From Salinisphaera sp. Q1T1-3 (GTDB taxonomy: Bacteria; Pseudomonadota; Gammaproteobacteria; Nevskiales; Salinisphaeraceae), in the NCBI RefSeq assembly GCF_003602005.1, contig NZ_QZWD01000006.1, positions 62,001 through 126,000 of the forward strand: a stretch of DNA of 64,000 nt, in the 5' to 3' direction. Under the pieces are notes generated by a model. The model was given only the letters and a program-made list of their open reading frames with translations, searched no databases and had not been told where the DNA came from. The position numbers and the translations under genes were made by a program. Within the stretch, counting starts at the first letter, position 1; each line of letters starts with the position of its first letter. This document shows positions 1 through 64,000 of the stretch, piece by piece.

Positions 1-510
1 AATCGCACCGCCTTCGGCCGCTGGCTGTACGCCACCGGTGGCAATGCCCGTGCCGCGCGTCTGTCGGGCGTGCCGACCAAGCGGGTCACCGTGCTGGTCT
101 TCGTGCTGTCGGGCGTCTGTGCAGCGATTGCCGGCATGGTCCTGACCTCGCAGCTGACCTCGGCCGGGCCCACGGCCGGTACGACCTACGAGCTGACCGC
201 GATCGCCACCGTGGTGATCGGCGGCGCGGCGCTGGCCGGCGGTGTCGGCACCGTGCGCGGCACCCTGCTGGGCGCCTTCGTGATCGGTTTCCTGTCCGAC
301 GGTCTGGTCATCGTCGGCGTGTCGAACTACTGGCAGATGGTGTTCACGGGTGTGGTGATCGTGCTCGCCGTGCTGTTGAACTCGATCGATTACAAGAGTC
401 GTCGCGGCCAGAAAAACAAGTCCGGCGGCGATAACAACAAGCCGGCCGCATCGACGGCAACCACTGAAAAGTCCTCGTCGGTCGGAGCGTCGACGAGCGC
501 CGGGGCGTAA
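1..510 (+). CDS. Carbohydrate ABC transporter permease, C-terminal part (partial)
   Basis: The reading frame is open from base 1, so the gene starts outside the window and only the last 169 codons are seen. The visible start carries the motif T-x-FGR-x-x-YATGGN followed by AARLSG, which is characteristic of RbsC/XylH-type inner-membrane permeases of the CUT2 sugar ABC family. Three hydrophobic stretches follow, at about visible residues 28-50, 60-108 and 110-130. The last 40 or so residues form an unusual hydrophilic Ser/Ala/Thr/Lys tail that most family members lack. It lies 65 bp upstream of a CUT2-type binding protein gene in the same orientation, so it is presumably the translocation channel for that protein. 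The ATPase must lie upstream of the window. The substrate cannot be read from the permease itself. Confidence 0.93.
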   Translation, partial: NRTAFGRWLYATGGNARAARLSGVPTKRVTVLVFVLSGVCAAIAGMVLTSQLTSAGPTAGTTYELTAIATVVIGGAALAGGVGTVRGTLLGAFVIGFLSDGLVIVGVSNYWQMVFTGVVIVLAVLLNSIDYKSRRGQKNKSGGDNNKPAASTATTEKSSSVGASTSAGA

Positions 511-575
511 TCCGAACGCGCCGGGCAATACACGCTCTGCAAGAAAAACGCGACTCACGCGACAAGGAGATAAGC

Positions 576-1559
576 ATGCTACGCAAGAAACTGGCTACCG
601 CGGCCGCCGCTGCCGTGCTCGGGATGACGGCCTTCGCCGGTATCTCGACTGCATCGGCTGCCGACAACGGCAAGTTGATGACGATCATCGTCAACAACCC
701 GTCGAACCCGTACTGGCAGACCGAAGGCAACGTGGCCGCCAAGCAGGCCAAGAAGCTGGGCTACAAGGCCAACGTGGTCGCCCACAACGGGGACACCAAC
801 ACCGAACGCAACCAGATCGATACGGCCATCACCAACCACTCGGCGGCCATCATTCTCGATCCGGCCAACGCCGACGGCTCGATCGGTTCGGTCAAGAAGG
901 CGGTTCAGGCTGATATTCCGGTCATCATCGTCAACGCGGAGATCAACCAGCAGGGGCTGGCCAAGGCACAGCTGGTTTCGAACAACGCCCAGGGCGCGGC
1001 CCTCGGTGCCCAGCAGTGGATCAAGGCGATGGGCACGACCGATGCCAAGTACGCCGAACTCAAGGGCCCGCCGTCCGACAATAACGCCGCCACGCGTGCC
1101 AATGGCTACAAGACGGTGCTGTCGCAGTATCCGGGCCTGAAGCAGGTCGCCTCGCAGGTTGCCAGCTGGGACCGCACGGAAGGCCACAACAAGATGCAGG
1201 GCATGCTGCAGGCCAACCCGGGCATCCAGGGCGTGATCTCGGGTAACGACGACATGGCGCTCGGTGCCATCTCGGCGCTCAAGGAAGCCGGCAAGCTCGA
1301 CCAGATCACGGTCGGCGGCTTCGACGGCTCGCCCGCGGCCATCGACGCCATCAAGAAGGGCGATCTGGCCTACACCGTGCTGCAGCCGGTCGCGGTCTTC
1401 GCCAAGAAGGCGGTCCAGGAAGCCGATCACTACATCAAGAACGGCAACACCGGCGTCAAGAACGAAAAGCAGCTGTTCGACTGCATCCTGATCACCAAGG
1501 ACAACGTCGATCAGTATGTGGCGCCGTTCACGCTGTCCAGCATGACCGACAAGTCGTAA
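576..1559 (+). CDS. Periplasmic sugar-binding protein of CUT2 ABC transporter
   Basis: A 327-residue RbsB-like type I periplasmic binding protein. Residues 1-28 form a Sec signal peptide (basic start, Ala-rich core, A-x-A cleavage site after ASA). The mature protein opens with MTIIVNNPSNPYWQ, the usual first beta-strand and ligand loop of ribose/galactose-type binding proteins. Later family segments are VISGNDDMALGAISAL and VGGFDGSPAAIDAI near the C-terminus. The ATG is preceded by AAGGAGA at 561-567, which supports this start. The next genes encode a DAK-type kinase and two sugar-phosphate isomerases, so the likely ligand is a short polyol or ketose such as erythritol or erythrulose. That ligand is an inference from context; ribose, xylitol or glycerol-like ligands are not excluded. 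Confidence 0.92.
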   Translation: MLRKKLATAAAAAVLGMTAFAGISTASAADNGKLMTIIVNNPSNPYWQTEGNVAAKQAKKLGYKANVVAHNGDTNTERNQIDTAITNHSAAIILDPANADGSIGSVKKAVQADIPVIIVNAEINQQGLAKAQLVSNNAQGAALGAQQWIKAMGTTDAKYAELKGPPSDNNAATRANGYKTVLSQYPGLKQVASQVASWDRTEGHNKMQGMLQANPGIQGVISGNDDMALGAISALKEAGKLDQITVGGFDGSPAAIDAIKKGDLAYTVLQPVAVFAKKAVQEADHYIKNGNTGVKNEKQLFDCILITKDNVDQYVAPFTLSSMTDKS

Positions 1560-1583
1560 GCGCGACGCATTCGCCACGGACCA

Positions 1584-1610
1584 CGCGGGCCCAGACGGCC
1601 CGCGTTTTTT
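1584..1610 (+). terminator. Intrinsic terminator between binding-protein and kinase genes
   Basis: An 8-bp perfect stem CGCGGGCC/GGCCCGCG (1584-1591 with 1597-1604) with a 5-nt loop is followed by six T residues (1605-1610). It lies inside a co-directional gene row and ends 12 bases before the kinase start codon. It therefore probably acts as a partial terminator that keeps binding-protein mRNA more abundant than kinase mRNA. Confidence 0.8.
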
Positions 1611-1622
1611 CTGGAGACACCC

Positions 1623-3365
1623 ATGAGTTACCTCGTCAACAACCCCGCCGATTTCGTCGATGAATCGATCGACGGTTTCGTCGCTGCCAACCACGATCTC
1701 GTCCGCCGGGTGCCGGGCGGCGTCGTTCGCGCGACGCGCACGCGCCCCGGCGAAGTGGCGGTGGTCATCGGCGGCGGCTCGGGGCACTATCCCGCCTTTG
1801 CCGGCCTGGTCGGTCAGGGGCTCGCCCACGGTGCGGCCATGGGCAACGTGTTCGCTTCGCCGTCTGCCCAGCAGATCTATTCCGTGGCCAAGGCCGCGGC
1901 CTCGGATGCCGGCGTCATCCTGTCGTTCGGCAACTACGCCGGCGACGTCCTGAACTTCGGCATCGCCGCGGAGCGCCTCAATGCCGAAGGCATCACCTGT
2001 CGTTGTCTGGCGGTGACCGACGATATCTGCAGCGGCCCGGCCGAGGATCCGGCGCAGCGTCGTGGCATCGCCGGTGACCTGATGGTCTTCCGGGCGCTTT
2101 CGATCGCGGCCGAGCGCGGCGATTCCTTCGACGAGGTCTATGCCTTTGGCGAGCGCGCCAACGATCTGACGCGTTCCTTCGGGGTCGCGTTCTCGGGCTG
2201 CACGCTGCCCGGTGCGTCGGAGCCGTTGTTCACGGTCCCGGCCGGGCGCATGGGGGTCGGCATGGGCATCCACGGCGAGCAGGGCATCGAGGAAGTCGAC
2301 CTGCCGCGTGCCGACGAGCTGGGGATGATGCTTGTCGATCGTCTGCTCGGCGAACGACCCGGCGAGCCGGGCAAGGCTGCCTCGCCGCGCGTCGGTGTGA
2401 TGCTCAACGGGCTTGGCGCGGTCAAGTACGAGGAACTGTTCGTTCTCTACAAGAGTGTCTCCAAGCGGCTCGAAGCCGCGGGCCTGACCATCGTCAACCC
2501 CGAGGTCGGCGAGCTGGTGACCAGTTTCGAGATGGCCGGCGTGTCGCTGACGCTGTTCTGGCTGGACGCCGAGATGGAAGCGGTGTGGACCGCCGCGGCG
2601 ATCACCCCGGCCTACACGCGTAGCGAGGCGATCGCGACCGGTACGCCGCGCGACGATTCCGATATCGAGGCCGCGGTCGACGACAGCGCGCCCGAGGCCA
2701 GCGCCGAGTCCAAGGCTGACGCACAAGGCATGCTGGCCGTCATCGAAGCCATTCACGCCAAGATCGATGTCGAGGCCGACGGGCTCGGCAAGCTGGATGC
2801 GATCTCCGGGGACGGTGATCACGGCATCGGCATGCAGACCGGCGCATCGGCGGCTTTGGCCGCGGCGCGCCGCGCGGTTGAAAAAGGCTGCGGCGCCGGC
2901 AGTGTCCTGTCGCGAGCCGGTGATGCCTGGGCCAACGAAGCCGGGGGGACCTCGGGCGCCTTGTGGGGCCTCGGCCTGCGGCGCGTCGGTGAGTGCATCG
3001 GCGATGCCGAACATGCCAAGGCACCTGTGGTGGCCGACGGTGTGGCCGAAGCCACGGACGCGATCACGCGCCTCGGCGGCGCCAGCCTGGGTGACAAGAC
3101 TCTGTTCGATGCCATGAAGCCGTTTGCCGATGCCCTGAGCGCGGAAGTCGAGACCGGCAAGCCGCTGCGCGAGGCCTGGCGGCAGGCCGCCGAAGTCTCC
3201 GAGCAGTCGGCCGAGGCGACGGCCAAGCTCGAACCGAAGCTGGGCCGGGCCAAAAATCACAGCGACAAGAGCGTCGGCCATCCCGACCCTGGTGCGATTT
3301 CGTTCGCCATGATCGTGAACGCGATCGCCGATACCCTGGATTCTCTGCATGAGGACGCATCATGA
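1623..3365 (+). CDS. Dihydroxyacetone/erythrulose kinase, DhaK-DhaL fusion
   Basis: A 580-residue ATP-dependent kinase of the DAK family with fused DhaK (about 1-335) and DhaL (about 370-575) domains joined by an acidic Ser/Ala linker. The DhaK phosphate loop is [10 protein letters not shown] (His55); glycerone kinases usually have SGHEP here, so Glu is replaced by Tyr. The His that forms the hemiaminal with the ketose carbonyl corresponds to His217 in GMGIHGEQG. DhaL carries GDGDHG (Asp397, Asp399) for Mg-ADP binding. The start is supported by GGAG at 1612-1615. The rpiB-like gene begins inside its stop codon (ATGA). Characterised L-erythrulose kinases of tetritol pathways (LerK, Mycobacterium) belong to this family, and the downstream isomerases match that pathway better than glycerol catabolism. 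Kinase activity is well supported; erythrulose as substrate is inferred. Confidence 0.9.
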
Positions 3366-3841
3366 GCGATAAACTCCGAATCATCATCGGCTCCGACGAC
3401 GCCGGTTATCAGTACAAGGAAGCCCTCAAGGCCGACATGCAAGCCAGCGAGTACGTGGCTTCCGTTGAAGACATGGGCGTGGACGAAGCTGCCAAGACGC
3501 CGTATCCGACCGTGGCCATCGCCGCGGCACAGAAGATCGCTGCCGGTGAAGCCGACCGGGCACTGTTGATCTGCGGCACCGGCCTCGGCGTGGCCATTTC
3601 GGCCAACAAGGTCGAAGGCATCCGCGCGGTCACCGCCCACGACGGTTATTCCGTCGAGCGCGGCGTGTTGTCCAACAATGCCCAGGTGCTGTGCTTCGGC
3701 CAGCGCGTCGTGGGCCTGGAACTGGCCCGCAAGCTGGCCCGGGAATGGCTGACCTATCGTTTCGACGAGAACTCCTCGTCGGCCTCGAAGGTCGCGGTGA
3801 TCGAGCAGTACGAGAAGACCGGCGACCACAGCCCGGTCTGA
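3362..3841 (+). CDS. rpiB: RpiB/LacAB-family sugar-phosphate isomerase
   Basis: A 159-residue RpiB-type isomerase. It begins with [16 protein letters not shown], the RpiB N-terminus that carries the catalytic Asp pair. The active-site Cys is Cys71 in [15 protein letters not shown], and [15 protein letters not shown] is the usual C-terminal active-site strand. The start codon overlaps the kinase stop by 4 nt, so the two are probably translationally coupled. RpiB family members interconvert ribose-5-P and ribulose-5-P. In erythritol and threitol pathways close relatives (EryI in Brucella, DerI in Mycobacterium) convert D-erythrulose-4-P to D-erythrose-4-P. The neighbouring TIM-like isomerase makes the second role the better reading here. 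A housekeeping Rpi role cannot be excluded from sequence alone. Confidence 0.88.
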
Positions 3842-3856
3842 TCGCCGCGTTCGCAC

Positions 3857-3886
3857 GACCCGGTCCGGCTGTGTTTCGGCCGGGTC
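3857..3886 (+). other. GC-rich hairpin upstream of the TIM-like isomerase
   Basis: GACCCGG (3857-3863) pairs with CCGGGTC (3880-3886) in the 87-bp gap between the RpiB-like gene and the next gene. There is no T-run, so this is not a canonical terminator. It could act as an RNA-stability or attenuation hairpin. Confidence 0.35.
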
Positions 3887-3928
3887 GATGCGCATAATAG
3901 GCGCCCGTTTTCATCGTTGGAGACCCGG

Positions 3929-4672
3929 GTGCTCATCGGCGTATCGTTCAAGCTCTATCTCGACCGGCCCCAGACCCGCGACTGGTGCGCGGCGGCGGCC
4001 GAAATCGCGAAACGCCACCCGGCCGTAACAGACGGCGACGTCGATCTCGTCATCTTCCCCACGCTACCGGCGATGAATCCGGCGATGACGGCCTGTGCGG
4101 GCACACGTTGCGCCTTTGGCGCCCAGGACCTGTTTTGGGCCGATCGCGGGGCTTACACCGGGGCGGTCTCCGGGGCCGATCTGGCCGACATGGGCCTGGC
4201 CTACGCCGAGATCGGCCATGCCGAGCGACGTCGCTTCTTCGGCGAAAACGATGCCGTGATCGCCGCCAAAGTGGCGGCCGCCGTACGCAATGGGCTGACC
4301 CCATGGCTGTGCATCGGCGAACCGGAGGCAGGCGATGTCGAGGCCGCCGCGGCCTTCTGTATCAAGCAGCTCGCGGCGTCGTTGTCCGAACTGGCAACCC
4401 CGACGCCGCTGGTCGTGGCCTACGAGCCGGTTTGGGCGATCGGCCAGTCCGAGGCGGCCAGTGCCGCGCACGTGGCCGGTGTGGCCCGGGCGCTCAAGGA
4501 CTGGCTGGCCAGCGCCGGTTATCGCGAGGCGCCGGTGGTTTACGGCGGCAGTGCGGCGCCGGGCACACTCACCGATATCGGCCCGGCGATCGATGGCCTG
4601 TTCCTCGGCCGGTTCGCCCATGACGTCGCGGCCTTCGAGCAGATCATCGACGAAGCCGCCGGGCAGCGCTGA
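3929..4672 (+). CDS. Triosephosphate-isomerase-family protein, probable tetrulose-phosphate isomerase
   Basis: A TIM-barrel protein of about 247 residues. Catalytic residues are visible: Lys in VSFKLYLD near the N-terminus (housekeeping TIMs have NWKMN), His in AEIGHAERRRFFGE, and Glu in VVAYEPVWAIG, followed by the phosphate loop VVYGGSAAPG. The SFKLYL form of the first loop resembles the specialised isomerases EryH/LerI of tetritol catabolism more than glycolytic TpiA. I favour the GTG at 3929 because GGAG at 3919-3922 sits 6 nt before it; an in-frame TTG at 3917 would give four more residues but overlaps that site. As the last gene of the row, its expected reaction is L-erythrulose-phosphate to D-erythrulose-4-P, feeding the RpiB-like enzyme. 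A glycolytic role is the main alternative. Confidence 0.85.
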   Translation: MLIGVSFKLYLDRPQTRDWCAAAAEIAKRHPAVTDGDVDLVIFPTLPAMNPAMTACAGTRCAFGAQDLFWADRGAYTGAVSGADLADMGLAYAEIGHAERRRFFGENDAVIAAKVAAAVRNGLTPWLCIGEPEAGDVEAAAAFCIKQLAASLSELATPTPLVVAYEPVWAIGQSEAASAAHVAGVARALKDWLASAGYREAPVVYGGSAAPGTLTDIGPAIDGLFLGRFAHDVAAFEQIIDEAAGQR

Positions 4673-4710
4673 TCGGGCGGCCCGTGGCACGTTCCCGAAA
4701 TCGTCGCGGC

Positions 4711-4815
4711 CGTGGGTTGGGCCGCAAATCACGTCCGGCGGCGTTGCGAGCCTTGCCGGACACGCTGCGGTCTCTCGACGAAAAGGCGCTCGAACGACAC
4801 ATCAACACGCCCTAG
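4711..4815. repeat. Family B structured repeat, shortened copy with one end
   Basis: The segment matches the right half of the complete copy at 55645-55939: a shared GTGGGTTGGGCCGC region, then CCTTGCCGGACAC, then GGTCTCTCGACGAAAAGGC, then the terminus ACATCAACACGCCCTAG. The internal hairpin and the left end are missing. The final CTAG (4812-4815) contains the TAG stop codon of the hydrolase gene on the other strand, so the element abuts that gene exactly. Confidence 0.8.
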
Positions 4816-5651
4816 CCGAGAAACTCGCGAATCGCGGCCGCGATCTCGTCGGCGTGTGTTTCCAGGGCAAAGTGGCCGGTATCGAAGAACCGGACCTCGG
4901 CTTCGGGGACATCCCGCTTGAATGCATCGGCGCCGGGCGGCCGGAAGAATGGATCGTTCTGTCCCCAGACCGCGAGCACACGCGGCTGGTACGTTCTGAA
5001 ATAATCCTGGAAGGCTGGATACAGCGCGATGTTGTGGCGATAGTCGCCGAACAGATCGAGCTGGACATCGGCCATGCCGTCGCGTTCCAGATAATGCATG
5101 TCCAGCGTGTAACCGTCCGGCGAGACGCGCTCGGGCGCGGGCACGCCGTGGGTGTATTGCCAGATCGTGGTGGCCTCGGTCAGCAGTGTGCGCAAGGCCT
5201 CGCGGTTGGTCTGCGATGGGTCCTGCCAATAGGCACGCACCGGATGCCAGCTATCACCCAGGCCGTCCTCGTAGGCATTGCCGTTCTGGCTGATGATGGC
5301 CGTGACGCGTTCGGGATGATCGAGTGCCAGTCGAAACCCGGTCGGGGCGCCGAAATCGAAGACATAGACGGCGAACCGGTCGAAGCCGACCTGCTCGGTG
5401 AAGGCCGCCATCGAGGCCGCCAATGCGGCGAAGCGGTTTTCTTTCGGGAAATCCGATCGACCGAAGCCCGGCAGATCGGGGGCGATCAGATGATAGCGAT
5501 CGGCCAGCTTCGGAATCAGGTCCCGAAACATATGGCTCGATGTCGGAAAGCCGTGCAGTAACAAAAGCTTCGGGGCGCCGGGTGTGCCGGCTTCACGATA
5601 AAAGATGTCAATGCCGTCGATATGGCGGGTGCGATGTCGAATATCGGTCAT
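4812..5651 (-). CDS. Alpha/beta hydrolase (epoxide hydrolase / haloalkane dehalogenase type)
   Basis: A 279-residue alpha/beta hydrolase. The oxyanion motif is HGFPTSSHMF near residue 33. The nucleophile elbow is YVFDFGAPTG with Asp99 rather than Ser, which is typical of epoxide hydrolases and haloalkane/haloacetate dehalogenases. The acid is probably Asp in GQNDPFF, and the catalytic His lies in DTGHFALETH near the C-terminus. A longer frame opens at 5687, but the ATG at 5651 follows GAGATCACC and is preferred. It is transcribed divergently from the LysR gene at 5946 and is its likely target. Its TAG stop codon is shared with the CTAG end of a family B repeat. Substrate unknown; an ester is less likely because the nucleophile is Asp. 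Confidence 0.88.
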   Translation of the reverse strand: MTDIRHRTRHIDGIDIFYREAGTPGAPKLLLLHGFPTSSHMFRDLIPKLADRYHLIAPDLPGFGRSDFPKENRFAALAASMAAFTEQVGFDRFAVYVFDFGAPTGFRLALDHPERVTAIISQNGNAYEDGLGDSWHPVRAYWQDPSQTNREALRTLLTEATTIWQYTHGVPAPERVSPDGYTLDMHYLERDGMADVQLDLFGDYRHNIALYPAFQDYFRTYQPRVLAVWGQNDPFFRPPGADAFKRDVPEAEVRFFDTGHFALETHADEIAAAIREFLG

Positions 5652-5912
5652 GGTGATCTCGCGGGGGCGGTTGATGGGGCTTTGCATGTTCGGATCGTTC
5701 GAGCCTTTAGAGGTGGCGCGATGCCGGGGCAGGCAGCTCGGAACGCGCGGCGATCTCCGGTGTTCCGGGCGTCTGTCATGCCGGGGCGAGGAGGCGCTGT
5801 CCCGAAATCCGTAAACCAGGCATCGCGTTTCCTTGCCGGCGCGATGGGCGCGCCGTCATGGGTGATGGCGACTGACGATACGGTCTTTCGGTTTATCGGA
5901 TAACCGGGCAAT

Positions 5913-5933
5913 ATCGGGAAATACCATCCCGAT
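5913..5933. promoter_or_regulatory. Inverted repeat, probable LysR operator
   Basis: ATCGGGA (5913-5919) and TCCCGAT (5927-5933) form a perfect 7-bp inverted repeat with a 7-bp spacer, just before the LysR start at 5946 and in the divergent gap with the hydrolase gene. A related half-site lies within TTATCGGATAA just upstream. The position and symmetry suit an autoregulatory LysR binding site. Confidence 0.55.
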
Positions 5934-5945
5934 TATCGGAAAGGC

Positions 5946-6851
5946 ATGGATCGGCTGAGGGCGATGTCGCTGCTGATCGCGGTTGCCGAAGCGGGCAATC
6001 TCTCGGCCGCGGCAAGACGACTTGGCATGCCCTTGTCGACCGTGCATCGCCAGATCGGCGATCTGGAGACTCATCTGGGCAGTCGCCTGCTCAATCGCAC
6101 GACGCGGCATACCGAGCTGACCGAGGCGGGGGCGGCCTATGTCGCGGCGTGTCGGCGCATCCTGGAACAGGTCGATGATGCCGAACGGGCTGTGCGCGGC
6201 GAATATGCAGCGCCGCGCGGGTCGCTGGTCATGACCGCGCCGATCGTCTTCGGGCGCGTGCATGTCGTACCGCTGATCACCGATTTCATGAGGGTCTACC
6301 CGGAGATCGATATCCGGTTGATGCTGGTCGACCGTCTCGTGCACTTGATGGACGAACACGTCGATATCGCGCTCCGAATCGGCGCGCTGGCCGATAGTGC
6401 CATGGTTGCCGTGCCCGTCGGGCGAATCGGCCGCGTCTGCTGTGCCAGCCCGACCTATCTGGCGGCCTCCGGTCGCCCCGGCCATCCACGCGACCTTGCG
6501 GAGCATCAGTGCATCGCGATGGGGGCCCCGAATGAGCGCCACGCGTGGGGGTTCAACGACGCGGGGCAGGGCGTGACCGAGGCCATCGCGCCCCGCCTGA
6601 CAATCACGACCGCTGAAGGCGTGATCGCCGCCGCCGAACAGGGCAGTGGTATCGCCCGGGTGCTGTCTTATCAGATCGCCGACGCCGTCGCGGCCCGGCG
6701 GCTGGAAACGGTCCTCGAATCCTTCGAGCCGCCGACCTGGCCTGCCAGCCTGATACACACGGGCCAGACGCCGATACCCCAGAAAACCCGTGCATTGATC
6801 GATTTTCTCAAGCCGCGGCTGCGTGAGCGATTGCGTGCCAGTCCAACGTGA
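5946..6851 (+). CDS. LysR-family transcriptional regulator
   Basis: A 301-residue LysR-type regulator. The N-terminal winged helix-turn-helix covers about residues 5-62 (AVAEAGNLSAAARRLGMPLS, then LETHLGSRLLNRTTR). A type 2 periplasmic-binding-like effector domain follows from about residue 90 (RGSLVMTAPIVFGRVHVVPL). The N-terminus MDRLRAMSLLIAVAEAG places it in the large Crp/AaeR-like group that typically controls one adjacent enzyme or transporter gene. It is divergent from the alpha/beta hydrolase at 4812-5651, and the intergenic DNA has an inverted repeat near its start, so it probably controls that hydrolase and itself. The effector is unknown. Confidence 0.92.
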   Translation: MDRLRAMSLLIAVAEAGNLSAAARRLGMPLSTVHRQIGDLETHLGSRLLNRTTRHTELTEAGAAYVAACRRILEQVDDAERAVRGEYAAPRGSLVMTAPIVFGRVHVVPLITDFMRVYPEIDIRLMLVDRLVHLMDEHVDIALRIGALADSAMVAVPVGRIGRVCCASPTYLAASGRPGHPRDLAEHQCIAMGAPNERHAWGFNDAGQGVTEAIAPRLTITTAEGVIAAAEQGSGIARVLSYQIADAVAARRLETVLESFEPPTWPASLIHTGQTPIPQKTRALIDFLKPRLRERLRASPT

Positions 6852-6886
6852 TGACGGGGCCGATCGGCCAAGGACAGCAAGACGGC

Positions 6887-7783
6887 CTACGAATGGGGTT
6901 GCTTGAGCCGATCAATGACCAAACGCAGTGCCGAGCTGACGCGGCGCCGATCCGGGTAGAACAGGTGGTACCCCTCGAACGGCGGACACCAGTCGGTCAA
7001 CACGCGCCAGAGCGCGCCGCTTTCGATAGCGTCGATCACTTCCGGTTCGGTGACAAAGGCAATACCGTGCCCGGCCCGGGCGGCTTCGATGCAGATATCG
7101 CCCTCGCTGAATATGAACGGGCCGGAAACCGGTTTGACGATTTCCTCGCCGGCGTTTTCAAACTCCCAGGCATAGGTCGTCGCGTGCGGATGAAACCGCA
7201 ACGCCAGGCAATCATGCGCGTCCAGATCAGACGGGTGCTCGGGGAGGCCGCGAGCTCGAAAATAATCGGGCGTTGCGACGGCGGCCATCCGTAGCGGTGG
7301 TCCAACGGGTACGGCAATCATATCCGGACCGACGAATTCGCCGAGCCGGATACCGGCATCGAAACGCTCCTCGGCCAGATTCGAGAGCCTGGCATCCACA
7401 TTCAGCTCGATCTGTATGTCGGGATAATCGCGCACGACCTGGGATAACACAGGCATCAATACGGTACGCGCGGCCGCTTTACTGGCGGTCAGTCGGACAC
7501 GGCCGCGCGGTGCATCGCCGAGCGCTCGGAGCTCTTCGATACGGGACTCGATCCGGGCGAGGCCCGGCTGAAGGGTTGCCAACAGCTTGTCGCCCGCGTC
7601 GGTGAGGCTGACCCGCCTGGAAGTTCGGTTGAGCAGTTTGAGTCCGACTGACGTCTCCAGTCGCCGGATCGTATGGCTGACGGCCGACTGCGAAATGCCG
7701 AGCCGGACGGCCGTCCGCGTGAAGTTCATCTCCTCGGCGACTGCGGCAAACACAGCCAGGTCGCCCCAATCATCGCGTTGCAT
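6887..7783 (-). CDS. LysR-family transcriptional regulator
   Basis: A 298-residue LysR regulator with the helix-turn-helix at about 8-65 (VAEEMNFTRTAVRLGISQSA, LETSVGLKLLNRTSRRVSLT) and an effector domain from about residue 92 (RGRVRLTASKAAARTVLMPV). It converges with the first LysR gene, leaving 35 bp between them. Nothing lies divergently next to it now: the 960 bp upstream are filled by repeats, and the next gene is the MFS exporter at 8746 on the opposite strand. LysR genes are often divergent from the exporter they control, so that exporter is the best candidate target, with repeats later inserted between them. This is inference only. Confidence 0.92.
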   Translation of the reverse strand: MQRDDWGDLAVFAAVAEEMNFTRTAVRLGISQSAVSHTIRRLETSVGLKLLNRTSRRVSLTDAGDKLLATLQPGLARIESRIEELRALGDAPRGRVRLTASKAAARTVLMPVLSQVVRDYPDIQIELNVDARLSNLAEERFDAGIRLGEFVGPDMIAVPVGPPLRMAAVATPDYFRARGLPEHPSDLDAHDCLALRFHPHATTYAWEFENAGEEIVKPVSGPFIFSEGDICIEAARAGHGIAFVTEPEVIDAIESGALWRVLTDWCPPFEGYHLFYPDRRRVSSALRLVIDRLKQPHS

Positions 7784-7816
7784 CGTCGATCTCCGTCTCG
7801 CGCCGCGTGAAGCCCA

Positions 7817-8262
7817 GGGCCTGTTGATGTTTCGTGAGAGTCCGCGTCAAGCGCTGTTCTGCGGCAAGACGAGGCGTAGCAGGCATAGCGTGTCATTCTG
7901 CCGTAGCGAGCGACAACGCCGGATTGCGGAAAAATGACCGCCGTCCTGTCGGGTTGCGCCCAAAAACCGGCCATGCGGCGTTGCACGGCTTGACCTTGGC
8001 ATGACCAAGGTCGGCGCCATGCGCCTTGCCTGGCCGGTTTTTGGGCGGCAACGCGGTCACGTGCGAAGTGTTATTAATCCGGCACCAAAACAGCTGACGA
8101 CGTCAGCTGTTTTCAACGCCATCGAAAAATAAATGCCGGCACCTGTCCGTCTCTTTATTTTCAATGGCTTCACGGCCGTTGGCCGTGGCGCGCGTGCTTT
8201 CGCACACGCGCGTTATCAACCCGAAAAATCATCTATTTTTATGCCGGGTTAATAACAGACCC
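7817..8262. repeat. Family B structured repeat, copy interrupted by the multi-hairpin element
   Basis: The left terminus GGGCCTGTTGATGTTTCG (7817-7834) and the following 90 bp match the complete copy at 55645. The internal part keeps a perfect hairpin, GACCTTGG/CCAAGGTC (7992-7999 with 8005-8012), nested inside a 15-bp inverted repeat GCCCAAAAACCGGCC/GGCCGGTTTTTGGGC. The right terminus appears as AACAGACCCTAG ending at 8265, separated from the rest by the 185-bp element at 8071-8255. The simplest reading is that element A inserted into this copy close to its right end. The left end lies 33 bp upstream of a LysR start codon. Confidence 0.72.
8071..8255 (+). repeat. Family A multi-hairpin element, copy 1 (inverted relative to copy 2)
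   Basis: A 185-bp element beginning TTATTAATCCGGC and ending GCCGGGTTAATAA, so its ends are imperfect inverted repeats. It contains five consecutive hairpins, including AAAACAGCTGACG paired with its complement, a stem that pairs AAAATAAA with TTTATTTT, CACGGCC paired with GGCCGTG, and GTGC-GAAA-GCAC with a GNRA-type loop. The sequence recurs in reverse orientation at 13791-13975 with only about five substitutions. It has no coding capacity and sits inside a family B repeat. Confidence 0.85.
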
Positions 8263-8433
8263 TAGCTGACGACAAGACGCCGTTCGCCAATCCAGGCATG
8301 ATTTTCATTCATGGATGTCATCAGAATAGGCGGCTTGCTCGAGTTTTTCGTGTCTCTAGAATGCGCGTATTGAATCAATCGGTGCGACCTGACGACGCGC
8401 CACGGCGCGGAGCCGGCCTGCGACGGCGGGTTA

Positions 8434-8724
8434 GACCGGTCGATGGGTCGTCCAAGCGTGCCGTGTTCGCCCACAAAGGTTTTCCAGAAGGTGCGAATCG
8501 GCGATCGCGGCGCCCCGATCCAGACCGGCCATGCTGCCGGGCGACTCGCGGCGATGGCTCTTGGGCGGCCCACGCGTCGCGCCGGCGCCCGGGAATCGAC
8601 AACACGATGGCAATACCGTGCTCCCGCACACCAGCGCAGAACCACAGCGTGGTGTAGGCGCTGCCTCATCCTGGCGTGAAACACAGGGCTTGGCGCGGAC
8701 TCGGACGACGTATCACCCGACCTC
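8434..8724. repeat. Family B structured repeat, old diverged copy
   Basis: Read against the reverse complement of the copy at 55645-55939, this segment aligns over its whole length. It has a degenerate left end (GACCGGTCGATGGGTCG), a hairpin region GATCGCGGCGCCCCGATC (8503-8520), TTGGGCGGCCC, GATGGCAATACCGTGCTC, CAGCGCAGAACCACA, and GGCTTGGCGCGGACTCGGACG near the right end. Divergence is much higher than for the other copies, so it is an old insertion. It fills most of the space before the MFS gene and explains the lack of a gene here. Confidence 0.65.
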
Positions 8725-8745
8725 GAGACGACAAGGCAAAACCGC

Positions 8746-9921
8746 ATGACATCATCACGATCGACGGCCTGGGGCGCCGTGTTTTCCATGACGCTCTGTG
8801 TCGCGATGCTGATCGCGTCCGAGTTCATGCCGGTCAGCCTTCTGACACCGATCGCTCACGGGCTCGATGCCACCGAAGGTCAGGCGGGGCAGGCCATTTC
8901 GATCAGCGGCTTCTTCGCGGTCGCGGCGAGCCTGCTGATCACCACCGTGGTGGGCCGACTCAACCGGAAATGGGTGCTCGTCGCGCTGACCGGCTGCATG
9001 CTGGTCTCGCTGGTTCTGATCGCCATCGCGCCTGATTTCATCGTGTTGATGATCGCGCGGGCGTTGCTCGGCATCTGTATTGGCGGCTTCTGGGCTCTCG
9101 CCACGGCCGTCATCATGCGGCTCGCGCCGCCGGACAAGGTTTCGAGCGCGCTGGCAACCATGTATACCGGCCAGGCTGTTGCGGCTGCCTTTGCTGCGCC
9201 CATTGGCAGCTATCTCGGCGGGCTGATCGGTTGGCGCGGTGTGTTCTGGGCCCTGGTGCCGCTGGTGGCCATCAATCTGGTCTGGCAGCTAATCAGCCTG
9301 CCGTCGCTACCCTCGCACAGTCGCCAGACCATGTCGGCCCTGCTCGGTGTCCTCAAACGTCCGTATTTCACGCGGGGTATCGCGGCCGTGATCTTCACTT
9401 TCGCGGGCGCGTTTTCGATGTTCACCTATCTGCGCCCGTTCCTGGAACATGTCACGGATGTGGACGTGACGGTATTGTCGGTGCTGTTTCTGGTGCTGGG
9501 CTGCGCCGGTTTCATCGGCACCTGGTTCGGCGGGCGACTGGCCAACGGTCATGTCATCCGGCTATTGCAGCTCTTGCCGACCGTCATGGGCCTGGTGACG
9601 CTCGCACTGCTGGGTTTCGGCCAGAGTGTGCTGGTCGCCGCTCTGCTGCTGGCGGTCTGGGGGGCCATGAATACTGCCATGTCGGTCGGCTGGATGGCCT
9701 GGATCTCGCAGAACATGGATGACGTGCCGGAGTCGGCCGGCAGCCTTATCGTGGCTGCCATTCAGAGCGCGATCCTTATCGGTGCCGCGCTCGGCGGCAC
9801 GCTGCTCGACCATTTCGGCATCACGGCAACGTTTGTGGGCAGCGCCGTTCTATCGGCTCTCGCCTTGCTGTTGATCGGTTCCGGCCAGAAGATGCTGAAA
9901 CCCGAAAGCCGAGGCCGCTGA
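8746..9921 (+). CDS. MFS transporter, 12-TM drug/sugar efflux type
   Basis: A 391-residue major facilitator with about twelve hydrophobic segments. The first helix contains the motif EFMPVSLLTPIA, which marks the AraJ/YdhP/PbuE-like DHA1 exporter group (E-F-x-P). The motif A-like loop RLNRKWVLVAL follows helix 2, and GFWALATAVIMRLAPPDKVSSAL lies in the helix 4-5 region. Such proteins exchange protons for sugars, purines or drugs across the inner membrane. The gene is alone on its strand: upstream is a decayed repeat and downstream an oppositely oriented ribokinase gene. A role in exporting excess sugar from the adjacent ribose-type uptake operon is possible but unproven. Confidence 0.9.
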   Translation: MTSSRSTAWGAVFSMTLCVAMLIASEFMPVSLLTPIAHGLDATEGQAGQAISISGFFAVAASLLITTVVGRLNRKWVLVALTGCMLVSLVLIAIAPDFIVLMIARALLGICIGGFWALATAVIMRLAPPDKVSSALATMYTGQAVAAAFAAPIGSYLGGLIGWRGVFWALVPLVAINLVWQLISLPSLPSHSRQTMSALLGVLKRPYFTRGIAAVIFTFAGAFSMFTYLRPFLEHVTDVDVTVLSVLFLVLGCAGFIGTWFGGRLANGHVIRLLQLLPTVMGLVTLALLGFGQSVLVAALLLAVWGAMNTAMSVGWMAWISQNMDDVPESAGSLIVAAIQSAILIGAALGGTLLDHFGITATFVGSAVLSALALLLIGSGQKMLKPESRGR

Positions 9922-9938
9922 TCCCTGAAATCGCGCGA

Positions 9939-9955
9939 CAGCGGTTTGACCGCTG
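9939..9955. terminator. Hairpin between convergent MFS and ribokinase genes
   Basis: CAGCGGT/ACCGCTG form a 7-bp stem with a 3-nt loop between two convergent genes. No T-run follows on either strand, so its strength as a terminator is uncertain. Confidence 0.4.
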
Positions 9956-10008
9956 GTTCGTCGGGGTGTCCCCGTCGGCGATGCCGTGCTGTGCTATGGC
10001 TCGATTGC

Positions 10009-10908
10009 CTATGGCAAGACAGCATCCAGCGCCGCTTGCACCGGCATGCCGGCCCGGGCGCCGGCTGCGCCTACTGACAGCCCGCCGGCCGTCACCGCCC
10101 GGCGTACGGCCTCGGCCACGGGCCGCTCTTCGGCCCGAGCCGCGGCGAACACGCCGGCAAAGGTATCGCCGGCACCGGTGGTGTCGACCACGGCCACGGA
10201 TGTTGCCGGGACGCGGCCTGTCTCGCCGCTCGTCGTATGCCAGAGCGCACCGTTGCCGCCCAGGGTGACGACCACGCCCACGTCGTAGCGTTGCGACAGT
10301 CTGGCGGCCAGTGCCGCGGCAGCATCGATATCATCCGGCTCGTCGGTGTCGCCGATCATCGCGGCTTCGCCGGCATTGACCATCAGCCAGTCGAGCGCCT
10401 CGGTGGCATAGGTGGCGAGCGGAACGGCCGGGGCGGCATTGAGGATGGTCTCGGCACCGGCGGCGCGGCCGGCCGTCAGCGTGGCGTTGACGAAGGTGGC
10501 CGGCGTTTCAAGCTGCGTGAGCACGACACGCGCGTCGGTGAACAGGGTCGTATCGTCGATGGTCTCGAGCGTGGCATTGGCGCCGGGCACGACGACGATG
10601 CAGTTCTCGCCGGCGTCGTCGACGTTGATCAGAGCGATGCCGCTGGCCCCGGAGACAGTGGCAAGGCCGCGTGTGTCGATATGCTCGCGGTCGAGCGTCT
10701 CGCGGATGCGGGTGCCGAAGTCGTCGCTGCCAACGGCGCCGATGAAGCGAACGTCGCCGCCGACGCGGGCGGCAGCCACGGCCTGATTGGCTCCCTTGCC
10801 ACCGTCGTGGACGGCGTAATCCGACGCCGTCAGCGTTTCCCCGGGCGCTGGATGATGAGACACGCGGGCGACAAGATCGATATTGGCGCTGCCGGCGACG
10901 ATGATCAT
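10009..10908 (-). CDS. rbsK: Ribokinase (PfkB family)
   Basis: A PfkB-family sugar kinase of about 299 residues. It starts MIIVAGSANIDLVARV, the ribokinase N-terminus. The substrate signature is GGKGANQAVAAARVGG, and the C-terminal signature DTTGAGDTFAGVFAA contains the catalytic Asp and the anion hole. The frame is open for 15 codons further upstream, but homology begins at the ATG at 10908. It is the distal gene of a row encoding a CUT2-type binding protein, permease and ATPase, so it probably phosphorylates the imported pentose to its 5-phosphate for the pentose phosphate pathway. RbsD and RbsR are absent here. A related substrate such as deoxyribose or another ketose cannot be excluded. 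Confidence 0.9.
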   Translation of the reverse strand: MIIVAGSANIDLVARVSHHPAPGETLTASDYAVHDGGKGANQAVAAARVGGDVRFIGAVGSDDFGTRIRETLDREHIDTRGLATVSGASGIALINVDDAGENCIVVVPGANATLETIDDTTLFTDARVVLTQLETPATFVNATLTAGRAAGAETILNAAPAVPLATYATEALDWLMVNAGEAAMIGDTDEPDDIDAAAALAARLSQRYDVGVVVTLGGNGALWHTTSGETGRVPATSVAVVDTTGAGDTFAGVFAAARAEERPVAEAVRRAVTAGGLSVGAAGARAGMPVQAALDAVLP

Positions 10909-11013
10909 GCGATTCGCCCGAGCGGCGATGGATGACAGAAGAAAGAAGAGCAAACGAACATCAACGAGCGGCCTTTCTGAACGAAGCGGATGAGCTGACT
11001 TTCGGGTATTCGA

Positions 11014-11802
11014 TCACAGACGGTCGCCTCGCGCAGCCGGATCGCTGCCGTTCGCACCGGTGATCGCTGCGACGATCCGCTCGCGAGTGATATCGGCGGT
11101 CCGCCAGTGGCCCACGGTCCGGCCGCGTCGCATGATCCATACGGTGTCGGCCACACGCATGACCTGTTCCAGATCGTGGCTGATGATCAGCTGGGCAATG
11201 TTGTCGGCCCTCAGCCGCGCGATGAGCTGCTCGACGGCGTCCCGTTCGCGCACGCCGAGTGCGGCGGTCGGTTCGTCCATGATCACGAGCGTCGAGCCCC
11301 AGCTGGCTGCCCGGCCGATGGCGATCGATTGCCGCTGGCCGCCGGACAACCGCCGCACGCGAGACCGAACCGGGGGCATGTTGACCAGCAGCCGTTCCAG
11401 ATGGGCCTGGCTCTGGGCGATCATCCGACGCCGGTCGAGCAATCGCAGTGGCCCGAGGCCACGCTTGAGCTCCCGGTTTAAAAACATGTTCTGCCAGACC
11501 GTCAGGTCCTCGACGAGTGCAAGATCCTGATAGACCGTTTCGATGCCGCGGCTGCGGGCCTCGGTGGGCGAGGACAGACGCATCGGCTGTCCGTTGAAGT
11601 GCACGTCGCCGTCGTCGAAGGGCTGGACGCCGGTCAGGCAACGGATGAGGGTCGATTTACCGGCCCCGTTGTCCCCGACGAGTGCGGTCACCTGGCCGCG
11701 CATGCAGCTCAGATCGGCACCCGACAATGCCTGCACGGCGCCAAACGATTTCGTCAGCCCCCGGACTTCGAGGACCGGGCCGGGATACGTGGCCGCACTC
11801 AT
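11014..11802 (-). CDS. Sugar ABC transporter ATP-binding protein, single-domain type
   Basis: A 262-residue ATPase with Walker A GDNGAGKST (43-51), Q-loop VYQDLAL, signature LSGGQRQS and Walker B LVIMDEPTAALG, followed by the switch His in IISHDLEQV. RbsA-type ATPases normally have two such domains and about 500 residues. This protein has only one, like FrcA of rhizobial fructose/ribose transporters, so it presumably works as a homodimer. The frame continues far upstream, but the ATG at 11802 overlaps the permease stop as ATGA and the protein homology begins there. It energises uptake through the permease encoded just upstream. Confidence 0.92.
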   Translation of the reverse strand: MSAATYPGPVLEVRGLTKSFGAVQALSGADLSCMRGQVTALVGDNGAGKSTLIRCLTGVQPFDDGDVHFNGQPMRLSSPTEARSRGIETVYQDLALVEDLTVWQNMFLNRELKRGLGPLRLLDRRRMIAQSQAHLERLLVNMPPVRSRVRRLSGGQRQSIAIGRAASWGSTLVIMDEPTAALGVRERDAVEQLIARLRADNIAQLIISHDLEQVMRVADTVWIMRRGRTVGHWRTADITRERIVAAITGANGSDPAARGDRL

Positions 11803-12761
11803 TGCTGGAACCGACTGAGCACCGCGGCGGCGATCACCACGATGCCGACGGCGATCGGCTGGTAGAACGACGACACCTGCAACAGGGTGAAACCGTTGAG
11901 CAGGGTGGTCAGCACGAGCGCGCCGGCGACCGTACCGAGCATGGAGGCACGGCCCCCGAACAGGCTCGAGCCGCCGAGCACCACGGCGGCGATGGAACTG
12001 AGGAGCTCGTCCGTGGCGATCGCCGGATCGGCGCCCCCGGTGCGGGCGACCAGCAAGACCGCGGCGACGCCGACAAGCGCTCCGTTGATGGCATAGACCG
12101 CGATGCGCATGGCGCCCACAGCGATCCCCATGTTGCGCGCCGCATCGCGATTGCCGCCCGTGGCCAGCACGTGCGTGCCGAACGCGGTGTAGCGAAAAAT
12201 GATGTGGGCGGCCAGAACCACGACGAGCGCGATCAGATAGAAATAGCGGACCGGCCCGAGCGAGCCGAGCGCCAGCGTCTGCAGAAAGGGGCTGAACACC
12301 GAGAATGACTGGCCGTTCGAGGCGATCAGGGCGACGCCGCTCATTACGCCCAGCATGCCTAGCGTAGCGATGAAGTCGTTGACCTTCAGTCGTGCGATGA
12401 TCAGCCCGTTGATCACGCCGACCGCCGCACCCGCGGCGATCGCTGCGCCGATTGCCGCTGCCGTACCCCAGCCGGCGTTGTAGGTCAGCCCGAACACGAC
12501 CGCCGACCACGGCAGGTTCGCGGCAATCGACAGATCGATTCCGGCGGCCACGATCGTGAACTGCTGGGCGCTGGCCAGCACGATCAGGATCGAGGCCGAG
12601 ACGAGCAGTGCCGTGATGTTTCCCCAGGTCAGGAAATAGGGCGAGAGCAGGGAGAAAGCGGCCCCGATCAGCACGAGGCCGATCAAGGCCGCGTTGTCAC
12701 CCCAGAACGTCGGGTCACGCAGACGATCGCCGAAGCGGTTGGCAAGAGCGGTCGAGGCCAT
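11799..12761 (-). CDS. Sugar ABC transporter permease, CUT2 family
   Basis: A 320-residue RbsC/FrcC-like inner-membrane permease with eight to ten hydrophobic segments. Diagnostic segments are AAGIDLSIAANLPWSAVVFG near residue 75, the coupling-loop motif FGTHVLATGGNRDAARNMGI, and VLGGSSLFGGRASMLGTVAGA near the C-terminus. It lies 3 bp after the binding-protein stop codon and overlaps the ATPase start by 4 nt, so the four genes form a tightly coupled operon with binding protein first and ribokinase last. The likely cargo is ribose or a similar monosaccharide. The second CUT2 permease fragment at bases 1-510 is a separate system. Confidence 0.93.
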   Translation of the reverse strand: MASTALANRFGDRLRDPTFWGDNAALIGLVLIGAAFSLLSPYFLTWGNITALLVSASILIVLASAQQFTIVAAGIDLSIAANLPWSAVVFGLTYNAGWGTAAAIGAAIAAGAAVGVINGLIIARLKVNDFIATLGMLGVMSGVALIASNGQSFSVFSPFLQTLALGSLGPVRYFYLIALVVVLAAHIIFRYTAFGTHVLATGGNRDAARNMGIAVGAMRIAVYAINGALVGVAAVLLVARTGGADPAIATDELLSSIAAVVLGGSSLFGGRASMLGTVAGALVLTTLLNGFTLLQVSSFYQPIAVGIVVIAAAVLSRFQQ

Positions 12762-12764
12762 GGA

Positions 12765-13766
12765 TTACGGGGTGCCGAACGGGTCTTTGAAATCGAAGAA
12801 CGGTTTCGGGAAAGCCTTGAGCGCGGCCGCCGCGTTGTCCGAGGTGATCAGTTTGATCGGCGAGGTGATATCGTCCGGCACCGGCTTGCCCTGCACCAGC
12901 TTCAGACAGGCCTGAACGGCCATCTGGCCTTCGGCATAGGGATACTGCGAGATCGTGGCGTCCAGCGTGCCGTTCTTGACCGCCTTGATGGCCTCGGTCA
13001 CGCCGTCGACGCTCACGACCGTGACCTTGCCTTTCTTGCCGGCGTTGAGCACGGCGCGGGCGGCCCCGAGCCCCATCAAGTCGTTCGCCGCGAAGATGCC
13101 GGTAATGTCCGGGTGGGCACGCAGCATGGCCTCGGTCTTCGTCAGCGCCTTGTTGCGTTGATAATCGGCCGGCGTGGCCTGGACGATATCGAGCTTGCCC
13201 TTGACCGTATTACGAAAGGCGGTCTCACGGTTGATGCCGTTCTGTTCGCCGGGAATGCCTTCCAGAATCGCGACCTGGCCCTTGCCATCGAGCGCATCGA
13301 GCATGTGACGGGCGGCGATCCGGCCGGCCTCGCGGTTATCGGAGCCGATGAACGCGGCGAGCTTGAGCCCGGATTGCTTGACGGCCTTTTCGTCCAGCGC
13401 GGTATCCAGATTGATGATTGGCGTCCCGCGACGGGAAATGGGCAGAAGCGGTGTGATGACGTTCGTGCCGTTGACCGGGACCACGCCGTAGCAATTGAAC
13501 GGCTGGTTGGCCATGGTCGAGATCTTGTTGTTCTGACCGACCGTGTCCGTTTCGTTGCTGCCGGCCTGAACGGTCACCGGCACGCCGAGTTTCTTGCCCT
13601 CGGCAATGGCACCGTCGCGCAGCGCCTGCCAGTACGGGTTGGAGAAATCGCGTACGACGATGGCGATGTTGGCCTTGTCTGGTGCCGCGCTGGCCGCGCC
13701 GGCGGCCAGTACGCCGACCAGGCTCGTTGCCATCGCAAGTGAGCGAAGCAGTGTGGATGGTTTCAC
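12765..13766 (-). CDS. Periplasmic sugar-binding protein (RbsB-like)
   Basis: A 333-residue type I periplasmic binding protein with a Sec signal peptide (about 1-27, ending in AGAASAAPDKA). The first mature strand NIAIVVRDFSNPYWQALRDG is typical of ribose/fructose binding proteins. Later landmarks are MANQPFNCYGVVPVNGTN, AFIGSDNREAGRIAARHM and GIFAANDLMGLGAARAV. It is the first gene of the uptake operon. A GAGGAGACACC ribosome-binding region directly precedes the start. Only 24 bp upstream begins the 185-bp family A element, so the operon promoter must lie inside or beyond that element and the transcript may begin with its hairpins. Confidence 0.93.
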   Translation of the reverse strand: MKPSTLLRSLAMATSLVGVLAAGAASAAPDKANIAIVVRDFSNPYWQALRDGAIAEGKKLGVPVTVQAGSNETDTVGQNNKISTMANQPFNCYGVVPVNGTNVITPLLPISRRGTPIINLDTALDEKAVKQSGLKLAAFIGSDNREAGRIAARHMLDALDGKGQVAILEGIPGEQNGINRETAFRNTVKGKLDIVQATPADYQRNKALTKTEAMLRAHPDITGIFAANDLMGLGAARAVLNAGKKGKVTVVSVDGVTEAIKAVKNGTLDATISQYPYAEGQMAVQACLKLVQGKPVPDDITSPIKLITSDNAAAALKAFPKPFFDFKDPFGTP

Positions 13767-13790
13767 GGTGTCTCCTCGTTGGCGCTTGTT

Positions 13791-13975
13791 TTATTAACCC
13801 GGCCTAAAAATAGATGATTTTTCGGGTTGATAACGCGCGTGTGCGAAAGCACGCGCGCCACGGCCAACGGCCGTGAAGCCATTGAAAATAAAAAGACGGA
13901 CAAGTGCCGGCTTTTATTTTTCGATGGCGTTGAAAACAGCTGACGTCGTCAGCTGTTTTGGTGCCGGATTAATAT
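13791..13975 (-). repeat. Family A multi-hairpin element, copy 2 (upstream of sugar operon)
   Basis: A 185-bp inverted copy of 8071-8255, about 97 percent identical by eye. It begins TTATTAACCCGGC and ends GCCGGATTAATAT. The hairpins, in order from the left, are AAAAAT/ATTTTT within AACCCG...CGGGTT, the GAAA-loop stem flanked by CGCGCG repeats, CACGGCC/GGCCGTG, a long A/T stem between GCCAT and ATGGC, and AAAACAGCTGACG with its complement. Relative to the downstream gene it has the same orientation as copy 1. From 13976 to 14134 I see no gene or clear signal. Confidence 0.85.
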
Positions 13976-14134
13976 TTATCGCGCGTCATCGCACGGCCAG
14001 CTGGAACCGGCCGCTGCGGCGTGCGTGACGTCATTCGAGCATGCGCCGCGCGCCGGGTCTGTTAGCTATTGGATTGAGCCAGGTCGTGGGCGAGCGATCT
14101 GCGACCCGGGACCGCAGGGCAGCCTCGATGCACG

Positions 14135-14881
14135 TCAGATACAGATTCGCATCGGCAGGCCGATCGCATCGCAGGGCGGCGGGTCCGTCGGCAGCGTGAC
14201 ATGGCGGCCCGCGGCGATGCGTTCGGCACAATGGAGCGCGGCATAGGCATCGGCGATATCGTCATCGGCGACACGTGTGGCCGCATGCGCCTGACGGGCC
14301 TGCTCAAACGCCTGGCGGCCGTAGTCGCGAAAGATCAGTCGTAGCCGATCATGGGCGCCCAGGCCGGATTTCTTCCGATGGGCCATGGGTTGCAGATCGT
14401 CCGGGGTGCCGCTTTGCCAGCAGGCGAATGCCAGCTCCGGATGAATCTCGTGGACGATCTCGCGCAGCGCGGGTCGCTCGGTGAGCGCCTGTTCGACTTC
14501 CCGGATCTTGGGAAACAGGTTGAACGCCTGGGCCGAAACCCGGCCGGCCCCGCGAGCGGCGTTCAGATCGCTGGCGTGATGCTGGGCCGCGCGTGGGGAC
14601 ATGCCCTCGGTATCGGCGTGCACGGCGTCACGGGTCGCGGTCCAGAAGATGCTCGATCCCCGCGTGCCGCCGAGGCTTTGTCGGGCGCGAACATCGCATT
14701 CACGGCGGCCGTGGCTGGCCAGCCCGATCGGCATGTCGATGGCCACGACCGGGATGTCGTGTTCGGCGCCGAGTTCATCCAGCAGCGCGAGTAGATCACG
14801 CCGTACGACGACGGTGTCGCGTCTCGCGGCCACCCAACCGGCCGGGCAGCCGTCGATACCGATGCAAGTGTTGTCGAGCAT
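14135..14881 (-). CDS. DUF429 family protein (predicted RNase H-like nuclease)
   Basis: A 248-residue protein of the DUF429 family. It begins CIGIDGCPAGWVAARRD, an RNase H-like first strand with an acidic residue in IGIDG. It continues with VVAIDMPIGLA and then REC-x-x-x-AR-x-x-LGG-x-x-SSIF, and later EIHPELAFACW and HDRLRLI. These motifs recur across DUF429 proteins, which are predicted from fold to be nucleases or hydrolases, but no reaction is established to my knowledge. It is a single gene, not obviously in an operon. The start codon lies 12 bp from a small inverted-repeat element, so its promoter probably lies in or beyond that element. Confidence 0.85.
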   Translation of the reverse strand: MLDNTCIGIDGCPAGWVAARRDTVVVRRDLLALLDELGAEHDIPVVAIDMPIGLASHGRRECDVRARQSLGGTRGSSIFWTATRDAVHADTEGMSPRAAQHHASDLNAARGAGRVSAQAFNLFPKIREVEQALTERPALREIVHEIHPELAFACWQSGTPDDLQPMAHRKKSGLGAHDRLRLIFRDYGRQAFEQARQAHAATRVADDDIADAYAALHCAERIAAGRHVTLPTDPPPCDAIGLPMRICI

Positions 14882-14893
14882 CGGGCCAGCCTA

Positions 14894-15168
14894 AGGAACC
14901 TCTGATCTATTCATCCACGGTCGCGTTTGAGTCGCAAAAGGCCACGATACAAGGCGCATGGCGCCGCGTCATAGCCACTCTATGATCCAGCCATGCAACG
15001 CCGTAGCGCGGCCTTTTGGGACAAACCGCTTGGCGGCCGGGCTTTTGCGCGCGCCTGAGCGGCGTTGCCGCTCGCTCATTTGCATTCAGCAAACGGCGCT
15101 CGCGGCGTCTTGTCAGACGCGCGCAAAAGACACCGGCGCGACCGTAGATGAATAGATCAGAGGTTCCC
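14894..15168. repeat. Family C MITE-like element with terminal inverted repeats and TA duplication
   Basis: A 275-bp non-coding element. The left end AGGAACCTCTGATCTATTC continues through ATCCACGGTCGCG. The right end is its reverse complement with two or three mismatches (ending AGAGGTTCCC), so the inverted repeats are about 30 bp. TA dinucleotides flank it at 14892-14893 and 15169-15170, consistent with target duplication. The interior has a GAGCGGC/GCCGCTC hairpin and a GCGTCT/AGACGC hairpin but no transposase coding. It looks like a miniature element mobilised in trans. Confidence 0.8.
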
Positions 15169-15269
15169 TAAACGATGACAGGGCCGACCGATGCCCCGCG
15201 TTCGGGCTGGATGGATCTTCAGGCCAGACGGCACGGGCCCCATGTCTCGGCCGCCGACGTGTCACCCGC

Positions 15270-16382
15270 TCACGCCGCGTCTTGGCTGCCGGCCTGGGTC
15301 GAGGCATCGTCGCGACAGGCCGCGGGGCCCAGTTGTCGCGAGATCGTGCCCAGGTCGAAGGCAGCGACGTTGCCGTCGTCGTTGACCGTGAACAAGGCAC
15401 CGTCGGGAAAATGCGGCATGGCCGTCTGGGTGAGGCCGATGCCATCGGTGTTGCGCACGGCCGGGCTTTCGAAGGCGCCGCGATAGGTCAGATCGTTGCG
15501 GTCGAACACATAGAACCGATTGCGTGCATCGCCCTGATCGGTGGTGATCCAGTAGCCCGCCTCGTGGCCGCAGTTCACGCGGGCGATGCCTTCCGGGTCC
15601 TGCTGGAAACGGCCTTGCCCGATGGTCTGTCCGGTGAATTTCCCGGCCAGGTCGAATATCTTGATATCGCGTTGCGATGCGCCCTCGTCGGAGACGAGCA
15701 GGCGGTCGTGGGCGGGATCGCCGGCGATCGATTCGACCTTGCGCAGGACGCCGTCGCCCCGGGTCGGTCCGGCGGCATGCTGCCAGTGCGCGGCGATCGT
15801 ATCGCCGTCGCGGGCGATACGGTAGGTCTGCAGACGATGATCGAGCGCGGCATCGGCCGGGCGGCTATCGTCGGCGTTGATGTAATCGTCCGTGATCACG
15901 ACCTGGCGCTGGCCGTCGGCGTTGGCTGGCCCGATCCAGATGCCGTAGGGGCGTACGAGATGATCGGCGCCGAACTGGCCGATGGGCTGGAGCGAGGGCA
16001 GGGCCAGTACGCTCACGCGGGCATGGTCGCGTTCGACCACGAAGGCCATGTCGTCGGCCACGGCGATACCATTGGGTCGTGCCAGGTCCACGCCGTCGCC
16101 GCGACCGACGCTGGCGATCGGGGCACCATTGTCGGCGTCGTAGACACGGACTTCGTTGGTCGATTTGGCCGTGGCCAGCAGCCAGTGGCGCCCGTGGCCG
16201 TCGTGCCAGGCGGCCACGGAATCGATGTTGGCCGGTTCGTCGCGCAGCGTCATGTAACGCGGCACCAGCTGGGTGGGCGTTGTTTCATCGGCGGCGTCGG
16301 CCGTTGCTTGTGCTGTGGCCGGGCCGGCGCCGAGCAGCGCAAGCCCTGTGAGCAGGCCGGATAGCATGGTCGTGTGGCGCAT
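15270..16382 (-). CDS. Phytase-like beta-propeller protein, secreted
   Basis: A 370-residue protein with a Sec signal peptide (about 1-24, ending in GPATAQA). The C-terminal half follows the beta-propeller phytase pattern: DPEGIARV, then GYWITTDQG, then FYVFDR, NTDGIGL, and FPDGALFTVNDDGN. The N-terminal Lys-containing strand ATAKSTNEVRVYD is also present. The classical DDPAIW and NNVDVRYDF metal-site motifs are not recognisable, so true phytase activity is uncertain; a phosphoesterase or sugar-binding propeller is possible. The ATG at 16382 follows GGGAGAATTCC, so I prefer it to the upstream frame start. It lies 35 bp after a TonB-dependent receptor gene in the same direction, an arrangement known for phytase/receptor pairs. 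Confidence 0.78.
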   Translation of the reverse strand: MRHTTMLSGLLTGLALLGAGPATAQATADAADETTPTQLVPRYMTLRDEPANIDSVAAWHDGHGRHWLLATAKSTNEVRVYDADNGAPIASVGRGDGVDLARPNGIAVADDMAFVVERDHARVSVLALPSLQPIGQFGADHLVRPYGIWIGPANADGQRQVVITDDYINADDSRPADAALDHRLQTYRIARDGDTIAAHWQHAAGPTRGDGVLRKVESIAGDPAHDRLLVSDEGASQRDIKIFDLAGKFTGQTIGQGRFQQDPEGIARVNCGHEAGYWITTDQGDARNRFYVFDRNDLTYRGAFESPAVRNTDGIGLTQTAMPHFPDGALFTVNDDGNVAAFDLGTISRQLGPAACRDDASTQAGSQDAA

Positions 16383-16417
16383 TGGAATTCTCCCTGTCGC
16401 GAATGGCATGAAATGGA

Positions 16418-19366
16418 TCAGAAACGGGCCTTGAAGCCGAACTGATAGCTGCGCCCGTAGGATTCGTGCTGTGCGTTGTAGCCCGGCGAGTCGAAGTAGG
16501 CGTAGAGCGGCTCGTCGTTGAGATTGACGGCGTTGAAATAGACCGAGAGATGGTTGGTTAGCGCATACCGGGATGACAGATCGATCTGGACATGGTCGTC
16601 CTGGTATCGATCGAAGCGCGGATCGTCGTAGTCGCCGGCCTCGTCGAAGAAGGCGCTGCGATACTTGGCGGCGACTCGGACATCGAAACCGGACTTCTCG
16701 TAGCCGAGCGAGACGTTGGCGCTGTGGTCGGACTGGCCGGGCAGCGGAATGGTCTTGTCGCGCCCGGGCAGGTGGGCCGCGCTGTCTGTGTAGGTGTAGT
16801 TGGCATCGAACAACAGGCCGTCGAACGGGCTCGGCAGAAAGGCGAGCGACTGGGTGTATTCCAGCTCCACGCCCACGACGTGGGCGCTATCGCCGTTGAC
16901 GGTCTGACGGACTTCATCGTAATCGGCGAACGGGGCGCTGCCAGCGGTGTCGGCGGTCACGAAGAAGTTGTCGATATCCTTGTAGAACACGCCGGCCGAC
17001 AACACGCTCACTCGACCCGGATAGTAGGTCGCGCGCAGATCGAAATTGTTTGAAGTCAGCGGTTCGAGATCCGGGTTGCCGATCTCGGCGTTGCGCTCGA
17101 GGCTGTCGTCGGCCTCGCGGGTGATCTCCAGGCTTTGCGTCGGCGCGGCCTCCTCGAGGCTCGGCCGGGCGATCGTACGCGTGGCCGCCGCCAGAATCTC
17201 GAGACGATCGGTGACGTGGTATTTCAGATGCAGGCCGGGAAAGACATTCACGTAATCCTTGTCGCGCGAGAGCGTCGACAGGGCGGGCTGGCCGCCGTCG
17301 GTTTCGTCCTCGGTCACGCGGGTGCCGTCAGCCGAGAAATCGGTGTACTCGACGCGCACGCCGGCCAGTACATCGAGCTGGCCGAACGTAGTCTGGCCCA
17401 GGAAATAGCCGGCATGGATGTCCTCGTGGATATCGTAATCCTCGGCCCGGCTGTCGACATCGGACTCGACCTCGTCGACGCTGAAGGCATCCTTGTTGTC
17501 ATGATAGAACTCACGAAAATCGCCGGTATCGACCTGTGGGCCGAAGTCACCGCGCTTGGGCCAGTGCACGTGGGTGTCGTCCAGTCCGGCCAGTGAGACA
17601 TCGTCGAACGCCTCGTAGGCGGTGGCCTCGACGTCATTGGTGGCATGGCGAAGGCGAGTCTTCCAGCCGGCCTTCCAGTGGCCGGCATGTCCGAACAGAC
17701 GCAGGTTGCGACGGGCGTTGAAGGCCAGGGCGATCTCTTCGGTGGTGTTGTCCACGGCCTCCTCGGCCAGATCATCGAGCACATAGCGGGAGGCGTCGTC
17801 GGCCGCCGCATTGCCGAAGAACCGCGGCTGCTCGGCGTCGCCGTGCCGGTCGTAGCCGATATCGAGCCCGTCGGCGACGAACGTGCCGTCGATCTCCGGG
17901 TCGCCGGAATCCTCGCCGGTGCGTGTATAGGCGGCGTTGTAGTCGAGATGCCAGGGGCCGAGATCGTTATCGCCGCCGAGGGTGGTAGTGAAGATGTTGA
18001 GCCGCTTGTTGCTGTACTCGACCTCGCGTTCGATGTTGGCATCGCGAAACCGGCCAGCATCGCCGGACAGCGCGACGGTCTCGCCCTCGTCGAAGTTGTA
18101 GATGTTGACGCGCTTGTTCTCGTGCTCGGCCATGCGGCTGTAGAGGGAGCGCCAGTAGTACTGGCTGGCGTCAGTGGGGTGGAAATCGACGTTGAGCGCG
18201 GCCGATGTCCGATCGCGCGAAATCAGATAATCGCGCTGTTCGCCGGATTCCAGCGCGCGCACCGTGTCGCCGCGCGGCGTTTCGGTTTCGAACCAGCCGT
18301 CGCCGGTCTCTATGCCATCGGAGGCGAAATCCCGATCGTCCTCGACCACCGCCAGGACCACGCCGAGATTGTCACGGTCGCCGCCGATGGAAAACAGATC
18401 GCTGTAGGTCGCCGACAAATCCGGTGCGCCCTTGTCGCGTCGTGCGCTGTAGTTCGCGCCGAGCTTGAGCTTGAGCTGGCGATGGCCGACGTCGAAGGCG
18501 CTCAGCGTGTTCACGTCGATGTCCCCGCCGACCGCATCGGCATCCATATCCGGCGTGACGGCCTTGTGAATATCCACCGAGCCGATCAGGTCGGACGGAA
18601 TCACGTCGAGATTGACGGCGCGCGAGCCGGCCTCGGTGCCAGGGATATGGACGCCGTTGATCCGGGTCGAATTGTATTGCGGGGCGATACCGCGGATGAC
18701 CGCGAACCGGCCCTCGCCCTGGTCGCGCTCGACGTTGACGCCGGGCGCCCGGGCCACGGCCTCCGCGGCGTTGATATCGGGAAAATCGCCGACGGCGTCG
18801 TCGGAGAGCATGTTGACCAGTGTATCGGCCGAGCGGCGGGCGTTGAGCGCGGCCGCGCGATTGGCGGTCTGACCGATCACGAGCAGATCCGACAGATGAG
18901 TCGTCGGGGCTTCGGCCTCGGCCGTTCCCGTGGCCGGGGCGGCAGCCGCAGGGCCGGCCGCGGCGGTCGCCGTGGCGCCCCCGGCCGGAGCTGCTGCGGC
19001 GACCGGTTGCTCGTCGATGGGCGCGGCCGCGCCGATACGGATGGTAGTCGAACTGGTATGGCGGGCATCGACATCGACGTCGGCCTCGCGTGTCATGCCA
19101 CCCAGATAACTGACGGTCAGATGATAGTGCCCGGCCGGCAGATCATCGATATAGAAATAGCCCCCGGAGCGCGTGGTGATCTCGCGATCGAGGCTGTCGA
19201 GCCGAATGCTGGCGTTGTCGAAGCCGTGCTTGCCGCTGACGTCGGTGACACGTCCGGTGATGGCACCGCGTTGCACATCCTCGGCTTCGCCCGGTGCGGG
19301 CAGGGCCGCGGCAAGACAGAACAGGCCGGCCGCCACACGACGATCGGCCAGACAGAGATGGCGCAT
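16418..19366 (-). CDS. TonB-dependent outer-membrane receptor
   Basis: A 982-residue TonB-dependent receptor. After a signal peptide (about 1-28) comes a carboxypeptidase-regulatory-like beta-sandwich (GRVTDVSGKHGFDNASIRLD, about 35-110). An Ala/Pro/Thr-rich linker of roughly 50 residues leads to the plug domain (SDLLVIGQTANRAAALNARR, FPDINAAEAVARAPGVNVER, SVDIHKAVTPDMDADAVGG). A 22-strand barrel follows, ending in the aromatic YQFGFKARF. The pattern matches the Xanthomonas/Caulobacter-type receptors for carbohydrates and organophosphates. The ATG at 19366 follows GGGGGAAATC and is chosen over an upstream start. It is in operon with the phytase-like protein, so phosphorylated inositol or a related phosphate compound is a reasonable ligand guess. 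Confidence 0.92.
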   Translation of the reverse strand: MRHLCLADRRVAAGLFCLAAALPAPGEAEDVQRGAITGRVTDVSGKHGFDNASIRLDSLDREITTRSGGYFYIDDLPAGHYHLTVSYLGGMTREADVDVDARHTSSTTIRIGAAAPIDEQPVAAAAPAGGATATAAAGPAAAAPATGTAEAEAPTTHLSDLLVIGQTANRAAALNARRSADTLVNMLSDDAVGDFPDINAAEAVARAPGVNVERDQGEGRFAVIRGIAPQYNSTRINGVHIPGTEAGSRAVNLDVIPSDLIGSVDIHKAVTPDMDADAVGGDIDVNTLSAFDVGHRQLKLKLGANYSARRDKGAPDLSATYSDLFSIGGDRDNLGVVLAVVEDDRDFASDGIETGDGWFETETPRGDTVRALESGEQRDYLISRDRTSAALNVDFHPTDASQYYWRSLYSRMAEHENKRVNIYNFDEGETVALSGDAGRFRDANIEREVEYSNKRLNIFTTTLGGDNDLGPWHLDYNAAYTRTGEDSGDPEIDGTFVADGLDIGYDRHGDAEQPRFFGNAAADDASRYVLDDLAEEAVDNTTEEIALAFNARRNLRLFGHAGHWKAGWKTRLRHATNDVEATAYEAFDDVSLAGLDDTHVHWPKRGDFGPQVDTGDFREFYHDNKDAFSVDEVESDVDSRAEDYDIHEDIHAGYFLGQTTFGQLDVLAGVRVEYTDFSADGTRVTEDETDGGQPALSTLSRDKDYVNVFPGLHLKYHVTDRLEILAAATRTIARPSLEEAAPTQSLEITREADDSLERNAEIGNPDLEPLTSNNFDLRATYYPGRVSVLSAGVFYKDIDNFFVTADTAGSAPFADYDEVRQTVNGDSAHVVGVELEYTQSLAFLPSPFDGLLFDANYTYTDSAAHLPGRDKTIPLPGQSDHSANVSLGYEKSGFDVRVAAKYRSAFFDEAGDYDDPRFDRYQDDHVQIDLSSRYALTNHLSVYFNAVNLNDEPLYAYFDSPGYNAQHESYGRSYQFGFKARF

Positions 19367-19631
19367 GATTTCCCCCGAATTGCAGCAACAGGCGCGCGCC
19401 CGGCGCACGCCTCGCGCGGTCGGTTCGTCGTCCGACCGGCGGCGGTAAAAGAGGGCAATCTAGGCGAGTTTCTTTGAAGCGCTATGACCCGCGGATGACG
19501 AATGCGTTAAGACGACGGATGCGAGAGGCCTCATGTCTGTCGTCTGCAGACATGCGAGGCAGGCCGGGATCTCTATTTGAGAGGATCGCCGAGACGATGG
19601 GCGCAGGACGATGGCAGCGCCGTTGAAAGCC

Positions 19632-20052
19632 GTGGCCTGTTGAGGCGCAGTCCAGTCGCTGCGCCGCCGTTCAGGCATTCGCCAGGCAAGGCGCGAGAAG
19701 CGATATCGGCTCGGATGCGCCCAACGATCGACGAGCACCACCGCACGGCGAATTTCAGGACGCAGCCTGTCGGCAAGTGAGCCATCGCCCGGTCATGCGA
19801 TGTTGTCGTTCACTCACGCATGTCGCACAGCGACACCCGTGCTCGGCACGCCTTGGCTTGGCGTCGCCTGGCCGGTTTTCGCGGCCCAACCCTTCGGGAC
19901 AAGCGCCCCGAAATCAAAAACATGGCGGCAATACAGCGTTGTAGCCTGCTGGTGCAGAATGACTGCACGGCGCGCACTACGCCTTGTCTTGCCGCCCATC
20001 GTCAATTTCAGGGCGCGCTTGGCGCGGACTCGCACGAAACATCAACAGGCCC
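19632..20052. repeat. Family B structured repeat, long copy
   Basis: The right half (19880-20052) is the reverse complement of the left half of the 55645 copy: GGCCCAACCC, GGGACAAGC, CCCGAAATCAAA, GGCGGCAATACAGCG, TGCAGAATGAC, then GGCGCGGACTCGCACGAAACATC and the end CAACAGGCCC followed by CTAG. A degenerate left end GTGGCCTGTTGA is seen at 19632, and GCCAGGCAAGGCGCGAGAAGCG also matches. The middle is longer than in other copies. The CTAG at 20052-20055 contains the TAG stop codon of the next gene on the minus strand. The rest of the gap (19367-19631) holds nothing I recognise. Confidence 0.75.
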
Positions 20053-20468
20053 TAGAAAAGCGATTGCTGCGGGTCGGGCGGGCGCGTGCCGAAGCGGCGC
20101 AGCTGGGCACAGGCCTGGGCCAGATAACTGGCGATACTCGACAGCGCGCTGATGTCGGCAAAGGACATCCCGGCGATCAGGGTGCCGGCATCGTCACGAC
20201 GTTTTTCCGAGCAGTGTTGCAACAACGTCATCAGCTGCTCGGGATCGAGCGGCGACTGGGTTTCGGGATCCTTCCAGCGCATCAACTCGTCGGGTCGGTC
20301 GAGCTGGGCGGCGAAGGCCAAGTCATGCAGCAGCGCGGCGGCCACAGCCAGGTCCGCGCCGTGGCCGGTGGCGGCCTGGCGACGGGCGAACTCCTGACAG
20401 GCCTCGGCGTCCACGCCGGCCATGCCGGCCAGCACATCACGCATCGGCGTGTCGTCGGCGTAGGTCAT
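20052..20468 (-). CDS. Hypothetical protein
   Basis: A 138-residue soluble protein that I cannot assign. It is helix-rich and Ala/Leu-rich, with the central segment AVAAALLHDLAFAAQLDRPD and a C-terminal FADISALSSIASYLAQACAQ, and no signal peptide or membrane segment. The HD pair in LLHDLAF is not part of a recognisable HD-hydrolase pattern. It lies 63 bp downstream of ddl on the same strand and could be co-transcribed with it. Its TAG stop is formed by the CTAG end of a family B repeat, so its C-terminus may have been shortened or altered by that insertion. Codon and amino-acid use look like those of a real gene. Confidence 0.6.
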   Translation of the reverse strand: MTYADDTPMRDVLAGMAGVDAEACQEFARRQAATGHGADLAVAAALLHDLAFAAQLDRPDELMRWKDPETQSPLDPEQLMTLLQHCSEKRRDDAGTLIAGMSFADISALSSIASYLAQACAQLRRFGTRPPDPQQSLF

Positions 20469-20531
20469 TGTGATCGGAGCGGTGAAACAGCAGCGCGCAT
20501 CATCCGGACAACCGTGGCGCCGCGCAAGCCG

Positions 20532-21629
20532 CTACATCGAACTCGCCAGGGCCTTGTCGGCGGCGTGCTGCTCGCGGGCCAGATCCACCAGCCGCCCGAC
20601 CAGCTCGCTGTATTCAATGCCTGAGGCCTGCCAGAGTTTCGGATACATCGATATTCGCGTGAAGCCCGGCAACGTATTGATTTCATTCACGACGACGTCG
20701 CCGCTTTCGGTGACGAACACGTCCACGCGCGCCAGGCCGCGACAGTCCAGCGTGCGATAGGTGGCCAGGGCGATCTGCTGAACGGTCTCAAGCGTGGCGG
20801 CGTCGAGCTCGGCCGGGATCACCGTGCGGGCCGTATCGTCGACGTATTTGGTGTCGTAGGCATAGAACCCGTCGCCGTCGACGACCACTTCGCCAGCGGT
20901 GCTGGCCCGTGCCTGGGCGTTGCCGAGCACGGCACACTCGATTTCCCGGCCGGCCACGGCGGCTTCCACCAGCACCTTGTGATCGAAGCGCAGGGCGGTC
21001 GTCAGCGCCGCATCGAAACTGTCGCGGTCCGTGGCACGGGAGACGCCGACCGAAGAGCCCAGATTGGCCGGTTTGACGAACAGCGGGCTGCCCAGCGCGC
21101 CGGCCAGCCGGTCGTAGTCGGCATCGGCGGCGTTGGCCCGTGTGATCAGGGCGAAGGGGGCGATGTCGATCCCGGCATCGCGCAGCAGCCGCTTGGTCAC
21201 GTCCTTGTCCATGGCCGCGGCCGAACCGAGCACGCCGGCCCCCACACAGGCGATGTTGGCCGCTGCGAGCAGCCCCTGGAGGGTGCCGTCCTCGCCTGTG
21301 GGGCCGTGGACGATCGGGAAGGCCACATCCACATCCATCGCGACCGTGCCTGTTTCGGCGTAGACGATCTGCCCGGCGGTGCGCCCGGGCACGACCGCCA
21401 GCGGGGCGTCCTCGGCCTTGAGTGCAATGCGTTTGGGGTCGTCGGCATGGTGGAGGAAATCGTCCGGGTCGGCGGCATGCCAGACGCCGGCCTTGTCGAT
21501 GCCGATCACCGCGACCGCGAAACGGTCGCGATCGAGTGCGGCCACGATATTGCGGGCCGAGGCCAGCGAGACCTCGTGTTCTGCCGATGCGCCGCCGCAG
21601 ATCACGGCGACCCGGATTGTCTGGCTCAT
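20532..21629 (-). CDS. ddl: D-alanine--D-alanine ligase (DdlA type)
   Basis: A 365-residue ATP-grasp ligase that joins two D-Ala for peptidoglycan precursors in the cytoplasm. The N-terminus [20 protein letters not shown] is the Ddl signature 1. [14 protein letters not shown] and [20 protein letters not shown] form the substrate region. The ATP-grasp Lys lies in [16 protein letters not shown]. The Mg-binding end [20 protein letters not shown] is the second signature. The length matches the DdlA/VanA-like branch (about 360) rather than the 305-residue DdlB. It is not in an mra/mur cluster, so it may be the accessory or only Ddl. Confidence 0.96.
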
Positions 21630-21749
21630 AGCCGCTCATCCTTGATTCGTCGATTGAGGCCGGGCCGATGCAGGCATCGGCCAGCCGCGAGGATGCCACG
21701 GAAAACGCCTCGCCGCCGATGTCGAACCGGGGGCTGGCCGACCCCGGTG

Positions 21750-21779
21750 CTTGAAAAATGCCGCGCCGGACCGCATCGA
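21750..21779 (+). promoter_or_regulatory. Sigma-32-like heat-shock promoter of htpG
   Basis: CTTGAAA (21750-21756) is a perfect -35 match for sigma-32. After a 14-bp spacer, CCGCATCGA (21771-21779) resembles the CCCCATNTA -10 element. It lies 63 bp before the htpG start codon, and heat-shock control of htpG is usual in Gammaproteobacteria. Confidence 0.7.
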
Positions 21780-21841
21780 AGCGTTTATCGCGACGATAGC
21801 GCGTCGCCATCATTCATTGTCATCCGATCGACGAAAAGGCC

Positions 21842-23791
21842 ATGAGCGAAGAGCAAGAACACGTGCAGGAGACCGCCGCCGGCGCAAACGCCGAGAAACA
21901 CGGCTTTCAGGCCGAGGTGAAGCAGCTTCTGCAGCTGATGATCCATTCGATGTACTCGAACAAGGAGGTCTTCTCGCGCGAGCTGATCTCCAACGCCTCC
22001 GATGCGCTGGACACGCTGCGTTTCGAGGGCCTGAAGGACGATGCCCTGTTCGAAGGCGACGCCGAACTCGCGATCTGGGTCGACCAGGACAAGGATGCGC
22101 GCACGGTGTCGATCTCCGACAACGGTGTGGGCATGACCCGCGACCAGGTCATGGAGCGTATCGGCACGATCGCCAAGTCCGGCACGCGGGCCTTCCTGGA
22201 CAGTCTTTCCGGCGACGAGAAGAAGGACGCCAAGCTGATCGGTCAGTTCGGTGTCGGCTTCTATTCGGCCTTCATCGTGGCCGATCAGGTCGTGGTCGAC
22301 ACACGCCGCGGCGGCGAGGCGACCGGCGTACGCTGGATCTCGGACGGCGGCGGTGAGTACACGCTCGAAGAGATCGACAAGCCCAATCGCGGCACGACAG
22401 TGACGCTGCACCTGCGCGAAGGCGAGGAGGAATTCCTCGAGCCGCATCGCATGCGGCATCTGGTCAAGACCTATTCCGACCATATCGCCTTCCCGATCAA
22501 GATGCGCGAGCAGCTGTCGGATGAAGACGTCGAGGCCGGCAAGGAAGCCGATTGGGAACAGGTCAACCGTGGTGCGCCGCTGTGGGCCGAGCCCAAGGCC
22601 AATCTGTCCGATGAGGACTACGCCGAGTTCTACAAGCACAGCTGCAACGATTTCGAGGACCCGCTGACCTGGACCCACAACAAGGTCGAGGGCAGTCAGG
22701 AGTACACGAACCTGCTCTATATTCCGCAGCGCGCGCCGTTCGATCTGTTCGATCCGAACGGCAAGGCGCACGGCGTCAAGCTCTATGTCCAGCGTGTCTT
22801 CATCATGGACGACGCCGACAAGCTGATGCCGCGTTATCTGCGCTTCGTGAAGGGCGTGATCGACTCCAACGATCTGCCGCTCAACGTCTCGCGCGAGATC
22901 CTTCAGAACAACCGTCTGCTGGACAAGATCCGCGCCGGTTCGGTGAAGAAGGTACTGGGCCTGATCGAATCGATGGCCAAGGACGACGAGGCGCCCGAGA
23001 AGTTCAAGACGTTCTCCAACGAGTTCGGCACGGTGCTCAAGGAAGGCATCGTTGAAGACCACGAGAACCAGGCCAAGATCGCCAAGCTCCTGCGCTTCAA
23101 GACCACCACGGACGAGTCGGCCGATCCGGGTGTTTCGCTGGATACGTACATCGAGCGCATGCAAGAAGGTCAGGACAAGATCTACTACATCACCGCGGAC
23201 ACGCTGGCCGAAGCCAAGCACAGCCCGCATCTCGAGATCTTCAAGAAGAAGAACATCGAAGTGCTGCTGCTGACCGACCGGGTCGATGAGTGGGTCATGG
23301 CCCACATGACCGAGTACGAAGGCAAGGAATTCGCCTCGGTGGCCAAGGGCGCCCTGGATCTGGGCGAGGCCGAGTCCGAGGAAGAGAAAGAGCAGCAGAA
23401 GAAGCTCGAGGAAGAATCCTCGGATCTCGTCGGCCGTATCAAGGAAGCACTCGGCGAGCGGGTCAACGAAGTCCGTGTCACGCACCGGCTGACCGACTCC
23501 CCGGCCTGCCTGGTCGCCGATGAACACGGCATGTCGGCTCACCTTGAGCGGATCCTCAAGGAAGCCGGCCAGGCCATGCCGAACCAGGCGCCGCATCTCG
23601 AGATCAATCCCACGCATCCGCTGGTTGAGAAACTGGCCGCGGAGCAGGGCGAGACCGAGTTCGCCGATTTCTCGCAGATGCTCTTCGAGCAGGCCGTGCT
23701 GGCCGAAGGCGGCGAGCTGGAAGACCCGGCTACGTTCGTGCGCCGGATGAACCAGATGCTGCTGGCAGTATCGCGCGGCGCCGCTGCGTGA
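21842..23791 (+). CDS. htpG: Molecular chaperone HtpG (Hsp90)
   Basis: A 649-residue bacterial Hsp90. The N-terminal GHKL ATPase shows IHSMYSNKEVFSRELISNAS with the catalytic Glu and Mg-binding Asn, DNGVGM, and IGTIAKSGTRAF, with the lid GQFGVGFYSAF. The middle domain contains LPLNVSREILQ, including the conserved Arg that contacts ATP phosphate, and DTYIERM. The C-terminal dimerisation domain ends at about 640. The length is slightly above the E. coli protein (624). There is an 11-residue acidic, Gln/Glu-rich start and a charged AESEEEKEQQKKLEEE linker before the C-terminal domain. A sigma-32-like promoter and a strong downstream hairpin suggest a single-gene unit. Confidence 0.97.
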   Translation: MSEEQEHVQETAAGANAEKHGFQAEVKQLLQLMIHSMYSNKEVFSRELISNASDALDTLRFEGLKDDALFEGDAELAIWVDQDKDARTVSISDNGVGMTRDQVMERIGTIAKSGTRAFLDSLSGDEKKDAKLIGQFGVGFYSAFIVADQVVVDTRRGGEATGVRWISDGGGEYTLEEIDKPNRGTTVTLHLREGEEEFLEPHRMRHLVKTYSDHIAFPIKMREQLSDEDVEAGKEADWEQVNRGAPLWAEPKANLSDEDYAEFYKHSCNDFEDPLTWTHNKVEGSQEYTNLLYIPQRAPFDLFDPNGKAHGVKLYVQRVFIMDDADKLMPRYLRFVKGVIDSNDLPLNVSREILQNNRLLDKIRAGSVKKVLGLIESMAKDDEAPEKFKTFSNEFGTVLKEGIVEDHENQAKIAKLLRFKTTTDESADPGVSLDTYIERMQEGQDKIYYITADTLAEAKHSPHLEIFKKKNIEVLLLTDRVDEWVMAHMTEYEGKEFASVAKGALDLGEAESEEEKEQQKKLEEESSDLVGRIKEALGERVNEVRVTHRLTDSPACLVADEHGMSAHLERILKEAGQAMPNQAPHLEINPTHPLVEKLAAEQGETEFADFSQMLFEQAVLAEGGELEDPATFVRRMNQMLLAVSRGAAA

Positions 23792-23799
23792 TGTCAGGA

Positions 23800-23829
23800 C
23801 GGCACGGCATCCCTCGGGATGCCGTGCCG
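23800..23829 (+). terminator. Strong hairpin after htpG
   Basis: CGGCACGGCATCCC (23800-23813) pairs perfectly with GGGATGCCGTGCCG (23816-23829), a 14-bp stem starting 9 bp after the stop codon. A T-run is missing, so it may stop transcription poorly but would stabilise the htpG mRNA end. Confidence 0.55.
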
Positions 23830-23904
23830 GTGTCGGCCGGCGGCACGCCAAGGCGTACCGTCGTGCACGGCAGGTCGCGACCCTGTGGAGCAGGAGCCAA
23901 GACG

Positions 23905-24495
23905 ATGAATCTCGACCGATTGAAAAAGACGGCCCCCTGGGCCCTGGCCCTGGTGATCGCCCTGGCGACGCCCAGTGCCTTTGCAGAAGACGTGACCATC
24001 GGCAATGTATCGCTGACGCTCGGCGCACCGCAGACTCAGGCCATGGGCACGGCGCGTGCGCGCTTCAATGTCTCGCCGAGCCAGCGGGACGGCCAGTATT
24101 TTCTGTACCCGAAAACCGCGGCACTCGGTGCCGATGGGCAGTCGAAGACGCCGGACGCCGTGGGCTCGCTCACGTTCGCGCACGGGAAGCTGGTCCGGGT
24201 GACCCGCAGTCTGGGCAGTTTTCGCAGCGCCGACGGCCAGGCCGCCATCCAGAATCTGATCGAGGCGTTCTCGCGGGCGCATAATGATGGCGATGCACCA
24301 AGCGTGCACACCGACACCCAGATGTCGCGCGAGGCCAGCACCACACGCGTGTATTTCCAGTATCCGGACCGGGTGATTCAGGTGCTCGTTTTCCAGCCGG
24401 CGGACCAGTCGCAGCTCGCCACGGTGGATATCAGTGAGCAACACGCGCTGGCCGGCTCGAATACCGGGCCGACCCGGGGCATGCCGAACGGCTGA
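23905..24495 (+). CDS. Secreted hypothetical protein
   Basis: A 196-residue exported protein. Residues 1-26 are a Sec signal peptide (NLDRLKKTAPWALALVIALA, cleavage after AFA). The mature part begins EDVTIGNVSLTLGAP and is rich in beta-prone segments (GQYFLYPKTAALG, RVYFQYPDRVIQVLVFQ). It contains no Cys and no recognisable catalytic motif. The start is set by CAGGAG at 23891-23896 before the ATG at 23905. It stands alone between htpG and nhaC, with an intrinsic terminator just after it. I do not recognise a family; a periplasmic beta-sandwich or binding protein is possible. Confidence 0.75.
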   Translation: MNLDRLKKTAPWALALVIALATPSAFAEDVTIGNVSLTLGAPQTQAMGTARARFNVSPSQRDGQYFLYPKTAALGADGQSKTPDAVGSLTFAHGKLVRVTRSLGSFRSADGQAAIQNLIEAFSRAHNDGDAPSVHTDTQMSREASTTRVYFQYPDRVIQVLVFQPADQSQLATVDISEQHALAGSNTGPTRGMPNG

Positions 24496-24523
24496 AATCG
24501 CGGCTGCCAAACCGCTGATCGAC

Positions 24524-24555
24524 AAGCCGCGGATCCGACGATTGGCGGCTTTTTT
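24524..24555 (+). terminator. Intrinsic terminator
   Basis: AAGCCGC (24524-24530) pairs with GCGGCTT (24545-24551), and the T-run extends to 24555. It lies 28 bp after the secreted-protein stop codon and separates it from the nhaC-like gene. Confidence 0.7.
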
Positions 24556-24658
24556 CGTGGCATGGAACTTGATTGAATTTGATTCGGGCCATTCGTCGTT
24601 GGCCACGACGCAGAGATCTTCGATCTGCGATGTCATTCGATCATGTGTTTTCCGCCCT

Positions 24659-26149
24659 ATGGCTTCTCAAGAGCGTTGTCCCGATCCGCCCGGCGTGATC
24701 GGTGCCGCGGCCCCCATCGCGCTCACATTCGTGGTGTTGGGTCTTCAATTATTCGTCTTCGGTACGTTCGTCCCGCATGTGCCGTTGATCATCGGTATCG
24801 CCATCACCGCGACCTTTGGCTGGTACCGCGGGCATGCCTGGTCGGCGATGCAGGATGGCATGCTGCGGGTCGTCGGTGTGGGCCTGCCGGCGGTCGGTAT
24901 CCTGATGCTCGTCGGCATGATCACCGGCCTGTGGATTGCTTCGGGCACGGTGCCGACGCTGATCTATTACGGGCTCGAGCTGCTCAGCCCGCAGGCGTTT
25001 CTCGCCACCGCCGCCGTGCTCTGTGCCGTGGTCTCGGTATCGCTGGGTACCTCCTGGGGCACGCTCGGTACGGTCGGCATCGCGCTGATGGGCATCGGCT
25101 ACGGTTTCGGGCTGCCCGCCTACTGGACCGCCGGCGCGGTCGTTTCCGGCGCTTTTTTCGGTGACAAGGTCTCGCCGCTGTCGGATACGACCAACCTCGC
25201 GCCCGCCGTGACCGGTGTGAATCTGTTCACGCATATCCGCAATCTCACGCCGACCACGGTGCCGGCCATGGTGCTGGCACTGGTTGTCTATCTGGTTGCA
25301 GGCTTCTGGCTCGTCGGCCATCAGCCGGCCTCGTTCGAGCGGATCGAGACGATCACATCCGGGCTGGCCGATCATTTCACGATCTCTGTCTGGACGCTGC
25401 TGCCCGTGTTGCTCGTCGTCGGTCTGGCCTGTCTGCGAATGCCGGCCATCCCGGTGTTGTTCTTCGGTGTGCTCATCGGCGGCCTGACCGCCTTTGTCGC
25501 CCAGGGGGCCTCGGTACAGGCGCTTTTTCAGGAAAGCTTTGCCGGGTACAGCATCCAGACCGGTGTCGAATCGATAGACGGGCTGCTCAACAACGGCGGT
25601 CTGCAGTCGATGACCTGGGTGATCACACTGCTGTTGATCGCGCTGGCCTACGGCGGCGCGCTCGAAACGACAAACTGCCTGGGGACGCTGATCAACGCGC
25701 TGGCGACGCGGGTCCGGTCGTTCGCCGGCCTGCAGACCTCGGCGATCGGTGCGGCTGCGGCGACCAACGTGGTCGCCGGCGATCCCTATCTGTCGATCGC
25801 CCTGACCGGCCGTGCCTTTGGCCCGGCCTATCGCGGTCAGGATTATGCGATGCGCAATCTGTCGCGCGCCACGGAGGAGGGCGGCACCCTCGTATCGCCG
25901 CTGGTGCCATGGAACGCCGGCGGGGCGGTGGTGCTGACGTCGCTCGGCCTCGGCATCACCAGCGGGCACGCCATCAATCTGCTCTATATTCCGCTGGCCA
26001 TCGCCTGCTGGATTTCACCGCTGATCGGTATTGCCTATGCGTGGCTCGGCTGGTTCTCGCCGCGGGCCGATGCAAAAGAGCGCGAACAGTGGCGTACCGA
26101 GGGTGAGCCGGTGCTCGCGGTCGGGGATGAGGCGACGTCGCGGTCTTGA
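24659..26149 (+). CDS. nhaC: Na+/H+ antiporter, NhaC family
   Basis: A 496-residue membrane protein with about 11-12 hydrophobic segments. Diagnostic NhaC-family features are IASGTVPTLIYYGLELLSP, SLGTSWGTLGTVGIALMGI, SGAFFGDKVSPLSDTTNLAP (the acidic and polar residues of the ion path), and NVVAGDPYLSIALTGRAF in the second half, followed by LSRATEEGGTLVSPLVPWN. NhaC exchangers couple proton entry to Na+ export (or malate/lactate exchange in close relatives), useful in saline habitats. A longer frame is open from 24434, but its first 75 codons cover the terminator and lack family homology, so the ATG at 24659 is taken as the start. No strong ribosome-binding site is visible. Confidence 0.9.
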   Translation: MASQERCPDPPGVIGAAAPIALTFVVLGLQLFVFGTFVPHVPLIIGIAITATFGWYRGHAWSAMQDGMLRVVGVGLPAVGILMLVGMITGLWIASGTVPTLIYYGLELLSPQAFLATAAVLCAVVSVSLGTSWGTLGTVGIALMGIGYGFGLPAYWTAGAVVSGAFFGDKVSPLSDTTNLAPAVTGVNLFTHIRNLTPTTVPAMVLALVVYLVAGFWLVGHQPASFERIETITSGLADHFTISVWTLLPVLLVVGLACLRMPAIPVLFFGVLIGGLTAFVAQGASVQALFQESFAGYSIQTGVESIDGLLNNGGLQSMTWVITLLLIALAYGGALETTNCLGTLINALATRVRSFAGLQTSAIGAAAATNVVAGDPYLSIALTGRAFGPAYRGQDYAMRNLSRATEEGGTLVSPLVPWNAGGAVVLTSLGLGITSGHAINLLYIPLAIACWISPLIGIAYAWLGWFSPRADAKEREQWRTEGEPVLAVGDEATSRS

Positions 26150-26159
26150 GTCGACCGGC

Positions 26160-26192
26160 GGGCCGGGTACTGAATTATTCGGTGCCCGGCCC
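26160..26192. terminator. Hairpin between convergent nhaC-like and coaD genes
   Basis: GGGCCGGG (26160-26167) pairs with CCCGGCCC (26185-26192), extended inward by three more pairs, one of them wobble. It lies in the 25-bp convergent gap and overlaps the end of coaD. It may serve both strands although a T-run is absent. Confidence 0.45.
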
Positions 26193-26681
26193 GTTGGTCT
26201 TCTCGTGCAGTTTGTCGGCGACGATATCGGGGACCAGGCCGCTAATCTGCCCGTCCAGAAACGCGATCTCGCGAACCAGCGTCGACGAGATATGGGCGTA
26301 TTCAGGTGAGGGGGCCAGAAAGACGGTGTCGATGTTCGGTGCGAGATGGCGATTCATGACCGCCATCTGTTTCTCGTATTCGTAATCGCCGACCCCGCGC
26401 ACACCGCGCACGAGGACGTCCACGGCCTGTTGCCGGGCAAAATCCACGACCAGTCCTTCGGCGTGCATGACACGCACATTGGGCACATCGGCCAGGACCT
26501 GGCTTGCCAGTTCGACGCGTTCGTCGTGATCGAAGATCGATTTCTTCGAGGCGTTGCTCGCCACGGCCACGATCAGCTCGTCGAACATGCGGGCGGCGCG
26601 TCGTATCACGTCGGCATGGCCGTTGGTGATCGGGTCGAACGTGCCGGTATAGGCGGCGCGGACCAAGGTTTGTCCGGTCAT
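26175..26681 (-). CDS. coaD: Phosphopantetheine adenylyltransferase
   Basis: A 168-residue CoaD, the enzyme that transfers AMP from ATP to 4'-phosphopantetheine in CoA synthesis. The nucleotidyltransferase motif TGTFDPITNGH is at 12-22. The substrate loop LVRGVRGVGDYEYEKQMAVM is around residue 90, and the ISSTLVREIA motif is near 130. The length is typical (about 160). The start codon overlaps the rsmD stop by 4 nt, and the rsmD-coaD pairing is conserved in many bacteria. It is the last gene of a long minus-strand row that may start as far away as speD. Confidence 0.97.
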   Translation of the reverse strand: MTGQTLVRAAYTGTFDPITNGHADVIRRAARMFDELIVAVASNASKKSIFDHDERVELASQVLADVPNVRVMHAEGLVVDFARQQAVDVLVRGVRGVGDYEYEKQMAVMNRHLAPNIDTVFLAPSPEYAHISSTLVREIAFLDGQISGLVPDIVADKLHEKTNGPGTE

Positions 26682-27304
26682 GTCGTGGATCCTGGTTCGT
26701 GGGCGGCCGGTGCGGCAAGACAGAAACCGACGCCGGCCGCGCTCGATTGCCGCAGCAGCGTGTAGTCCGGTGCCAATACGGCACCCAGATCAGTGGCCTG
26801 TTCGATGGGATATTCGAGATATACCCGCGCGTCCGGCCGTAGGGCGCCGTACAACCCGGTCAGCGCGGCCCGGTGCAGATTCGCCTCGAAAGGCGGATCG
26901 AGGAAGGCGATATCCACCGAGGCCGGCGCCAGCCGGTTCGTTGCCTGGCAGGCATCGCCACTGTGCACGGCATGGGCCGGGCCGGCCTCCAGGGTCTTCA
27001 GGGCGCGTGTGATCGCGCGGGCCGCCATCGGATCCGTCTCGAAGAAATCGACCGACGCGGCGCCGCGCGACAGCGCCTCGATACCGAGCGCACCGGTGCC
27101 GGCGAACAGATCGCAGCAACGGGCACCCTCGATGCGTGGGGCGAGCCAGTTGAACAGAGTCTCTCGAACCCGGTCAGGGGTGGGACGCAGGCCCGGTCGA
27201 TCGGCGATCGGCAGCCGTCGGCTGCGCCAGCGGCCACCGATCACGCGCAGGGTGGGCGTTGTATTGGCGCGCGTGGGCGCGCGTGACGGCCGGCGGCGCG
27301 CCAT
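26678..27304 (-). CDS. rsmD: 16S rRNA (guanine966-N2)-methyltransferase
   Basis: A 208-residue SAM-dependent methyltransferase that modifies G966 of 16S rRNA. It has a short basic N-terminal tail, then RVIGGRWRSRRLPI and LRPTPDRVRETLFNWL, which are RsmD hallmarks. The SAM motif is DLFAGTGALGIEALSRGA, and the catalytic motif is AFLDPPF. The frame is open upstream of 27304, but the ATG there overlaps the tldD stop codon (TGATG) and family homology starts just after it. It is translationally linked to tldD upstream and coaD downstream. Confidence 0.96.
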   Translation of the reverse strand: MARRRPSRAPTRANTTPTLRVIGGRWRSRRLPIADRPGLRPTPDRVRETLFNWLAPRIEGARCCDLFAGTGALGIEALSRGAASVDFFETDPMAARAITRALKTLEAGPAHAVHSGDACQATNRLAPASVDIAFLDPPFEANLHRAALTGLYGALRPDARVYLEYPIEQATDLGAVLAPDYTLLRQSSAAGVGFCLAAPAAHEPGSTT

Positions 27305-28764
27305 CAGTCGGCGTGCTGGGTGCCGCCGACCGTGATCGCGTCGACCCGGATCGTGGGCTGGCCGACGCCGACCGGCACGGTCTGACCGTGCTTGCCGCAC
27401 ATGCCGACGCCGGTATCCAGCGCCCAGTCGTTGCCGACCATCGACACGCGGCCCATGACGTCCGGGCCGTTGCCGATCAGCGTGACGCCTTTCAACGGGG
27501 CGCCGATGACACCGTTTTCGATCCGGTAGGCCTCGTCGCAGGTGAACACGAAGTTGCCCGAAGTGATGTCCACCGAGCCACCGCCGAAATGGGCGGCATA
27601 GATGCCGTCGTCTACCGAGGCGATGATATCCGCCGGGGCGGCATCGCCGGGCTGGAGATAGGTGTTGGTCATGCGCGGCATGACGGTGTGGGCATAGGAC
27701 TCGCGCCGCGCGTTGCCGGTCGGGGCTGCCCCCATCAGACGGGCGTTGTGCTTGTCCTGCATGTAGCCGACCAGCACCCCGTTCTCGATGAGCGTGTTCG
27801 CCGCTGCCGGGGTGCCTTCGTCATCGACGGCCAGCGAGCCGCGACGGCCTGCCAGGGTGCCGTCGTCGACCACGGTGCACAGATCGGAGGCGACCTTCTG
27901 GCCGAGCTTGCCGGCATAGTTCGAGGCGCCGCGGCGATTGAAATCGCCTTCCAGGCCTTGGCCGACTGCTTCGTGCAGCAACACGCCCGACCAGCCGTTG
28001 CCGAGCACGACCGGCATGCTCCCGGCCGGGGCCGGCTCGGCGTGCAGACGCACCAGCGCCCGGCGTACCGCCTCGCGTGCATATTCGGCGACCCGGTCAT
28101 CGGCGCCGGTGTAGATATCGTAGGACAGTCGCCCGCCGCCGCCGGCCGATGCCGATTCCCGCTTGCCGTCGGCCTCGACCTGCACCGAGACATTGCAACG
28201 CACCATCGGGCGGACATCGCCGGCCAGCGTGCCGTCCGAGGCAGCCACCAGCATGGTGTCGGAGGCTCCGGCCAGCGAAACAGTCACCCGGACGACCCGC
28301 GGATCCGCGGCGCGGGCGATGGCATCGGCGTGATGCAGCAGAGCGACCTTGGCCTCGGCGGCCATCGTTGCCGCAGGGTCGATCGGCTGATAACGGACCG
28401 GGCCCGGGGCCTCGCCGCGCGGCGCGAGCGCGTTCAGACGCGCCGTGCGGCCGTCCCGGGCGATGGCGGCGGCCGCTTTCGAGGCCTGGGTCAGGGCCGG
28501 CAGGGCCAGCTCGTCGGCATAGGCGAAGCCGGTCTGTTCGCCGGCCAGGGCGCGGACACCCACGCCCTGCGCGGTCGAGGCGCCGGCGCTGCGCACGACG
28601 CTGTCCTCCAGCAGCCAGGACTCGCTTTTCTGGATCTGGAAATACAGATCCGCGTAATCCACGCCCGGCATCATGAGCCCCGAAAGCGTGGCCTCGAGCT
28701 GGTGCGCGTCGATGTTGGCATGGCCCAGCAACGTGTCGCGGGCAAGATCGAGAGTGTTTTGCAT
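27304..28764 (-). CDS. tldD: Metalloprotease TldD, with altered HExxxH motif
   Basis: A 486-residue TldD, the catalytic subunit of the TldD/TldE peptidase that degrades unfolded peptides and matures some modified peptides. Family landmarks are GVDYADLYFQ at the N-terminus, CTVVDDGTLAGRRGSLAVDD, MGAAPTGNARRESYAH, MPRMTNTYL and the C-terminal CGKHGQTVPVGVGQPTI with the zinc-ligand Cys. The zinc motif, HExxxH in TldD proteins, reads HEAVGQ here (His264, Glu265, Gln269; codon CAA at 27958-27960). The second His is therefore replaced by Gln, a single-base difference from His. Either zinc binding is altered, the enzyme is inactive, or this is a sequencing error. No tldE/pmbA is in the window. Confidence 0.94.
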   Translation of the reverse strand: MQNTLDLARDTLLGHANIDAHQLEATLSGLMMPGVDYADLYFQIQKSESWLLEDSVVRSAGASTAQGVGVRALAGEQTGFAYADELALPALTQASKAAAAIARDGRTARLNALAPRGEAPGPVRYQPIDPAATMAAEAKVALLHHADAIARAADPRVVRVTVSLAGASDTMLVAASDGTLAGDVRPMVRCNVSVQVEADGKRESASAGGGGRLSYDIYTGADDRVAEYAREAVRRALVRLHAEPAPAGSMPVVLGNGWSGVLLHEAVGQGLEGDFNRRGASNYAGKLGQKVASDLCTVVDDGTLAGRRGSLAVDDEGTPAAANTLIENGVLVGYMQDKHNARLMGAAPTGNARRESYAHTVMPRMTNTYLQPGDAAPADIIASVDDGIYAAHFGGGSVDITSGNFVFTCDEAYRIENGVIGAPLKGVTLIGNGPDVMGRVSMVGNDWALDTGVGMCGKHGQTVPVGVGQPTIRVDAITVGGTQHAD

Positions 28765-28829
28765 GCGATTAGGTTAACAGTCGTCGTCGACGATGCACGC
28801 CGGAGCGGCCATACCGGTCAGGGCCGGCG

Positions 28830-29807
28830 TCACGGCACCAGAATGGTCGAGCCGACGGTGCGGCGATCGGCCAGTGCCTGGTGCGCCGCGCCGGCCTCGG
28901 TGAGCGCGTAGCGCTGGCCGATATGAACCTTCACGTCGCCGGAAATCAGCACATTGAACAGATCGGCACACATCATTTCGAAGCGCTCCGGTGTGTCGGC
29001 GTATCCCGCCAACCCGGGCCGGGTGACGAACAACGAACCGCCGCGATTCAGCTCGGCCAGAGCCACGCCCTCGACCGGGCCGGAGGCATTGCCGAACGAG
29101 ACCATCAGCCCGCGTTTCTTCAGGCATTTCAGCGAATCGGTCCAGGTGTCGCGGCCGACAGAGTCGTAGACGACCGGTACACCGGCGCCGTCTGTGAGTT
29201 CGAGCACGCGCTCGACGACCGATTCGCGGGTGTAGTCGATCGCCATCCAGGCGCCGTTGTTCTTCGCGAGATCGGCCTTTTCGGGCGAGGACACCGTGCC
29301 GATGACATGAGCACCGAGCGCTCGGGCCCACTGGCAGGCAATGGTGCCCACGCCGCCGGCCGCTGCATGGAACAGGATCGTGTCGTCCTCGGCCACCGCA
29401 TAGGTCTGGCGCAGCAGATACTGCACCGTCAGCCCCTTGAGCAGGCCGGCCGCTGCGGTTTCGAAATCGATCTCGTCCGGTAGCGCGACGACGGCCGTGG
29501 CCGGCTGGATCGTGGCATCGGCATAGGCGCCCTGGGCGCCGAGCACATAGGCCACGCGATCGCCTTCGGCGAATTCGGTCACGCCGTCGCCCACGGCCTC
29601 GACGATGCCGGCCCCCTCGGTGCCGAGCGGGCTCGGCAGATCGATCGGATACAGCCCGTTGCGGAAATAGATATCGATGAAATTGAGGCCGATCGCCTTG
29701 TTGGCGATCCGGACCTCGCCCGGGCCCGGGGCCGGCAGGTCGACTTCGGCGAGCTCGAGCACCTCGGGTGCGCCGGTACGCTGAAACTGGATCTGACGTG
29801 TGGCCAT
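28830..29807 (-). CDS. qor: NADPH:quinone oxidoreductase (zeta-crystallin type)
   Basis: A 325-residue medium-chain reductase. The N-terminus RQIQFQRTGAPEVLELAEVD, NFIDIYFRNGLYP and LGTEGAGIVEAVGDGVTEF are those of Qor. The NADPH motif is AAAGGVGTIACQWARALGA (AAxGGVG). There are no zinc ligands, as usual for quinone reductases. AGGAG lies before the ATG at 29807, so the longer open frame upstream is ignored. The enzyme transfers one electron at a time from NADPH to quinones in the cytosol. The gene sits between tldD and a nitrilase-like gene, inside the usual yhdP-tldD neighbourhood. Confidence 0.93.
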   Translation of the reverse strand: MATRQIQFQRTGAPEVLELAEVDLPAPGPGEVRIANKAIGLNFIDIYFRNGLYPIDLPSPLGTEGAGIVEAVGDGVTEFAEGDRVAYVLGAQGAYADATIQPATAVVALPDEIDFETAAAGLLKGLTVQYLLRQTYAVAEDDTILFHAAAGGVGTIACQWARALGAHVIGTVSSPEKADLAKNNGAWMAIDYTRESVVERVLELTDGAGVPVVYDSVGRDTWTDSLKCLKKRGLMVSFGNASGPVEGVALAELNRGGSLFVTRPGLAGYADTPERFEMMCADLFNVLISGDVKVHIGQRYALTEAGAAHQALADRRTVGSTILVP

Positions 29808-29844
29808 GATGATCTCCTGACGGTCCGTGAGAATCGGGCGTGGC

Positions 29845-30690
29845 TCAAGCGAGCCGGCGATGCCCGAGGCAGGGAAAGCCCTCGCGCAGGCGTTTGGCCC
29901 GGGCGTGGTCGATATCCGCGATGACGACTTCGTTGGCATCCGAGCGGGCCTCGGATGTGACGTGCCCCCAGGCATCGCAGATCAGAGAATGCCCGTAGGT
30001 CCGGCGACCGCTGGCGTGGTGCCCGGCCTGGTTCGGCGCAATCACCGTGGCCAGGTTTTCCACCGCGCGTGCTCTCGTGAGCAGATGCCAGTGCGCCGTA
30101 CCGGTCGTGTAGGTGAACGCCGAAGGCGCCACGATCACGTCCGCGCCGGCCGCGGACAGGCGCCGATAGAGCTCGGGGAAACGCAGGTCGTAGCAGATCG
30201 ATAGCCCGAGCCGGCCGATCGGGGTGTCGACCACCACCGGCTCGGCGGCCCCTGGCATGAAGGTCGCCGATTCGCGATAGGCCTCGGCCGAGTCGGGCAG
30301 GCCGACATCGAACAGGTGCATCTTGTTGTAGCGGCCGACGCGCGTGCCGCTGTCGTCGTAGACACACAGGGCCGCGAACACACGATCGGGCTCGGGGCTT
30401 TTCAGCGGCACGGTGCCCGCGGCCACCCAGAGTCCGTAGCGGCGCGCAGCCTCGGCGATGGCATCCTGAATCGGTGTGTGGCCGTTGCCGGCGCCGTCAT
30501 CCTCGACCGCGCCGAGCTTGTCGGTTTCGCGCGCGCCCATGAGGGCGAAGTTCTCCGGGAGCACGGCGAGCCGGGCACCGCGCCGTGCGGCTTCGCGCAG
30601 CAGATCATCGGCCCGCGCGAGATTCGGTGGCACTTCACCGAGCGAGTTCATCTGGATGGCGGCAACACGCGTGACTTCGGAGTCGGTCAT
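29845..30690 (-). CDS. Carbon-nitrogen hydrolase (Nit1/Nit2-type, probable deaminated-glutathione amidase)
   Basis: A 281-residue nitrilase-superfamily amidase. The catalytic triad is visible: Glu in VLPENFALMG, Lys in RYNKMHLFDV and Cys in LSICYDLRFPELYRRL. The ENFALMG and KMHLFDVGLPDS segments match the Nit1/Nit2-like branch, whose members hydrolyse deaminated glutathione or omega-amides as metabolite repair. It occurs between yhdP and the quinone oxidoreductase gene; a nitrilase-like gene beside rng/yhdP/tldD is seen in several Gammaproteobacteria. Cytoplasmic, no signal peptide. The exact substrate is not determined by sequence alone. Confidence 0.92.
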   Translation of the reverse strand: MTDSEVTRVAAIQMNSLGEVPPNLARADDLLREAARRGARLAVLPENFALMGARETDKLGAVEDDGAGNGHTPIQDAIAEAARRYGLWVAAGTVPLKSPEPDRVFAALCVYDDSGTRVGRYNKMHLFDVGLPDSAEAYRESATFMPGAAEPVVVDTPIGRLGLSICYDLRFPELYRRLSAAGADVIVAPSAFTYTTGTAHWHLLTRARAVENLATVIAPNQAGHHASGRRTYGHSLICDAWGHVTSEARSDANEVVIADIDHARAKRLREGFPCLGHRRLA

Positions 30691-30795
30691 GATATTCGGC
30701 AGACGTCGTCGGGCATGACATCGGAGCGCGGCGGCAGCGACGCGGTGCCCGCTGTGTTCTGTGTGCGATCGGACAGACTGGCGAGCATACCGCGA

Positions 30796-33700
30796 TCAGG
30801 ACCCGTCGGGCTTGTCCGATGTCGAGTCGTCGGCCTGATCGGGCTTCGCCCCGGCGTTCGGCTCACCCGGGCCGGTCTCGGCCTGCGGGTCGACGATCTT
30901 CGGATCGTCCCAGTTGCCCTTGAGACGGTAGCTGATGGTCGAGAAATGCTCGATCGGCTTTTTCAACAGTTCCTGCACCGCGAAGACCGCTGCCCCGACG
31001 ATCGGCCCGCCCAGCACCGTACTGGCCAGTGTCACGCCGCTGCCGAGCTTGGGCTGGATGCGCACCCGTTCGTCGTAATCGCGCGTGGCCAGACCGATGC
31101 GCCCGGCGATGTCGATGTTCGACGAGGGGGTCTTGATCGTCGCGTTCTCGCTGTAGGCCTGGCCGTTGCGGATGAGGAAATCCGCGCGGACCTTGTCGAA
31201 GGCCAGGCCCTTGTCCACGACGTCGCGGAAGTTCAGATCCAGCAGACGACGCGGCAGGACATACAGATTGAACAGGCCCAGCAGCCGCCCGGCCCCCGGT
31301 TCGACCGTTGGAAACGAGCCGTCGTCGAGGGCCAGATGCATGTTGCCGTTGAGATGGAGCAGATCGAGGCCGGCGGCGTTGGGCTCGATGGACAGATCGG
31401 CATCGACGCGAGCGTTTTTTGCGCGCACGGCCGAGGGGTAGCCGAAGGTACGCAACAGGCGCGACAGGCCGTGCCCCTTCAGATGTGCCTTCGCGGCGGC
31501 CGAGGTCAGGCCGCGATCACGCTGCCAGTCGGCACTCATCCGGCCCGTGAGGGCGCCGTCGGCCAGTTCGAATCGATCGAGATGCCAGCCGTTGTCGCTC
31601 AGATGCGCATCCACGTGGGTCTGGCCGAAATTGGTGCCGTCGACCTCGAAATTCTGGACATAGACCGCTAGCGCCGGCAGGTTCATGGGCGACAGGCCCG
31701 GCCAGATCAGCGACGAGGTGTCGCCGCTGGTCTTGCTTGCCGTGTCGTCCGGGGTGTCTTCGGTCTGGATCGCGATGCGCTTGAGGTTGCCCGCCAGCCG
31801 CATGGGGGCGCCGTCCTCGGCTGTCCAGGTGATCTGTCCCTGGCTGTTGGGGCCCTCGAAATCCACGCGCCAGCCGCTGGCCGACTGCATGGGTTGGGCG
31901 CGCACATGTGGTTGGGCGACATAGCGATTGTCGAGGTTCAGCCGATCGATGGTCAGATCGCCGCCGAGAAACGACAGGGCGCTCAGCCCCGGGCCGTTGT
32001 CGTCGTCTGCGTTCGGGCTCGAAGCCTTGCCTTCGTTTGATGCCGCGACCTCGGCCGAACTGCCGTAGAGCACGTGGCGGACCACGTTGAACCAGCCGAT
32101 GCCGTCGACCTGATCGGCATGACCGCCGATCCAGAGACCGTCGGTCGACGGCGGGGTGAGACCGCGCTCGCCGAGCTGGACCGCGATCCGTCGCGGTGCG
32201 CCGTCGTCGCCGAGCGCCATCGTCATGTGCGTGTTCCGGTCGTAATCGGCGGTGATCGCCCGCTTTTCCGGATCCACGACCACGTGCAGGGGGGCGCTCT
32301 GACCGGCCGGCTTGGCCAGCGGCGCAGGCAGGCGCACATCGGTGGGCTGCAGGTCGCTGTCGATCGTGATCGGGCTGATCGCGCCCTGGCCGCCCAGCGA
32401 GAAGGACACGGTCAGCGGTATCGGCCCCTGGCCGTAGACGAGCCATTTCGCGGGCACGTAGTGCGCCAGTGCCGCCTGATCGGCGGGCAGCGTAGGCCGC
32501 GCATGGGCGACGATGCGTTGTCGGTTGTCGGTGCCCGGCGACAGGTCGGCGGTCAGCGGCACGCCCAGCAGGCGCGCCGATACCGCCTGTGCCGAGAGCC
32601 CGTCGCCGCTGAAACGGATCGGCCCGCGAATCGCAGTCAGCGGCCCGGGAAGATGTGCCTCGGTCAGGGTGTCGCCGAGCGCGGTTACGGTGCCGTGGAC
32701 CGCCGGGTCGCCCAGCGACGACTTGAGCGGCAGTTTCAGATTCACGCTCAGATCGGCCGGGCCGGAGAGCTTGACCGCATCGACCAGCGTGCCGAACTTG
32801 TCCTTGAGCGGCGAGGCGCCGAGGAAGGCGAGTAGCCGATCGGCCGGCGCGTGCGCGACCGACCCGGTCAGGCTCAGGATCGGCTCGCGTACGTCAGGCA
32901 CGTGGATATGGGCTTTGTCGATGGTCACGCCGATCATCGTCGCCCGCGGCACCGACATGTCCATCGTCGCGCCGTCGATTTGCAGCGTACCGCGGGCGTT
33001 TTTCAGGGCCGGCCAACCCGGCTTGTAGTCGACGTCCAGATCGTGGCCGCGCAGCGTGGCATGAAACCCCTGTCCCGCACGGGCATTGGCGAACGGGAAT
33101 CGGTCGAGCGGGCCGCGGACCGTGACCTCGGCCTTGTCGAGCGTCCCTGCCGTGATCGCCTTCGGCAGCCAGTCGCGAAGCCGCGGGTTGGGCAGATCCT
33201 CGGCCTGGGGCAGCCGATCCAGCAGGCGCGCGATATTCGGCGCGCTCGCAGTGGCCTGGATATCGGCAACGGGCGCCCGGTCGCCGCCCGGCAGCGCCAG
33301 GGTGCCATTCGCCGAGACACGGGCCTCGCGACTGGCCAGCGTCAGCTTGTCCAGATGCACGGCCAGCGTGCCGTCGTCCCGGCGTTGCCAGTCGAGCCCG
33401 CCGCTCAGCCCGCTGATGGCCAGCTGGCCGTTGAGATAGCGCTTGGCCGACAGCGTGCCGCCGGCGTCTTCAAAGACCAGCGAATGCCGGCCGCCGGACT
33501 GGCGATAGCGGCCGTCGAGCGGGCCGAAGGCCAGCGCCGGATCGTCGACGCGTAGATCGGCAAACGATACGTCGAGCGTGGGCGCGGTATCGGGATGCCA
33601 GTTCAGCTCGGCTTTCGGGAGTGTGCCCTGGATATCGGTATCGGCCAGTTGCGGTACACGCCAGCGGGCAAGCCGCAGCACGAGTGCGCTGGGCAGATGG

Positions 33701-34746
33701 CGGGCATCGGCCGTCAGCGCGTGTGTTTCGGTATCGAAGGTGGCCCGGGCGGCCATGTCGGGCGGTGTCTGCAGGGCCCCGCCGATCTGGCCGAGGCGTG
33801 CGGTGATGTGCCGGAAGCCCGGATCGCTGTCGAGGTCGAATACGGCACGGAACGCCGGGATGAGCGGGGCCGCCTGATTGGCGTCGGCGCGCTGGACGGC
33901 CGCCGAGGCCAGGGTGAGTCGTGTATCGACCAGGCGCGCGCCGTCAAGCCGGCCGTCGAGCGACAGATCGGCCTTGCCGCCGGCCAGGCGTGCCGGATCG
34001 GACCGCCCGGTGCGGGCGACGGCGAGCGGGTCGAGCCCGGTCAGATGCGCCGAGAAGCGGCCGCCCGTGGGGGCGTCCAGGGCCCCTTTGAGTGATGCGT
34101 GTGCGCTGACCCGGCCGAGCCAGTCGGGCCCGTCGGCCGCGATCTGGGCCAGCAATTCGTTGCCGTCGCTGTTGGCCAGCGACAGATCGATGTGGTTCCA
34201 GGTGCCGTGGCCGCCCGGCAGGCCGGGCGCGTCGACGGCAATCCGGGCATCACGCACCGAGATGCGGGCCAGCGTCCGGCGCAGCGCGGCCAGACGCGCG
34301 GGCGTCAGGAATGTGTTGTCACCTTGCGGCCAGTCCGCCAGATGCAGCTGCCCATCGTCGCTTACGAGTCGGGCCGCCGGGTGCGAGACGATGAGGCCGT
34401 CGGGCAGGCGCTGGCCGGACAGCAGCGACGAGAGCGAGAACTCGAAGCCCAGTTTGTCGGCGGTCAGCGCGGGTTGCTGGCGGCCGTGATGCACGATGCG
34501 CACGTCGGACAGATACAGGATCGGCCCGTGCCACCCCCAGCCGAGGGACAGGCTGTCGACGTGGATGTCGGCATCGATCCGGGCACCGATGCGCTCGACC
34601 AGGGCGTTGCGATACTGGGGTGCGAAGTGATCGAGCAGGCGAACGCCGCCGACCAGCAGGCCCGCGGCCACGAGCACGCCGGCCACGATGATGACGACAG
34701 TGCGCTTGAACCAACCACGCCGCGGCCGGGGCCGCGTGTCGCTCAT
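30796..34746 (-). CDS. yhdP: YhdP family AsmA-like envelope protein
   Basis: A 1316-residue protein with one N-terminal transmembrane anchor (about 14-35, VVIIVAGVLVAAGLLVGGV) and a very long periplasmic beta-rich region. The N-terminal AsmA-like part is recognisable at DIHVDSLSLGWGW. The C-terminal conserved block includes LLHLNGNMHLALDDGSF, GRLLGLFNLYVLPRRL, LDLNFRDVVDKGLAFDKVRADF and ISYRLKGNWDDPKI. YhdP and its relatives form hydrophobic-groove bridges that carry phospholipids to the outer membrane. The size fits the family (about 1270). The rng-yhdP-tldD gene order is the conserved gammaproteobacterial one, with two enzyme genes inserted before tldD. A Lys/Asp/Ser-rich C-terminal tail follows the last family motif. 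Confidence 0.95.
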   Translation of the reverse strand: MSDTRPRPRRGWFKRTVVIIVAGVLVAAGLLVGGVRLLDHFAPQYRNALVERIGARIDADIHVDSLSLGWGWHGPILYLSDVRIVHHGRQQPALTADKLGFEFSLSSLLSGQRLPDGLIVSHPAARLVSDDGQLHLADWPQGDNTFLTPARLAALRRTLARISVRDARIAVDAPGLPGGHGTWNHIDLSLANSDGNELLAQIAADGPDWLGRVSAHASLKGALDAPTGGRFSAHLTGLDPLAVARTGRSDPARLAGGKADLSLDGRLDGARLVDTRLTLASAAVQRADANQAAPLIPAFRAVFDLDSDPGFRHITARLGQIGGALQTPPDMAARATFDTETHALTADARHLPSALVLRLARWRVPQLADTDIQGTLPKAELNWHPDTAPTLDVSFADLRVDDPALAFGPLDGRYRQSGGRHSLVFEDAGGTLSAKRYLNGQLAISGLSGGLDWQRRDDGTLAVHLDKLTLASREARVSANGTLALPGGDRAPVADIQATASAPNIARLLDRLPQAEDLPNPRLRDWLPKAITAGTLDKAEVTVRGPLDRFPFANARAGQGFHATLRGHDLDVDYKPGWPALKNARGTLQIDGATMDMSVPRATMIGVTIDKAHIHVPDVREPILSLTGSVAHAPADRLLAFLGASPLKDKFGTLVDAVKLSGPADLSVNLKLPLKSSLGDPAVHGTVTALGDTLTEAHLPGPLTAIRGPIRFSGDGLSAQAVSARLLGVPLTADLSPGTDNRQRIVAHARPTLPADQAALAHYVPAKWLVYGQGPIPLTVSFSLGGQGAISPITIDSDLQPTDVRLPAPLAKPAGQSAPLHVVVDPEKRAITADYDRNTHMTMALGDDGAPRRIAVQLGERGLTPPSTDGLWIGGHADQVDGIGWFNVVRHVLYGSSAEVAASNEGKASSPNADDDNGPGLSALSFLGGDLTIDRLNLDNRYVAQPHVRAQPMQSASGWRVDFEGPNSQGQITWTAEDGAPMRLAGNLKRIAIQTEDTPDDTASKTSGDTSSLIWPGLSPMNLPALAVYVQNFEVDGTNFGQTHVDAHLSDNGWHLDRFELADGALTGRMSADWQRDRGLTSAAAKAHLKGHGLSRLLRTFGYPSAVRAKNARVDADLSIEPNAAGLDLLHLNGNMHLALDDGSFPTVEPGAGRLLGLFNLYVLPRRLLDLNFRDVVDKGLAFDKVRADFLIRNGQAYSENATIKTPSSNIDIAGRIGLATRDYDERVRIQPKLGSGVTLASTVLGGPIVGAAVFAVQELLKKPIEHFSTISYRLKGNWDDPKIVDPQAETGPGEPNAGAKPDQADDSTSDKPDGS

Positions 34747-34871
34747 GCGGCGGGTCTCGCGGCGAGTGGTGGGTTGTCCGATACCGTGGGGCCGTGCATG
34801 CAGAACTCGACAGACGATCGGCGGAGCGCGACGGGCGCGATCATGCGGCGACGCGAGTACGGCCTTTCAGC

Positions 34872-36383
34872 TTACATGACCACGACATCGAATTGTTCGG
34901 GGCCATAGAGGCTCTCGGCCTGGAGCCGGATCCGGCACCCCAGATCGCCGCCGAGCTGGGACAGGGCCTCGGCCTGATTGTCGAGCAGCTCGTCTACGAC
35001 ATCGGGAGCGGCCAGCACGAGCAGTTCGGTCGGTGAATCGAGCCCGCTGCGCTGGCGCATGCGCCGGCCGATCTCGCGAAACAGTTCGAAGACCACGGTG
35101 GCCGGGGTCTTGACGTAACCCCGGCCGCTACAGGTCTCGCAGGGGGCGCACAGCATGTGCTCGAGCGACTCGCGGGTGCGCTTGCGCGTGACTTCGACCA
35201 GCCCGAGCGCAGAGACGTGGCCGACCGTGGTCTTGGCCGGATCCGCGGCCAGTGCCCCGGCCAGCTGTGTCAGCACCTGCTGCTTGTGGCCGGCATCGAC
35301 CATGTCGATGAAGTCGATCACGATGATGCCGCCGAGATTGCGCAGGCGCAGCTGTCGGGCGATCGTCTGGGCCGCTTCGAGATTGGTGCGCAGCACGGTC
35401 TGTTCCAGACTGCGCGTGCCCACGAACCCGCCGGTGTTCACGTCGACGGTGATCATCGCCTCGGTCTGCTCGATGATCAGAAAGCCGCCCGATTTCAGTG
35501 GCACCTTCGGCTGAAGGGCGCGTTCGATCGCCTCCTCGATGCCGTACTGGGCGAACAGCGGCGTGGCTTCATCGTGCAGCTGGACCCGGTCGGCGAATTC
35601 CGGTGCGAAGCGTCGGGCGAAGGTCTGCATGTCGGCCCAGGCGCGTGCGTCGTCGATCAGGACCACGCTCACCTCGGGCGTGAGCAGATCCCGCAGCATG
35701 CGGATCGGAAGCGGCAGGTTGCCGTAGACCAGCGTCTCCACCGGGACTTGCTTGGCCTGTTCGGTGATATCGGACCAGATCGTGGCCAGAAACCGCATGT
35801 CGGCGGCCAATGCGGCGATATTGCAGTCGTCGGCGACCGTTCGCACGATGAAGCCGCCGGTCAGCCCCAGATGTTCGCGCAGTGTCACCACGCCGTCGTG
35901 CAGACGGGCACGCTCGGTATCGGACTCGATCCGGGCCGAAACGCCGATGCGCGGCGTATAGGGCATATAAACCAGAAACCGCGAGGGAATCGCCAGATCC
36001 GTGGTCAGTCGGGCGCCCTTGCTGCCCATGGCATCGCGCGTGACCTGCACGAGCAGTCGCTGACCGGCGGCGAGCTGGTTCTCGATGCGTGGCGTCGGGG
36101 TGTCGGCCGACAGATGCGTGGGGCGCACGATGTCGGACAGCTGCAGGAATGCGGCCCGCTCCAGCCCGATGTCGATGAAGGCAGCCTGCATGCCGGCCAG
36201 CACCCGCTGGACGACGCCCAGATAGATGTTGCCGACCGTGCTCGCGGTCGCATCGCGCTGCACGTGAATATCCTGGAGCACGCCGTTCTCGATCTGGGCG
36301 GCGCGCGTCTCGCCGTGGCCGGCGTTGACCAGAATCTCGATGCGCGGCGTGCCGGGATCGTCAACGGGGGCAGCGCTACTCAC
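34872..36383 (-). CDS. rng: Ribonuclease G
   Basis: A 503-residue RNase G, the endoribonuclease for 16S rRNA 5'-end maturation and mRNA decay. The S1 domain begins at IEILVNAGHGETRAAQIENG and contains VGNIYLGVVQRVLAGMQAAF. The catalytic Asp residues lie in TVDVNTGGFVG and IIVIDFIDM. The zinc-link Cys pair is CETC, just before SGRGYVKT. The open frame extends to a TTG at 36425, but the GTG at 36383 has AAGGA 10 nt upstream and gives a length near that of E. coli (489). The upstream maf gene, common in this position, is absent; 470 bp without a recognisable gene separate rng from rlmH. Confidence 0.95.
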   Translation of the reverse strand: MSSAAPVDDPGTPRIEILVNAGHGETRAAQIENGVLQDIHVQRDATASTVGNIYLGVVQRVLAGMQAAFIDIGLERAAFLQLSDIVRPTHLSADTPTPRIENQLAAGQRLLVQVTRDAMGSKGARLTTDLAIPSRFLVYMPYTPRIGVSARIESDTERARLHDGVVTLREHLGLTGGFIVRTVADDCNIAALAADMRFLATIWSDITEQAKQVPVETLVYGNLPLPIRMLRDLLTPEVSVVLIDDARAWADMQTFARRFAPEFADRVQLHDEATPLFAQYGIEEAIERALQPKVPLKSGGFLIIEQTEAMITVDVNTGGFVGTRSLEQTVLRTNLEAAQTIARQLRLRNLGGIIVIDFIDMVDAGHKQQVLTQLAGALAADPAKTTVGHVSALGLVEVTRKRTRESLEHMLCAPCETCSGRGYVKTPATVVFELFREIGRRMRQRSGLDSPTELLVLAAPDVVDELLDNQAEALSQLGGDLGCRIRLQAESLYGPEQFDVVVM

Positions 36384-36425
36384 AGGCGCCAAGTCCTTGT
36401 GCACTCGGCCGAAAACAGCGGGCAA

Positions 36426-36895
36426 TAATCATGAGCCAATTGTTGTCGAGGCACGCGCCGGTTCGCAACTCAACAAACATCGTAGGGCGTCTCGTCAGCA
36501 GATCGGCAGTTGTCCCAGCGGCCCAGGCGGCGGCCGGAGAGGCCGTCGCGAATGCGGCGTGGCATGCGCCACGTGCGCGGGCGACAACGGCGGATGGCTG
36601 CCGCTGGGCCGCGGGCGCATCGGGTTATCCCGCCGGCGACGCCATGCCGCGTGGCGGTCGGCGCCTTGCCTGGCCTCATCGGTGAGGCAATACGGCTGTC
36701 TATTGCGCGACGACAGGCCCGAGCCATTATCGAGGTTTCGCCCGAGCGCTGTGTTGCCGGCCCTGTCTCGTGTTCGGCCCACCGCGAGCCATCGCATCGC
36801 GATCCGGCCACGTCCAAGGCGCCCGATGCCGCCGAGGTCCATCGTCGATGGCTGGCGCGCCGGGCGCGTGCGAGACCGCAACGGGTATCACCGCA
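36426..36895. other. 470-bp gap without recognisable gene
   Basis: No frame on either strand shows a domain I recognise, and all open frames here have Arg-rich shadow-like composition. In related bacteria maf often lies between rlmH and rng; no Maf motif (SxSPRR, GADT, GxYxIQG) can be found. I see no terminator. Confidence 0.5.
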
Positions 36896-37363
36896 TCAGG
36901 CGCGATGATAAGGGTGACCGATCAGGATGCTGTGGGCGCGGAAGAGTTGTTCGGCCAGGATCACGCGGACCAGCGGATGGGGCAGCGTCAGAGCGGACAG
37001 TGCGCGTCGTGTGTGCGCGGCTGCCAGCGATGCCGGGCCCAGCCCGTCCGGGCCACCGACCAGAAGACAGCGATCGCGACCGTCGCCGAGCCAGCCGCGC
37101 AGATCCTCGGCCAGGGTTTTTGTCTGCCAGGGCTTGCCGTCGACGGCAAGCGCGATCACATGGTCGTCGCGTCCGATGGCCTTGAGCATGCGCTCGTCCT
37201 CGGCCGCGATCGCACGAGCCGTATCGCCGCTCTTGCGATCACCGGGCGCGATCTCGACCAGCTCCAGCCGACATTCGCGTGGCAGGCGCTGGGCATAATC
37301 GTCGTAGGCCGTGGTCACCCACTTGGGCATGCGACGGCCGACGGCGATCAGGCGGATACGCAC
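36896..37363 (-). CDS. rlmH: 23S rRNA (pseudouridine1915-N3)-methyltransferase
   Basis: A 155-residue SPOUT methyltransferase that methylates pseudouridine 1915 in helix 69 of 23S rRNA. It starts MRIRLIAVGRRMPKWV, has the knot loop LLVGGPDGLGP, and ends EQLFRAHSILIGHPYHR, the RlmH C-terminal signature. The length matches the family (155). It follows rsfS after 12 bp in the widely conserved nadD-rsfS-rlmH order, which links NAD synthesis with ribosome assembly and silencing genes. Confidence 0.97.
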   Translation of the reverse strand: MRIRLIAVGRRMPKWVTTAYDDYAQRLPRECRLELVEIAPGDRKSGDTARAIAAEDERMLKAIGRDDHVIALAVDGKPWQTKTLAEDLRGWLGDGRDRCLLVGGPDGLGPASLAAAHTRRALSALTLPHPLVRVILAEQLFRAHSILIGHPYHRA

Positions 37364-37375
37364 GTCGTGCGTCGT

Positions 37376-37780
37376 TCAGGAGCGGGCGCTGTCGTTCTCG
37401 GGCGCCGCCAGGTCGACGTCCCAGAGTTTCTCGATCTGGTAATAGGCACGGGCGACCGGCTGCATGATGTGTACCAGCACCCCGTTGAGGTCGATGAGCA
37501 CCCATTCGGCCTGTTCCATGCCTTCGACCCGCGGGGCCAGGCCCTCGGCCTTGGCATTGACGACCAGCGTCTCGCCGAGCCGTTTGACGTGCCGGTTGGA
37601 GCGCCCGGTGCAGATCACCATCCAGTCGGCGATCGTGGTCAGGCCGGACACATCCAGCACCTTGACGGACTCGCCCTTGAGCTCATCGACGGCGGCTACG
37701 GCCATGCGCAGCAACGGCTGATCGTCGGGAATGCTTGCCAGCAGCGACGCGTCGGTGTGTTGTTCGTCGGCAGTCATCAT
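37376..37780 (-). CDS. rsfS: Ribosome silencing factor RsfS
   Basis: A 134-residue RsfS/Iojap protein, which binds uL14 on the large subunit and blocks subunit joining when nutrients are scarce. Family motifs are VDELKGESVKVLDVSGLTTI, DWMVICTGRSNRHVK and DLNGVLVHIMQPVARAYYQI, then EKLWDVDL. The C-terminus carries a short acidic extension. The start codon overlaps the nadD stop by 4 nt, so translation is probably coupled. Confidence 0.96.
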   Translation of the reverse strand: MMTADEQHTDASLLASIPDDQPLLRMAVAAVDELKGESVKVLDVSGLTTIADWMVICTGRSNRHVKRLGETLVVNAKAEGLAPRVEGMEQAEWVLIDLNGVLVHIMQPVARAYYQIEKLWDVDLAAPENDSARS

Positions 37781-38469
37781 TCGGCGGATTGCGCAGGCGC
37801 GCGGTAGATATCGGTATCCATAATGTCTTCGAGGATCACCTCGGGCAAGAGATAGCGGGGGCTGGCGCCGGTCGCGATCAGCGCGCGGATACGGCTGGCC
37901 GAGATCGCCAGTGGCGGCGGGGCGTAGCTGTAGATCGCCCCGGCAAGATGTTCGTGCAGTGCGCGGATATCATCGACGCCGCGTTCGGCAAGCAGCTCGC
38001 GGGCTTCCGGTGCCAGTTCGGCATGCAGCCCCGGTCGCTCGATGAGCACGATATGCGCGTGTTCGAAAAGCGCCTCCCAGCGATGCCAGGACGGCAGCTT
38101 GGCGAACACGTCGCGCCCCATGATCAGACACAGCGGCCGATCCGGAAAATCGGTGCGCAGCGAGGCCAGGGTATCCACGGTGTAGGAATGGCCACGGCGC
38201 AGCAGTTCGCGATCGTCGAGCGCGAGCAGCGGTTCATCGGCGGTCGCGACCCGAATCCACTTGGCCCGCTGGCCGGGTGTGGCACCGGGTTGTTCGCGAT
38301 GCGGCGGCCGGCCGTTGGGAATCAGGCGCACCTGGGCGAGCTTGAGCTCGGTGGCCAGTTCCATGGCCAGCCGCAGGTGGCCGTTGTGTACCGGGTCGAA
38401 CGTGCCGCCCAGAATACCAATGGGCGCGCCGGGGGCGCCGGTCGGAGCTTGTTTAGCGGACATGGCCAT
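37777..38469 (-). CDS. nadD: Nicotinate-nucleotide adenylyltransferase
   Basis: A NadD of about 230 residues that forms nicotinate adenine dinucleotide from the mononucleotide and ATP. The nucleotidyltransferase motif is [33 protein letters not shown] and the C-terminal [12 protein letters not shown] (IS-x-x-x-IR type) complete the site. Three in-frame starts are possible (TTG 38481, ATG 38469, ATG 38463), none with a clear ribosome-binding site. All overlap the proA stop, so translation probably depends on coupling. A short Gly/Ala/Pro stretch precedes the core. Confidence 0.95.
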
Positions 38470-39748
38470 CGCCGAAGACAACGTATTTCTGGGAAGTCAG
38501 CCCTTCCAGGCCGACCGGGCCGCGCGCATGCAGCTTGTCGGTGGAGATGCCGATCTCGGCGCCGAGGCCGTATTCGAAGCCGTCGGCGAAGCGGGTCGAG
38601 GCATTGACCATGACCGAGGCCGAATCCACGGCGCGGATGAACGCGCGGGCTCGGGTGACGTTTTCCGTGACGATCGCATCAGTATGGTGCGAGCCCCAGG
38701 TTTCGATATGGTCGATGGCGGCGTCCATGTCGGCAACGATGCGCACGGCCAGGGTAGGGGCGAGATATTCCGCTGCCCAGTCTTCATCCCCGGCCGGGGC
38801 GATCTCCGGGCCCAGCAGCTTGCGGGTGGCCGCACAGCCGCGCAGCGTCACACCGGCCTGCATCAGGTCCGCGGCCAGCGGCACCAGCACGCGTTCGGCC
38901 GCGGCTTCGGCCACGAGCAGCGTTTCCATCGTGTTGCAGGTGCCGTAGCGCTGGGTCTTGGCGTTGACCGCGATGGCCACGGCCTTGTCGCGATCGGCAT
39001 CGTCGTCGACGTAGACATGACAGACGCCGTCCAGATGCTTGATGACCGGCATGCGCGCATTCTCGGCCACGAACTCGATCAGCGACTTGCCGCCACGCGG
39101 GACGATCACGTCGATGTATTCGGGCATGGCGAGCATGGCGGCCACGGCTGCGCGATCGCTGGTCTCGACGATCTGGACCGCATCGCCCGGCAGGCCGGCG
39201 TCGGTCAGTCCGCGCGCCACCGCGGCCGCGATCGCCTGATTGGAATGCAGCGATTCCGAGCCGCCGCGCAGGATCGCGGCGTTGCCGGACTTCAGGCAGA
39301 GTGCGGCAGCATCGGCGGTCACGTTCGGGCGCGATTCGTAGATGATGCCGATTACCCCGAGCGGCACGCGCATGCGGCCGACCTGGATGCCCGAGGGACG
39401 GAAGTTCAGATCGGTGAGGCTGCCGATCGGATCCGGCAGCGCGGCTACCTGACGCAGACCCTCAGCCATGCGTTCGATACGCGCCGCACTCAGTTCCAGA
39501 CGCTCGATCGCGGCCGCATCCAGACGGGCGCGCGCTTCTTTCACGTCCCGGGCGTTGGCGGCGAGGATCGTGTCGCTGCGCTGGATGAGCGCCTCGGCGA
39601 TGGCGAACAGGGCAGCGTTCTTCTCGCCCGGTTCGGCCGCGGCCATGCGTCGGGCGGCACGTCGCGCGCGCACGCCCATATCCTGCATCCGGTGGTCTGT
39701 CCGTTCCGCGTCGCTGCCGCGGGGTGTTTCGCGAAGGTTCGCGCTCAT
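38453..39748 (-). CDS. proA: Gamma-glutamyl phosphate reductase
   Basis: A 431-residue ProA, the NADPH-dependent enzyme that makes glutamate-5-semialdehyde for proline (and osmoprotection). Family segments are [45 protein letters not shown] and the catalytic Cys in [12 protein letters not shown]. It is followed by [20 protein letters not shown] and the C-terminal [12 protein letters not shown]. It overlaps holA by 4 nt upstream and nadD downstream, so it is embedded in the housekeeping row. The proB partner is not in the window. Confidence 0.97.
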
Positions 39749-40803
39749 GGCGATGATCTGTCAGTCAATGGATCGGCGGAAGTCGCTGCCGTGGGCTGTT
39801 TGCCCGACAGCGCAATGGTCAATGTTAACAGTTCGTCCCAGGCCCGGCCCGATGCGGCGCCCTTGTTGATCGCATCCAGCCGCGCGGCCTGGACCAGCAG
39901 GCGCGCCAGATGGGCCGGATCGGCCTGGCGCGCCACGCGCGTGAGCTGACGTTTCTTGGGCGCCGGCAGAAAGATCTTGCCGAAGAACGCATCCAGCCGG
40001 TTGGCCCGCGCAGCCAGCGCGGCCTGGTAGAGCGTGCGCAGGTCGTTGACCAGGGCCCAGGTGATCGGCACCGCATCCACGCCTTCGGCCCGCAGGCGCG
40101 ACAGACTCTTGAGCGCACCGGCCGTGTCACCGTCCAGGGCCTTGGCCGGCAGGTCGAAGATATCGAAACGGGCATGGTCGGCCGCGGCCTCGGCCGCCGC
40201 GGCCCGATCGACGGTCGTGTCCGGATACAGCAGGGCCAGACGATCAATCTCCTGGGCGGCGGCCAGCAGGTTGCCTTCGTTCTGTGTGGCGAGTAGCTGA
40301 ATAGCGTCGTCCTGCAGGCGCAGGTCGCGCGTCTTGGCACGCGCACCGATCCAGGCGGCCATGCGCGAGGCCGGCATCGGCCAGGCGAAGCTGACCACGC
40401 CCGCCTTGGCGACGGCCTTGTACCACGCACTCTTGCGCGCCGAGGCCGCCAGCCCCGGGGCGACGATCAGCAGCAGCGTGTCGGGCGTATCGCGGGCCAC
40501 GAAATCGCTGATCGCGGCGCTGCCAGCCTTGCCGCCCGGGCCCTTGTCGGGCAGATGCAGCTCGACGATGCGGCGTTCGGCGAACAACGACTGGGTCGCG
40601 CCGGCCTCGGCCAGCTGGGACCAGTCGAAGCCGGGTTCGGCGTGCAGGATGTCGCGCTCGTCGAAACCCTCGTCGCGGGCACGTCGCCGGATTGCATCCG
40701 CGGCCTCGACGACGTGCAGTGGCTCTGCGCCAGCCACCAGATAACAGCGCGCCAGCGGGTGACGTGCGAACTCGCGCTCGAAGTCGTCGGCGCGAATGTC
40801 CAT
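39745..40803 (-). CDS. holA: DNA polymerase III subunit delta
   Basis: A 352-residue HolA, the clamp-loader subunit that opens the beta clamp. The N-terminus [20 protein letters not shown] and [16 protein letters not shown] match the family, as do [20 protein letters not shown] and [21 protein letters not shown] hydrophilic Ser/Thr tail follows the last helix. The usual upstream partners leuS and lptE are missing: speD lies immediately upstream, and holA starts at the last base of the speD stop (TGATG). It overlaps proA by 4 nt. Confidence 0.95.
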
Positions 40804-41564
40804 CAGTCGAAGTTGCGTCCGTAGAAGATATCGGTGATCTCGCCGGCGATCCGGGCCGTGAGCCGTTCGGCTTCGGCATCGGTCAGATCGGCGGCGTTCT
40901 CGGCGAACAGATATTCATCGAGATCGAACTCGGTCAGGCGCATCTTCGTGTGGAAGATACGCTCCGAGAGGACGTTCACATCCACCATCTGATAACGATC
41001 GCGAATGTCGGCCGGGATGTAATCCTGGATCGAGGCGATCTTGTGATCGATGAAATGCTTGTTGCCGTCCACGTCGCGCGTGAAGCCACGCACGCGATAA
41101 TCCAGCGTCACGACATCGGATTCGAAGCTGCGGATCAGATGATCGAGTGCCTTGAGCGGCGAGATCAGCCCGCAGGTCGAGACATCGATATCGGCACGGA
41201 ACGTGGAGATGCCGTCGTCCGGATGAAATTCAGGATAGGTGTGCACCGTGATGTGGCTCTTGTCGAGATGGCCCACCACGGCATCCGGCAACGGGGTTTC
41301 GTAGGCCGATTCCTCGGCGATCAGAATGGTGACCGAGGCACCTTCCGGCTCGTAGTCCTGACGGGCCACGTTGAGGATCTGGGCACCGATGATGTCGGAG
41401 ACCTCGGTCAGAATCTGCGTCAGCCGATCGGCGTTGAAGACCTCGTCGAGATACGAGATATAGGCCCGGCGCTGCTCATGCGTACGGGCATAGCAGATGT
41501 CGTAGATATTGAACGACAGCGATTTCGTCAGGTTGTTGAACCCGTGCAGCCGAAGCTTGTCCAT
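40803..41564 (-). CDS. speD: S-adenosylmethionine decarboxylase proenzyme
   Basis: A 253-residue SpeD of the enterobacterial type. It self-cleaves to create a pyruvoyl group and supplies aminopropyl donor for spermidine. The N-terminus [20 protein letters not shown] and the cleavage site in [19 protein letters not shown] are clear, with Ser103 as the pyruvoyl precursor. [20 protein letters not shown] contains the catalytic Cys. The length is close to that of E. coli (264). Unlike in E. coli, speE is not adjacent; the gene heads the row holA-proA-nadD and is coupled to holA by a 1-nt stop/start overlap. Confidence 0.97.
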
Positions 41565-41624
41565 GGCGAAATCCGCAGGTGGCGAGGTAGCGAGTCCGCA
41601 AGTATCCGCGAGAACCGCGGGCGG

Positions 41625-42044
41625 TCAAGCCGCGGCTTCGATCGCGTAGCTGTGCGTCATGTTGACCGCGGCTGAAAGCATGATCGAGGCCGAGCAGTAT
41701 TTCTCTGCCGAGAGCTGCACGGCACGGGCGACGTGCTTCTCGTTCAGATCGCGGCCTGTGACGATGAAATGCACGTGGATGTCGGTGAAGACTCTGGGCT
41801 CGGTTTCGGCTCGCGTGCCGTCGACCTCGATCCGGCAGTCCGTGACCTGCTGGCGCGATTTTTTCAGGATATGCATCACATCCATGGCACTGCAGCCGCC
41901 GACCGACAAGAGCATCATCTCCATGGGCCGGAAGCCGGCGTTCTCGCCGCCCAGATCGGGGGGGCCGTCGATGGTCACGCGATGGCCGGAATCGGCCGCA
42001 CCGGCAAAACTGAGCCCGTCGTTCCAGTCGAGTGTCGCTTTCAT
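41625..42044 (-). CDS. OsmC/YhfA family protein
   Basis: A 139-residue OsmC-like protein. The two reactive Cys positions are present, in LSVGGCSAMDVMHIL and EKYCSASIMLSAAV, and GENAGFRPMEMMLL contains the conserved Pro-x-Glu segment. OsmC/Ohr proteins reduce organic hydroperoxides. The YhfA subgroup, which this resembles in length and in the PMEM motif, is less well characterised. It lies 60 bp upstream of speD on the same strand and could be cotranscribed. Cytoplasmic. Confidence 0.92.
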   Translation of the reverse strand: MKATLDWNDGLSFAGAADSGHRVTIDGPPDLGGENAGFRPMEMMLLSVGGCSAMDVMHILKKSRQQVTDCRIEVDGTRAETEPRVFTDIHVHFIVTGRDLNEKHVARAVQLSAEKYCSASIMLSAAVNMTHSYAIEAAA

Positions 42045-42160
42045 GCCGAGATGGGGTTGTGAAATCCGATCAGCCTACCTTGGGGGCGATATTGCGGTAA
42101 AAAAAGCGAGGCGCGGGGCGCGGGCATCAGCGGGCCTGAGCGACGACCCGTCATGCCAAT

Positions 42161-42191
42161 AAAAAAGGCGCGATCCGCTGGATCGCGCCTT
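42161..42191 (-). terminator. Intrinsic terminator of the Asp-rich lipoprotein gene
   Basis: On the minus strand a 12-bp stem (AAGGCGCGATCC with its complement, 42180-42191 and 42165-42176) with a 3-nt loop ends in a run of T residues (six A on the plus strand, 42161-42166). It is 35 bp after the lipoprotein stop codon. Confidence 0.88.
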
Positions 42192-42225
42192 GAAGGCTGC
42201 CCGGCATGACGCCGGGCGAGCCGCC

Positions 42226-44733
<2,508 letters not shown>

Positions 44734-45033
44734 CGCGGATTCTCCCCCGTTTATCGCCGTCCGGATGACGGCGTGTTTATCGGAGAATCGACGGTCGCGA
44801 GCGTGTCATTCGGTTGTCAAATATAGTTATCACGCGTATTCAAGCGTTAATAAATATTAACAGCTTTGTTTTTTGGAAATTCTTGTTTTTCAGCTTTTTG
44901 GATTTCTGGCATCGGTCCCAGAAAGACCAAGGTCTATTGCGTGCAATTTTTTCGACACGAAACTATTGCGCTATCGCGCGACCCGCCTGTGAGCGAACTG
45001 CGGCAGGAAATGCCGGGCTGGTCGATCGGGCCT
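44734..45033. promoter_or_regulatory. AT-rich intergenic region upstream of the lipoprotein
   Basis: No gene fits here. The part from about 44810 to 44960 is far more AT-rich than the surrounding DNA. It holds a perfect inverted repeat GTTAATA-AA-TATTAAC (44846-44861) and T-runs near 44870-44900. It probably contains the lipoprotein promoter and an operator or silencer-binding site. Confidence 0.5.
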
Positions 45034-45831
45034 TCAGGCCATGAGCCGTTGCAGTGCAGCCCCCGGGTCGGGCTGTCGCATGAACGATTCTCCGACCAGG
45101 AAAGCGCCGAAATCGATCGCGGTCAGGCGTGCGATATCGTCGGGCGTGAAGATTCCGGATTCGCTGACCAGCAGTCGGCCATCGGGAATCCGGGTCCGCA
45201 GTGTGCGGCTCACATCGAGTGTGGTCTCGAACGTCTTGAGATCGCGGTTGTTGATGCCGAGTATGGTGCGCGACGGTAGTGCCAGGACACGGTCGAGCTC
45301 GGCCGCGGTATGGACCTCGGCCAGGACGTCCATGCCCAGCTCGACGGCACGGGCGGCGAGTGTCTGCATCAGGTCGTCCGACAGGGCGGCGACGATCAAA
45401 AGGATACAATCGGCGCCGAGGGCCCGGGATTGATCGATCTGGATCGGATCGATCATGAAATCCTTGCGCAGGACCGGCAGATCGCAGGCGTTACGTGCCA
45501 GCGCCAGAAACGTATCGTCGCCCTGAAAATAATCGCGATCGGTCAGCACCGACAGACAGGCCGCGCCGCCGGCCTCGTAGCGTTCGGCCAGCCAGGCGAC
45601 GTCGAAATCCTCGCGGATGAGCCCGCGGCTGGGCGATGCCTTCTTGATCTCGGCGATCACCGCTTTCGGGTGCCGCGCGCTCAGGGCGGCCGCGAAGCCG
45701 CGCGGCGCGTCGGCCGACTCGATGGCGGCCGCGAGGCGTCCGGTATCCAGCTGTCGCCGATACGCGGCCAGTTCCTCGCGCTTGGTCGCCAGAATGCGAT
45801 CGAGAACCGTATCGGTGGTCTGAATGCTCAT
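45034..45831 (-). CDS. trpC: Indole-3-glycerol phosphate synthase
   Basis: A 265-residue TrpC barrel that closes carboxyphenylamino-deoxyribulose phosphate to indoleglycerol phosphate. Family residues are VLDRILATKREELA, IAEIKKASPSRGLIR, VLTDRDYFQGDD, VLRKDFMIDPIQI, AEVHTAAEL, GINNRDLKTFET and VSESGIFT. The frame is open further upstream, but the ATG at 45831 is where homology begins. It follows trpD by 41 bp. It is a single-function enzyme, not the TrpC-TrpF fusion of enterics. The downstream AT-rich region separates it from the lipoprotein gene. Confidence 0.97.
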   Translation of the reverse strand: MSIQTTDTVLDRILATKREELAAYRRQLDTGRLAAAIESADAPRGFAAALSARHPKAVIAEIKKASPSRGLIREDFDVAWLAERYEAGGAACLSVLTDRDYFQGDDTFLALARNACDLPVLRKDFMIDPIQIDQSRALGADCILLIVAALSDDLMQTLAARAVELGMDVLAEVHTAAELDRVLALPSRTILGINNRDLKTFETTLDVSRTLRTRIPDGRLLVSESGIFTPDDIARLTAIDFGAFLVGESFMRQPDPGAALQRLMA

Positions 45832-45872
45832 TGTTTTCTCTCTTGCCCGACGCGGGCGGCGCGATGACGAGA

Positions 45873-46903
45873 TCAGCGTTGGGCCCGGCGATGCGTGAAA
45901 TCGGCGATATCGACGAGCCGCCGGGCGGCAACGCCCGATTCGATCGTCTGTTTCGCGCGGGCCACGCCGGTCGCCAGATCCGGGCATACCCCGCCAACGT
46001 AGAGCGCGGCCCCCGCGTTGAAGGCCACGATATCGGCGGCCGGCGACGTCCGACCCGACAATACATCCCGCACGGTCACCAGGCTCTGCTGGGCATCGGC
46101 CACGCGCAGTGTGTCGAGTGTGGCTCGCTCCAGTCCGACATCCTCGGGCGCGATCTTGTAGGTACGCACCGTGCCGTCCTTGAGCTCGGCGACGCGCGTC
46201 GGCGCGTTGATCGACAGCTCGTCGAGCCCATCTTCGCCGTGGACGACCATGACATGGCGAGAGCCGAGCCGGTGCAGTACATGCGCAAGCGGTTCACACA
46301 GATGGCCGTTAAACACACCCATGAGCTGATTGCGCGCACCCGCCGGGTTGGTCAAGGGCCCCAGCAGGTTGAACAACGTGCGGATACCCAGCGCCTTGCG
46401 TACCGGTACGGCGTGCTTCATCGCGCCGTGATGGGCCGGGGCGAACATGAAGCCGGCGCCGAGCTCGCGGATACAGGCCCCCACGTCGGCCGGCGAGGTT
46501 TCCAGCGCGATGCCGGCCCGCTCCAGTAGATCTGCGCTGCCGGACTTGCTGGAGACCGAGCGGTTGCCGTGCTTGGCCACATGGCCGCCGGCCGCGGCGG
46601 CCACGATGGCGGCCGCGGTCGAGACATTGAAGATGCCGGCGCCGTCGCCGCCCGTGCCGCAGGTATCGACGAGGCTGTCGGCCAGGGCGTCATCGACCGG
46701 GACCGGGGTGGCCAGCTCGCGCATCACCGCGGCAGCCGCGGCGATCTCCTCGATGGTTTCGCCCTTGATGCGCAGACCCATGAGGAAGGCGCCGATCTGT
46801 GAGTCCTCGGCGCCGCCCGTCATCAGCGAGCGCATCGCCGCGGCCATGCGCTCGCCGTCGAGATCGCGCCCGCGGGCGATGTCGTCGAGCAGGGCGGCGT
46901 CGA

Positions 46904-46907
<4 letters not shown>
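45873..46907 (-). CDS. trpD: Anthranilate phosphoribosyltransferase
   Basis: A 344-residue TrpD, which joins anthranilate to PRPP. The PRPP loop is [20 protein letters not shown], followed by [18 protein letters not shown] and [20 protein letters not shown] and [19 protein letters not shown], all standard. It is separate from trpG (unfused), as in pseudomonads, and its start overlaps the trpG stop by 4 nt. Confidence 0.97.
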
Positions 46908-47508
<601 letters not shown>

Positions 47509-47512
<4 letters not shown>

Positions 47513-49020
47513 GACGCCTCCCCGGCACCCTGTGTGGTGCGTCGCGTTGCCAGGCCCTGTTCGGCCAGCGCGGCCGCGCGCATCACCGCACGGGCCTTGT
47601 TCATCGTCTCTTCCCACTCGGCAGCGGGCTCGGAATCGGCCACGATGCCACCGCCGGCCTGGACGTGGATCTCGCCGTCCTTGATCACGGCCGTACGGAT
47701 GGCGATGGCCAGATCCATGCTGCCGTTGCCGGCCATATAGCCGACCGCGCCGCCATAGACGCCGCGCTTGACCGGCTCGATCTCGTCGATGATCTCCATG
47801 GCCCGGATCTTCGGCGCGCCCGAGAGCGTGCCGGCCGGAAACGCGGCTCGCAGGGCATCCATCGGGGTCAGATCGGCCCGTAGTCGTCCGGTGACGTTGG
47901 AGACGATATGCATGACATGGGAATAACGCTCGATGGCCATGCGTTCGGTCAGCTGGACGCTGCCCGGCTCGCATACGCGGCCCACGTCGTTGCGGCCCAG
48001 ATCGATGAGCATCAGGTGCTCGGCGATCTCCTTCGGATCGGCCAGCAGATCGTCGGCCAGGGCTTCGTCCTCGGCGGCATCCATACCGCGCTTGCGGGTG
48101 CCGGCGATCGGCCGGACCGTGACTTCGCCGTCCATGGCGCGTACCAGAATTTCCGGCGAGGCGCCGACGACGTGATGATCGGCGAAGTTGAAGAAGAACA
48201 TGTAGGGCGAGGGATTCAGGCTCCGCAGTGCCCGGTACAGCGACATCGGCTCGGCGTTGAACGGCGCCGAGAGCCGCTGGCTGGGCACGACCTGCATCAC
48301 GTCCCCGGCCTGCGTGTAATCGCGGATTCGGGCGACAGCGTCCTTGTACCCGGCCTCGGTCAGGCCGGAGACGAAGCCGCTGTCGTCCAGCGCCGGCGTG
48401 TCGGCATCCGTGCGGGTCGCGGCCTGGGGCAGCGGGGCATCGAGCGCATCCAGTATCGCATCCAGCCGCTTGGCGACCCGCGCACGGTCGGCGTCGTCGC
48501 CGGTGATGTGGTGCGCCACGACGTAGAGCTTGCCCGACAGGTTGTCGAAGATCACCAGCTCTTCGGCCACCAACAGCAGGATATCCGGCAGCCCGAGCGG
48601 ATCGGCCTTGTCAGCGCCGCCCGCGGCCAGGCGCGGCTCGATATAACGAATCGTATCGTAGCCGAAATAACCGACGAGGCCGCCGGTCAGGCGTGGCAGC
48701 TCGGGTAGCCGCGGCAGTGGGCGCGCGTCGTTGAACGCCTGGATCCAGGCCAACGGATCGGCTGTCTCGACGGTCTCGGGCGGCGCGCCGTCGCGCTCGT
48801 GGACCAGGGTCTGGCCCGTCACCCGGATCCGTTCGGTGGCCGGCAGGCCGATCAGCGAATATCGCCCCCAGCGCTCGCCGCCCTGGACGGACTCGAGCAG
48901 GAAGGAATACGGCGCATCGGCGACCTTGAGATAGGTCGAAAGCGGGGTGTCGAGATCGGCCAGCGCCTCGACCACCATGGGCGTACGCGAGACGAGCCGG
49001 GAATCAGCGGACTGGGACAT
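47509..49020 (-). CDS. trpE: Anthranilate synthase component I
   Basis: A TrpE of about 503 residues, which converts chorismate to anthranilate. The feedback motif LLES is visible in [20 protein letters not shown] near the N-terminus, suggesting tryptophan inhibition. Catalytic regions are [27 protein letters not shown] and [20 protein letters not shown]. The open frame begins at a TTG (49041); the ATG at 49020 is preferred, though neither has a good ribosome-binding site. No leader peptide or attenuator could be recognised in the 236 bp upstream. rpe lies upstream as in pseudomonads, but gph, often between them, is absent. Confidence 0.96.
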
Positions 49021-49256
49021 AACGCATCGTTCGATTTTCAAGCAACAAGGATAAAGGCGCTCACGTGCGCCGACCGGGCGAGTTCAGCCTCGCCAGCCTG
49101 CCTTGCGCCATCGCCAGGCCGCGTCGAATGCGCGGGACACGGCGTGCTTGGAACGATTCGTCGTCATGCGGAAATCCTGCCGTATCTCGCCCGGCTTGCC
49201 AAGCCGGACGGCTGCGCGAAGAACGGGGTGATGCATCACCGGGCGTCGGCGCGGTT

Positions 49257-49961
49257 TCAACCCGCCGCGAGGGCCTGTTTCATGGCCGAGATGGTCTGGC
49301 CGTAGTCGTCGGTACCGAAGATCGCCGAGCCGGCGACGAAGGTATCGGCGCCGGCGCTGGCGATATCGGCGATGTTGTCGATCTTCACGCCCCCGTCGAC
49401 CTCGATACGAATTTCTCGATCAGTGCCGGCGACCACGGTGTCGATGATGTCGCGGGCTTCGGCGATCTTGCCCAGCGACTCGGGGATGAACGACTGGCCG
49501 CCGAAACCGGGGTTCACCGACATGATCTGAATGATATCGATCTTGTCGAGAACGTATTTCAGCCATTCCAGCGAGGTTGCCGGGTTGAACACGAGCCCGG
49601 TCTTGCAGCCCAGATCCCGCGCCAGGGCCAGACTGCGATCGACGTGGCGCGTGGCCTCCGGGTGGAAGGTGATCGAGGCGGCGCCGGCGTCGGCGAAGCC
49701 GCGGATGAGCTCGTCGACCGGCTCACACATCAGGTGCACATCCAGCGGCACATCGGGATGGGTGTCGGCCAGGCGCTTGGCCAGTGCCTTGCAGACCGGC
49801 GGGCCGAAGGTCAGGTTCGGCACGTAGTGATTGTCCATGACGTCGAAATGGATCCACTCCGCCCCGGCGGCGATGACGGCATCGCACTCGTCGCCCAGCG
49901 CGGCCATGTCGGCCGACAGGATCGAAGGGGCGACGATCGGAGCGAACGGGGAGCGGGCCAT
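49257..49961 (-). CDS. rpe: Ribulose-phosphate 3-epimerase
   Basis: A 234-residue Rpe barrel that interconverts ribulose-5-P and xylulose-5-P. Motifs are [35 protein letters not shown] with the catalytic Asp and metal ligands, [25 protein letters not shown] and [14 protein letters not shown]. The length is slightly above the E. coli enzyme (225). It precedes trpE with a 236-bp gap, and it connects to the pentose products expected from the sugar operons in this window. Confidence 0.97.
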
Positions 49962-50101
49962 GACGCAGTCCAGCGGGGAGAAATATGGACGCTACGCTCG
50001 ACCAAACCTGCGGACGAGTCAAGCACGCCGCTGCCGAGACGCGCGCCCGGTCTGCCCGAGCCGGCGATGCGGTCCACGTCGGGCGCGATGGGGGCTACCC
50101 G

Positions 50102-50133
50102 TGCGCGGACTCGCACGAAACATCAACAGGCCC
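50102..50133. repeat. Family B repeat, terminal fragment upstream of purC
   Basis: Only one end is kept: GCGCGGACTCGCACGAAAC followed by ATCAACAGGCCC, then CTAG at 50133-50136. It matches the ends at 20020-20052 and 55645-55675. It lies 41 bp before the purC start, so it may lie within the purC promoter or leader. Confidence 0.75.
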
Positions 50134-50176
50134 TAGAATTTCGCCCTTTGTCGATCCGCTGACAGGACCGCCCGCC

Positions 50177-51061
50177 ATGGCCGATACGCTCTTTCAATCC
50201 GAGATCCAGTCGCTGCCGCTCGTGATGCGCGGCAAAGTGCGCGATGTCTATGCGGTGGGTGTCGATCATCTGTTGATCGTCACCACGGATCGGCTGTCGG
50301 CCTTCGATGTGATCCTGCCCGACCCCATTCCCGGCAAGGGCCGGGTGCTGACCGAAGTCTCGAACTTCTGGTTCGAGTTCTTTGCCGGCACGGTCGCCGA
50401 TCAGCGCGCCGATATCCCGCTCTGGCAGGTCTTGAGTGATACCGAACTCGCCCAGGTCGAGGGCCGGGCCGTGGTGGTCAAGCGTCTCGATGCGTTGCCG
50501 GTCGAGGCGGTGGTGCGCGGCTATGTTGTCGGCTCCGGCTGGAAGGACTATCAGGCCACGGGGGCGATTTCCGGCATCGAGCTGCCGGCCGGGCTGCGCC
50601 AGGCCGAGAAGCTGGCCGAACCGATCTTCACCCCGGCGACCAAGGCCGCGGCGGGCGATCACGACGAGACCATCGCCTTTGCCCGCATGGCCGAGATCGT
50701 GGGCGAGGCCCGTGCCGCCGAAATCCGTGATGTCTCGATCGATCTGTACACGCGGGCGGCGGCCTACGCCGCCGAGCGCGGCATCCTGATCGCCGATACC
50801 AAGTTCGAGTTCGGTCTCGATCACAACGACCGACTGGTGCTGATCGACGAAGCGCTCACCCCGGACTCGTCGCGGTTCTGGCCGGCGGACAGCTACGAGA
50901 TCGGCACCAGCCCGGCCAGTTTCGACAAGCAGTACGTGCGCGACTATCTGGAAACGCTGGATTGGGACAAGACCGCCCCCGGCCCGCGCCTGCCGGACGA
51001 CGTCATCGCCAATACGGCGGCCAAATACGCCGAGGCACGCGATCGGCTGATTCGGGACTGA
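50177..51061 (+). CDS. purC: Phosphoribosylaminoimidazole-succinocarboxamide synthase
   Basis: A 294-residue SAICAR synthase of purine synthesis, of the longer (about 295-residue) type. The N-terminus [20 protein letters not shown] with KVRDx[38 protein letters not shown] and [20 protein letters not shown] are all family motifs. AGGA lies about 11 nt upstream of the ATG at 50177. The frame runs open upstream into the family B fragment, but that part is not conserved. A GNAT gene follows after 6 bp. Confidence 0.97.
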
Positions 51062-51067
51062 CGCGTC

Positions 51068-51592
51068 GTGCACGTGCGCGCCATGGCGCCGGCCGACGCG
51101 CCCGTCGTGGCGCGGATCCAGCGCGATGCCTGGCGCGCGGCCTATGCGGGTATCGTACCGGCCGATTATCTCGCAGCCATGGATCTCGTCGCGCTGACGC
51201 GGACCTGGGCAGCGCGGATCACGCACGATATGCCGGCGTTGATCGGATACGTGGCCTGTGACACCCGCCACCGGGTGATCGGCTATGTGGTCGCGGGGCC
51301 GCATCGCGATCCGGCGGGCGATGACGCCGCCGAGATACGGGCGATCTACGTGGCGCCGGACCGTCACGGCGAAGGCGTCGGGCGATCCCTGATGCAGGCC
51401 GCCGCTGTCGGTCTGCGGGCCGCGGGCTTCGGTGCGGTTCGGCTTTGGGTGTTCGTCGACAACACGCCGGCTCGGGCGTTCTATGAAACGCTTGGGGGCA
51501 CGGCCGGTCAGCGCCACACCTTCAAGCTCGGCGGCGCGCTGCTCGAGGAAATCGATTATCGCTGGCCGAAGCTCGCCCGGCTGTGTGTCTGA
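51068..51592 (+). CDS. GNAT family N-acetyltransferase
   Basis: A 174-residue GNAT acetyltransferase starting at GTG 51068, 6 bp after purC. The N-terminal half has PADAPVVARIQRDAWRAAYAGI, and the acetyl-CoA motif A is IRAIYVAPDRHGEGVGRSLM. Motif B is AVRLWVFVDNTPARAFYETL. The pattern AWRAAYAGIVPADYL is common in uncharacterised GNATs that acetylate small amines. Acceptor unknown. Confidence 0.9.
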   Translation: MHVRAMAPADAPVVARIQRDAWRAAYAGIVPADYLAAMDLVALTRTWAARITHDMPALIGYVACDTRHRVIGYVVAGPHRDPAGDDAAEIRAIYVAPDRHGEGVGRSLMQAAAVGLRAAGFGAVRLWVFVDNTPARAFYETLGGTAGQRHTFKLGGALLEEIDYRWPKLARLCV

Positions 51593-51720
51593 CAGCGGGA
51601 TCGCCTTGCCGAAACCGCTCCGGTCGTTGTCAGGCGTGATGTGTCGGGCTGCGATATCGATCGGGCCCGGGGCCGCGTCGGGGCCAGTTCGCACCGACGT
51701 GACGCCCGGGCGCGGCGCGC

Positions 51721-52374
51721 TCAGCCGGCCTTCTGGCCAGACGAGGTTTTCTCCAGCGCGCTGTCGAGAATCGAGATGACCTCGTTGTAGTTGGTCGCCT
51801 GGTTCTTCAACGCCAGATAGACGGCATAGCCATAGGGCTTGATGTGCTTCGGCCCGCCGCGCGTGCTCGGATCGGCGCCGTGCTCGAGCAGATAACGCAC
51901 CATCTTCGGATCATTGCGCTGGATTGCGAACAACAGCGGTGTCAGATGATCGGAATCGGCGCGGGGATCGGCCGCATCGATGTCGCCACCGGTCTTGAGA
52001 TAGGTATCCGCGCAGGCATAGGCGTCGTGCAGGGCGGCTTCGTTGGACAGAATCGCCACGAGGCCACCCTGGGCGGCCAGGGCTTTCGTATCCGCGGCAC
52101 GCACGTTGCCCTGCGCGGCCTTGTTGTCGCAGTACTGCGCTGTCGGCGACTGCGGGCGGCTCGGCTGGCTCGATGGCTGGCGTTTCTCGTTTTCTTTCGG
52201 CGCGGCGCGGTTGGGTTGCGTCGATTCCGGTGCGGGCGTTTCGCTCGGCGCGTTGGACGTCGGTGCGGGGGCTTCGGCCGATGTCGGCGACGCCGACCGG
52301 GTCTGCCAGTAAACGAGGCCGATCACGATCGCCAGAATGATGACGACGACGGCCGCAATGCCACCTTTTTTCAC
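51721..52374 (-). CDS. Membrane-anchored ankyrin-repeat protein
   Basis: A 217-residue protein with one N-terminal transmembrane segment (about 5-23, IAAVVVIILAIVIGLVYW). A Pro/Ser/Thr-rich linker of about 60 residues leads to a periplasmic domain with two Cys residues (QYCDNKAAQ, YACADTYL). It contains at least one clear ankyrin repeat: DHLTPLLFAIQRNDPKMVRY followed by LLEHGADPSTRGG. A probable preceding repeat is degenerate. Such proteins bind partner proteins in the envelope; no toxin, phospholipase or catalase partner is adjacent. It is a single gene facing purC/GNAT convergently. Confidence 0.8.
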   Translation of the reverse strand: MKKGGIAAVVVIILAIVIGLVYWQTRSASPTSAEAPAPTSNAPSETPAPESTQPNRAAPKENEKRQPSSQPSRPQSPTAQYCDNKAAQGNVRAADTKALAAQGGLVAILSNEAALHDAYACADTYLKTGGDIDAADPRADSDHLTPLLFAIQRNDPKMVRYLLEHGADPSTRGGPKHIKPYGYAVYLALKNQATNYNEVISILDSALEKTSSGQKAG

Positions 52375-52431
52375 CTGATTGCTCCTCCGGTCTGTACGTG
52401 CCGCGGGGCCGGGCGGCCGCCGTATTCTGTC

Positions 52432-53307
52432 TTACGTGTCGTTGCGATGCCCGAACAGCTTGTCGAGCTTGTCCTCGAAGGCGTGATAGCCGAGATGCTC
52501 ATAGAGCTCGTTGCGGGGCTGCATCCGATCGACGGCGGCCTGCTGTGTGCCGTCGTGCCGAATGGTGGCGTAAACATCGAGTGCGGCGCGGGCCATGGCA
52601 CGCGAGGCCGATAGCGGATAGAGCACCATCGCCACGCCTTCGTCGGCGAGCTGACCCGTGGTGTAGAGATCGGTCGCCCCGAATTCGGTGATGTTGGCCA
52701 GCACCGGCACGCCGAGTTCAGTGAAACGTCGATACATCGACAGATCGGTCATCGCCTCGGCAAAGATATAGTCGGCCCCGGCCTCGACACAGGCGGCCGC
52801 CCGCTCGACGGCCGCATCCAGCCCTTCGACCGCCAACGCATCGGTGCGTGCCATGATCTTCATTTCCTGGCGTGCGTCGACGGCGGCCGTCACCCGATCG
52901 ACCATCTCGGCCTGGGAGACGATGGCCTTGCCGGCGCGGTGCCCGCAGCGCTTGGCTGCGACCTGGTCCTCGATATGCACGGCCGCCGCGCCGGCGCGTT
53001 CCATCAGCTGGACCGAGCGCGCGATATTGAAAGCGCTGCCCCAGCCGGTATCGATATCGACCAGCAGTGGCGTATCGGTGGCATACGTGATGCGCGCCAC
53101 ATCGTCGAGGACGTCATTCATCGTCGTCATGCCGAGATCCGGCAGTCCGTACGACCAGTTCGCCACACCGCCGCCCGATAGATAGATCGCACGAAAACCG
53201 CTGTGTTCGGCCAGCATGGCCGAATAGGCATTGATGGCGCCGACGATTTGAAGCGGTTGCTCTTCAGCCAGGGCGCTGGCGAAACGCTGCGGGGCGGATA
53301 ACGGCAT
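52432..53307 (-). CDS. prpB: Methylisocitrate lyase (PrpB)
   Basis: A 291-residue isocitrate lyase/PEP-mutase-family enzyme. The active-site Cys lies in [11 protein letters not shown] (Cys121; KKCGHR in most PrpB). VVDIDTGWG-like metal-site residues appear as [19 protein letters not shown], and the substrate loop is [19 protein letters not shown]. The C-terminus [18 protein letters not shown] is typical of PrpB. GGAG lies just before the ATG at 53307; the longer upstream frame is ignored. PrpB splits 2-methylisocitrate to pyruvate and succinate in propionate breakdown. prpC and the dehydratase are not next to it, so the gene is detached from the usual prp operon. Confidence 0.93.
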
Positions 53308-53415
53308 GGAACGACTCCGGTTGAAACGATAAGCGCAGACGACTGTTGCCGTGCCGGGGGTTTGGCATCCGCGCCGGCACAGCGTTGTCGTTGGCGCCGG
53401 GCCCGTCAATACGCC

Positions 53416-54873
53416 CTAGCCCAGCCAGCGCACCGTGAAACGGATGAACTGACGGGTGAAGGCGTTATAGGGCGGTCGAAACAGAAAGGCGAGTGAAAAG
53501 CGGTCGCGTAATACCGAACGCTCGTGTGAGAACGCCCGATAGCCGGCATGGCCGTGGCTGTTGCCGATGCCGGAGTTGTTCACGCCGCCAAAGGGCAGTC
53601 GCTTGTGCAGGAACTGCAGCATGGCCGTATTGATCGCGGTGCCGCCCGCGCTGGTGCTCGCCAGGATACGATCGATCACGGCCTTGTCCTTGGCATAGAT
53701 ATAGAGCGCGAGCGGCTTGGGGCGCGCATTGATGTCGGCGATCGCGGTCGACAGATCGTTGAAACCCAGCACCGGCATCAATGGCCCGAAAATCTCTTCT
53801 TCCATGATTCGCGCATCGGCCGGGATGTCGGTGACGATCGTCGGGGCGATATAGCGATCGGTATTGTCCGGGATCGCGCCCGTGGTCAGGCGGGCACCGC
53901 GCTCGTGCGCGTCCTCGAGGATGCCGCGCAGCCGGGCATGATGCTTGTCGTTGACGATGCGACAGTAGTCTTGGTTGTCGGCCATCCGGCCCTGATCGCC
54001 GTAGAGCGCTTCCAGCGCACTCACGCAGGCCTTGAGAAAGGCATCCCGGATATCCTCATGGACATAGACATAATCGGGGGCGATACAGGTCTGCCCGTTG
54101 TTTGCGAACTTGGCCCAGACCAGCGTGCGGGCGGTATTGTCCAGATCGGCCGAGGCATCGACGACCACCGGCGACTTGCCGCCGAGTTCCAGCGTGACCG
54201 AACTCAGATGCTTTGCCGCGGCGGCCATCACTACCCGGCCGACCGCCGGCGAGCCGGTGAAAAAGATATGGTCGAACGGTAGATCGAGCAGGGACTGCGC
54301 GGTGGCGACGGCCCCCTGGACCACGGTGACCTCGCTCGGGTCGAACAGCTCGGCGATCATCTCTGCCATGAGGCGCGCACAGTGCGGGGTCAGCTCCGAC
54401 GGCTTGAGTATGACCGTATTGCCGGCGGCGATCGCCGAGACGAGCGGGCCGAAGGACAGATTGATCGGATAGTTCCAGGGCGAGATGATCAGGCAGCGAC
54501 CGCGTGGCTCGGTGTGAATGGCCGCCTGTGTCCCGAGTAGCAGCAGCGTCGGTCGCTTGCGCTGTGGCTTCATCCAGGACTTGAGCCGTGCACAGGCATG
54601 GCGCGCCTCGGCGACCACCGGCAGGATCTCGGTGACCTCGACCTCGGCACGTGGCTTGCCGAAATCGGCATGGCAGGCATCCATGATCGCCTCGCGCCTG
54701 TCGAACATCAGCCGGCGCAGGCGCCTGAGCTTGTCGATGCGCTCGGCTGCCGTCGACTCGCGCAGGGCCAGCGCCCGTGGTTGTTGGGCCTTGAACAGGC
54801 GTTGGATATCGGCCGCGCTTTTTTCGGCGGGCGCGTGCGGGGCCGCGGCAGGCGCCGAATCAGTCTCGGTCAT
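53416..54873 (-). CDS. Aldehyde dehydrogenase (ALDH3 / coniferyl-aldehyde type)
   Basis: A 485-residue NAD(P)-dependent aldehyde dehydrogenase. Motifs are SPWNYPINLSFGPLVSAIAA, VILKPSELTPHCA, FTGSPAVGRVV, VTLELGGKSPVVV (general base Glu) and NNGQTCIAPDYVYV with catalytic Cys263. The Arg-rich ERSVLRDRFSLAFLFRPPYN tail is typical of the ALDH3-like CalB group, which includes membrane-associated fatty-aldehyde dehydrogenases. It lies 70 bp after a tetR gene on the same strand and beside alkB, so oxidation of fatty aldehydes from alkanes is the likely role. An Ala/Pro-rich N-terminal stretch of about 20 residues is unusual. The stop TAG is part of a CTAG preceded by a weak family-B-like end. Confidence 0.92.
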   Translation of the reverse strand: MTETDSAPAAAPHAPAEKSAADIQRLFKAQQPRALALRESTAAERIDKLRRLRRLMFDRREAIMDACHADFGKPRAEVEVTEILPVVAEARHACARLKSWMKPQRKRPTLLLLGTQAAIHTEPRGRCLIISPWNYPINLSFGPLVSAIAAGNTVILKPSELTPHCARLMAEMIAELFDPSEVTVVQGAVATAQSLLDLPFDHIFFTGSPAVGRVVMAAAAKHLSSVTLELGGKSPVVVDASADLDNTARTLVWAKFANNGQTCIAPDYVYVHEDIRDAFLKACVSALEALYGDQGRMADNQDYCRIVNDKHHARLRGILEDAHERGARLTTGAIPDNTDRYIAPTIVTDIPADARIMEEEIFGPLMPVLGFNDLSTAIADINARPKPLALYIYAKDKAVIDRILASTSAGGTAINTAMLQFLHKRLPFGGVNNSGIGNSHGHAGYRAFSHERSVLRDRFSLAFLFRPPYNAFTRQFIRFTVRWLG

Positions 54874-54943
54874 GCGTCTCCTCCTGGCGAGAATCGCCTT
54901 GTTCTATGACCGGTCCCGCCTGGGCCGGCCTTTGTGATCTCGA

Positions 54944-55612
54944 TCATGACGCGGCGTGGCTGAACGGCCGTTGTGCGCTCAGTGTCTCGACCAGCGACGG
55001 ATCGCGTGCGTAGGACGTGAAGAACATGTGCGCGATCAGATGCACCAGCGCCTGATGATCGGCCGGCTGACGTGTCCCCAGCGGCAGCACGATCGCCTCG
55101 ACCTGGGTGATGAACGCTTCGGCGACCTGCGCGGCGGGCATCGGCAAGGCCAGTGTGCCGTCGTCCTCGCCGGCTCGGAGGATATGAGTGGTGGCCTCTC
55201 GGGCCGTGGCCTCGAATTCGGTCTGGACCCGAATGGCCTCGTCCACGCGAGCGCTGGCCGGGCGCAGCCAGTAGCCGGCCACCCCGTGGGCCACACGCGG
55301 ATCACGCACGAGCGAGGCCAGCCCCGTGAAGGCCGCGAGAATCTGATGGGCCGGCCGTGTTTCGGCCAGGGCGGCAGCAAAGACATGGGCTTCGAACAGC
55401 CCCACCAGATCCTGCATGCAATCGGCATAAAGCGCCGACTTGCTCGTGTAATGCCAGTAGAGCCCCGGCTTGGTCAGCCCGCATTCGCGTGCCAGATGCG
55501 TCATGGACACGCCGTCGTAGCCGAACTGGCCGAATAGTCGGAAAGCCGTGCGACGCACGACATCCGAGGATGAAACATCGGCAGGCGACGATGAGGACAG
55601 CGTATGAGACAT
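54944..55612 (-). CDS. TetR-family regulator, probable alkane-pathway repressor
   Basis: A 222-residue TetR regulator. The helix-turn-helix is at about 18-60 (TAFRLFGQFGYDGVSMTHLA, then GLTKPGLYWHYTSKSALYAD), and a ligand-binding helical domain follows. A second in-frame ATG at 55636 is possible; neither start has a good ribosome-binding site, and the frame upstream belongs to the inserted element. It is divergent from alkB, with a 14-bp perfect palindrome before alkB that suits a TetR dimer. It therefore probably represses alkB and itself or the aldehyde dehydrogenase, released by an alkane-derived or fatty-acyl ligand. The family B element lies directly upstream and must affect its promoter. 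Confidence 0.9.
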   Translation of the reverse strand: MSHTLSSSSPADVSSSDVVRRTAFRLFGQFGYDGVSMTHLARECGLTKPGLYWHYTSKSALYADCMQDLVGLFEAHVFAAALAETRPAHQILAAFTGLASLVRDPRVAHGVAGYWLRPASARVDEAIRVQTEFEATAREATTHILRAGEDDGTLALPMPAAQVAEAFITQVEAIVLPLGTRQPADHQALVHLIAHMFFTSYARDPSLVETLSAQRPFSHAAS

Positions 55613-55644
55613 GGCGCGTGGCAACGAAACCTTCATCGAGACTA

Positions 55645-55939
55645 GGGCCTGTTGATGTTTCTTGCGAGTCCGCGCCAAGCGCTGTTCTGCGGCAAGACGA
55701 GGCGTAGCAGGCATGGCGTGTCGTTCTGCGCCAGCGTGCCAGAGCGCTGTATTGCCGTCGCGTCTTTGATTTCGGGGTGCTTGTCCCTTTGGGTTGGGCC
55801 GCCCATGAAAAATCGACGATTGGCGCCCTGCGGCATTACGAGTCTGGATCGTGGCACGCCACGATCGGCGACTCGCGCCTTGCCGGACACACGGCGGTCT
55901 CTCGACGAAAAGGCACTCGAACGAAACATCAACAGGCCC
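55645..55939. repeat. Family B structured repeat, complete reference copy
   Basis: A 295-bp element with perfect 17-bp inverted ends, GGGCCTGTTGATGTTTC (55645-55661) and GAAACATCAACAGGCCC (55923-55939), and weaker pairing for ten more bases. It is flanked by CTAG (55642-55645) and CAAG (55939-55942). The interior holds a perfect hairpin, GATCGTGG-CACG-CCACGATC (55847-55866), and GGCAAGACGAGGCGTAGCAG-like DNA shared with 7817. No coding capacity. It separates tetR from alkB. Confidence 0.88.
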
Positions 55940-55968
55940 AAGCACGCAGCTTCGGGATGTCAGCCGCT

Positions 55969-55982
55969 TGACCGATCGGTCA
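55969..55982. promoter_or_regulatory. Palindromic operator upstream of alkB
   Basis: TGACCGATCGGTCA is a perfect 14-bp palindrome 69 bp before the alkB start. It overlaps TTGACC, a possible -35 element, with TAAGTT (55992-55997) as a weak -10 after 18 bp. The position fits a TetR-type repressor site. Confidence 0.68.
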
Positions 55983-56050
55983 GCCCGGCTCTAAGTTACA
56001 TTGCGTGGTGTAAAAAATACAGCAGCCAGTGAAGGCTGACGGAGGAGACC

Positions 56051-57232
56051 ATGTCCAGCCCTGAAATGACGCTTGAACAAGCGCGTGCCTACGACAAGAA
56101 ACGCTGGCTGTGGCCGATGGGTTTCGGCATCGTGATTCTCGTGGGTATCGCCACCCTGTGCGGTTGGTGGTTCGGCATCACGTGGCTGATGTATGCCGGC
56201 CCGATCGTTGTCTACGGCTTCGTGCCGGCCCTGGACTGGCTGATCGGCAAGGACAGCAGCAATCCGCCGGAGCGGGTGCTGGATATCCTCGAGCACGATC
56301 CGTACTACCGTTATTCGACCTATGTCTTCGTCGTCGTCCAGTTCTTCTTCGTGATCGGCGCTTCGGCGGTCGTGGGGCTGGGGGATCTGACCTTCTGGCA
56401 GTGGCTCGGGCTGACGGCCACGCTGGGCATGCTTTCCGGCGTGGCCATCAACACCGCCCACGAACTCGGCCACAAGAACACCCGTATCGAAAGCTGGCTG
56501 GCCCGCATCGCGCTGGCACCGGTTGCCTACGGGCATTTCTATGTCGAGCACAACTTCGGCCATCACGGCAACGTCGCTACACCCGAAGATCCGGCCAGTG
56601 CCCGCATGGGCGAGTCGTTCTGGCGTTTTTTGTGGCGGACCATGGGCGGCAGTGCCCGGTCGGCCGTGCGCATCGAGAAGGCGCGTCTGGCACGCAAGGG
56701 CCAGGGTTTCTGGACGCCGCGCAACGAGATCCTGCAGTCCTGGGGCCTCACGCTCGTGATCTTCATCACGCTGCCGGCCCTGTTCGGTTGGCCGGTGCTG
56801 CCGTTTCTGATCGTCCAGGCCTTCATCGGCGCCTCGCTGCTCGAGGCCGTGAATTACTGCGAGCACTACGGTCTGCTGCGACAGAAGACCGCCAACGGTC
56901 GCTACGAGCGCTGCCGGCCGGAGCATTCCTGGAACAACGATCACATCGTGACCAATATCTTCCTGTTTCACCTGCAGCGACATTCCGATCACCACGCCCA
57001 TCCGACCCGGCGCTATCAGTCGCTGCGACATTTCGACGAGGCCCCGGAGCTGCCGACCGGCTATGCCGGCATGATCGTGCTGGCCTATTGCCCGCCGCTC
57101 TGGCGTCGCGTCATGGACAAGCGGGTGGTCGCCCATTACGACGGCGATATCCGGCGCGCCAATCTGGAACCGCGCCAGCGCGCGCGGCTGCTGGCCCAGT
57201 ACCCGCCGCCGCAGGCGTCGGCCGCTGCATGA
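56051..57232 (+). CDS. alkB: Alkane 1-monooxygenase AlkB
   Basis: A 393-residue integral membrane di-iron hydroxylase that makes 1-alkanols from alkanes using rubredoxin electrons. The histidine motifs are all present: HELGHK (137-142), EHNFGHHG (166-173; EHNRGHH in many AlkB) and LQRHSDHH (308-315), plus the NYCEHYGL motif typical of AlkB. About six hydrophobic segments occur in pairs near 20-65, 95-125 and 230-270. GGAGGAGACC directly precedes the ATG. Rubredoxin and rubredoxin reductase genes follow, giving a complete electron chain. Confidence 0.97.
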   Translation: MSSPEMTLEQARAYDKKRWLWPMGFGIVILVGIATLCGWWFGITWLMYAGPIVVYGFVPALDWLIGKDSSNPPERVLDILEHDPYYRYSTYVFVVVQFFFVIGASAVVGLGDLTFWQWLGLTATLGMLSGVAINTAHELGHKNTRIESWLARIALAPVAYGHFYVEHNFGHHGNVATPEDPASARMGESFWRFLWRTMGGSARSAVRIEKARLARKGQGFWTPRNEILQSWGLTLVIFITLPALFGWPVLPFLIVQAFIGASLLEAVNYCEHYGLLRQKTANGRYERCRPEHSWNNDHIVTNIFLFHLQRHSDHHAHPTRRYQSLRHFDEAPELPTGYAGMIVLAYCPPLWRRVMDKRVVAHYDGDIRRANLEPRQRARLLAQYPPPQASAAA

Positions 57233-57239
57233 ATTCCCC

Positions 57240-57261
57240 AATCGCCGCTCGCCAGGCGATT
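57240..57261 (+). other. Hairpin after alkB
   Basis: AATCGCC (57240-57246) pairs with GGCGATT (57255-57261), 8-nt loop. No T-run, so it may act as an mRNA processing or stability site between alkB and the rubredoxin gene. Confidence 0.35.
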
Positions 57262-57345
57262 TGGTAGCCTTGGCGGCAACCGAAGGCGGGCCCGGTCGAT
57301 GCCGGGGTCGTCGTCGCCGTGATCCATCCAATGCCGAGGAACGTA

Positions 57346-57513
57346 ATGAAGAAGTGGCAGTGCATCGTCTGCGGGTTCGAATACGACGAAGCAGAAGGCA
57401 TGCCTGACGAAGGCATCGAGCCGGGCACCAAGTGGGACGATATCCCCGACGACTGGACGTGCCCGGATTGCGGCGCCCCCAAGGATGACTTCGAAATGAT
57501 GGAAGTCGAATAG
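57346..57513 (+). CDS. rubA: Rubredoxin
   Basis: A 55-residue rubredoxin with the Fe(Cys)4 ligands Cys6/Cys9 in [13 protein letters not shown] and Cys39/Cys42 in [12 protein letters not shown]. The [20 protein letters not shown] segment is typical of the AlkG2-type rubredoxins that can reduce alkane hydroxylase. GAGGA lies before the ATG at 57346; a longer open frame upstream is not conserved. It carries electrons from the rubredoxin reductase encoded next to AlkB. An intrinsic terminator follows. Confidence 0.97.
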
Positions 57514-57531
57514 GCGTCACGCCACCCGAAC

Positions 57532-57556
57532 GGGGCCGCGACAGCGGCCCCTTTTT
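57532..57556 (+). terminator. Intrinsic terminator between rubredoxin and reductase genes
   Basis: GGGGCCGC (57532-57539) and GCGGCCCC (57544-57551) pair perfectly with a 4-nt loop, followed by five T. The reductase start is 24 bp downstream, so this is probably partial, allowing more alkB/rubredoxin mRNA than reductase mRNA. Confidence 0.8.
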
Positions 57557-57580
57557 GATTGCCAACCATAAAGAGGCGTC

Positions 57581-58744
57581 ATGGATCAGGACCCGATCAT
57601 CATCATTGGCACCGGCCTGGCCGGTTACAGCGTGGCCCGGGAATTCCGCAAGCACGACAAGCAGACGCCGGTCGTTCTGATCACGCGTGACGACGGAGCC
57701 AGCTATTACAAGCCGGACATCTCCGAGGCCAAGGCCAAGGGGCGCGATCCGGCCGAGCTCGTGCAGAAGACCGCCGAGGAAATGGCCGAGATGCTCGACG
57801 TGGTCGTGCGCACGCACGAACAGGTCGAAACCATCCAGCCCGAGGCCCACCAGATCCAGCTGGCCGGCGAGACGCTGACCTACGACAAGCTGGTGCTGGC
57901 CTGGGGCGCCGAGCCGGTCGTGCTCAATCTGTGCGGCGATGCCACCGACGACATCCACAAGGTCAATCATCTCGCCGATTACCGCATCTTTCGCGACAAC
58001 CTGCCGGCCGATGCACACGTGGCGGTCCTGGGGGCCGGATTGATCGGCTGCGAGTTCGCCAACGATCTGACCGAGGCCGGCCATCCCGTGACCGTGGCCG
58101 ACCCGGCCGCATGGCCGCTGTCGCAGTTGATTCCGCAGGCTGCCGGCGAGGCGGTCCAGAACGCGTTGTCCCACGCCGGGGTGACATGGCATCTCGGCCA
58201 TGCCGCGACCGGCGTGCACCACGGCGAGGACGGCAAGTATCGCATCACGCTCGACGATGAGACCGTCGTCGAGGCCGATATCGTGCTCTCGGCCGTCGGC
58301 CTCAAGGCCAGCGTCCAGCTGGCCGAGGATGCCGGGCTGTCCGTGGACCGTGGCATCGTGGTCGATCGGACGCTGCGCACCTCCGATGCCGATATCTATG
58401 CACTCGGCGACTGTGCCGAGGTGGACGGCCACTGGCGGCCCTATGTCGCCCCGCTCATGCAGTGCGCGCGCACGCTCGGCAAGACACTGGCCGCGGACGA
58501 GGACGACACACCCGGCCAGGTCACTTACCCGACGTTGCCGATCATCATCAAGACACACGCCTGCCCTGTGATCGCCTATCCGCCGGTCGATGGCCACGGC
58601 GAATGGCAGGTCGAAGGCGACGGCAGCGCGCTCGAGGCCACATGCCGCGACAAGAACGGCAACATGGTGGGCTTCGTGCTGACCGGCGAGGCCACCAACA
58701 AGCGGCGTGACTACATCAAGGACGCGCCGGCGTTGATGGGCTGA
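57581..58744 (+). CDS. rubB: Rubredoxin--NAD(+) reductase
   Basis: A 387-residue flavoprotein with the FAD dinucleotide loop IIGTGLAGYSVAREFRKHDK near the N-terminus, a second NAD loop VAVLGAGLIGCEFANDL near 145, and the C-terminal FAD motif DADIYALGDCAEVDG. DDGASYYKPDISEAKAKGRD is typical of the RubB/AlkT group. It passes electrons from NADH to rubredoxin for AlkB, and housekeeping rubredoxin roles are possible. Its C-terminal part GNMVGFVLTGEATNKRRDYI resembles that of pseudomonad homologues. Confidence 0.95.
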   Translation: MDQDPIIIIGTGLAGYSVAREFRKHDKQTPVVLITRDDGASYYKPDISEAKAKGRDPAELVQKTAEEMAEMLDVVVRTHEQVETIQPEAHQIQLAGETLTYDKLVLAWGAEPVVLNLCGDATDDIHKVNHLADYRIFRDNLPADAHVAVLGAGLIGCEFANDLTEAGHPVTVADPAAWPLSQLIPQAAGEAVQNALSHAGVTWHLGHAATGVHHGEDGKYRITLDDETVVEADIVLSAVGLKASVQLAEDAGLSVDRGIVVDRTLRTSDADIYALGDCAEVDGHWRPYVAPLMQCARTLGKTLAADEDDTPGQVTYPTLPIIIKTHACPVIAYPPVDGHGEWQVEGDGSALEATCRDKNGNMVGFVLTGEATNKRRDYIKDAPALMG

Positions 58745-58749
58745 GTACG

Positions 58750-58770
58750 CCGGGCCCGACCGGGGCCCGG
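58750..58770. terminator. Hairpin between convergent rubB and DedA genes
   Basis: CCGGGCCC (58750-58757) pairs with GGGCCCGG (58763-58770), 5-nt loop, in the 90-bp convergent gap. Without a T-run it is a tentative bidirectional terminator. Confidence 0.45.
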
Positions 58771-58834
58771 TCGGCGCGACGGCACGACGATGAGCCTGTC
58801 GGCGCCGCTGCGGTGGCCGGCCGCCGCGGCGTGT

Positions 58835-59428
58835 TTAGGCGCGCCGGCGCCGCTGACCACGGATGAACCACCACACAATCGCCGCCGTCAGCGCGGCCGC
58901 GGCGATCATCGAGACCGGTTTCAGGTAGACCGCGATGACATCCCAGTGCACGCCCAGCTCGTAGCCGGCCACGGCCAGCGCCAGATTCCAGGGCAATGCG
59001 CCGAGCAGCGAGTAGATCAGGAAACGCCCGAGCGGCATCCGGCCAATCCCGGCCGGCAGCGAGATGAACGTACGAAACGCCGGCAGCAGGCGCGCGATGA
59101 ACACCGTGGCCTCGCCGTGACGGGCGAACCAGTGCTCCGCCTGATCCAGATGGGATTCATTGAGCCGGACATAGCGGCCGTAGCGTGCGATCAGCGGCCG
59201 GCCGCCACGCCGGCCCACGGTATAGGCGATCCAGCTGCCCAGCGTGTTGGCCAGCGTCGCTGCAATTACCACCGCCGTCAGCGACAACGCGCCCTGGGCG
59301 GCCATGAACCCGGCCGGCGGCACGACGAGTTCGCTCGGAATCGGGATACAGGCGCTTTCCAGCGCGCTCAGGATGAACACGGCCAGCAGGCCGAATTGTT
59401 CGATGAAAGCGATCAGGGCATCGGACAC
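58835..59428 (-). CDS. DedA family membrane protein
   Basis: A 197-residue DedA/SNARE-associated protein with about five membrane segments. The typical ESACIPIPSELVVPPAGFMA motif (E-x-x-x-P-x-P) is near residue 24, and the conserved F-x-x-R-x-x-P-x-x-R pattern reads VFIARLLPAFRTFISLPAGI. The family contributes to membrane potential and undecaprenyl- or phospholipid flipping. It is followed by an unrelated flavoprotein gene on the same strand, upstream by 28 bp; a functional link is not evident. Confidence 0.92.
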   Translation of the reverse strand: MSDALIAFIEQFGLLAVFILSALESACIPIPSELVVPPAGFMAAQGALSLTAVVIAATLANTLGSWIAYTVGRRGGRPLIARYGRYVRLNESHLDQAEHWFARHGEATVFIARLLPAFRTFISLPAGIGRMPLGRFLIYSLLGALPWNLALAVAGYELGVHWDVIAVYLKPVSMIAAAALTAAIVWWFIRGQRRRRA

Positions 59429-59455
59429 GAGGCGATTTCCGAACGAATGGGCGGA

Positions 59456-60583
59456 TCAGGCGGCGGCCGGGGCGCCGGTGGCCACACGCGCAAGCCGTTG
59501 GCCGGCCGTGCGCGCGCCTTTGATGTTGCCGGCCATCGGGCCGAGCACGAGGCTTGCCGGTCGGCCGATCACATGTAGCCCGGGGGCCGCCTGCAGCATC
59601 GAATCCAGAGCCAGGTGGCCGGCCCCGTCATCGACCAGCGCCAGCCGCTGAACCACCCGGGCCAGCACACTGTCCGGTGTCGGGGCGCTTGCGAAACCGG
59701 TCGCCAGGATCACGCGCTCGGCGGCCAGGCGGCGTCCGTCGGCCAGCAGCACGGCATCGTCGTCCCGGGCCACCGCCGTGCCGCGTCGCCAGGTCAGCGA
59801 CCCGGCGGCCAGCGCGGCCGTGATATCGGCATGGACATCCGGCGGCAGGGTGCCCGGCCGGCGCGCCTCGGCCAGCAAGGCGGTGCGCTCGGCCGTCGGC
59901 GTGGCCACGAAGGGGGTCATGCAGCGCGGGCCGGCATAACAGGGCTCGGCGTCGAAATCCGAGGCCCGCGGCGGCGCGCGCGTCAGCCAGCACACCCGAT
60001 GCCCGGCCCGCATGGCCCGCAGTGCCAGCTGCGCGCCAGTGATGCCGCCGCCGATGACGACGGTGGCCGCGCCCGGTTCGCCGAGATCGAAATCCGGGTC
60101 GAAGACGTGTTCGGCGTCATCCAGGCCCGGCGGCCGGTAGGGCCGTCCGGGCCCGGTCGCCAGCACCACCCGGGCGGCTCGACGACGAGCGCCGTCATCG
60201 GTGGCGACCTGCCAGTCCGTATCGCCCGGCGCCACGTCGAGCGCCCGGGCGGTGATCTGGGGCAGGCGCCCCAGCGTGGCTTCGGCGTGGGCTTCGAACA
60301 GGGCTCTGGATGGGCGTCGGTAATAGCCGAGGGCATGGCGCGCGTCGTAGCCGTGAGCGTCGGAGAATCGGCGCAGGCTGTCGGCCCGCGCCCCCAGATG
60401 ATGGGCGTTGGACGAACGCAGATAGCGCATGTCGCAGGCCGCGGCCCGGCGCCGCCAGGCCGCCAGCGCCGGCGCGGGGTCGATCACCGCGAGCCGGCTG
60501 TCGGGCGCGGCATGGGCGATCGCCCGGGCCGCGAATCGCCCATGCGGGCCGCCGCCGATGATGAGCCAGTCGTAATCGGTCAT
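59456..60583 (-). CDS. FAD/NAD(P)-binding oxidoreductase of unknown substrate
   Basis: A 375-residue flavoprotein. The first dinucleotide motif is WLIIGGGPHGRFAARAIAH at the N-terminus. A second is TVVIGGGITGAQLALRAMRA near 175, and VILATGFASAP is the ATG motif of flavin monooxygenases and N-hydroxylases. The segment RYLRSSNAHHLGARADSLRR resembles the substrate-channel start of lysine/ornithine N-monooxygenase-like proteins, but siderophore genes are absent. It sits between DedA and sixA, all on the minus strand, with gaps of 27 and 24 bp. I infer a small-molecule oxidoreductase; the reaction is unknown. Confidence 0.78.
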   Translation of the reverse strand: MTDYDWLIIGGGPHGRFAARAIAHAAPDSRLAVIDPAPALAAWRRRAAACDMRYLRSSNAHHLGARADSLRRFSDAHGYDARHALGYYRRPSRALFEAHAEATLGRLPQITARALDVAPGDTDWQVATDDGARRRAARVVLATGPGRPYRPPGLDDAEHVFDPDFDLGEPGAATVVIGGGITGAQLALRAMRAGHRVCWLTRAPPRASDFDAEPCYAGPRCMTPFVATPTAERTALLAEARRPGTLPPDVHADITAALAAGSLTWRRGTAVARDDDAVLLADGRRLAAERVILATGFASAPTPDSVLARVVQRLALVDDGAGHLALDSMLQAAPGLHVIGRPASLVLGPMAGNIKGARTAGQRLARVATGAPAAA

Positions 60584-60607
60584 GGGCGCAACGACCAGGG
60601 TCCGGGC

Positions 60608-61117
60608 TCAGGCCAGCTGCTGCAGCTGGGTGCCCGTGAGCAGCCAGCGCAACGAACCGGTCCCGCCCTCGGGGGCGCCGGGAAACTCGAGTAACGCCGC
60701 GCCGGCCCGGCTGAACGACAGCAGCCGATCGCGCTTGCGGGTCAGGCTCCAGGACGTCCACGCCGCCAGATCCGGTTCGTGGCCGACGAGCACGACACGT
60801 CGCTCGCCGAAGTGGGTGTGCAGCCAGTCATCCAGCGCGCTCACATCCACCGGCGGCGCCAGCACATCGGCCTGGTCGATCGGGGCATCGTCCAGATAAG
60901 GGGCGATGATCGCCGCGGTCTGGCGCGCGCGCAGCAGCGGGCTGGTCAGAATGTCGTCGACCGGCATGTCGGACAACAGCTGACGCAGCCCGATGGCCGC
61001 CGCGCGCGTGGCCCGCTCGCCGGCCGCGGTCAGCGGGCGCTCCGCATCGGACAGGCCCATGCCATGGGCGGTGGTGGCATCCAGCGCAATGCCGTGGCGT
61101 ATGACGATGACATCCAT
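60608..61117 (-). CDS. sixA: Phosphohistidine phosphatase SixA
   Basis: A 169-residue histidine-phosphatase-superfamily protein of the SixA type. The nucleophile His lies in VIVIRHGIAL, LTSPLLRARQTAAII is the RARQT Arg motif, and VLVGHEPDLAAW holds the second His. SixA removes phosphate from His of phosphotransfer proteins, such as the ArcB Hpt domain or nitrogen-PTS proteins. The ATG at 61117 is chosen because the upstream extension lacks homology; no ribosome-binding site is clear. It is divergent from nrdA with 500 bp between. Confidence 0.92.
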   Translation of the reverse strand: MDVIVIRHGIALDATTAHGMGLSDAERPLTAAGERATRAAAIGLRQLLSDMPVDDILTSPLLRARQTAAIIAPYLDDAPIDQADVLAPPVDVSALDDWLHTHFGERRVVLVGHEPDLAAWTSWSLTRKRDRLLSFSRAGAALLEFPGAPEGGTGSLRWLLTGTQLQQLA

Positions 61118-61402
61118 GACGGAATTGTCGCGCGTTCGGCCGGCGCGAGCCAGTCGTACCGGCATCGCGCTATCGGCAGACCGGCGAACGAAGAAAAAAT
61201 TCATCGCCGTCCGGGGCGGGCTCGTTGCGCGGCTTGATATCGCTTGTGTGGCAAGCAGATGCCCTGGGACTGTGCGTATCGATCGGCTCGCGGCAGCCGG
61301 CGGACCGGGCTCGGGCGAGACACAAGACAGACCGAACGTGTCGACAGGCTGGCCAAAGCGTGATCATCCGCGCCAAGCCTTTGTTGGCGCGAGGGATCGG
61401 CG

Positions 61403-61424
61403 TTTTCCACAGGGTTTATCCACA
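61403..61424. promoter_or_regulatory. Two DnaA boxes upstream of nrdA
   Basis: TTATCCACA at 61416-61424 is a perfect DnaA box, and TTTTCCACA at 61403-61411 differs by one base, same orientation, 13 bp apart. E. coli nrdAB is DnaA-controlled through boxes in the same position, so cell-cycle-linked control is likely here too. Confidence 0.75.
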
Positions 61425-61453
61425 GTGTTATGCCCAGCTTGTTCATTTTTGGC

Positions 61454-61510
61454 ACACAATATGTAGTGATTGGGGCCCCAAAATGGCCGCTTGACCACAG
61501 CATCTAGTGG
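61454..61510. promoter_or_regulatory. Tandem NrdR boxes upstream of nrdA
   Basis: ACACAATATGTAGTGA (61454-61469) and CCACAGCATCTAGTGG (61495-61510) both match the 16-bp NrdR palindrome (ACACWATATATWGTGT). Their centres are 41 bp apart, close to four helical turns, a usual arrangement for the ATP/dATP-sensing repressor NrdR. They lie 110-167 bp before the nrdA start. Confidence 0.72.
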
Positions 61511-61620
61511 AGTATCTTGTCCTGCCAACAGCGCTGAAACGCTCGATGGCGCAGCGCGTTGGGGGATCAGCCAAATCACGGTGCGCGGGCGTCTCGCGTG
61601 CCACAAAGCGCGGAGCACAC

Positions 61621-64000
61621 ATGGCAGAAGCACAGGTTTCGGAGCGCGCCGAGTCGCGGCCGCAGTCCGGCGAGCAGCACGACAGCAACGGTGCCGCTAT
61701 TGCCGCCACGCAGCCGGGCTCGTACAAGGTCATCCGGCGCAACGGCAAGGTCACGCCGTTCGATGCCTCCAAGATCGAGCTGGCCGTCACCAAGGCCTTC
61801 ATTGACGTGGAAGGCCAGCAGGGCGCGGCCTCGTCGCGCATCCGCCAGACCGTCAAGGACATCACCGAACAGGTGGTCTCCGGCGTGACCCGAAGCCTGC
61901 CCGGCGGCGGCGCGGTCCACATCGAGGACATCCAGGACTACGTCGAGCTGGCGCTGATGCGCTTCGGCGAGCACAAGATCGCGCGTTCCTATGTGCTCTA
62001 CCGTGAAGAACGGGCCCGCGAGCGTGCCGCCAAGAAGGCCGAAACCAGCGAGACAGCTACGGCCGAAGCGCCCAGCGACATCCAGGTCAAGTTCAAGAAC
62101 GGCCAGTCCGCCGAGCTGGACCGGGACCGTCTCCAGCGCGTGATCGCCGAGGCCTGCGAGGGGATCGACGGCGTCACCGCCCAGACTGTCTTCGACGACA
62201 CGCTCAAAAACGCCTACGACGGCATCACCGAGGACGAGCTGTCCACAGCGCTCATCCTGTCGGCCCGCCAGCGTCTGGAAGCCGAGCCCAACTACGGCAG
62301 CACGGCGGCCCGCCTGCTCATGGACAAGCTGCGCCACGAAGCGCTGACGTTCCTGGCGGGCGGCGAAGTCATCTACGCCACGCATGCCGAAATGCGCGAG
62401 CAGTATGCGAGCTATTTCGCCGACTATATCCATCGCGGCGTGCACCACGAGCTGCTGGATCCGCGTCTGGCCGAGTACGACCTCGACCAGCTCGGCAAGG
62501 CGCTGATCGCCGATCGCGATCTCGAGTTCACCTATCTCGGCCTGCAGACGCTCTACGATCGCTACTTCATCCATCAGAACAACGTGCGCTTCGAGCTGCC
62601 GCAGGCGTTCTACATGCGTGTGGCGATGGGCCTGGCGATCAACGAGATCGAGCGCGAAGAAAAAGCCATCGAGTTCTACAAGCTGCTCTCTTCGTTCGAC
62701 TTCATGAGCAGCACGCCCACGCTGTTCAACTCCGGTACCCTGCGCCCGCAGCTGTCCTCCTGCTATCTCACCTCGGTGGACGACGATCTGCACGGCATCT
62801 ACGAGGCGGTCCAGGACAACGCACTGTTGTCGAAATTCGCCGGCGGTCTGGGCAACGACTGGACGCCGGTGCGGGCCATGGGCGCCCACATCAAGGGCAC
62901 CAACGGCAAGAGCCAGGGCGTCGTGCCGTTCTTGAAGGTGGTCAACGATACGGCCGTGGCCGTGAACCAGGGCGGCAAGCGCAAGGGCGCGGTCTGTGCC
63001 TATCTGGAAACCTGGCACAAGGACATCGAGGAATTCCTCGATCTGCGCAAGAACACCGGTGACGACCGGCGGCGCTGCCACGACATGAACACCGCGAACT
63101 GGATCCCGGATCTGTTCGTCAAGCGCGTGCTGAACGACGAGCCGTGGACGCTGTTCTCGCCCAACGACGTGCCCGAACTGCACGATCTGACCGGCCGCGC
63201 CTTCCAGGAGGCCTACGAGGCCTACGAGCGCAAGGCGGAAGCCGGCGAGATCACGAACTTCAAGACCATCCAGGCCGTCACCCTGTGGCGCAAGATGCTC
63301 TCCATGCTGTTCGAAACGGGCCACCCGTGGTTCACCTTCAAGGACCCGTGCAACCTGCGGTCCCCGCAGCAGCACAAGGGCGTGGTGCACAGCTCGAATC
63401 TCTGCACCGAGATCACGCTGAACACCGCGCCCGGCAAGGAAATCGCGGTCTGCAACCTGGGCTCGGTGAACCTGCCGCAGCATATCGAGAACGGTGTCCT
63501 GAACACCGAAAAGCTCGAGGCGACCATCAACACCGCCATGCGCATGCTCGATAACGTCATCGAGTACAACTACTACAGCGTCAAGACCGCCCGGGACTCC
63601 AACCTGCGCCATCGCCCCGTGGGCATGGGCCTGATGGGCTTCCAGGACGCCCTCTACAAGCTGAAACTGCCCTACGAGTCGGACGAGGCCGTCGCGTTCG
63701 CCGATCGCTCCATGGAACAGATCAGCTACTACGCCATCCAGGCCTCCACCAACCTGGCCGAAGAGCGGGGCGCCTACAGCACGTTCAAGGGCAGCCTGTG
63801 GGATCAGGGCATCCTGCCGATCGATTCCATCAAGCTGCTGCGCGAGAACCGTGGCGCCGAATACCTCGACCAGGACGAGTCGCAGACGCTGGATTGGGAG
63901 ACCCTGCGGGCTCGCGTGCAGCAGGTGGGCATGCGCAACTCCAACTGCATGGCCATCGCCCCGACGGCGACCATCGCCAACATCACCGGCGTGTCGCAGT
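61621..64000 (+). CDS. nrdA: Ribonucleoside-diphosphate reductase alpha subunit (partial, 5' part)
   Basis: The frame is open from the ATG at 61621 (GGAG five nt upstream) to the window end, 793 codons. Class Ia RNR large subunit. Two ATP-cone domains are visible: one at about 35-130 (YKVIRRNGKVTPFDASKIEL) and a second at about 155-240 (VKFKNGQSAELDRDRLQRVI). Most enterobacterial NrdA have one; two are known in the Pseudomonas-like class. Active-site Cys381 in SSCYLTSV, and Asn593, Cys595, Glu597 in SSNLCTEITLNT, match the catalytic residues. The first about 30 residues are a hydrophilic Gln/Ser/Ala extension. nrdB is expected downstream, beyond the window. Confidence 0.95.
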   Translation, partial: MAEAQVSERAESRPQSGEQHDSNGAAIAATQPGSYKVIRRNGKVTPFDASKIELAVTKAFIDVEGQQGAASSRIRQTVKDITEQVVSGVTRSLPGGGAVHIEDIQDYVELALMRFGEHKIARSYVLYREERARERAAKKAETSETATAEAPSDIQVKFKNGQSAELDRDRLQRVIAEACEGIDGVTAQTVFDDTLKNAYDGITEDELSTALILSARQRLEAEPNYGSTAARLLMDKLRHEALTFLAGGEVIYATHAEMREQYASYFADYIHRGVHHELLDPRLAEYDLDQLGKALIADRDLEFTYLGLQTLYDRYFIHQNNVRFELPQAFYMRVAMGLAINEIEREEKAIEFYKLLSSFDFMSSTPTLFNSGTLRPQLSSCYLTSVDDDLHGIYEAVQDNALLSKFAGGLGNDWTPVRAMGAHIKGTNGKSQGVVPFLKVVNDTAVAVNQGGKRKGAVCAYLETWHKDIEEFLDLRKNTGDDRRRCHDMNTANWIPDLFVKRVLNDEPWTLFSPNDVPELHDLTGRAFQEAYEAYERKAEAGEITNFKTIQAVTLWRKMLSMLFETGHPWFTFKDPCNLRSPQQHKGVVHSSNLCTEITLNTAPGKEIAVCNLGSVNLPQHIENGVLNTEKLEATINTAMRMLDNVIEYNYYSVKTARDSNLRHRPVGMGLMGFQDALYKLKLPYESDEAVAFADRSMEQISYYAIQASTNLAEERGAYSTFKGSLWDQGILPIDSIKLLRENRGAEYLDQDESQTLDWETLRARVQQVGMRNSNCMAIAPTATIANITGVSQ

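Follow-up and report, generated by a model that had tools for sequence, protein, structure and literature searches.

Each of the two inverted repeats analysed here in a window of 64,000 nucleotides (the whole stretch of Salinisphaera sp. Q1T1-3 DNA under study) is very probably a MITE copy, belonging to a non-autonomous DNA transposon with TA as its insertion site. The arms at positions 8072-8255 and 13791-13974 are inverted copies of 184 nt, 98% complementary and 5535 nt apart, in agreement with the near-identical inverted pair described in an earlier note on this DNA. The 179-bp core of copy 1 (8074-8252, plus strand) is flanked by TA at 8072-8073 and 8253-8254 and is nested in a second repeat, and the core of copy 2 (13794-13972, minus strand), also of 179 bp, is a solitary insertion with TA at 13792-13793 and 13973-13974. 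The imperfect terminal inverted repeats of the TTAAYCCGGC type reported earlier are likewise present, reading TTAATCC at the left end and TTAACCC at the right, and a third, internal copy resembling them (TTATYAACCCG) faces the right end and forms the right-end hairpin. The cores have no coding capacity for a transposase, 179 bp being too short for such a gene.

The element is present in high copy number. Of 101 BLAST candidates, 40 were scored, and all 40 are full-length matches; BLAST pieces no longer than 60 nt were dropped before counting. A search with the core pattern gave 66 matches (0 in the reversed control), and a covariance model gave 86, with matches in 13 of the 14 genomes of the genus. 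Among the fetched loci, 61 of 75 profile hits were kept as near-full-length copies, defined by a match from position 4 or earlier to position 180 or later. In the tree, which, like the test of drift described below, includes 60 copies and leaves out the low-scoring row L150, the 60 copies of the window genome form one clade and 14 sampled copies of genome G007 form another. Together with the apparent TA duplication and the paralogous empty sites discussed below, the copy number, the genus-wide spread and the separate clades in two genomes bear out the proposal of a miniature mobile element. A simple local duplication, which the earlier note would have favored with two copies only, no relatives elsewhere and no conserved pairing, is contradicted on all three points. 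The plasmid and phage collections contain no match to the 185-bp element. Scanning of the genome collection with the pattern of hairpin 1 yielded seven stretches; one of these, in a record of Salinisphaera sp. NP40 (L108), matches the element profile over 39 positions (E = 3e-07), and in the remaining six the profile match lies around hairpin 1 only or is weak (best E = 0.0059).

Copy 1 is held by an outer repeat at 7815-8264 (no strand assigned), which belongs to a second non-autonomous family with ends of the TAGGGCCTGTTAACAC type; its right limit was read from the sequence, and its left limit is probably at 7815, as suggested by a match to CAGGGCCTGTT at 7815-7825. Nested copies prefer one GTTAAC site in this second repeat: 35 of the 61 copies are found there (16 facing one way and 19 the other), whereas 66 ends of the second repeat carry an empty target (0 in the control). 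Because of these filled and empty sites, a 2-bp TA target would appear to be duplicated at insertion, although sequence alone cannot tell such a duplication apart from a TA that the element itself brings at one end. There are also 17 solitary copies, and TA is found on both sides in 16 of them, as counted by eye. The large share of copies held by the outer repeat could be taken to mean that the 185-bp piece and its surroundings are a single larger mosaic repeat, but this is scarcely credible in view of the solitary copies, the two orientations of the nested copies and the 66 outer ends that lack the element.

The multi-hairpin fold of this TA-inserting element is kept between lineages by paired changes. 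That both copies are built from consecutive hairpins had been noted before, and it is supported by folds far beyond those of shuffled sequences. The DNA fold of copy 1 has an energy of -52.2 kcal/mol compared with -25.2 +/- 3.1 in shuffles (z = -8.7); for copy 2, the RNA folds of the minus strand (-83.2 compared with -45.8 +/- 4.2; z = -8.9) and of the plus strand (-85.8 compared with -53.3 +/- 4.2) are also better, and no shuffle was as good in any of the three cases. In an alignment of 26 chosen sequences, 18 pairs show two-sided changes across species, compared with 10.8 in shuffles, and 0 of 500 shuffles reach 18, a figure that rests on the minimum-energy register chosen for hairpin 4. This register replaced an earlier one, in which 70% of cells were paired, 14 pairs had two-sided changes and 60 of 500 shuffles were equally high. 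The hairpins lie on the plus strand in copy 1. In hairpin 1 (8087-8113 in copy 1; 13933-13959 in copy 2), 87.8% of cells are paired across species and two-sided changes are found in 0 of 12 pairs. Such changes affect 9 of 18 pairs in hairpin 2, a long interrupted stem (8118-8168; 13878-13928), 1 of 7 pairs in hairpin 3 (8171-8187; 13859-13875), 7 of 9 pairs in hairpin 4 (8188-8211; 13835-13858) and 1 of 13 pairs in the closing stem. The right-end hairpin 5 (8213-8255; 13791-13833), in which the internal TTATCAACCCG faces the right terminal repeat, is an alternative to the closing stem.

Within inserted copies, private changes are equally frequent in stems and in loops (77 of 6233 cells and 32 of 3060 cells, respectively, in 60 copies). 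With stems and loops changed alike after insertion, the fold seems to benefit the element and not regulation of the host. The sugar-binding protein gene (12765-13766, minus strand) has its GTG start at 13764-13766, and the 24-nt spacing between this codon and copy 2 (13767-13790) is as the earlier note had given it; the leader of the gene probably holds copy 2. This proximity to the start codon and the conserved, covarying multi-branch fold would both fit a host regulator, either a structured RNA or a leader element, that is conserved because it acts through its fold on the sugar operon and on other genes. We consider such a regulator very unlikely, because not only are stems and loops equally changed, but a preference for one strand is also absent (GT 63 vs AC 52 in inserted copies; 71 vs 63 across species), the 35 nested copies lie within another repeat, and the Rfam covariance models give 0 matches up to E = 1 within 7900-14100. 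Moreover, in a relative of the same genus (G005) the sugar operon lacks the element; the junction there is not alignable base by base, and absence alone is seen. The "structured regulatory module" suggested previously is thus not borne out by the changes in stems and loops or by the operon in G005. A promoter scan of 13740-14260 found no promoter-like site, and a crude ORF call that placed copy 2 within a reading frame was wrong and was discarded. Copy 2 probably joined the mRNA leader of the sugar operon as a by-product, and the fold of a landed copy would not be needed by the host.

The fold is probably maintained in the transposing lineage, or via template-switch repair of palindromes. Palindromic DNA is subject to correction by template switching and gene conversion, and it is conceivable, if doubtful, that DNA repair of imperfect palindromes maintains the fold instead of selection for transposition. 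The absence of strand bias is consistent with repair. Among the 229 changed pair cells in the 60 inserted copies, however, 135 are unpaired, 63 are GT, 26 are one-sided Watson-Crick and only 5 are two-sided Watson-Crick, which indicates that correction within inserted copies is slow; over longer times, correction may still take place. It is rather unlikely that the fold is itself part of the transposition substrate, such that a DDE-type, TA-targeting element would require a folded single strand or a cruciform for its movement; the shape of the DNA would then be under selection as long as the lineage is active, and this selection would end once a copy has landed.

The bracketing of the sugar operon by the two copies, which the earlier note had described, is in line with chance. 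Among 60 places taken from the list of covariance-model matches, 6 adjacent pairs are separated by 6 kb or less, compared with 5.3 expected, and the contexts of the window copies differ, the copy at 8071 being inside another repeat and the copy at 13791 solitary. It looks like the two copies are near each other by chance, and nothing in these results points to a switch around the sugar genes. Inverted arms of 184 nt and 98% identity are of sufficient length for homologous recombination, and inversion of the block would be possible in principle. Nevertheless, it is highly improbable that the pair acts as an invertible or composite unit by which the 5.5-kb sugar block is inverted or moved, given the number of close pairs, the different contexts and the operon of G005, which is collinear with its right-hand flank in an aligned block that excludes the MFS side.

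Because the MITE has no gene of its own, it must be mobilized by a transposase that acts on TTAAYCCGGC ends, an enzyme of the IS630/Tc1-mariner type being the most likely candidate. The searches described here did not find a parent element, and the window genome has no match to DDE_3 (PF13358). IS630 is present in 5 of the 14 genomes of the genus. At each end, the IS630 in G007 shares 7 of the first 8 bases with the element, the T/C difference among them, but over 24 nt the agreement is just 9 and 12. Two fragments, neither long enough to be named, show longer likeness at the ends (20 and 21 of 24 nt). L149, a fragment with a TTAACCCGGC end that lies where a contig stops, at first resembled the parent, but the adjoining transposase is apparently a separate insertion with other ends. 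A degenerate pattern for the possible last residues of this fragment gave 3 matches in 369 genomes, namely the fragment itself and two that are not transposase-like, compared with 2 in the reversed control. A further search, across 85 genomes of the order, yielded one related fragment, in G001; G002 and G007 had short matches to the end only, and G078 had a weak one.

These results add a MITE family that is rich in copies, is spread across the genus and has numerous sites of both kinds, filled and empty. Two levels of fold conservation can be separated in it: the fold is kept between element lineages and is apparently unconstrained in inserted copies. Repeated covarying hairpins need not be regulatory RNAs, and the role of hairpins in transposition becomes testable. 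One close parallel is RUP of Streptococcus pneumoniae, a gene-less element of 107 bp with terminal repeats and a TA target, which is linked to an IS630-type element, IS630-Spn1, and tends to enter other mobile elements (PMC2229807). By description, the Salinisphaera element is likewise small and gene-less, with terminal repeats, a TA target and many insertions in another repeat, but RUP has its matching IS630-Spn1 and no matching IS was found for the Salinisphaera element; the latter also has a five-hairpin fold, and none is described for RUP in the account consulted (PMC2229807). The bcr1-bcr3 repeats of the Bacillus cereus group, in another host, are similarly MITE-like, intergenic and found in UTRs, according to PMC3446304. 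CIR of Caulobacter and Brucella also has multiple hairpin arms, for which conservation is reported, but the account in PMC2229807 gives no terminal repeats for it, whereas the Salinisphaera element has terminal repeats and an apparent TA duplication. ERIC/IRU (RU-1) and Correia/NEMIS are similar in having TA at their ends, target duplication, strong secondary structure and possible entry into mRNAs; in the same account (PMC2229807), however, these are long stem-loops formed by pairing of the ends, whereas the Salinisphaera element consists of a closing stem, four internal hairpins and an alternative right-end hairpin.

The two inverted copies in the window, which the earlier note had described as near-identical and built almost entirely of hairpins, are 98% complementary across 184 nt and separated by 5535 nt, each having a 179-bp core between flanking TA dinucleotides (copy 1, 8074-8252; copy 2, 13794-13972). 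Both descriptions hold, the folds being far more stable than those of shuffled sequences (DNA fold of copy 1, -52.2 kcal/mol vs -25.2 +/- 3.1; RNA fold of copy 2, -83.2 vs -45.8 +/- 4.2 for the minus strand and -85.8 vs -53.3 +/- 4.2 for the plus strand). The fold has a closing stem of terminal repeats plus four internal hairpins; in an alternative hairpin at the right end, an internal TTATYAACCCG stands opposite the right terminal repeat. A 40-nt inverted repeat, 75% complementary, lies on either side of copy 1 (7818-7857 and 8683-8722), and a similar motif was noted by eye near another element copy (L037).

The element is abundant in Salinisphaera sp. Q1T1-3. All 40 BLAST candidates scored, the best 40 of 101, are full-length copies; the core pattern matches 66 times with up to 3 mismatches (reversed control, 0); and a profile search of the fetched loci gave 75 distinct hits, among which are 61 near-full-length copies, the low-scoring L150 included. 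The covariance-model search of relatives called for in the earlier note detected the element in 13 of the 14 genomes of the genus, with at least 86 matches in the Q1T1-3 genome, counts that may be low as up to 150 candidates were scored per genome. BLAST found matches in 12 of the 14 genus genomes, Q1T1-3 included, and just one, of 33 nt, in 47 genomes outside the genus; a named Salinisphaera record matches over 39 positions. In a tree, 60 Q1T1-3 copies group in a single clade (support 0.745) and 14 sampled copies from comparison genome G007 in a second (support 0.952), with mean identities of 94.2% and 96.3% within and 84.7% between the two genomes. The element was thus amplified independently in at least two species. 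Three G006 copies group with a support of only 0.312, and five G002 copies form no single clade.

The element targets TA. A second, non-autonomous repeat family in the same genome has ends TAGGGCCTGTTAACAC and an interior of mosaic hairpins; 9 of 14 of its end pairs lack the five-hairpin element, and in these 9 the ends are spaced by 159-281 bp. The unfilled end of this repeat, GGCCTGTTAACAC, has 66 matches in the genome (25-nt pattern, up to 3 mismatches; reversed control, 0), and 35 of the 61 near-full-length copies occupy this site, in both orientations (16 and 19 copies). The filled site reads CCTGT-TA-[TTAAYCC...GGRTTAA]-TA-ACAC, with minor variations. Since a single TA at the empty site becomes two when the site is filled, the target duplication that the earlier note had asked about is most readily read as 2 bp of TA, and the copies are independent insertions. 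The end of the second repeat is the element's preferred target. Another 17 copies are solitary, and 9 have a second-repeat match on a single side, in some cases by chance. Judged by eye, the target is YTAA for 12 of the solitary copies and ATAA for 4, and one solitary copy (L104) lacks TA at either end. Copy 1 is nested in a second repeat (about 7815-8264) and copy 2 is solitary; other matches to the second-repeat sequence TAGGGCCTGTT in the window are at 20044-20054, 50125-50135 and 55643-55653. A third small element, starting GGAACCTCTGATC, seems to split five-hairpin copies at two Q1T1-3 loci (L090 and L094), apparently at the identical internal position.

That the pair frames the sugar block, as the earlier note observed, fits chance: 61 copies spread over 3.87 Mb would give 5.3 neighbouring pairs no more than 5.72 kb apart, and the 60 places compared contain 6 such pairs, that of the window being one. 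The pair is not special. The orthologous operon in comparison genome G005 is 77% identical across 3.8 kb (window 10041-13781) and collinear with the window together with the next gene, the aligned block being without the MFS side. Its leader lacks the five-hairpin element; the intergenic junction is too diverged for base-by-base alignment, so the comparison establishes absence of the element and not the exact empty allele. In these sequences neither an inversion switch nor a composite transposon around the sugar block finds support.

Whether hairpin pairing is conserved, a question raised by the earlier note, was examined in a final alignment of 26 sequences from 11 genomes. In this alignment 91.3% of cells are paired, falling to 37.5-44.1% when partners are slid, and 18 of 59 pairs show two-sided changes, a number reached by 0 of 500 shuffles (shuffled mean, 10.8 +/- 1.9), although kinship among sequences can beat such shuffles even without structure. 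The two-sided changes involve 9 of 18 pairs in hairpin 2, 1 of 7 in hairpin 3, 1 of 13 in the closing stem, 0 of 12 in hairpin 1 and 7 of 9 in hairpin 4, whose register was chosen after a poorer one (14 covarying pairs, equalled by 60 of 500 shuffles). RNAalifold by itself gives 32 pairs, of which 10 show two-sided changes. The signal is weaker for the right-end hairpin, which has 79.5% of cells paired and two-sided changes in 6 pairs, a count that 160 of 500 shuffles equal; its number of two-sided cells and its covariation score are each matched by 1 of 500 shuffles. At element level, the fold is conserved.

Among the 60 Q1T1-3 copies, private changes (present in at most 2 copies) are equally common in stems (77/6233, 1.24%) and loops (32/3060, 1.05%), and commoner variants are rarer in stems (92/6233) than in loops (97/3060, 29 of the 97 from one loop column). 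The 229 changed pair cells comprise 5 two-sided and 26 one-sided Watson-Crick changes, 63 GT, 52 AC and 83 other mismatches; across species, GT and AC are likewise balanced (71 vs 63). Pairing is thus maintained as element lineages diverge, yet within inserted copies it is not evidently policed, and neither strand is preferred. The balance of GT and AC argues against a dedicated one-strand RNA but not against every RNA role, because equal transcription from both sides would also yield it.

No parent element was found. The TA targets and YTAAYCCG-starting ends fit the IS630 family; among relatives, a search for TA-flanked repeats shows ISAzo32 and IS885 starting with CTAAC at either end, and a third, from Azotobacter, with CTAAG and CTAAT. 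Of the five IS630 copies in G007, four are identical across 1113 nt and the fifth differs from them at 18 positions; their ends are CTAATCCG / CTAACCC(G/A). These ends share 7 of their first 8 bases with the element at both termini, the T/C difference between left and right included, and overall only 9/24 and 12/24; one copy with CTAAYCCG ends is inserted within a five-hairpin copy (L135). The Q1T1-3 genome has no match to DDE_3 (PF13358), the domain used in the IS630 search. Two fragments, one at a Q1T1-3 contig end (1757-1836 of locus L149) and one in G001 (1500-1560 of locus L178), match the right end of the element at 20/24 and 21/24 nt and are 90% alike over 59 nt. Their TTAACCCGGC-type ends are conserved between the two species and may derive from the parent; the fragments adjoin apparent remnants of a putative IS4-type transposase.

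A limited literature search found no paper on miniature inverted-repeat transposable elements, repeats or insertion sequences of Salinisphaera. RUP, ERIC, Correia, CIR and others are described as small, mostly TA-ended and stably folded, with RUP tied to IS630-Spn1 and inserting into other IS elements (PMC2229807). The five-hairpin element fits this bacterial MITE kind in all features tested; unusual in it are a multi-branch fold with tested covariation, and conservation at the lineage level as against apparently neutral drift after insertion.
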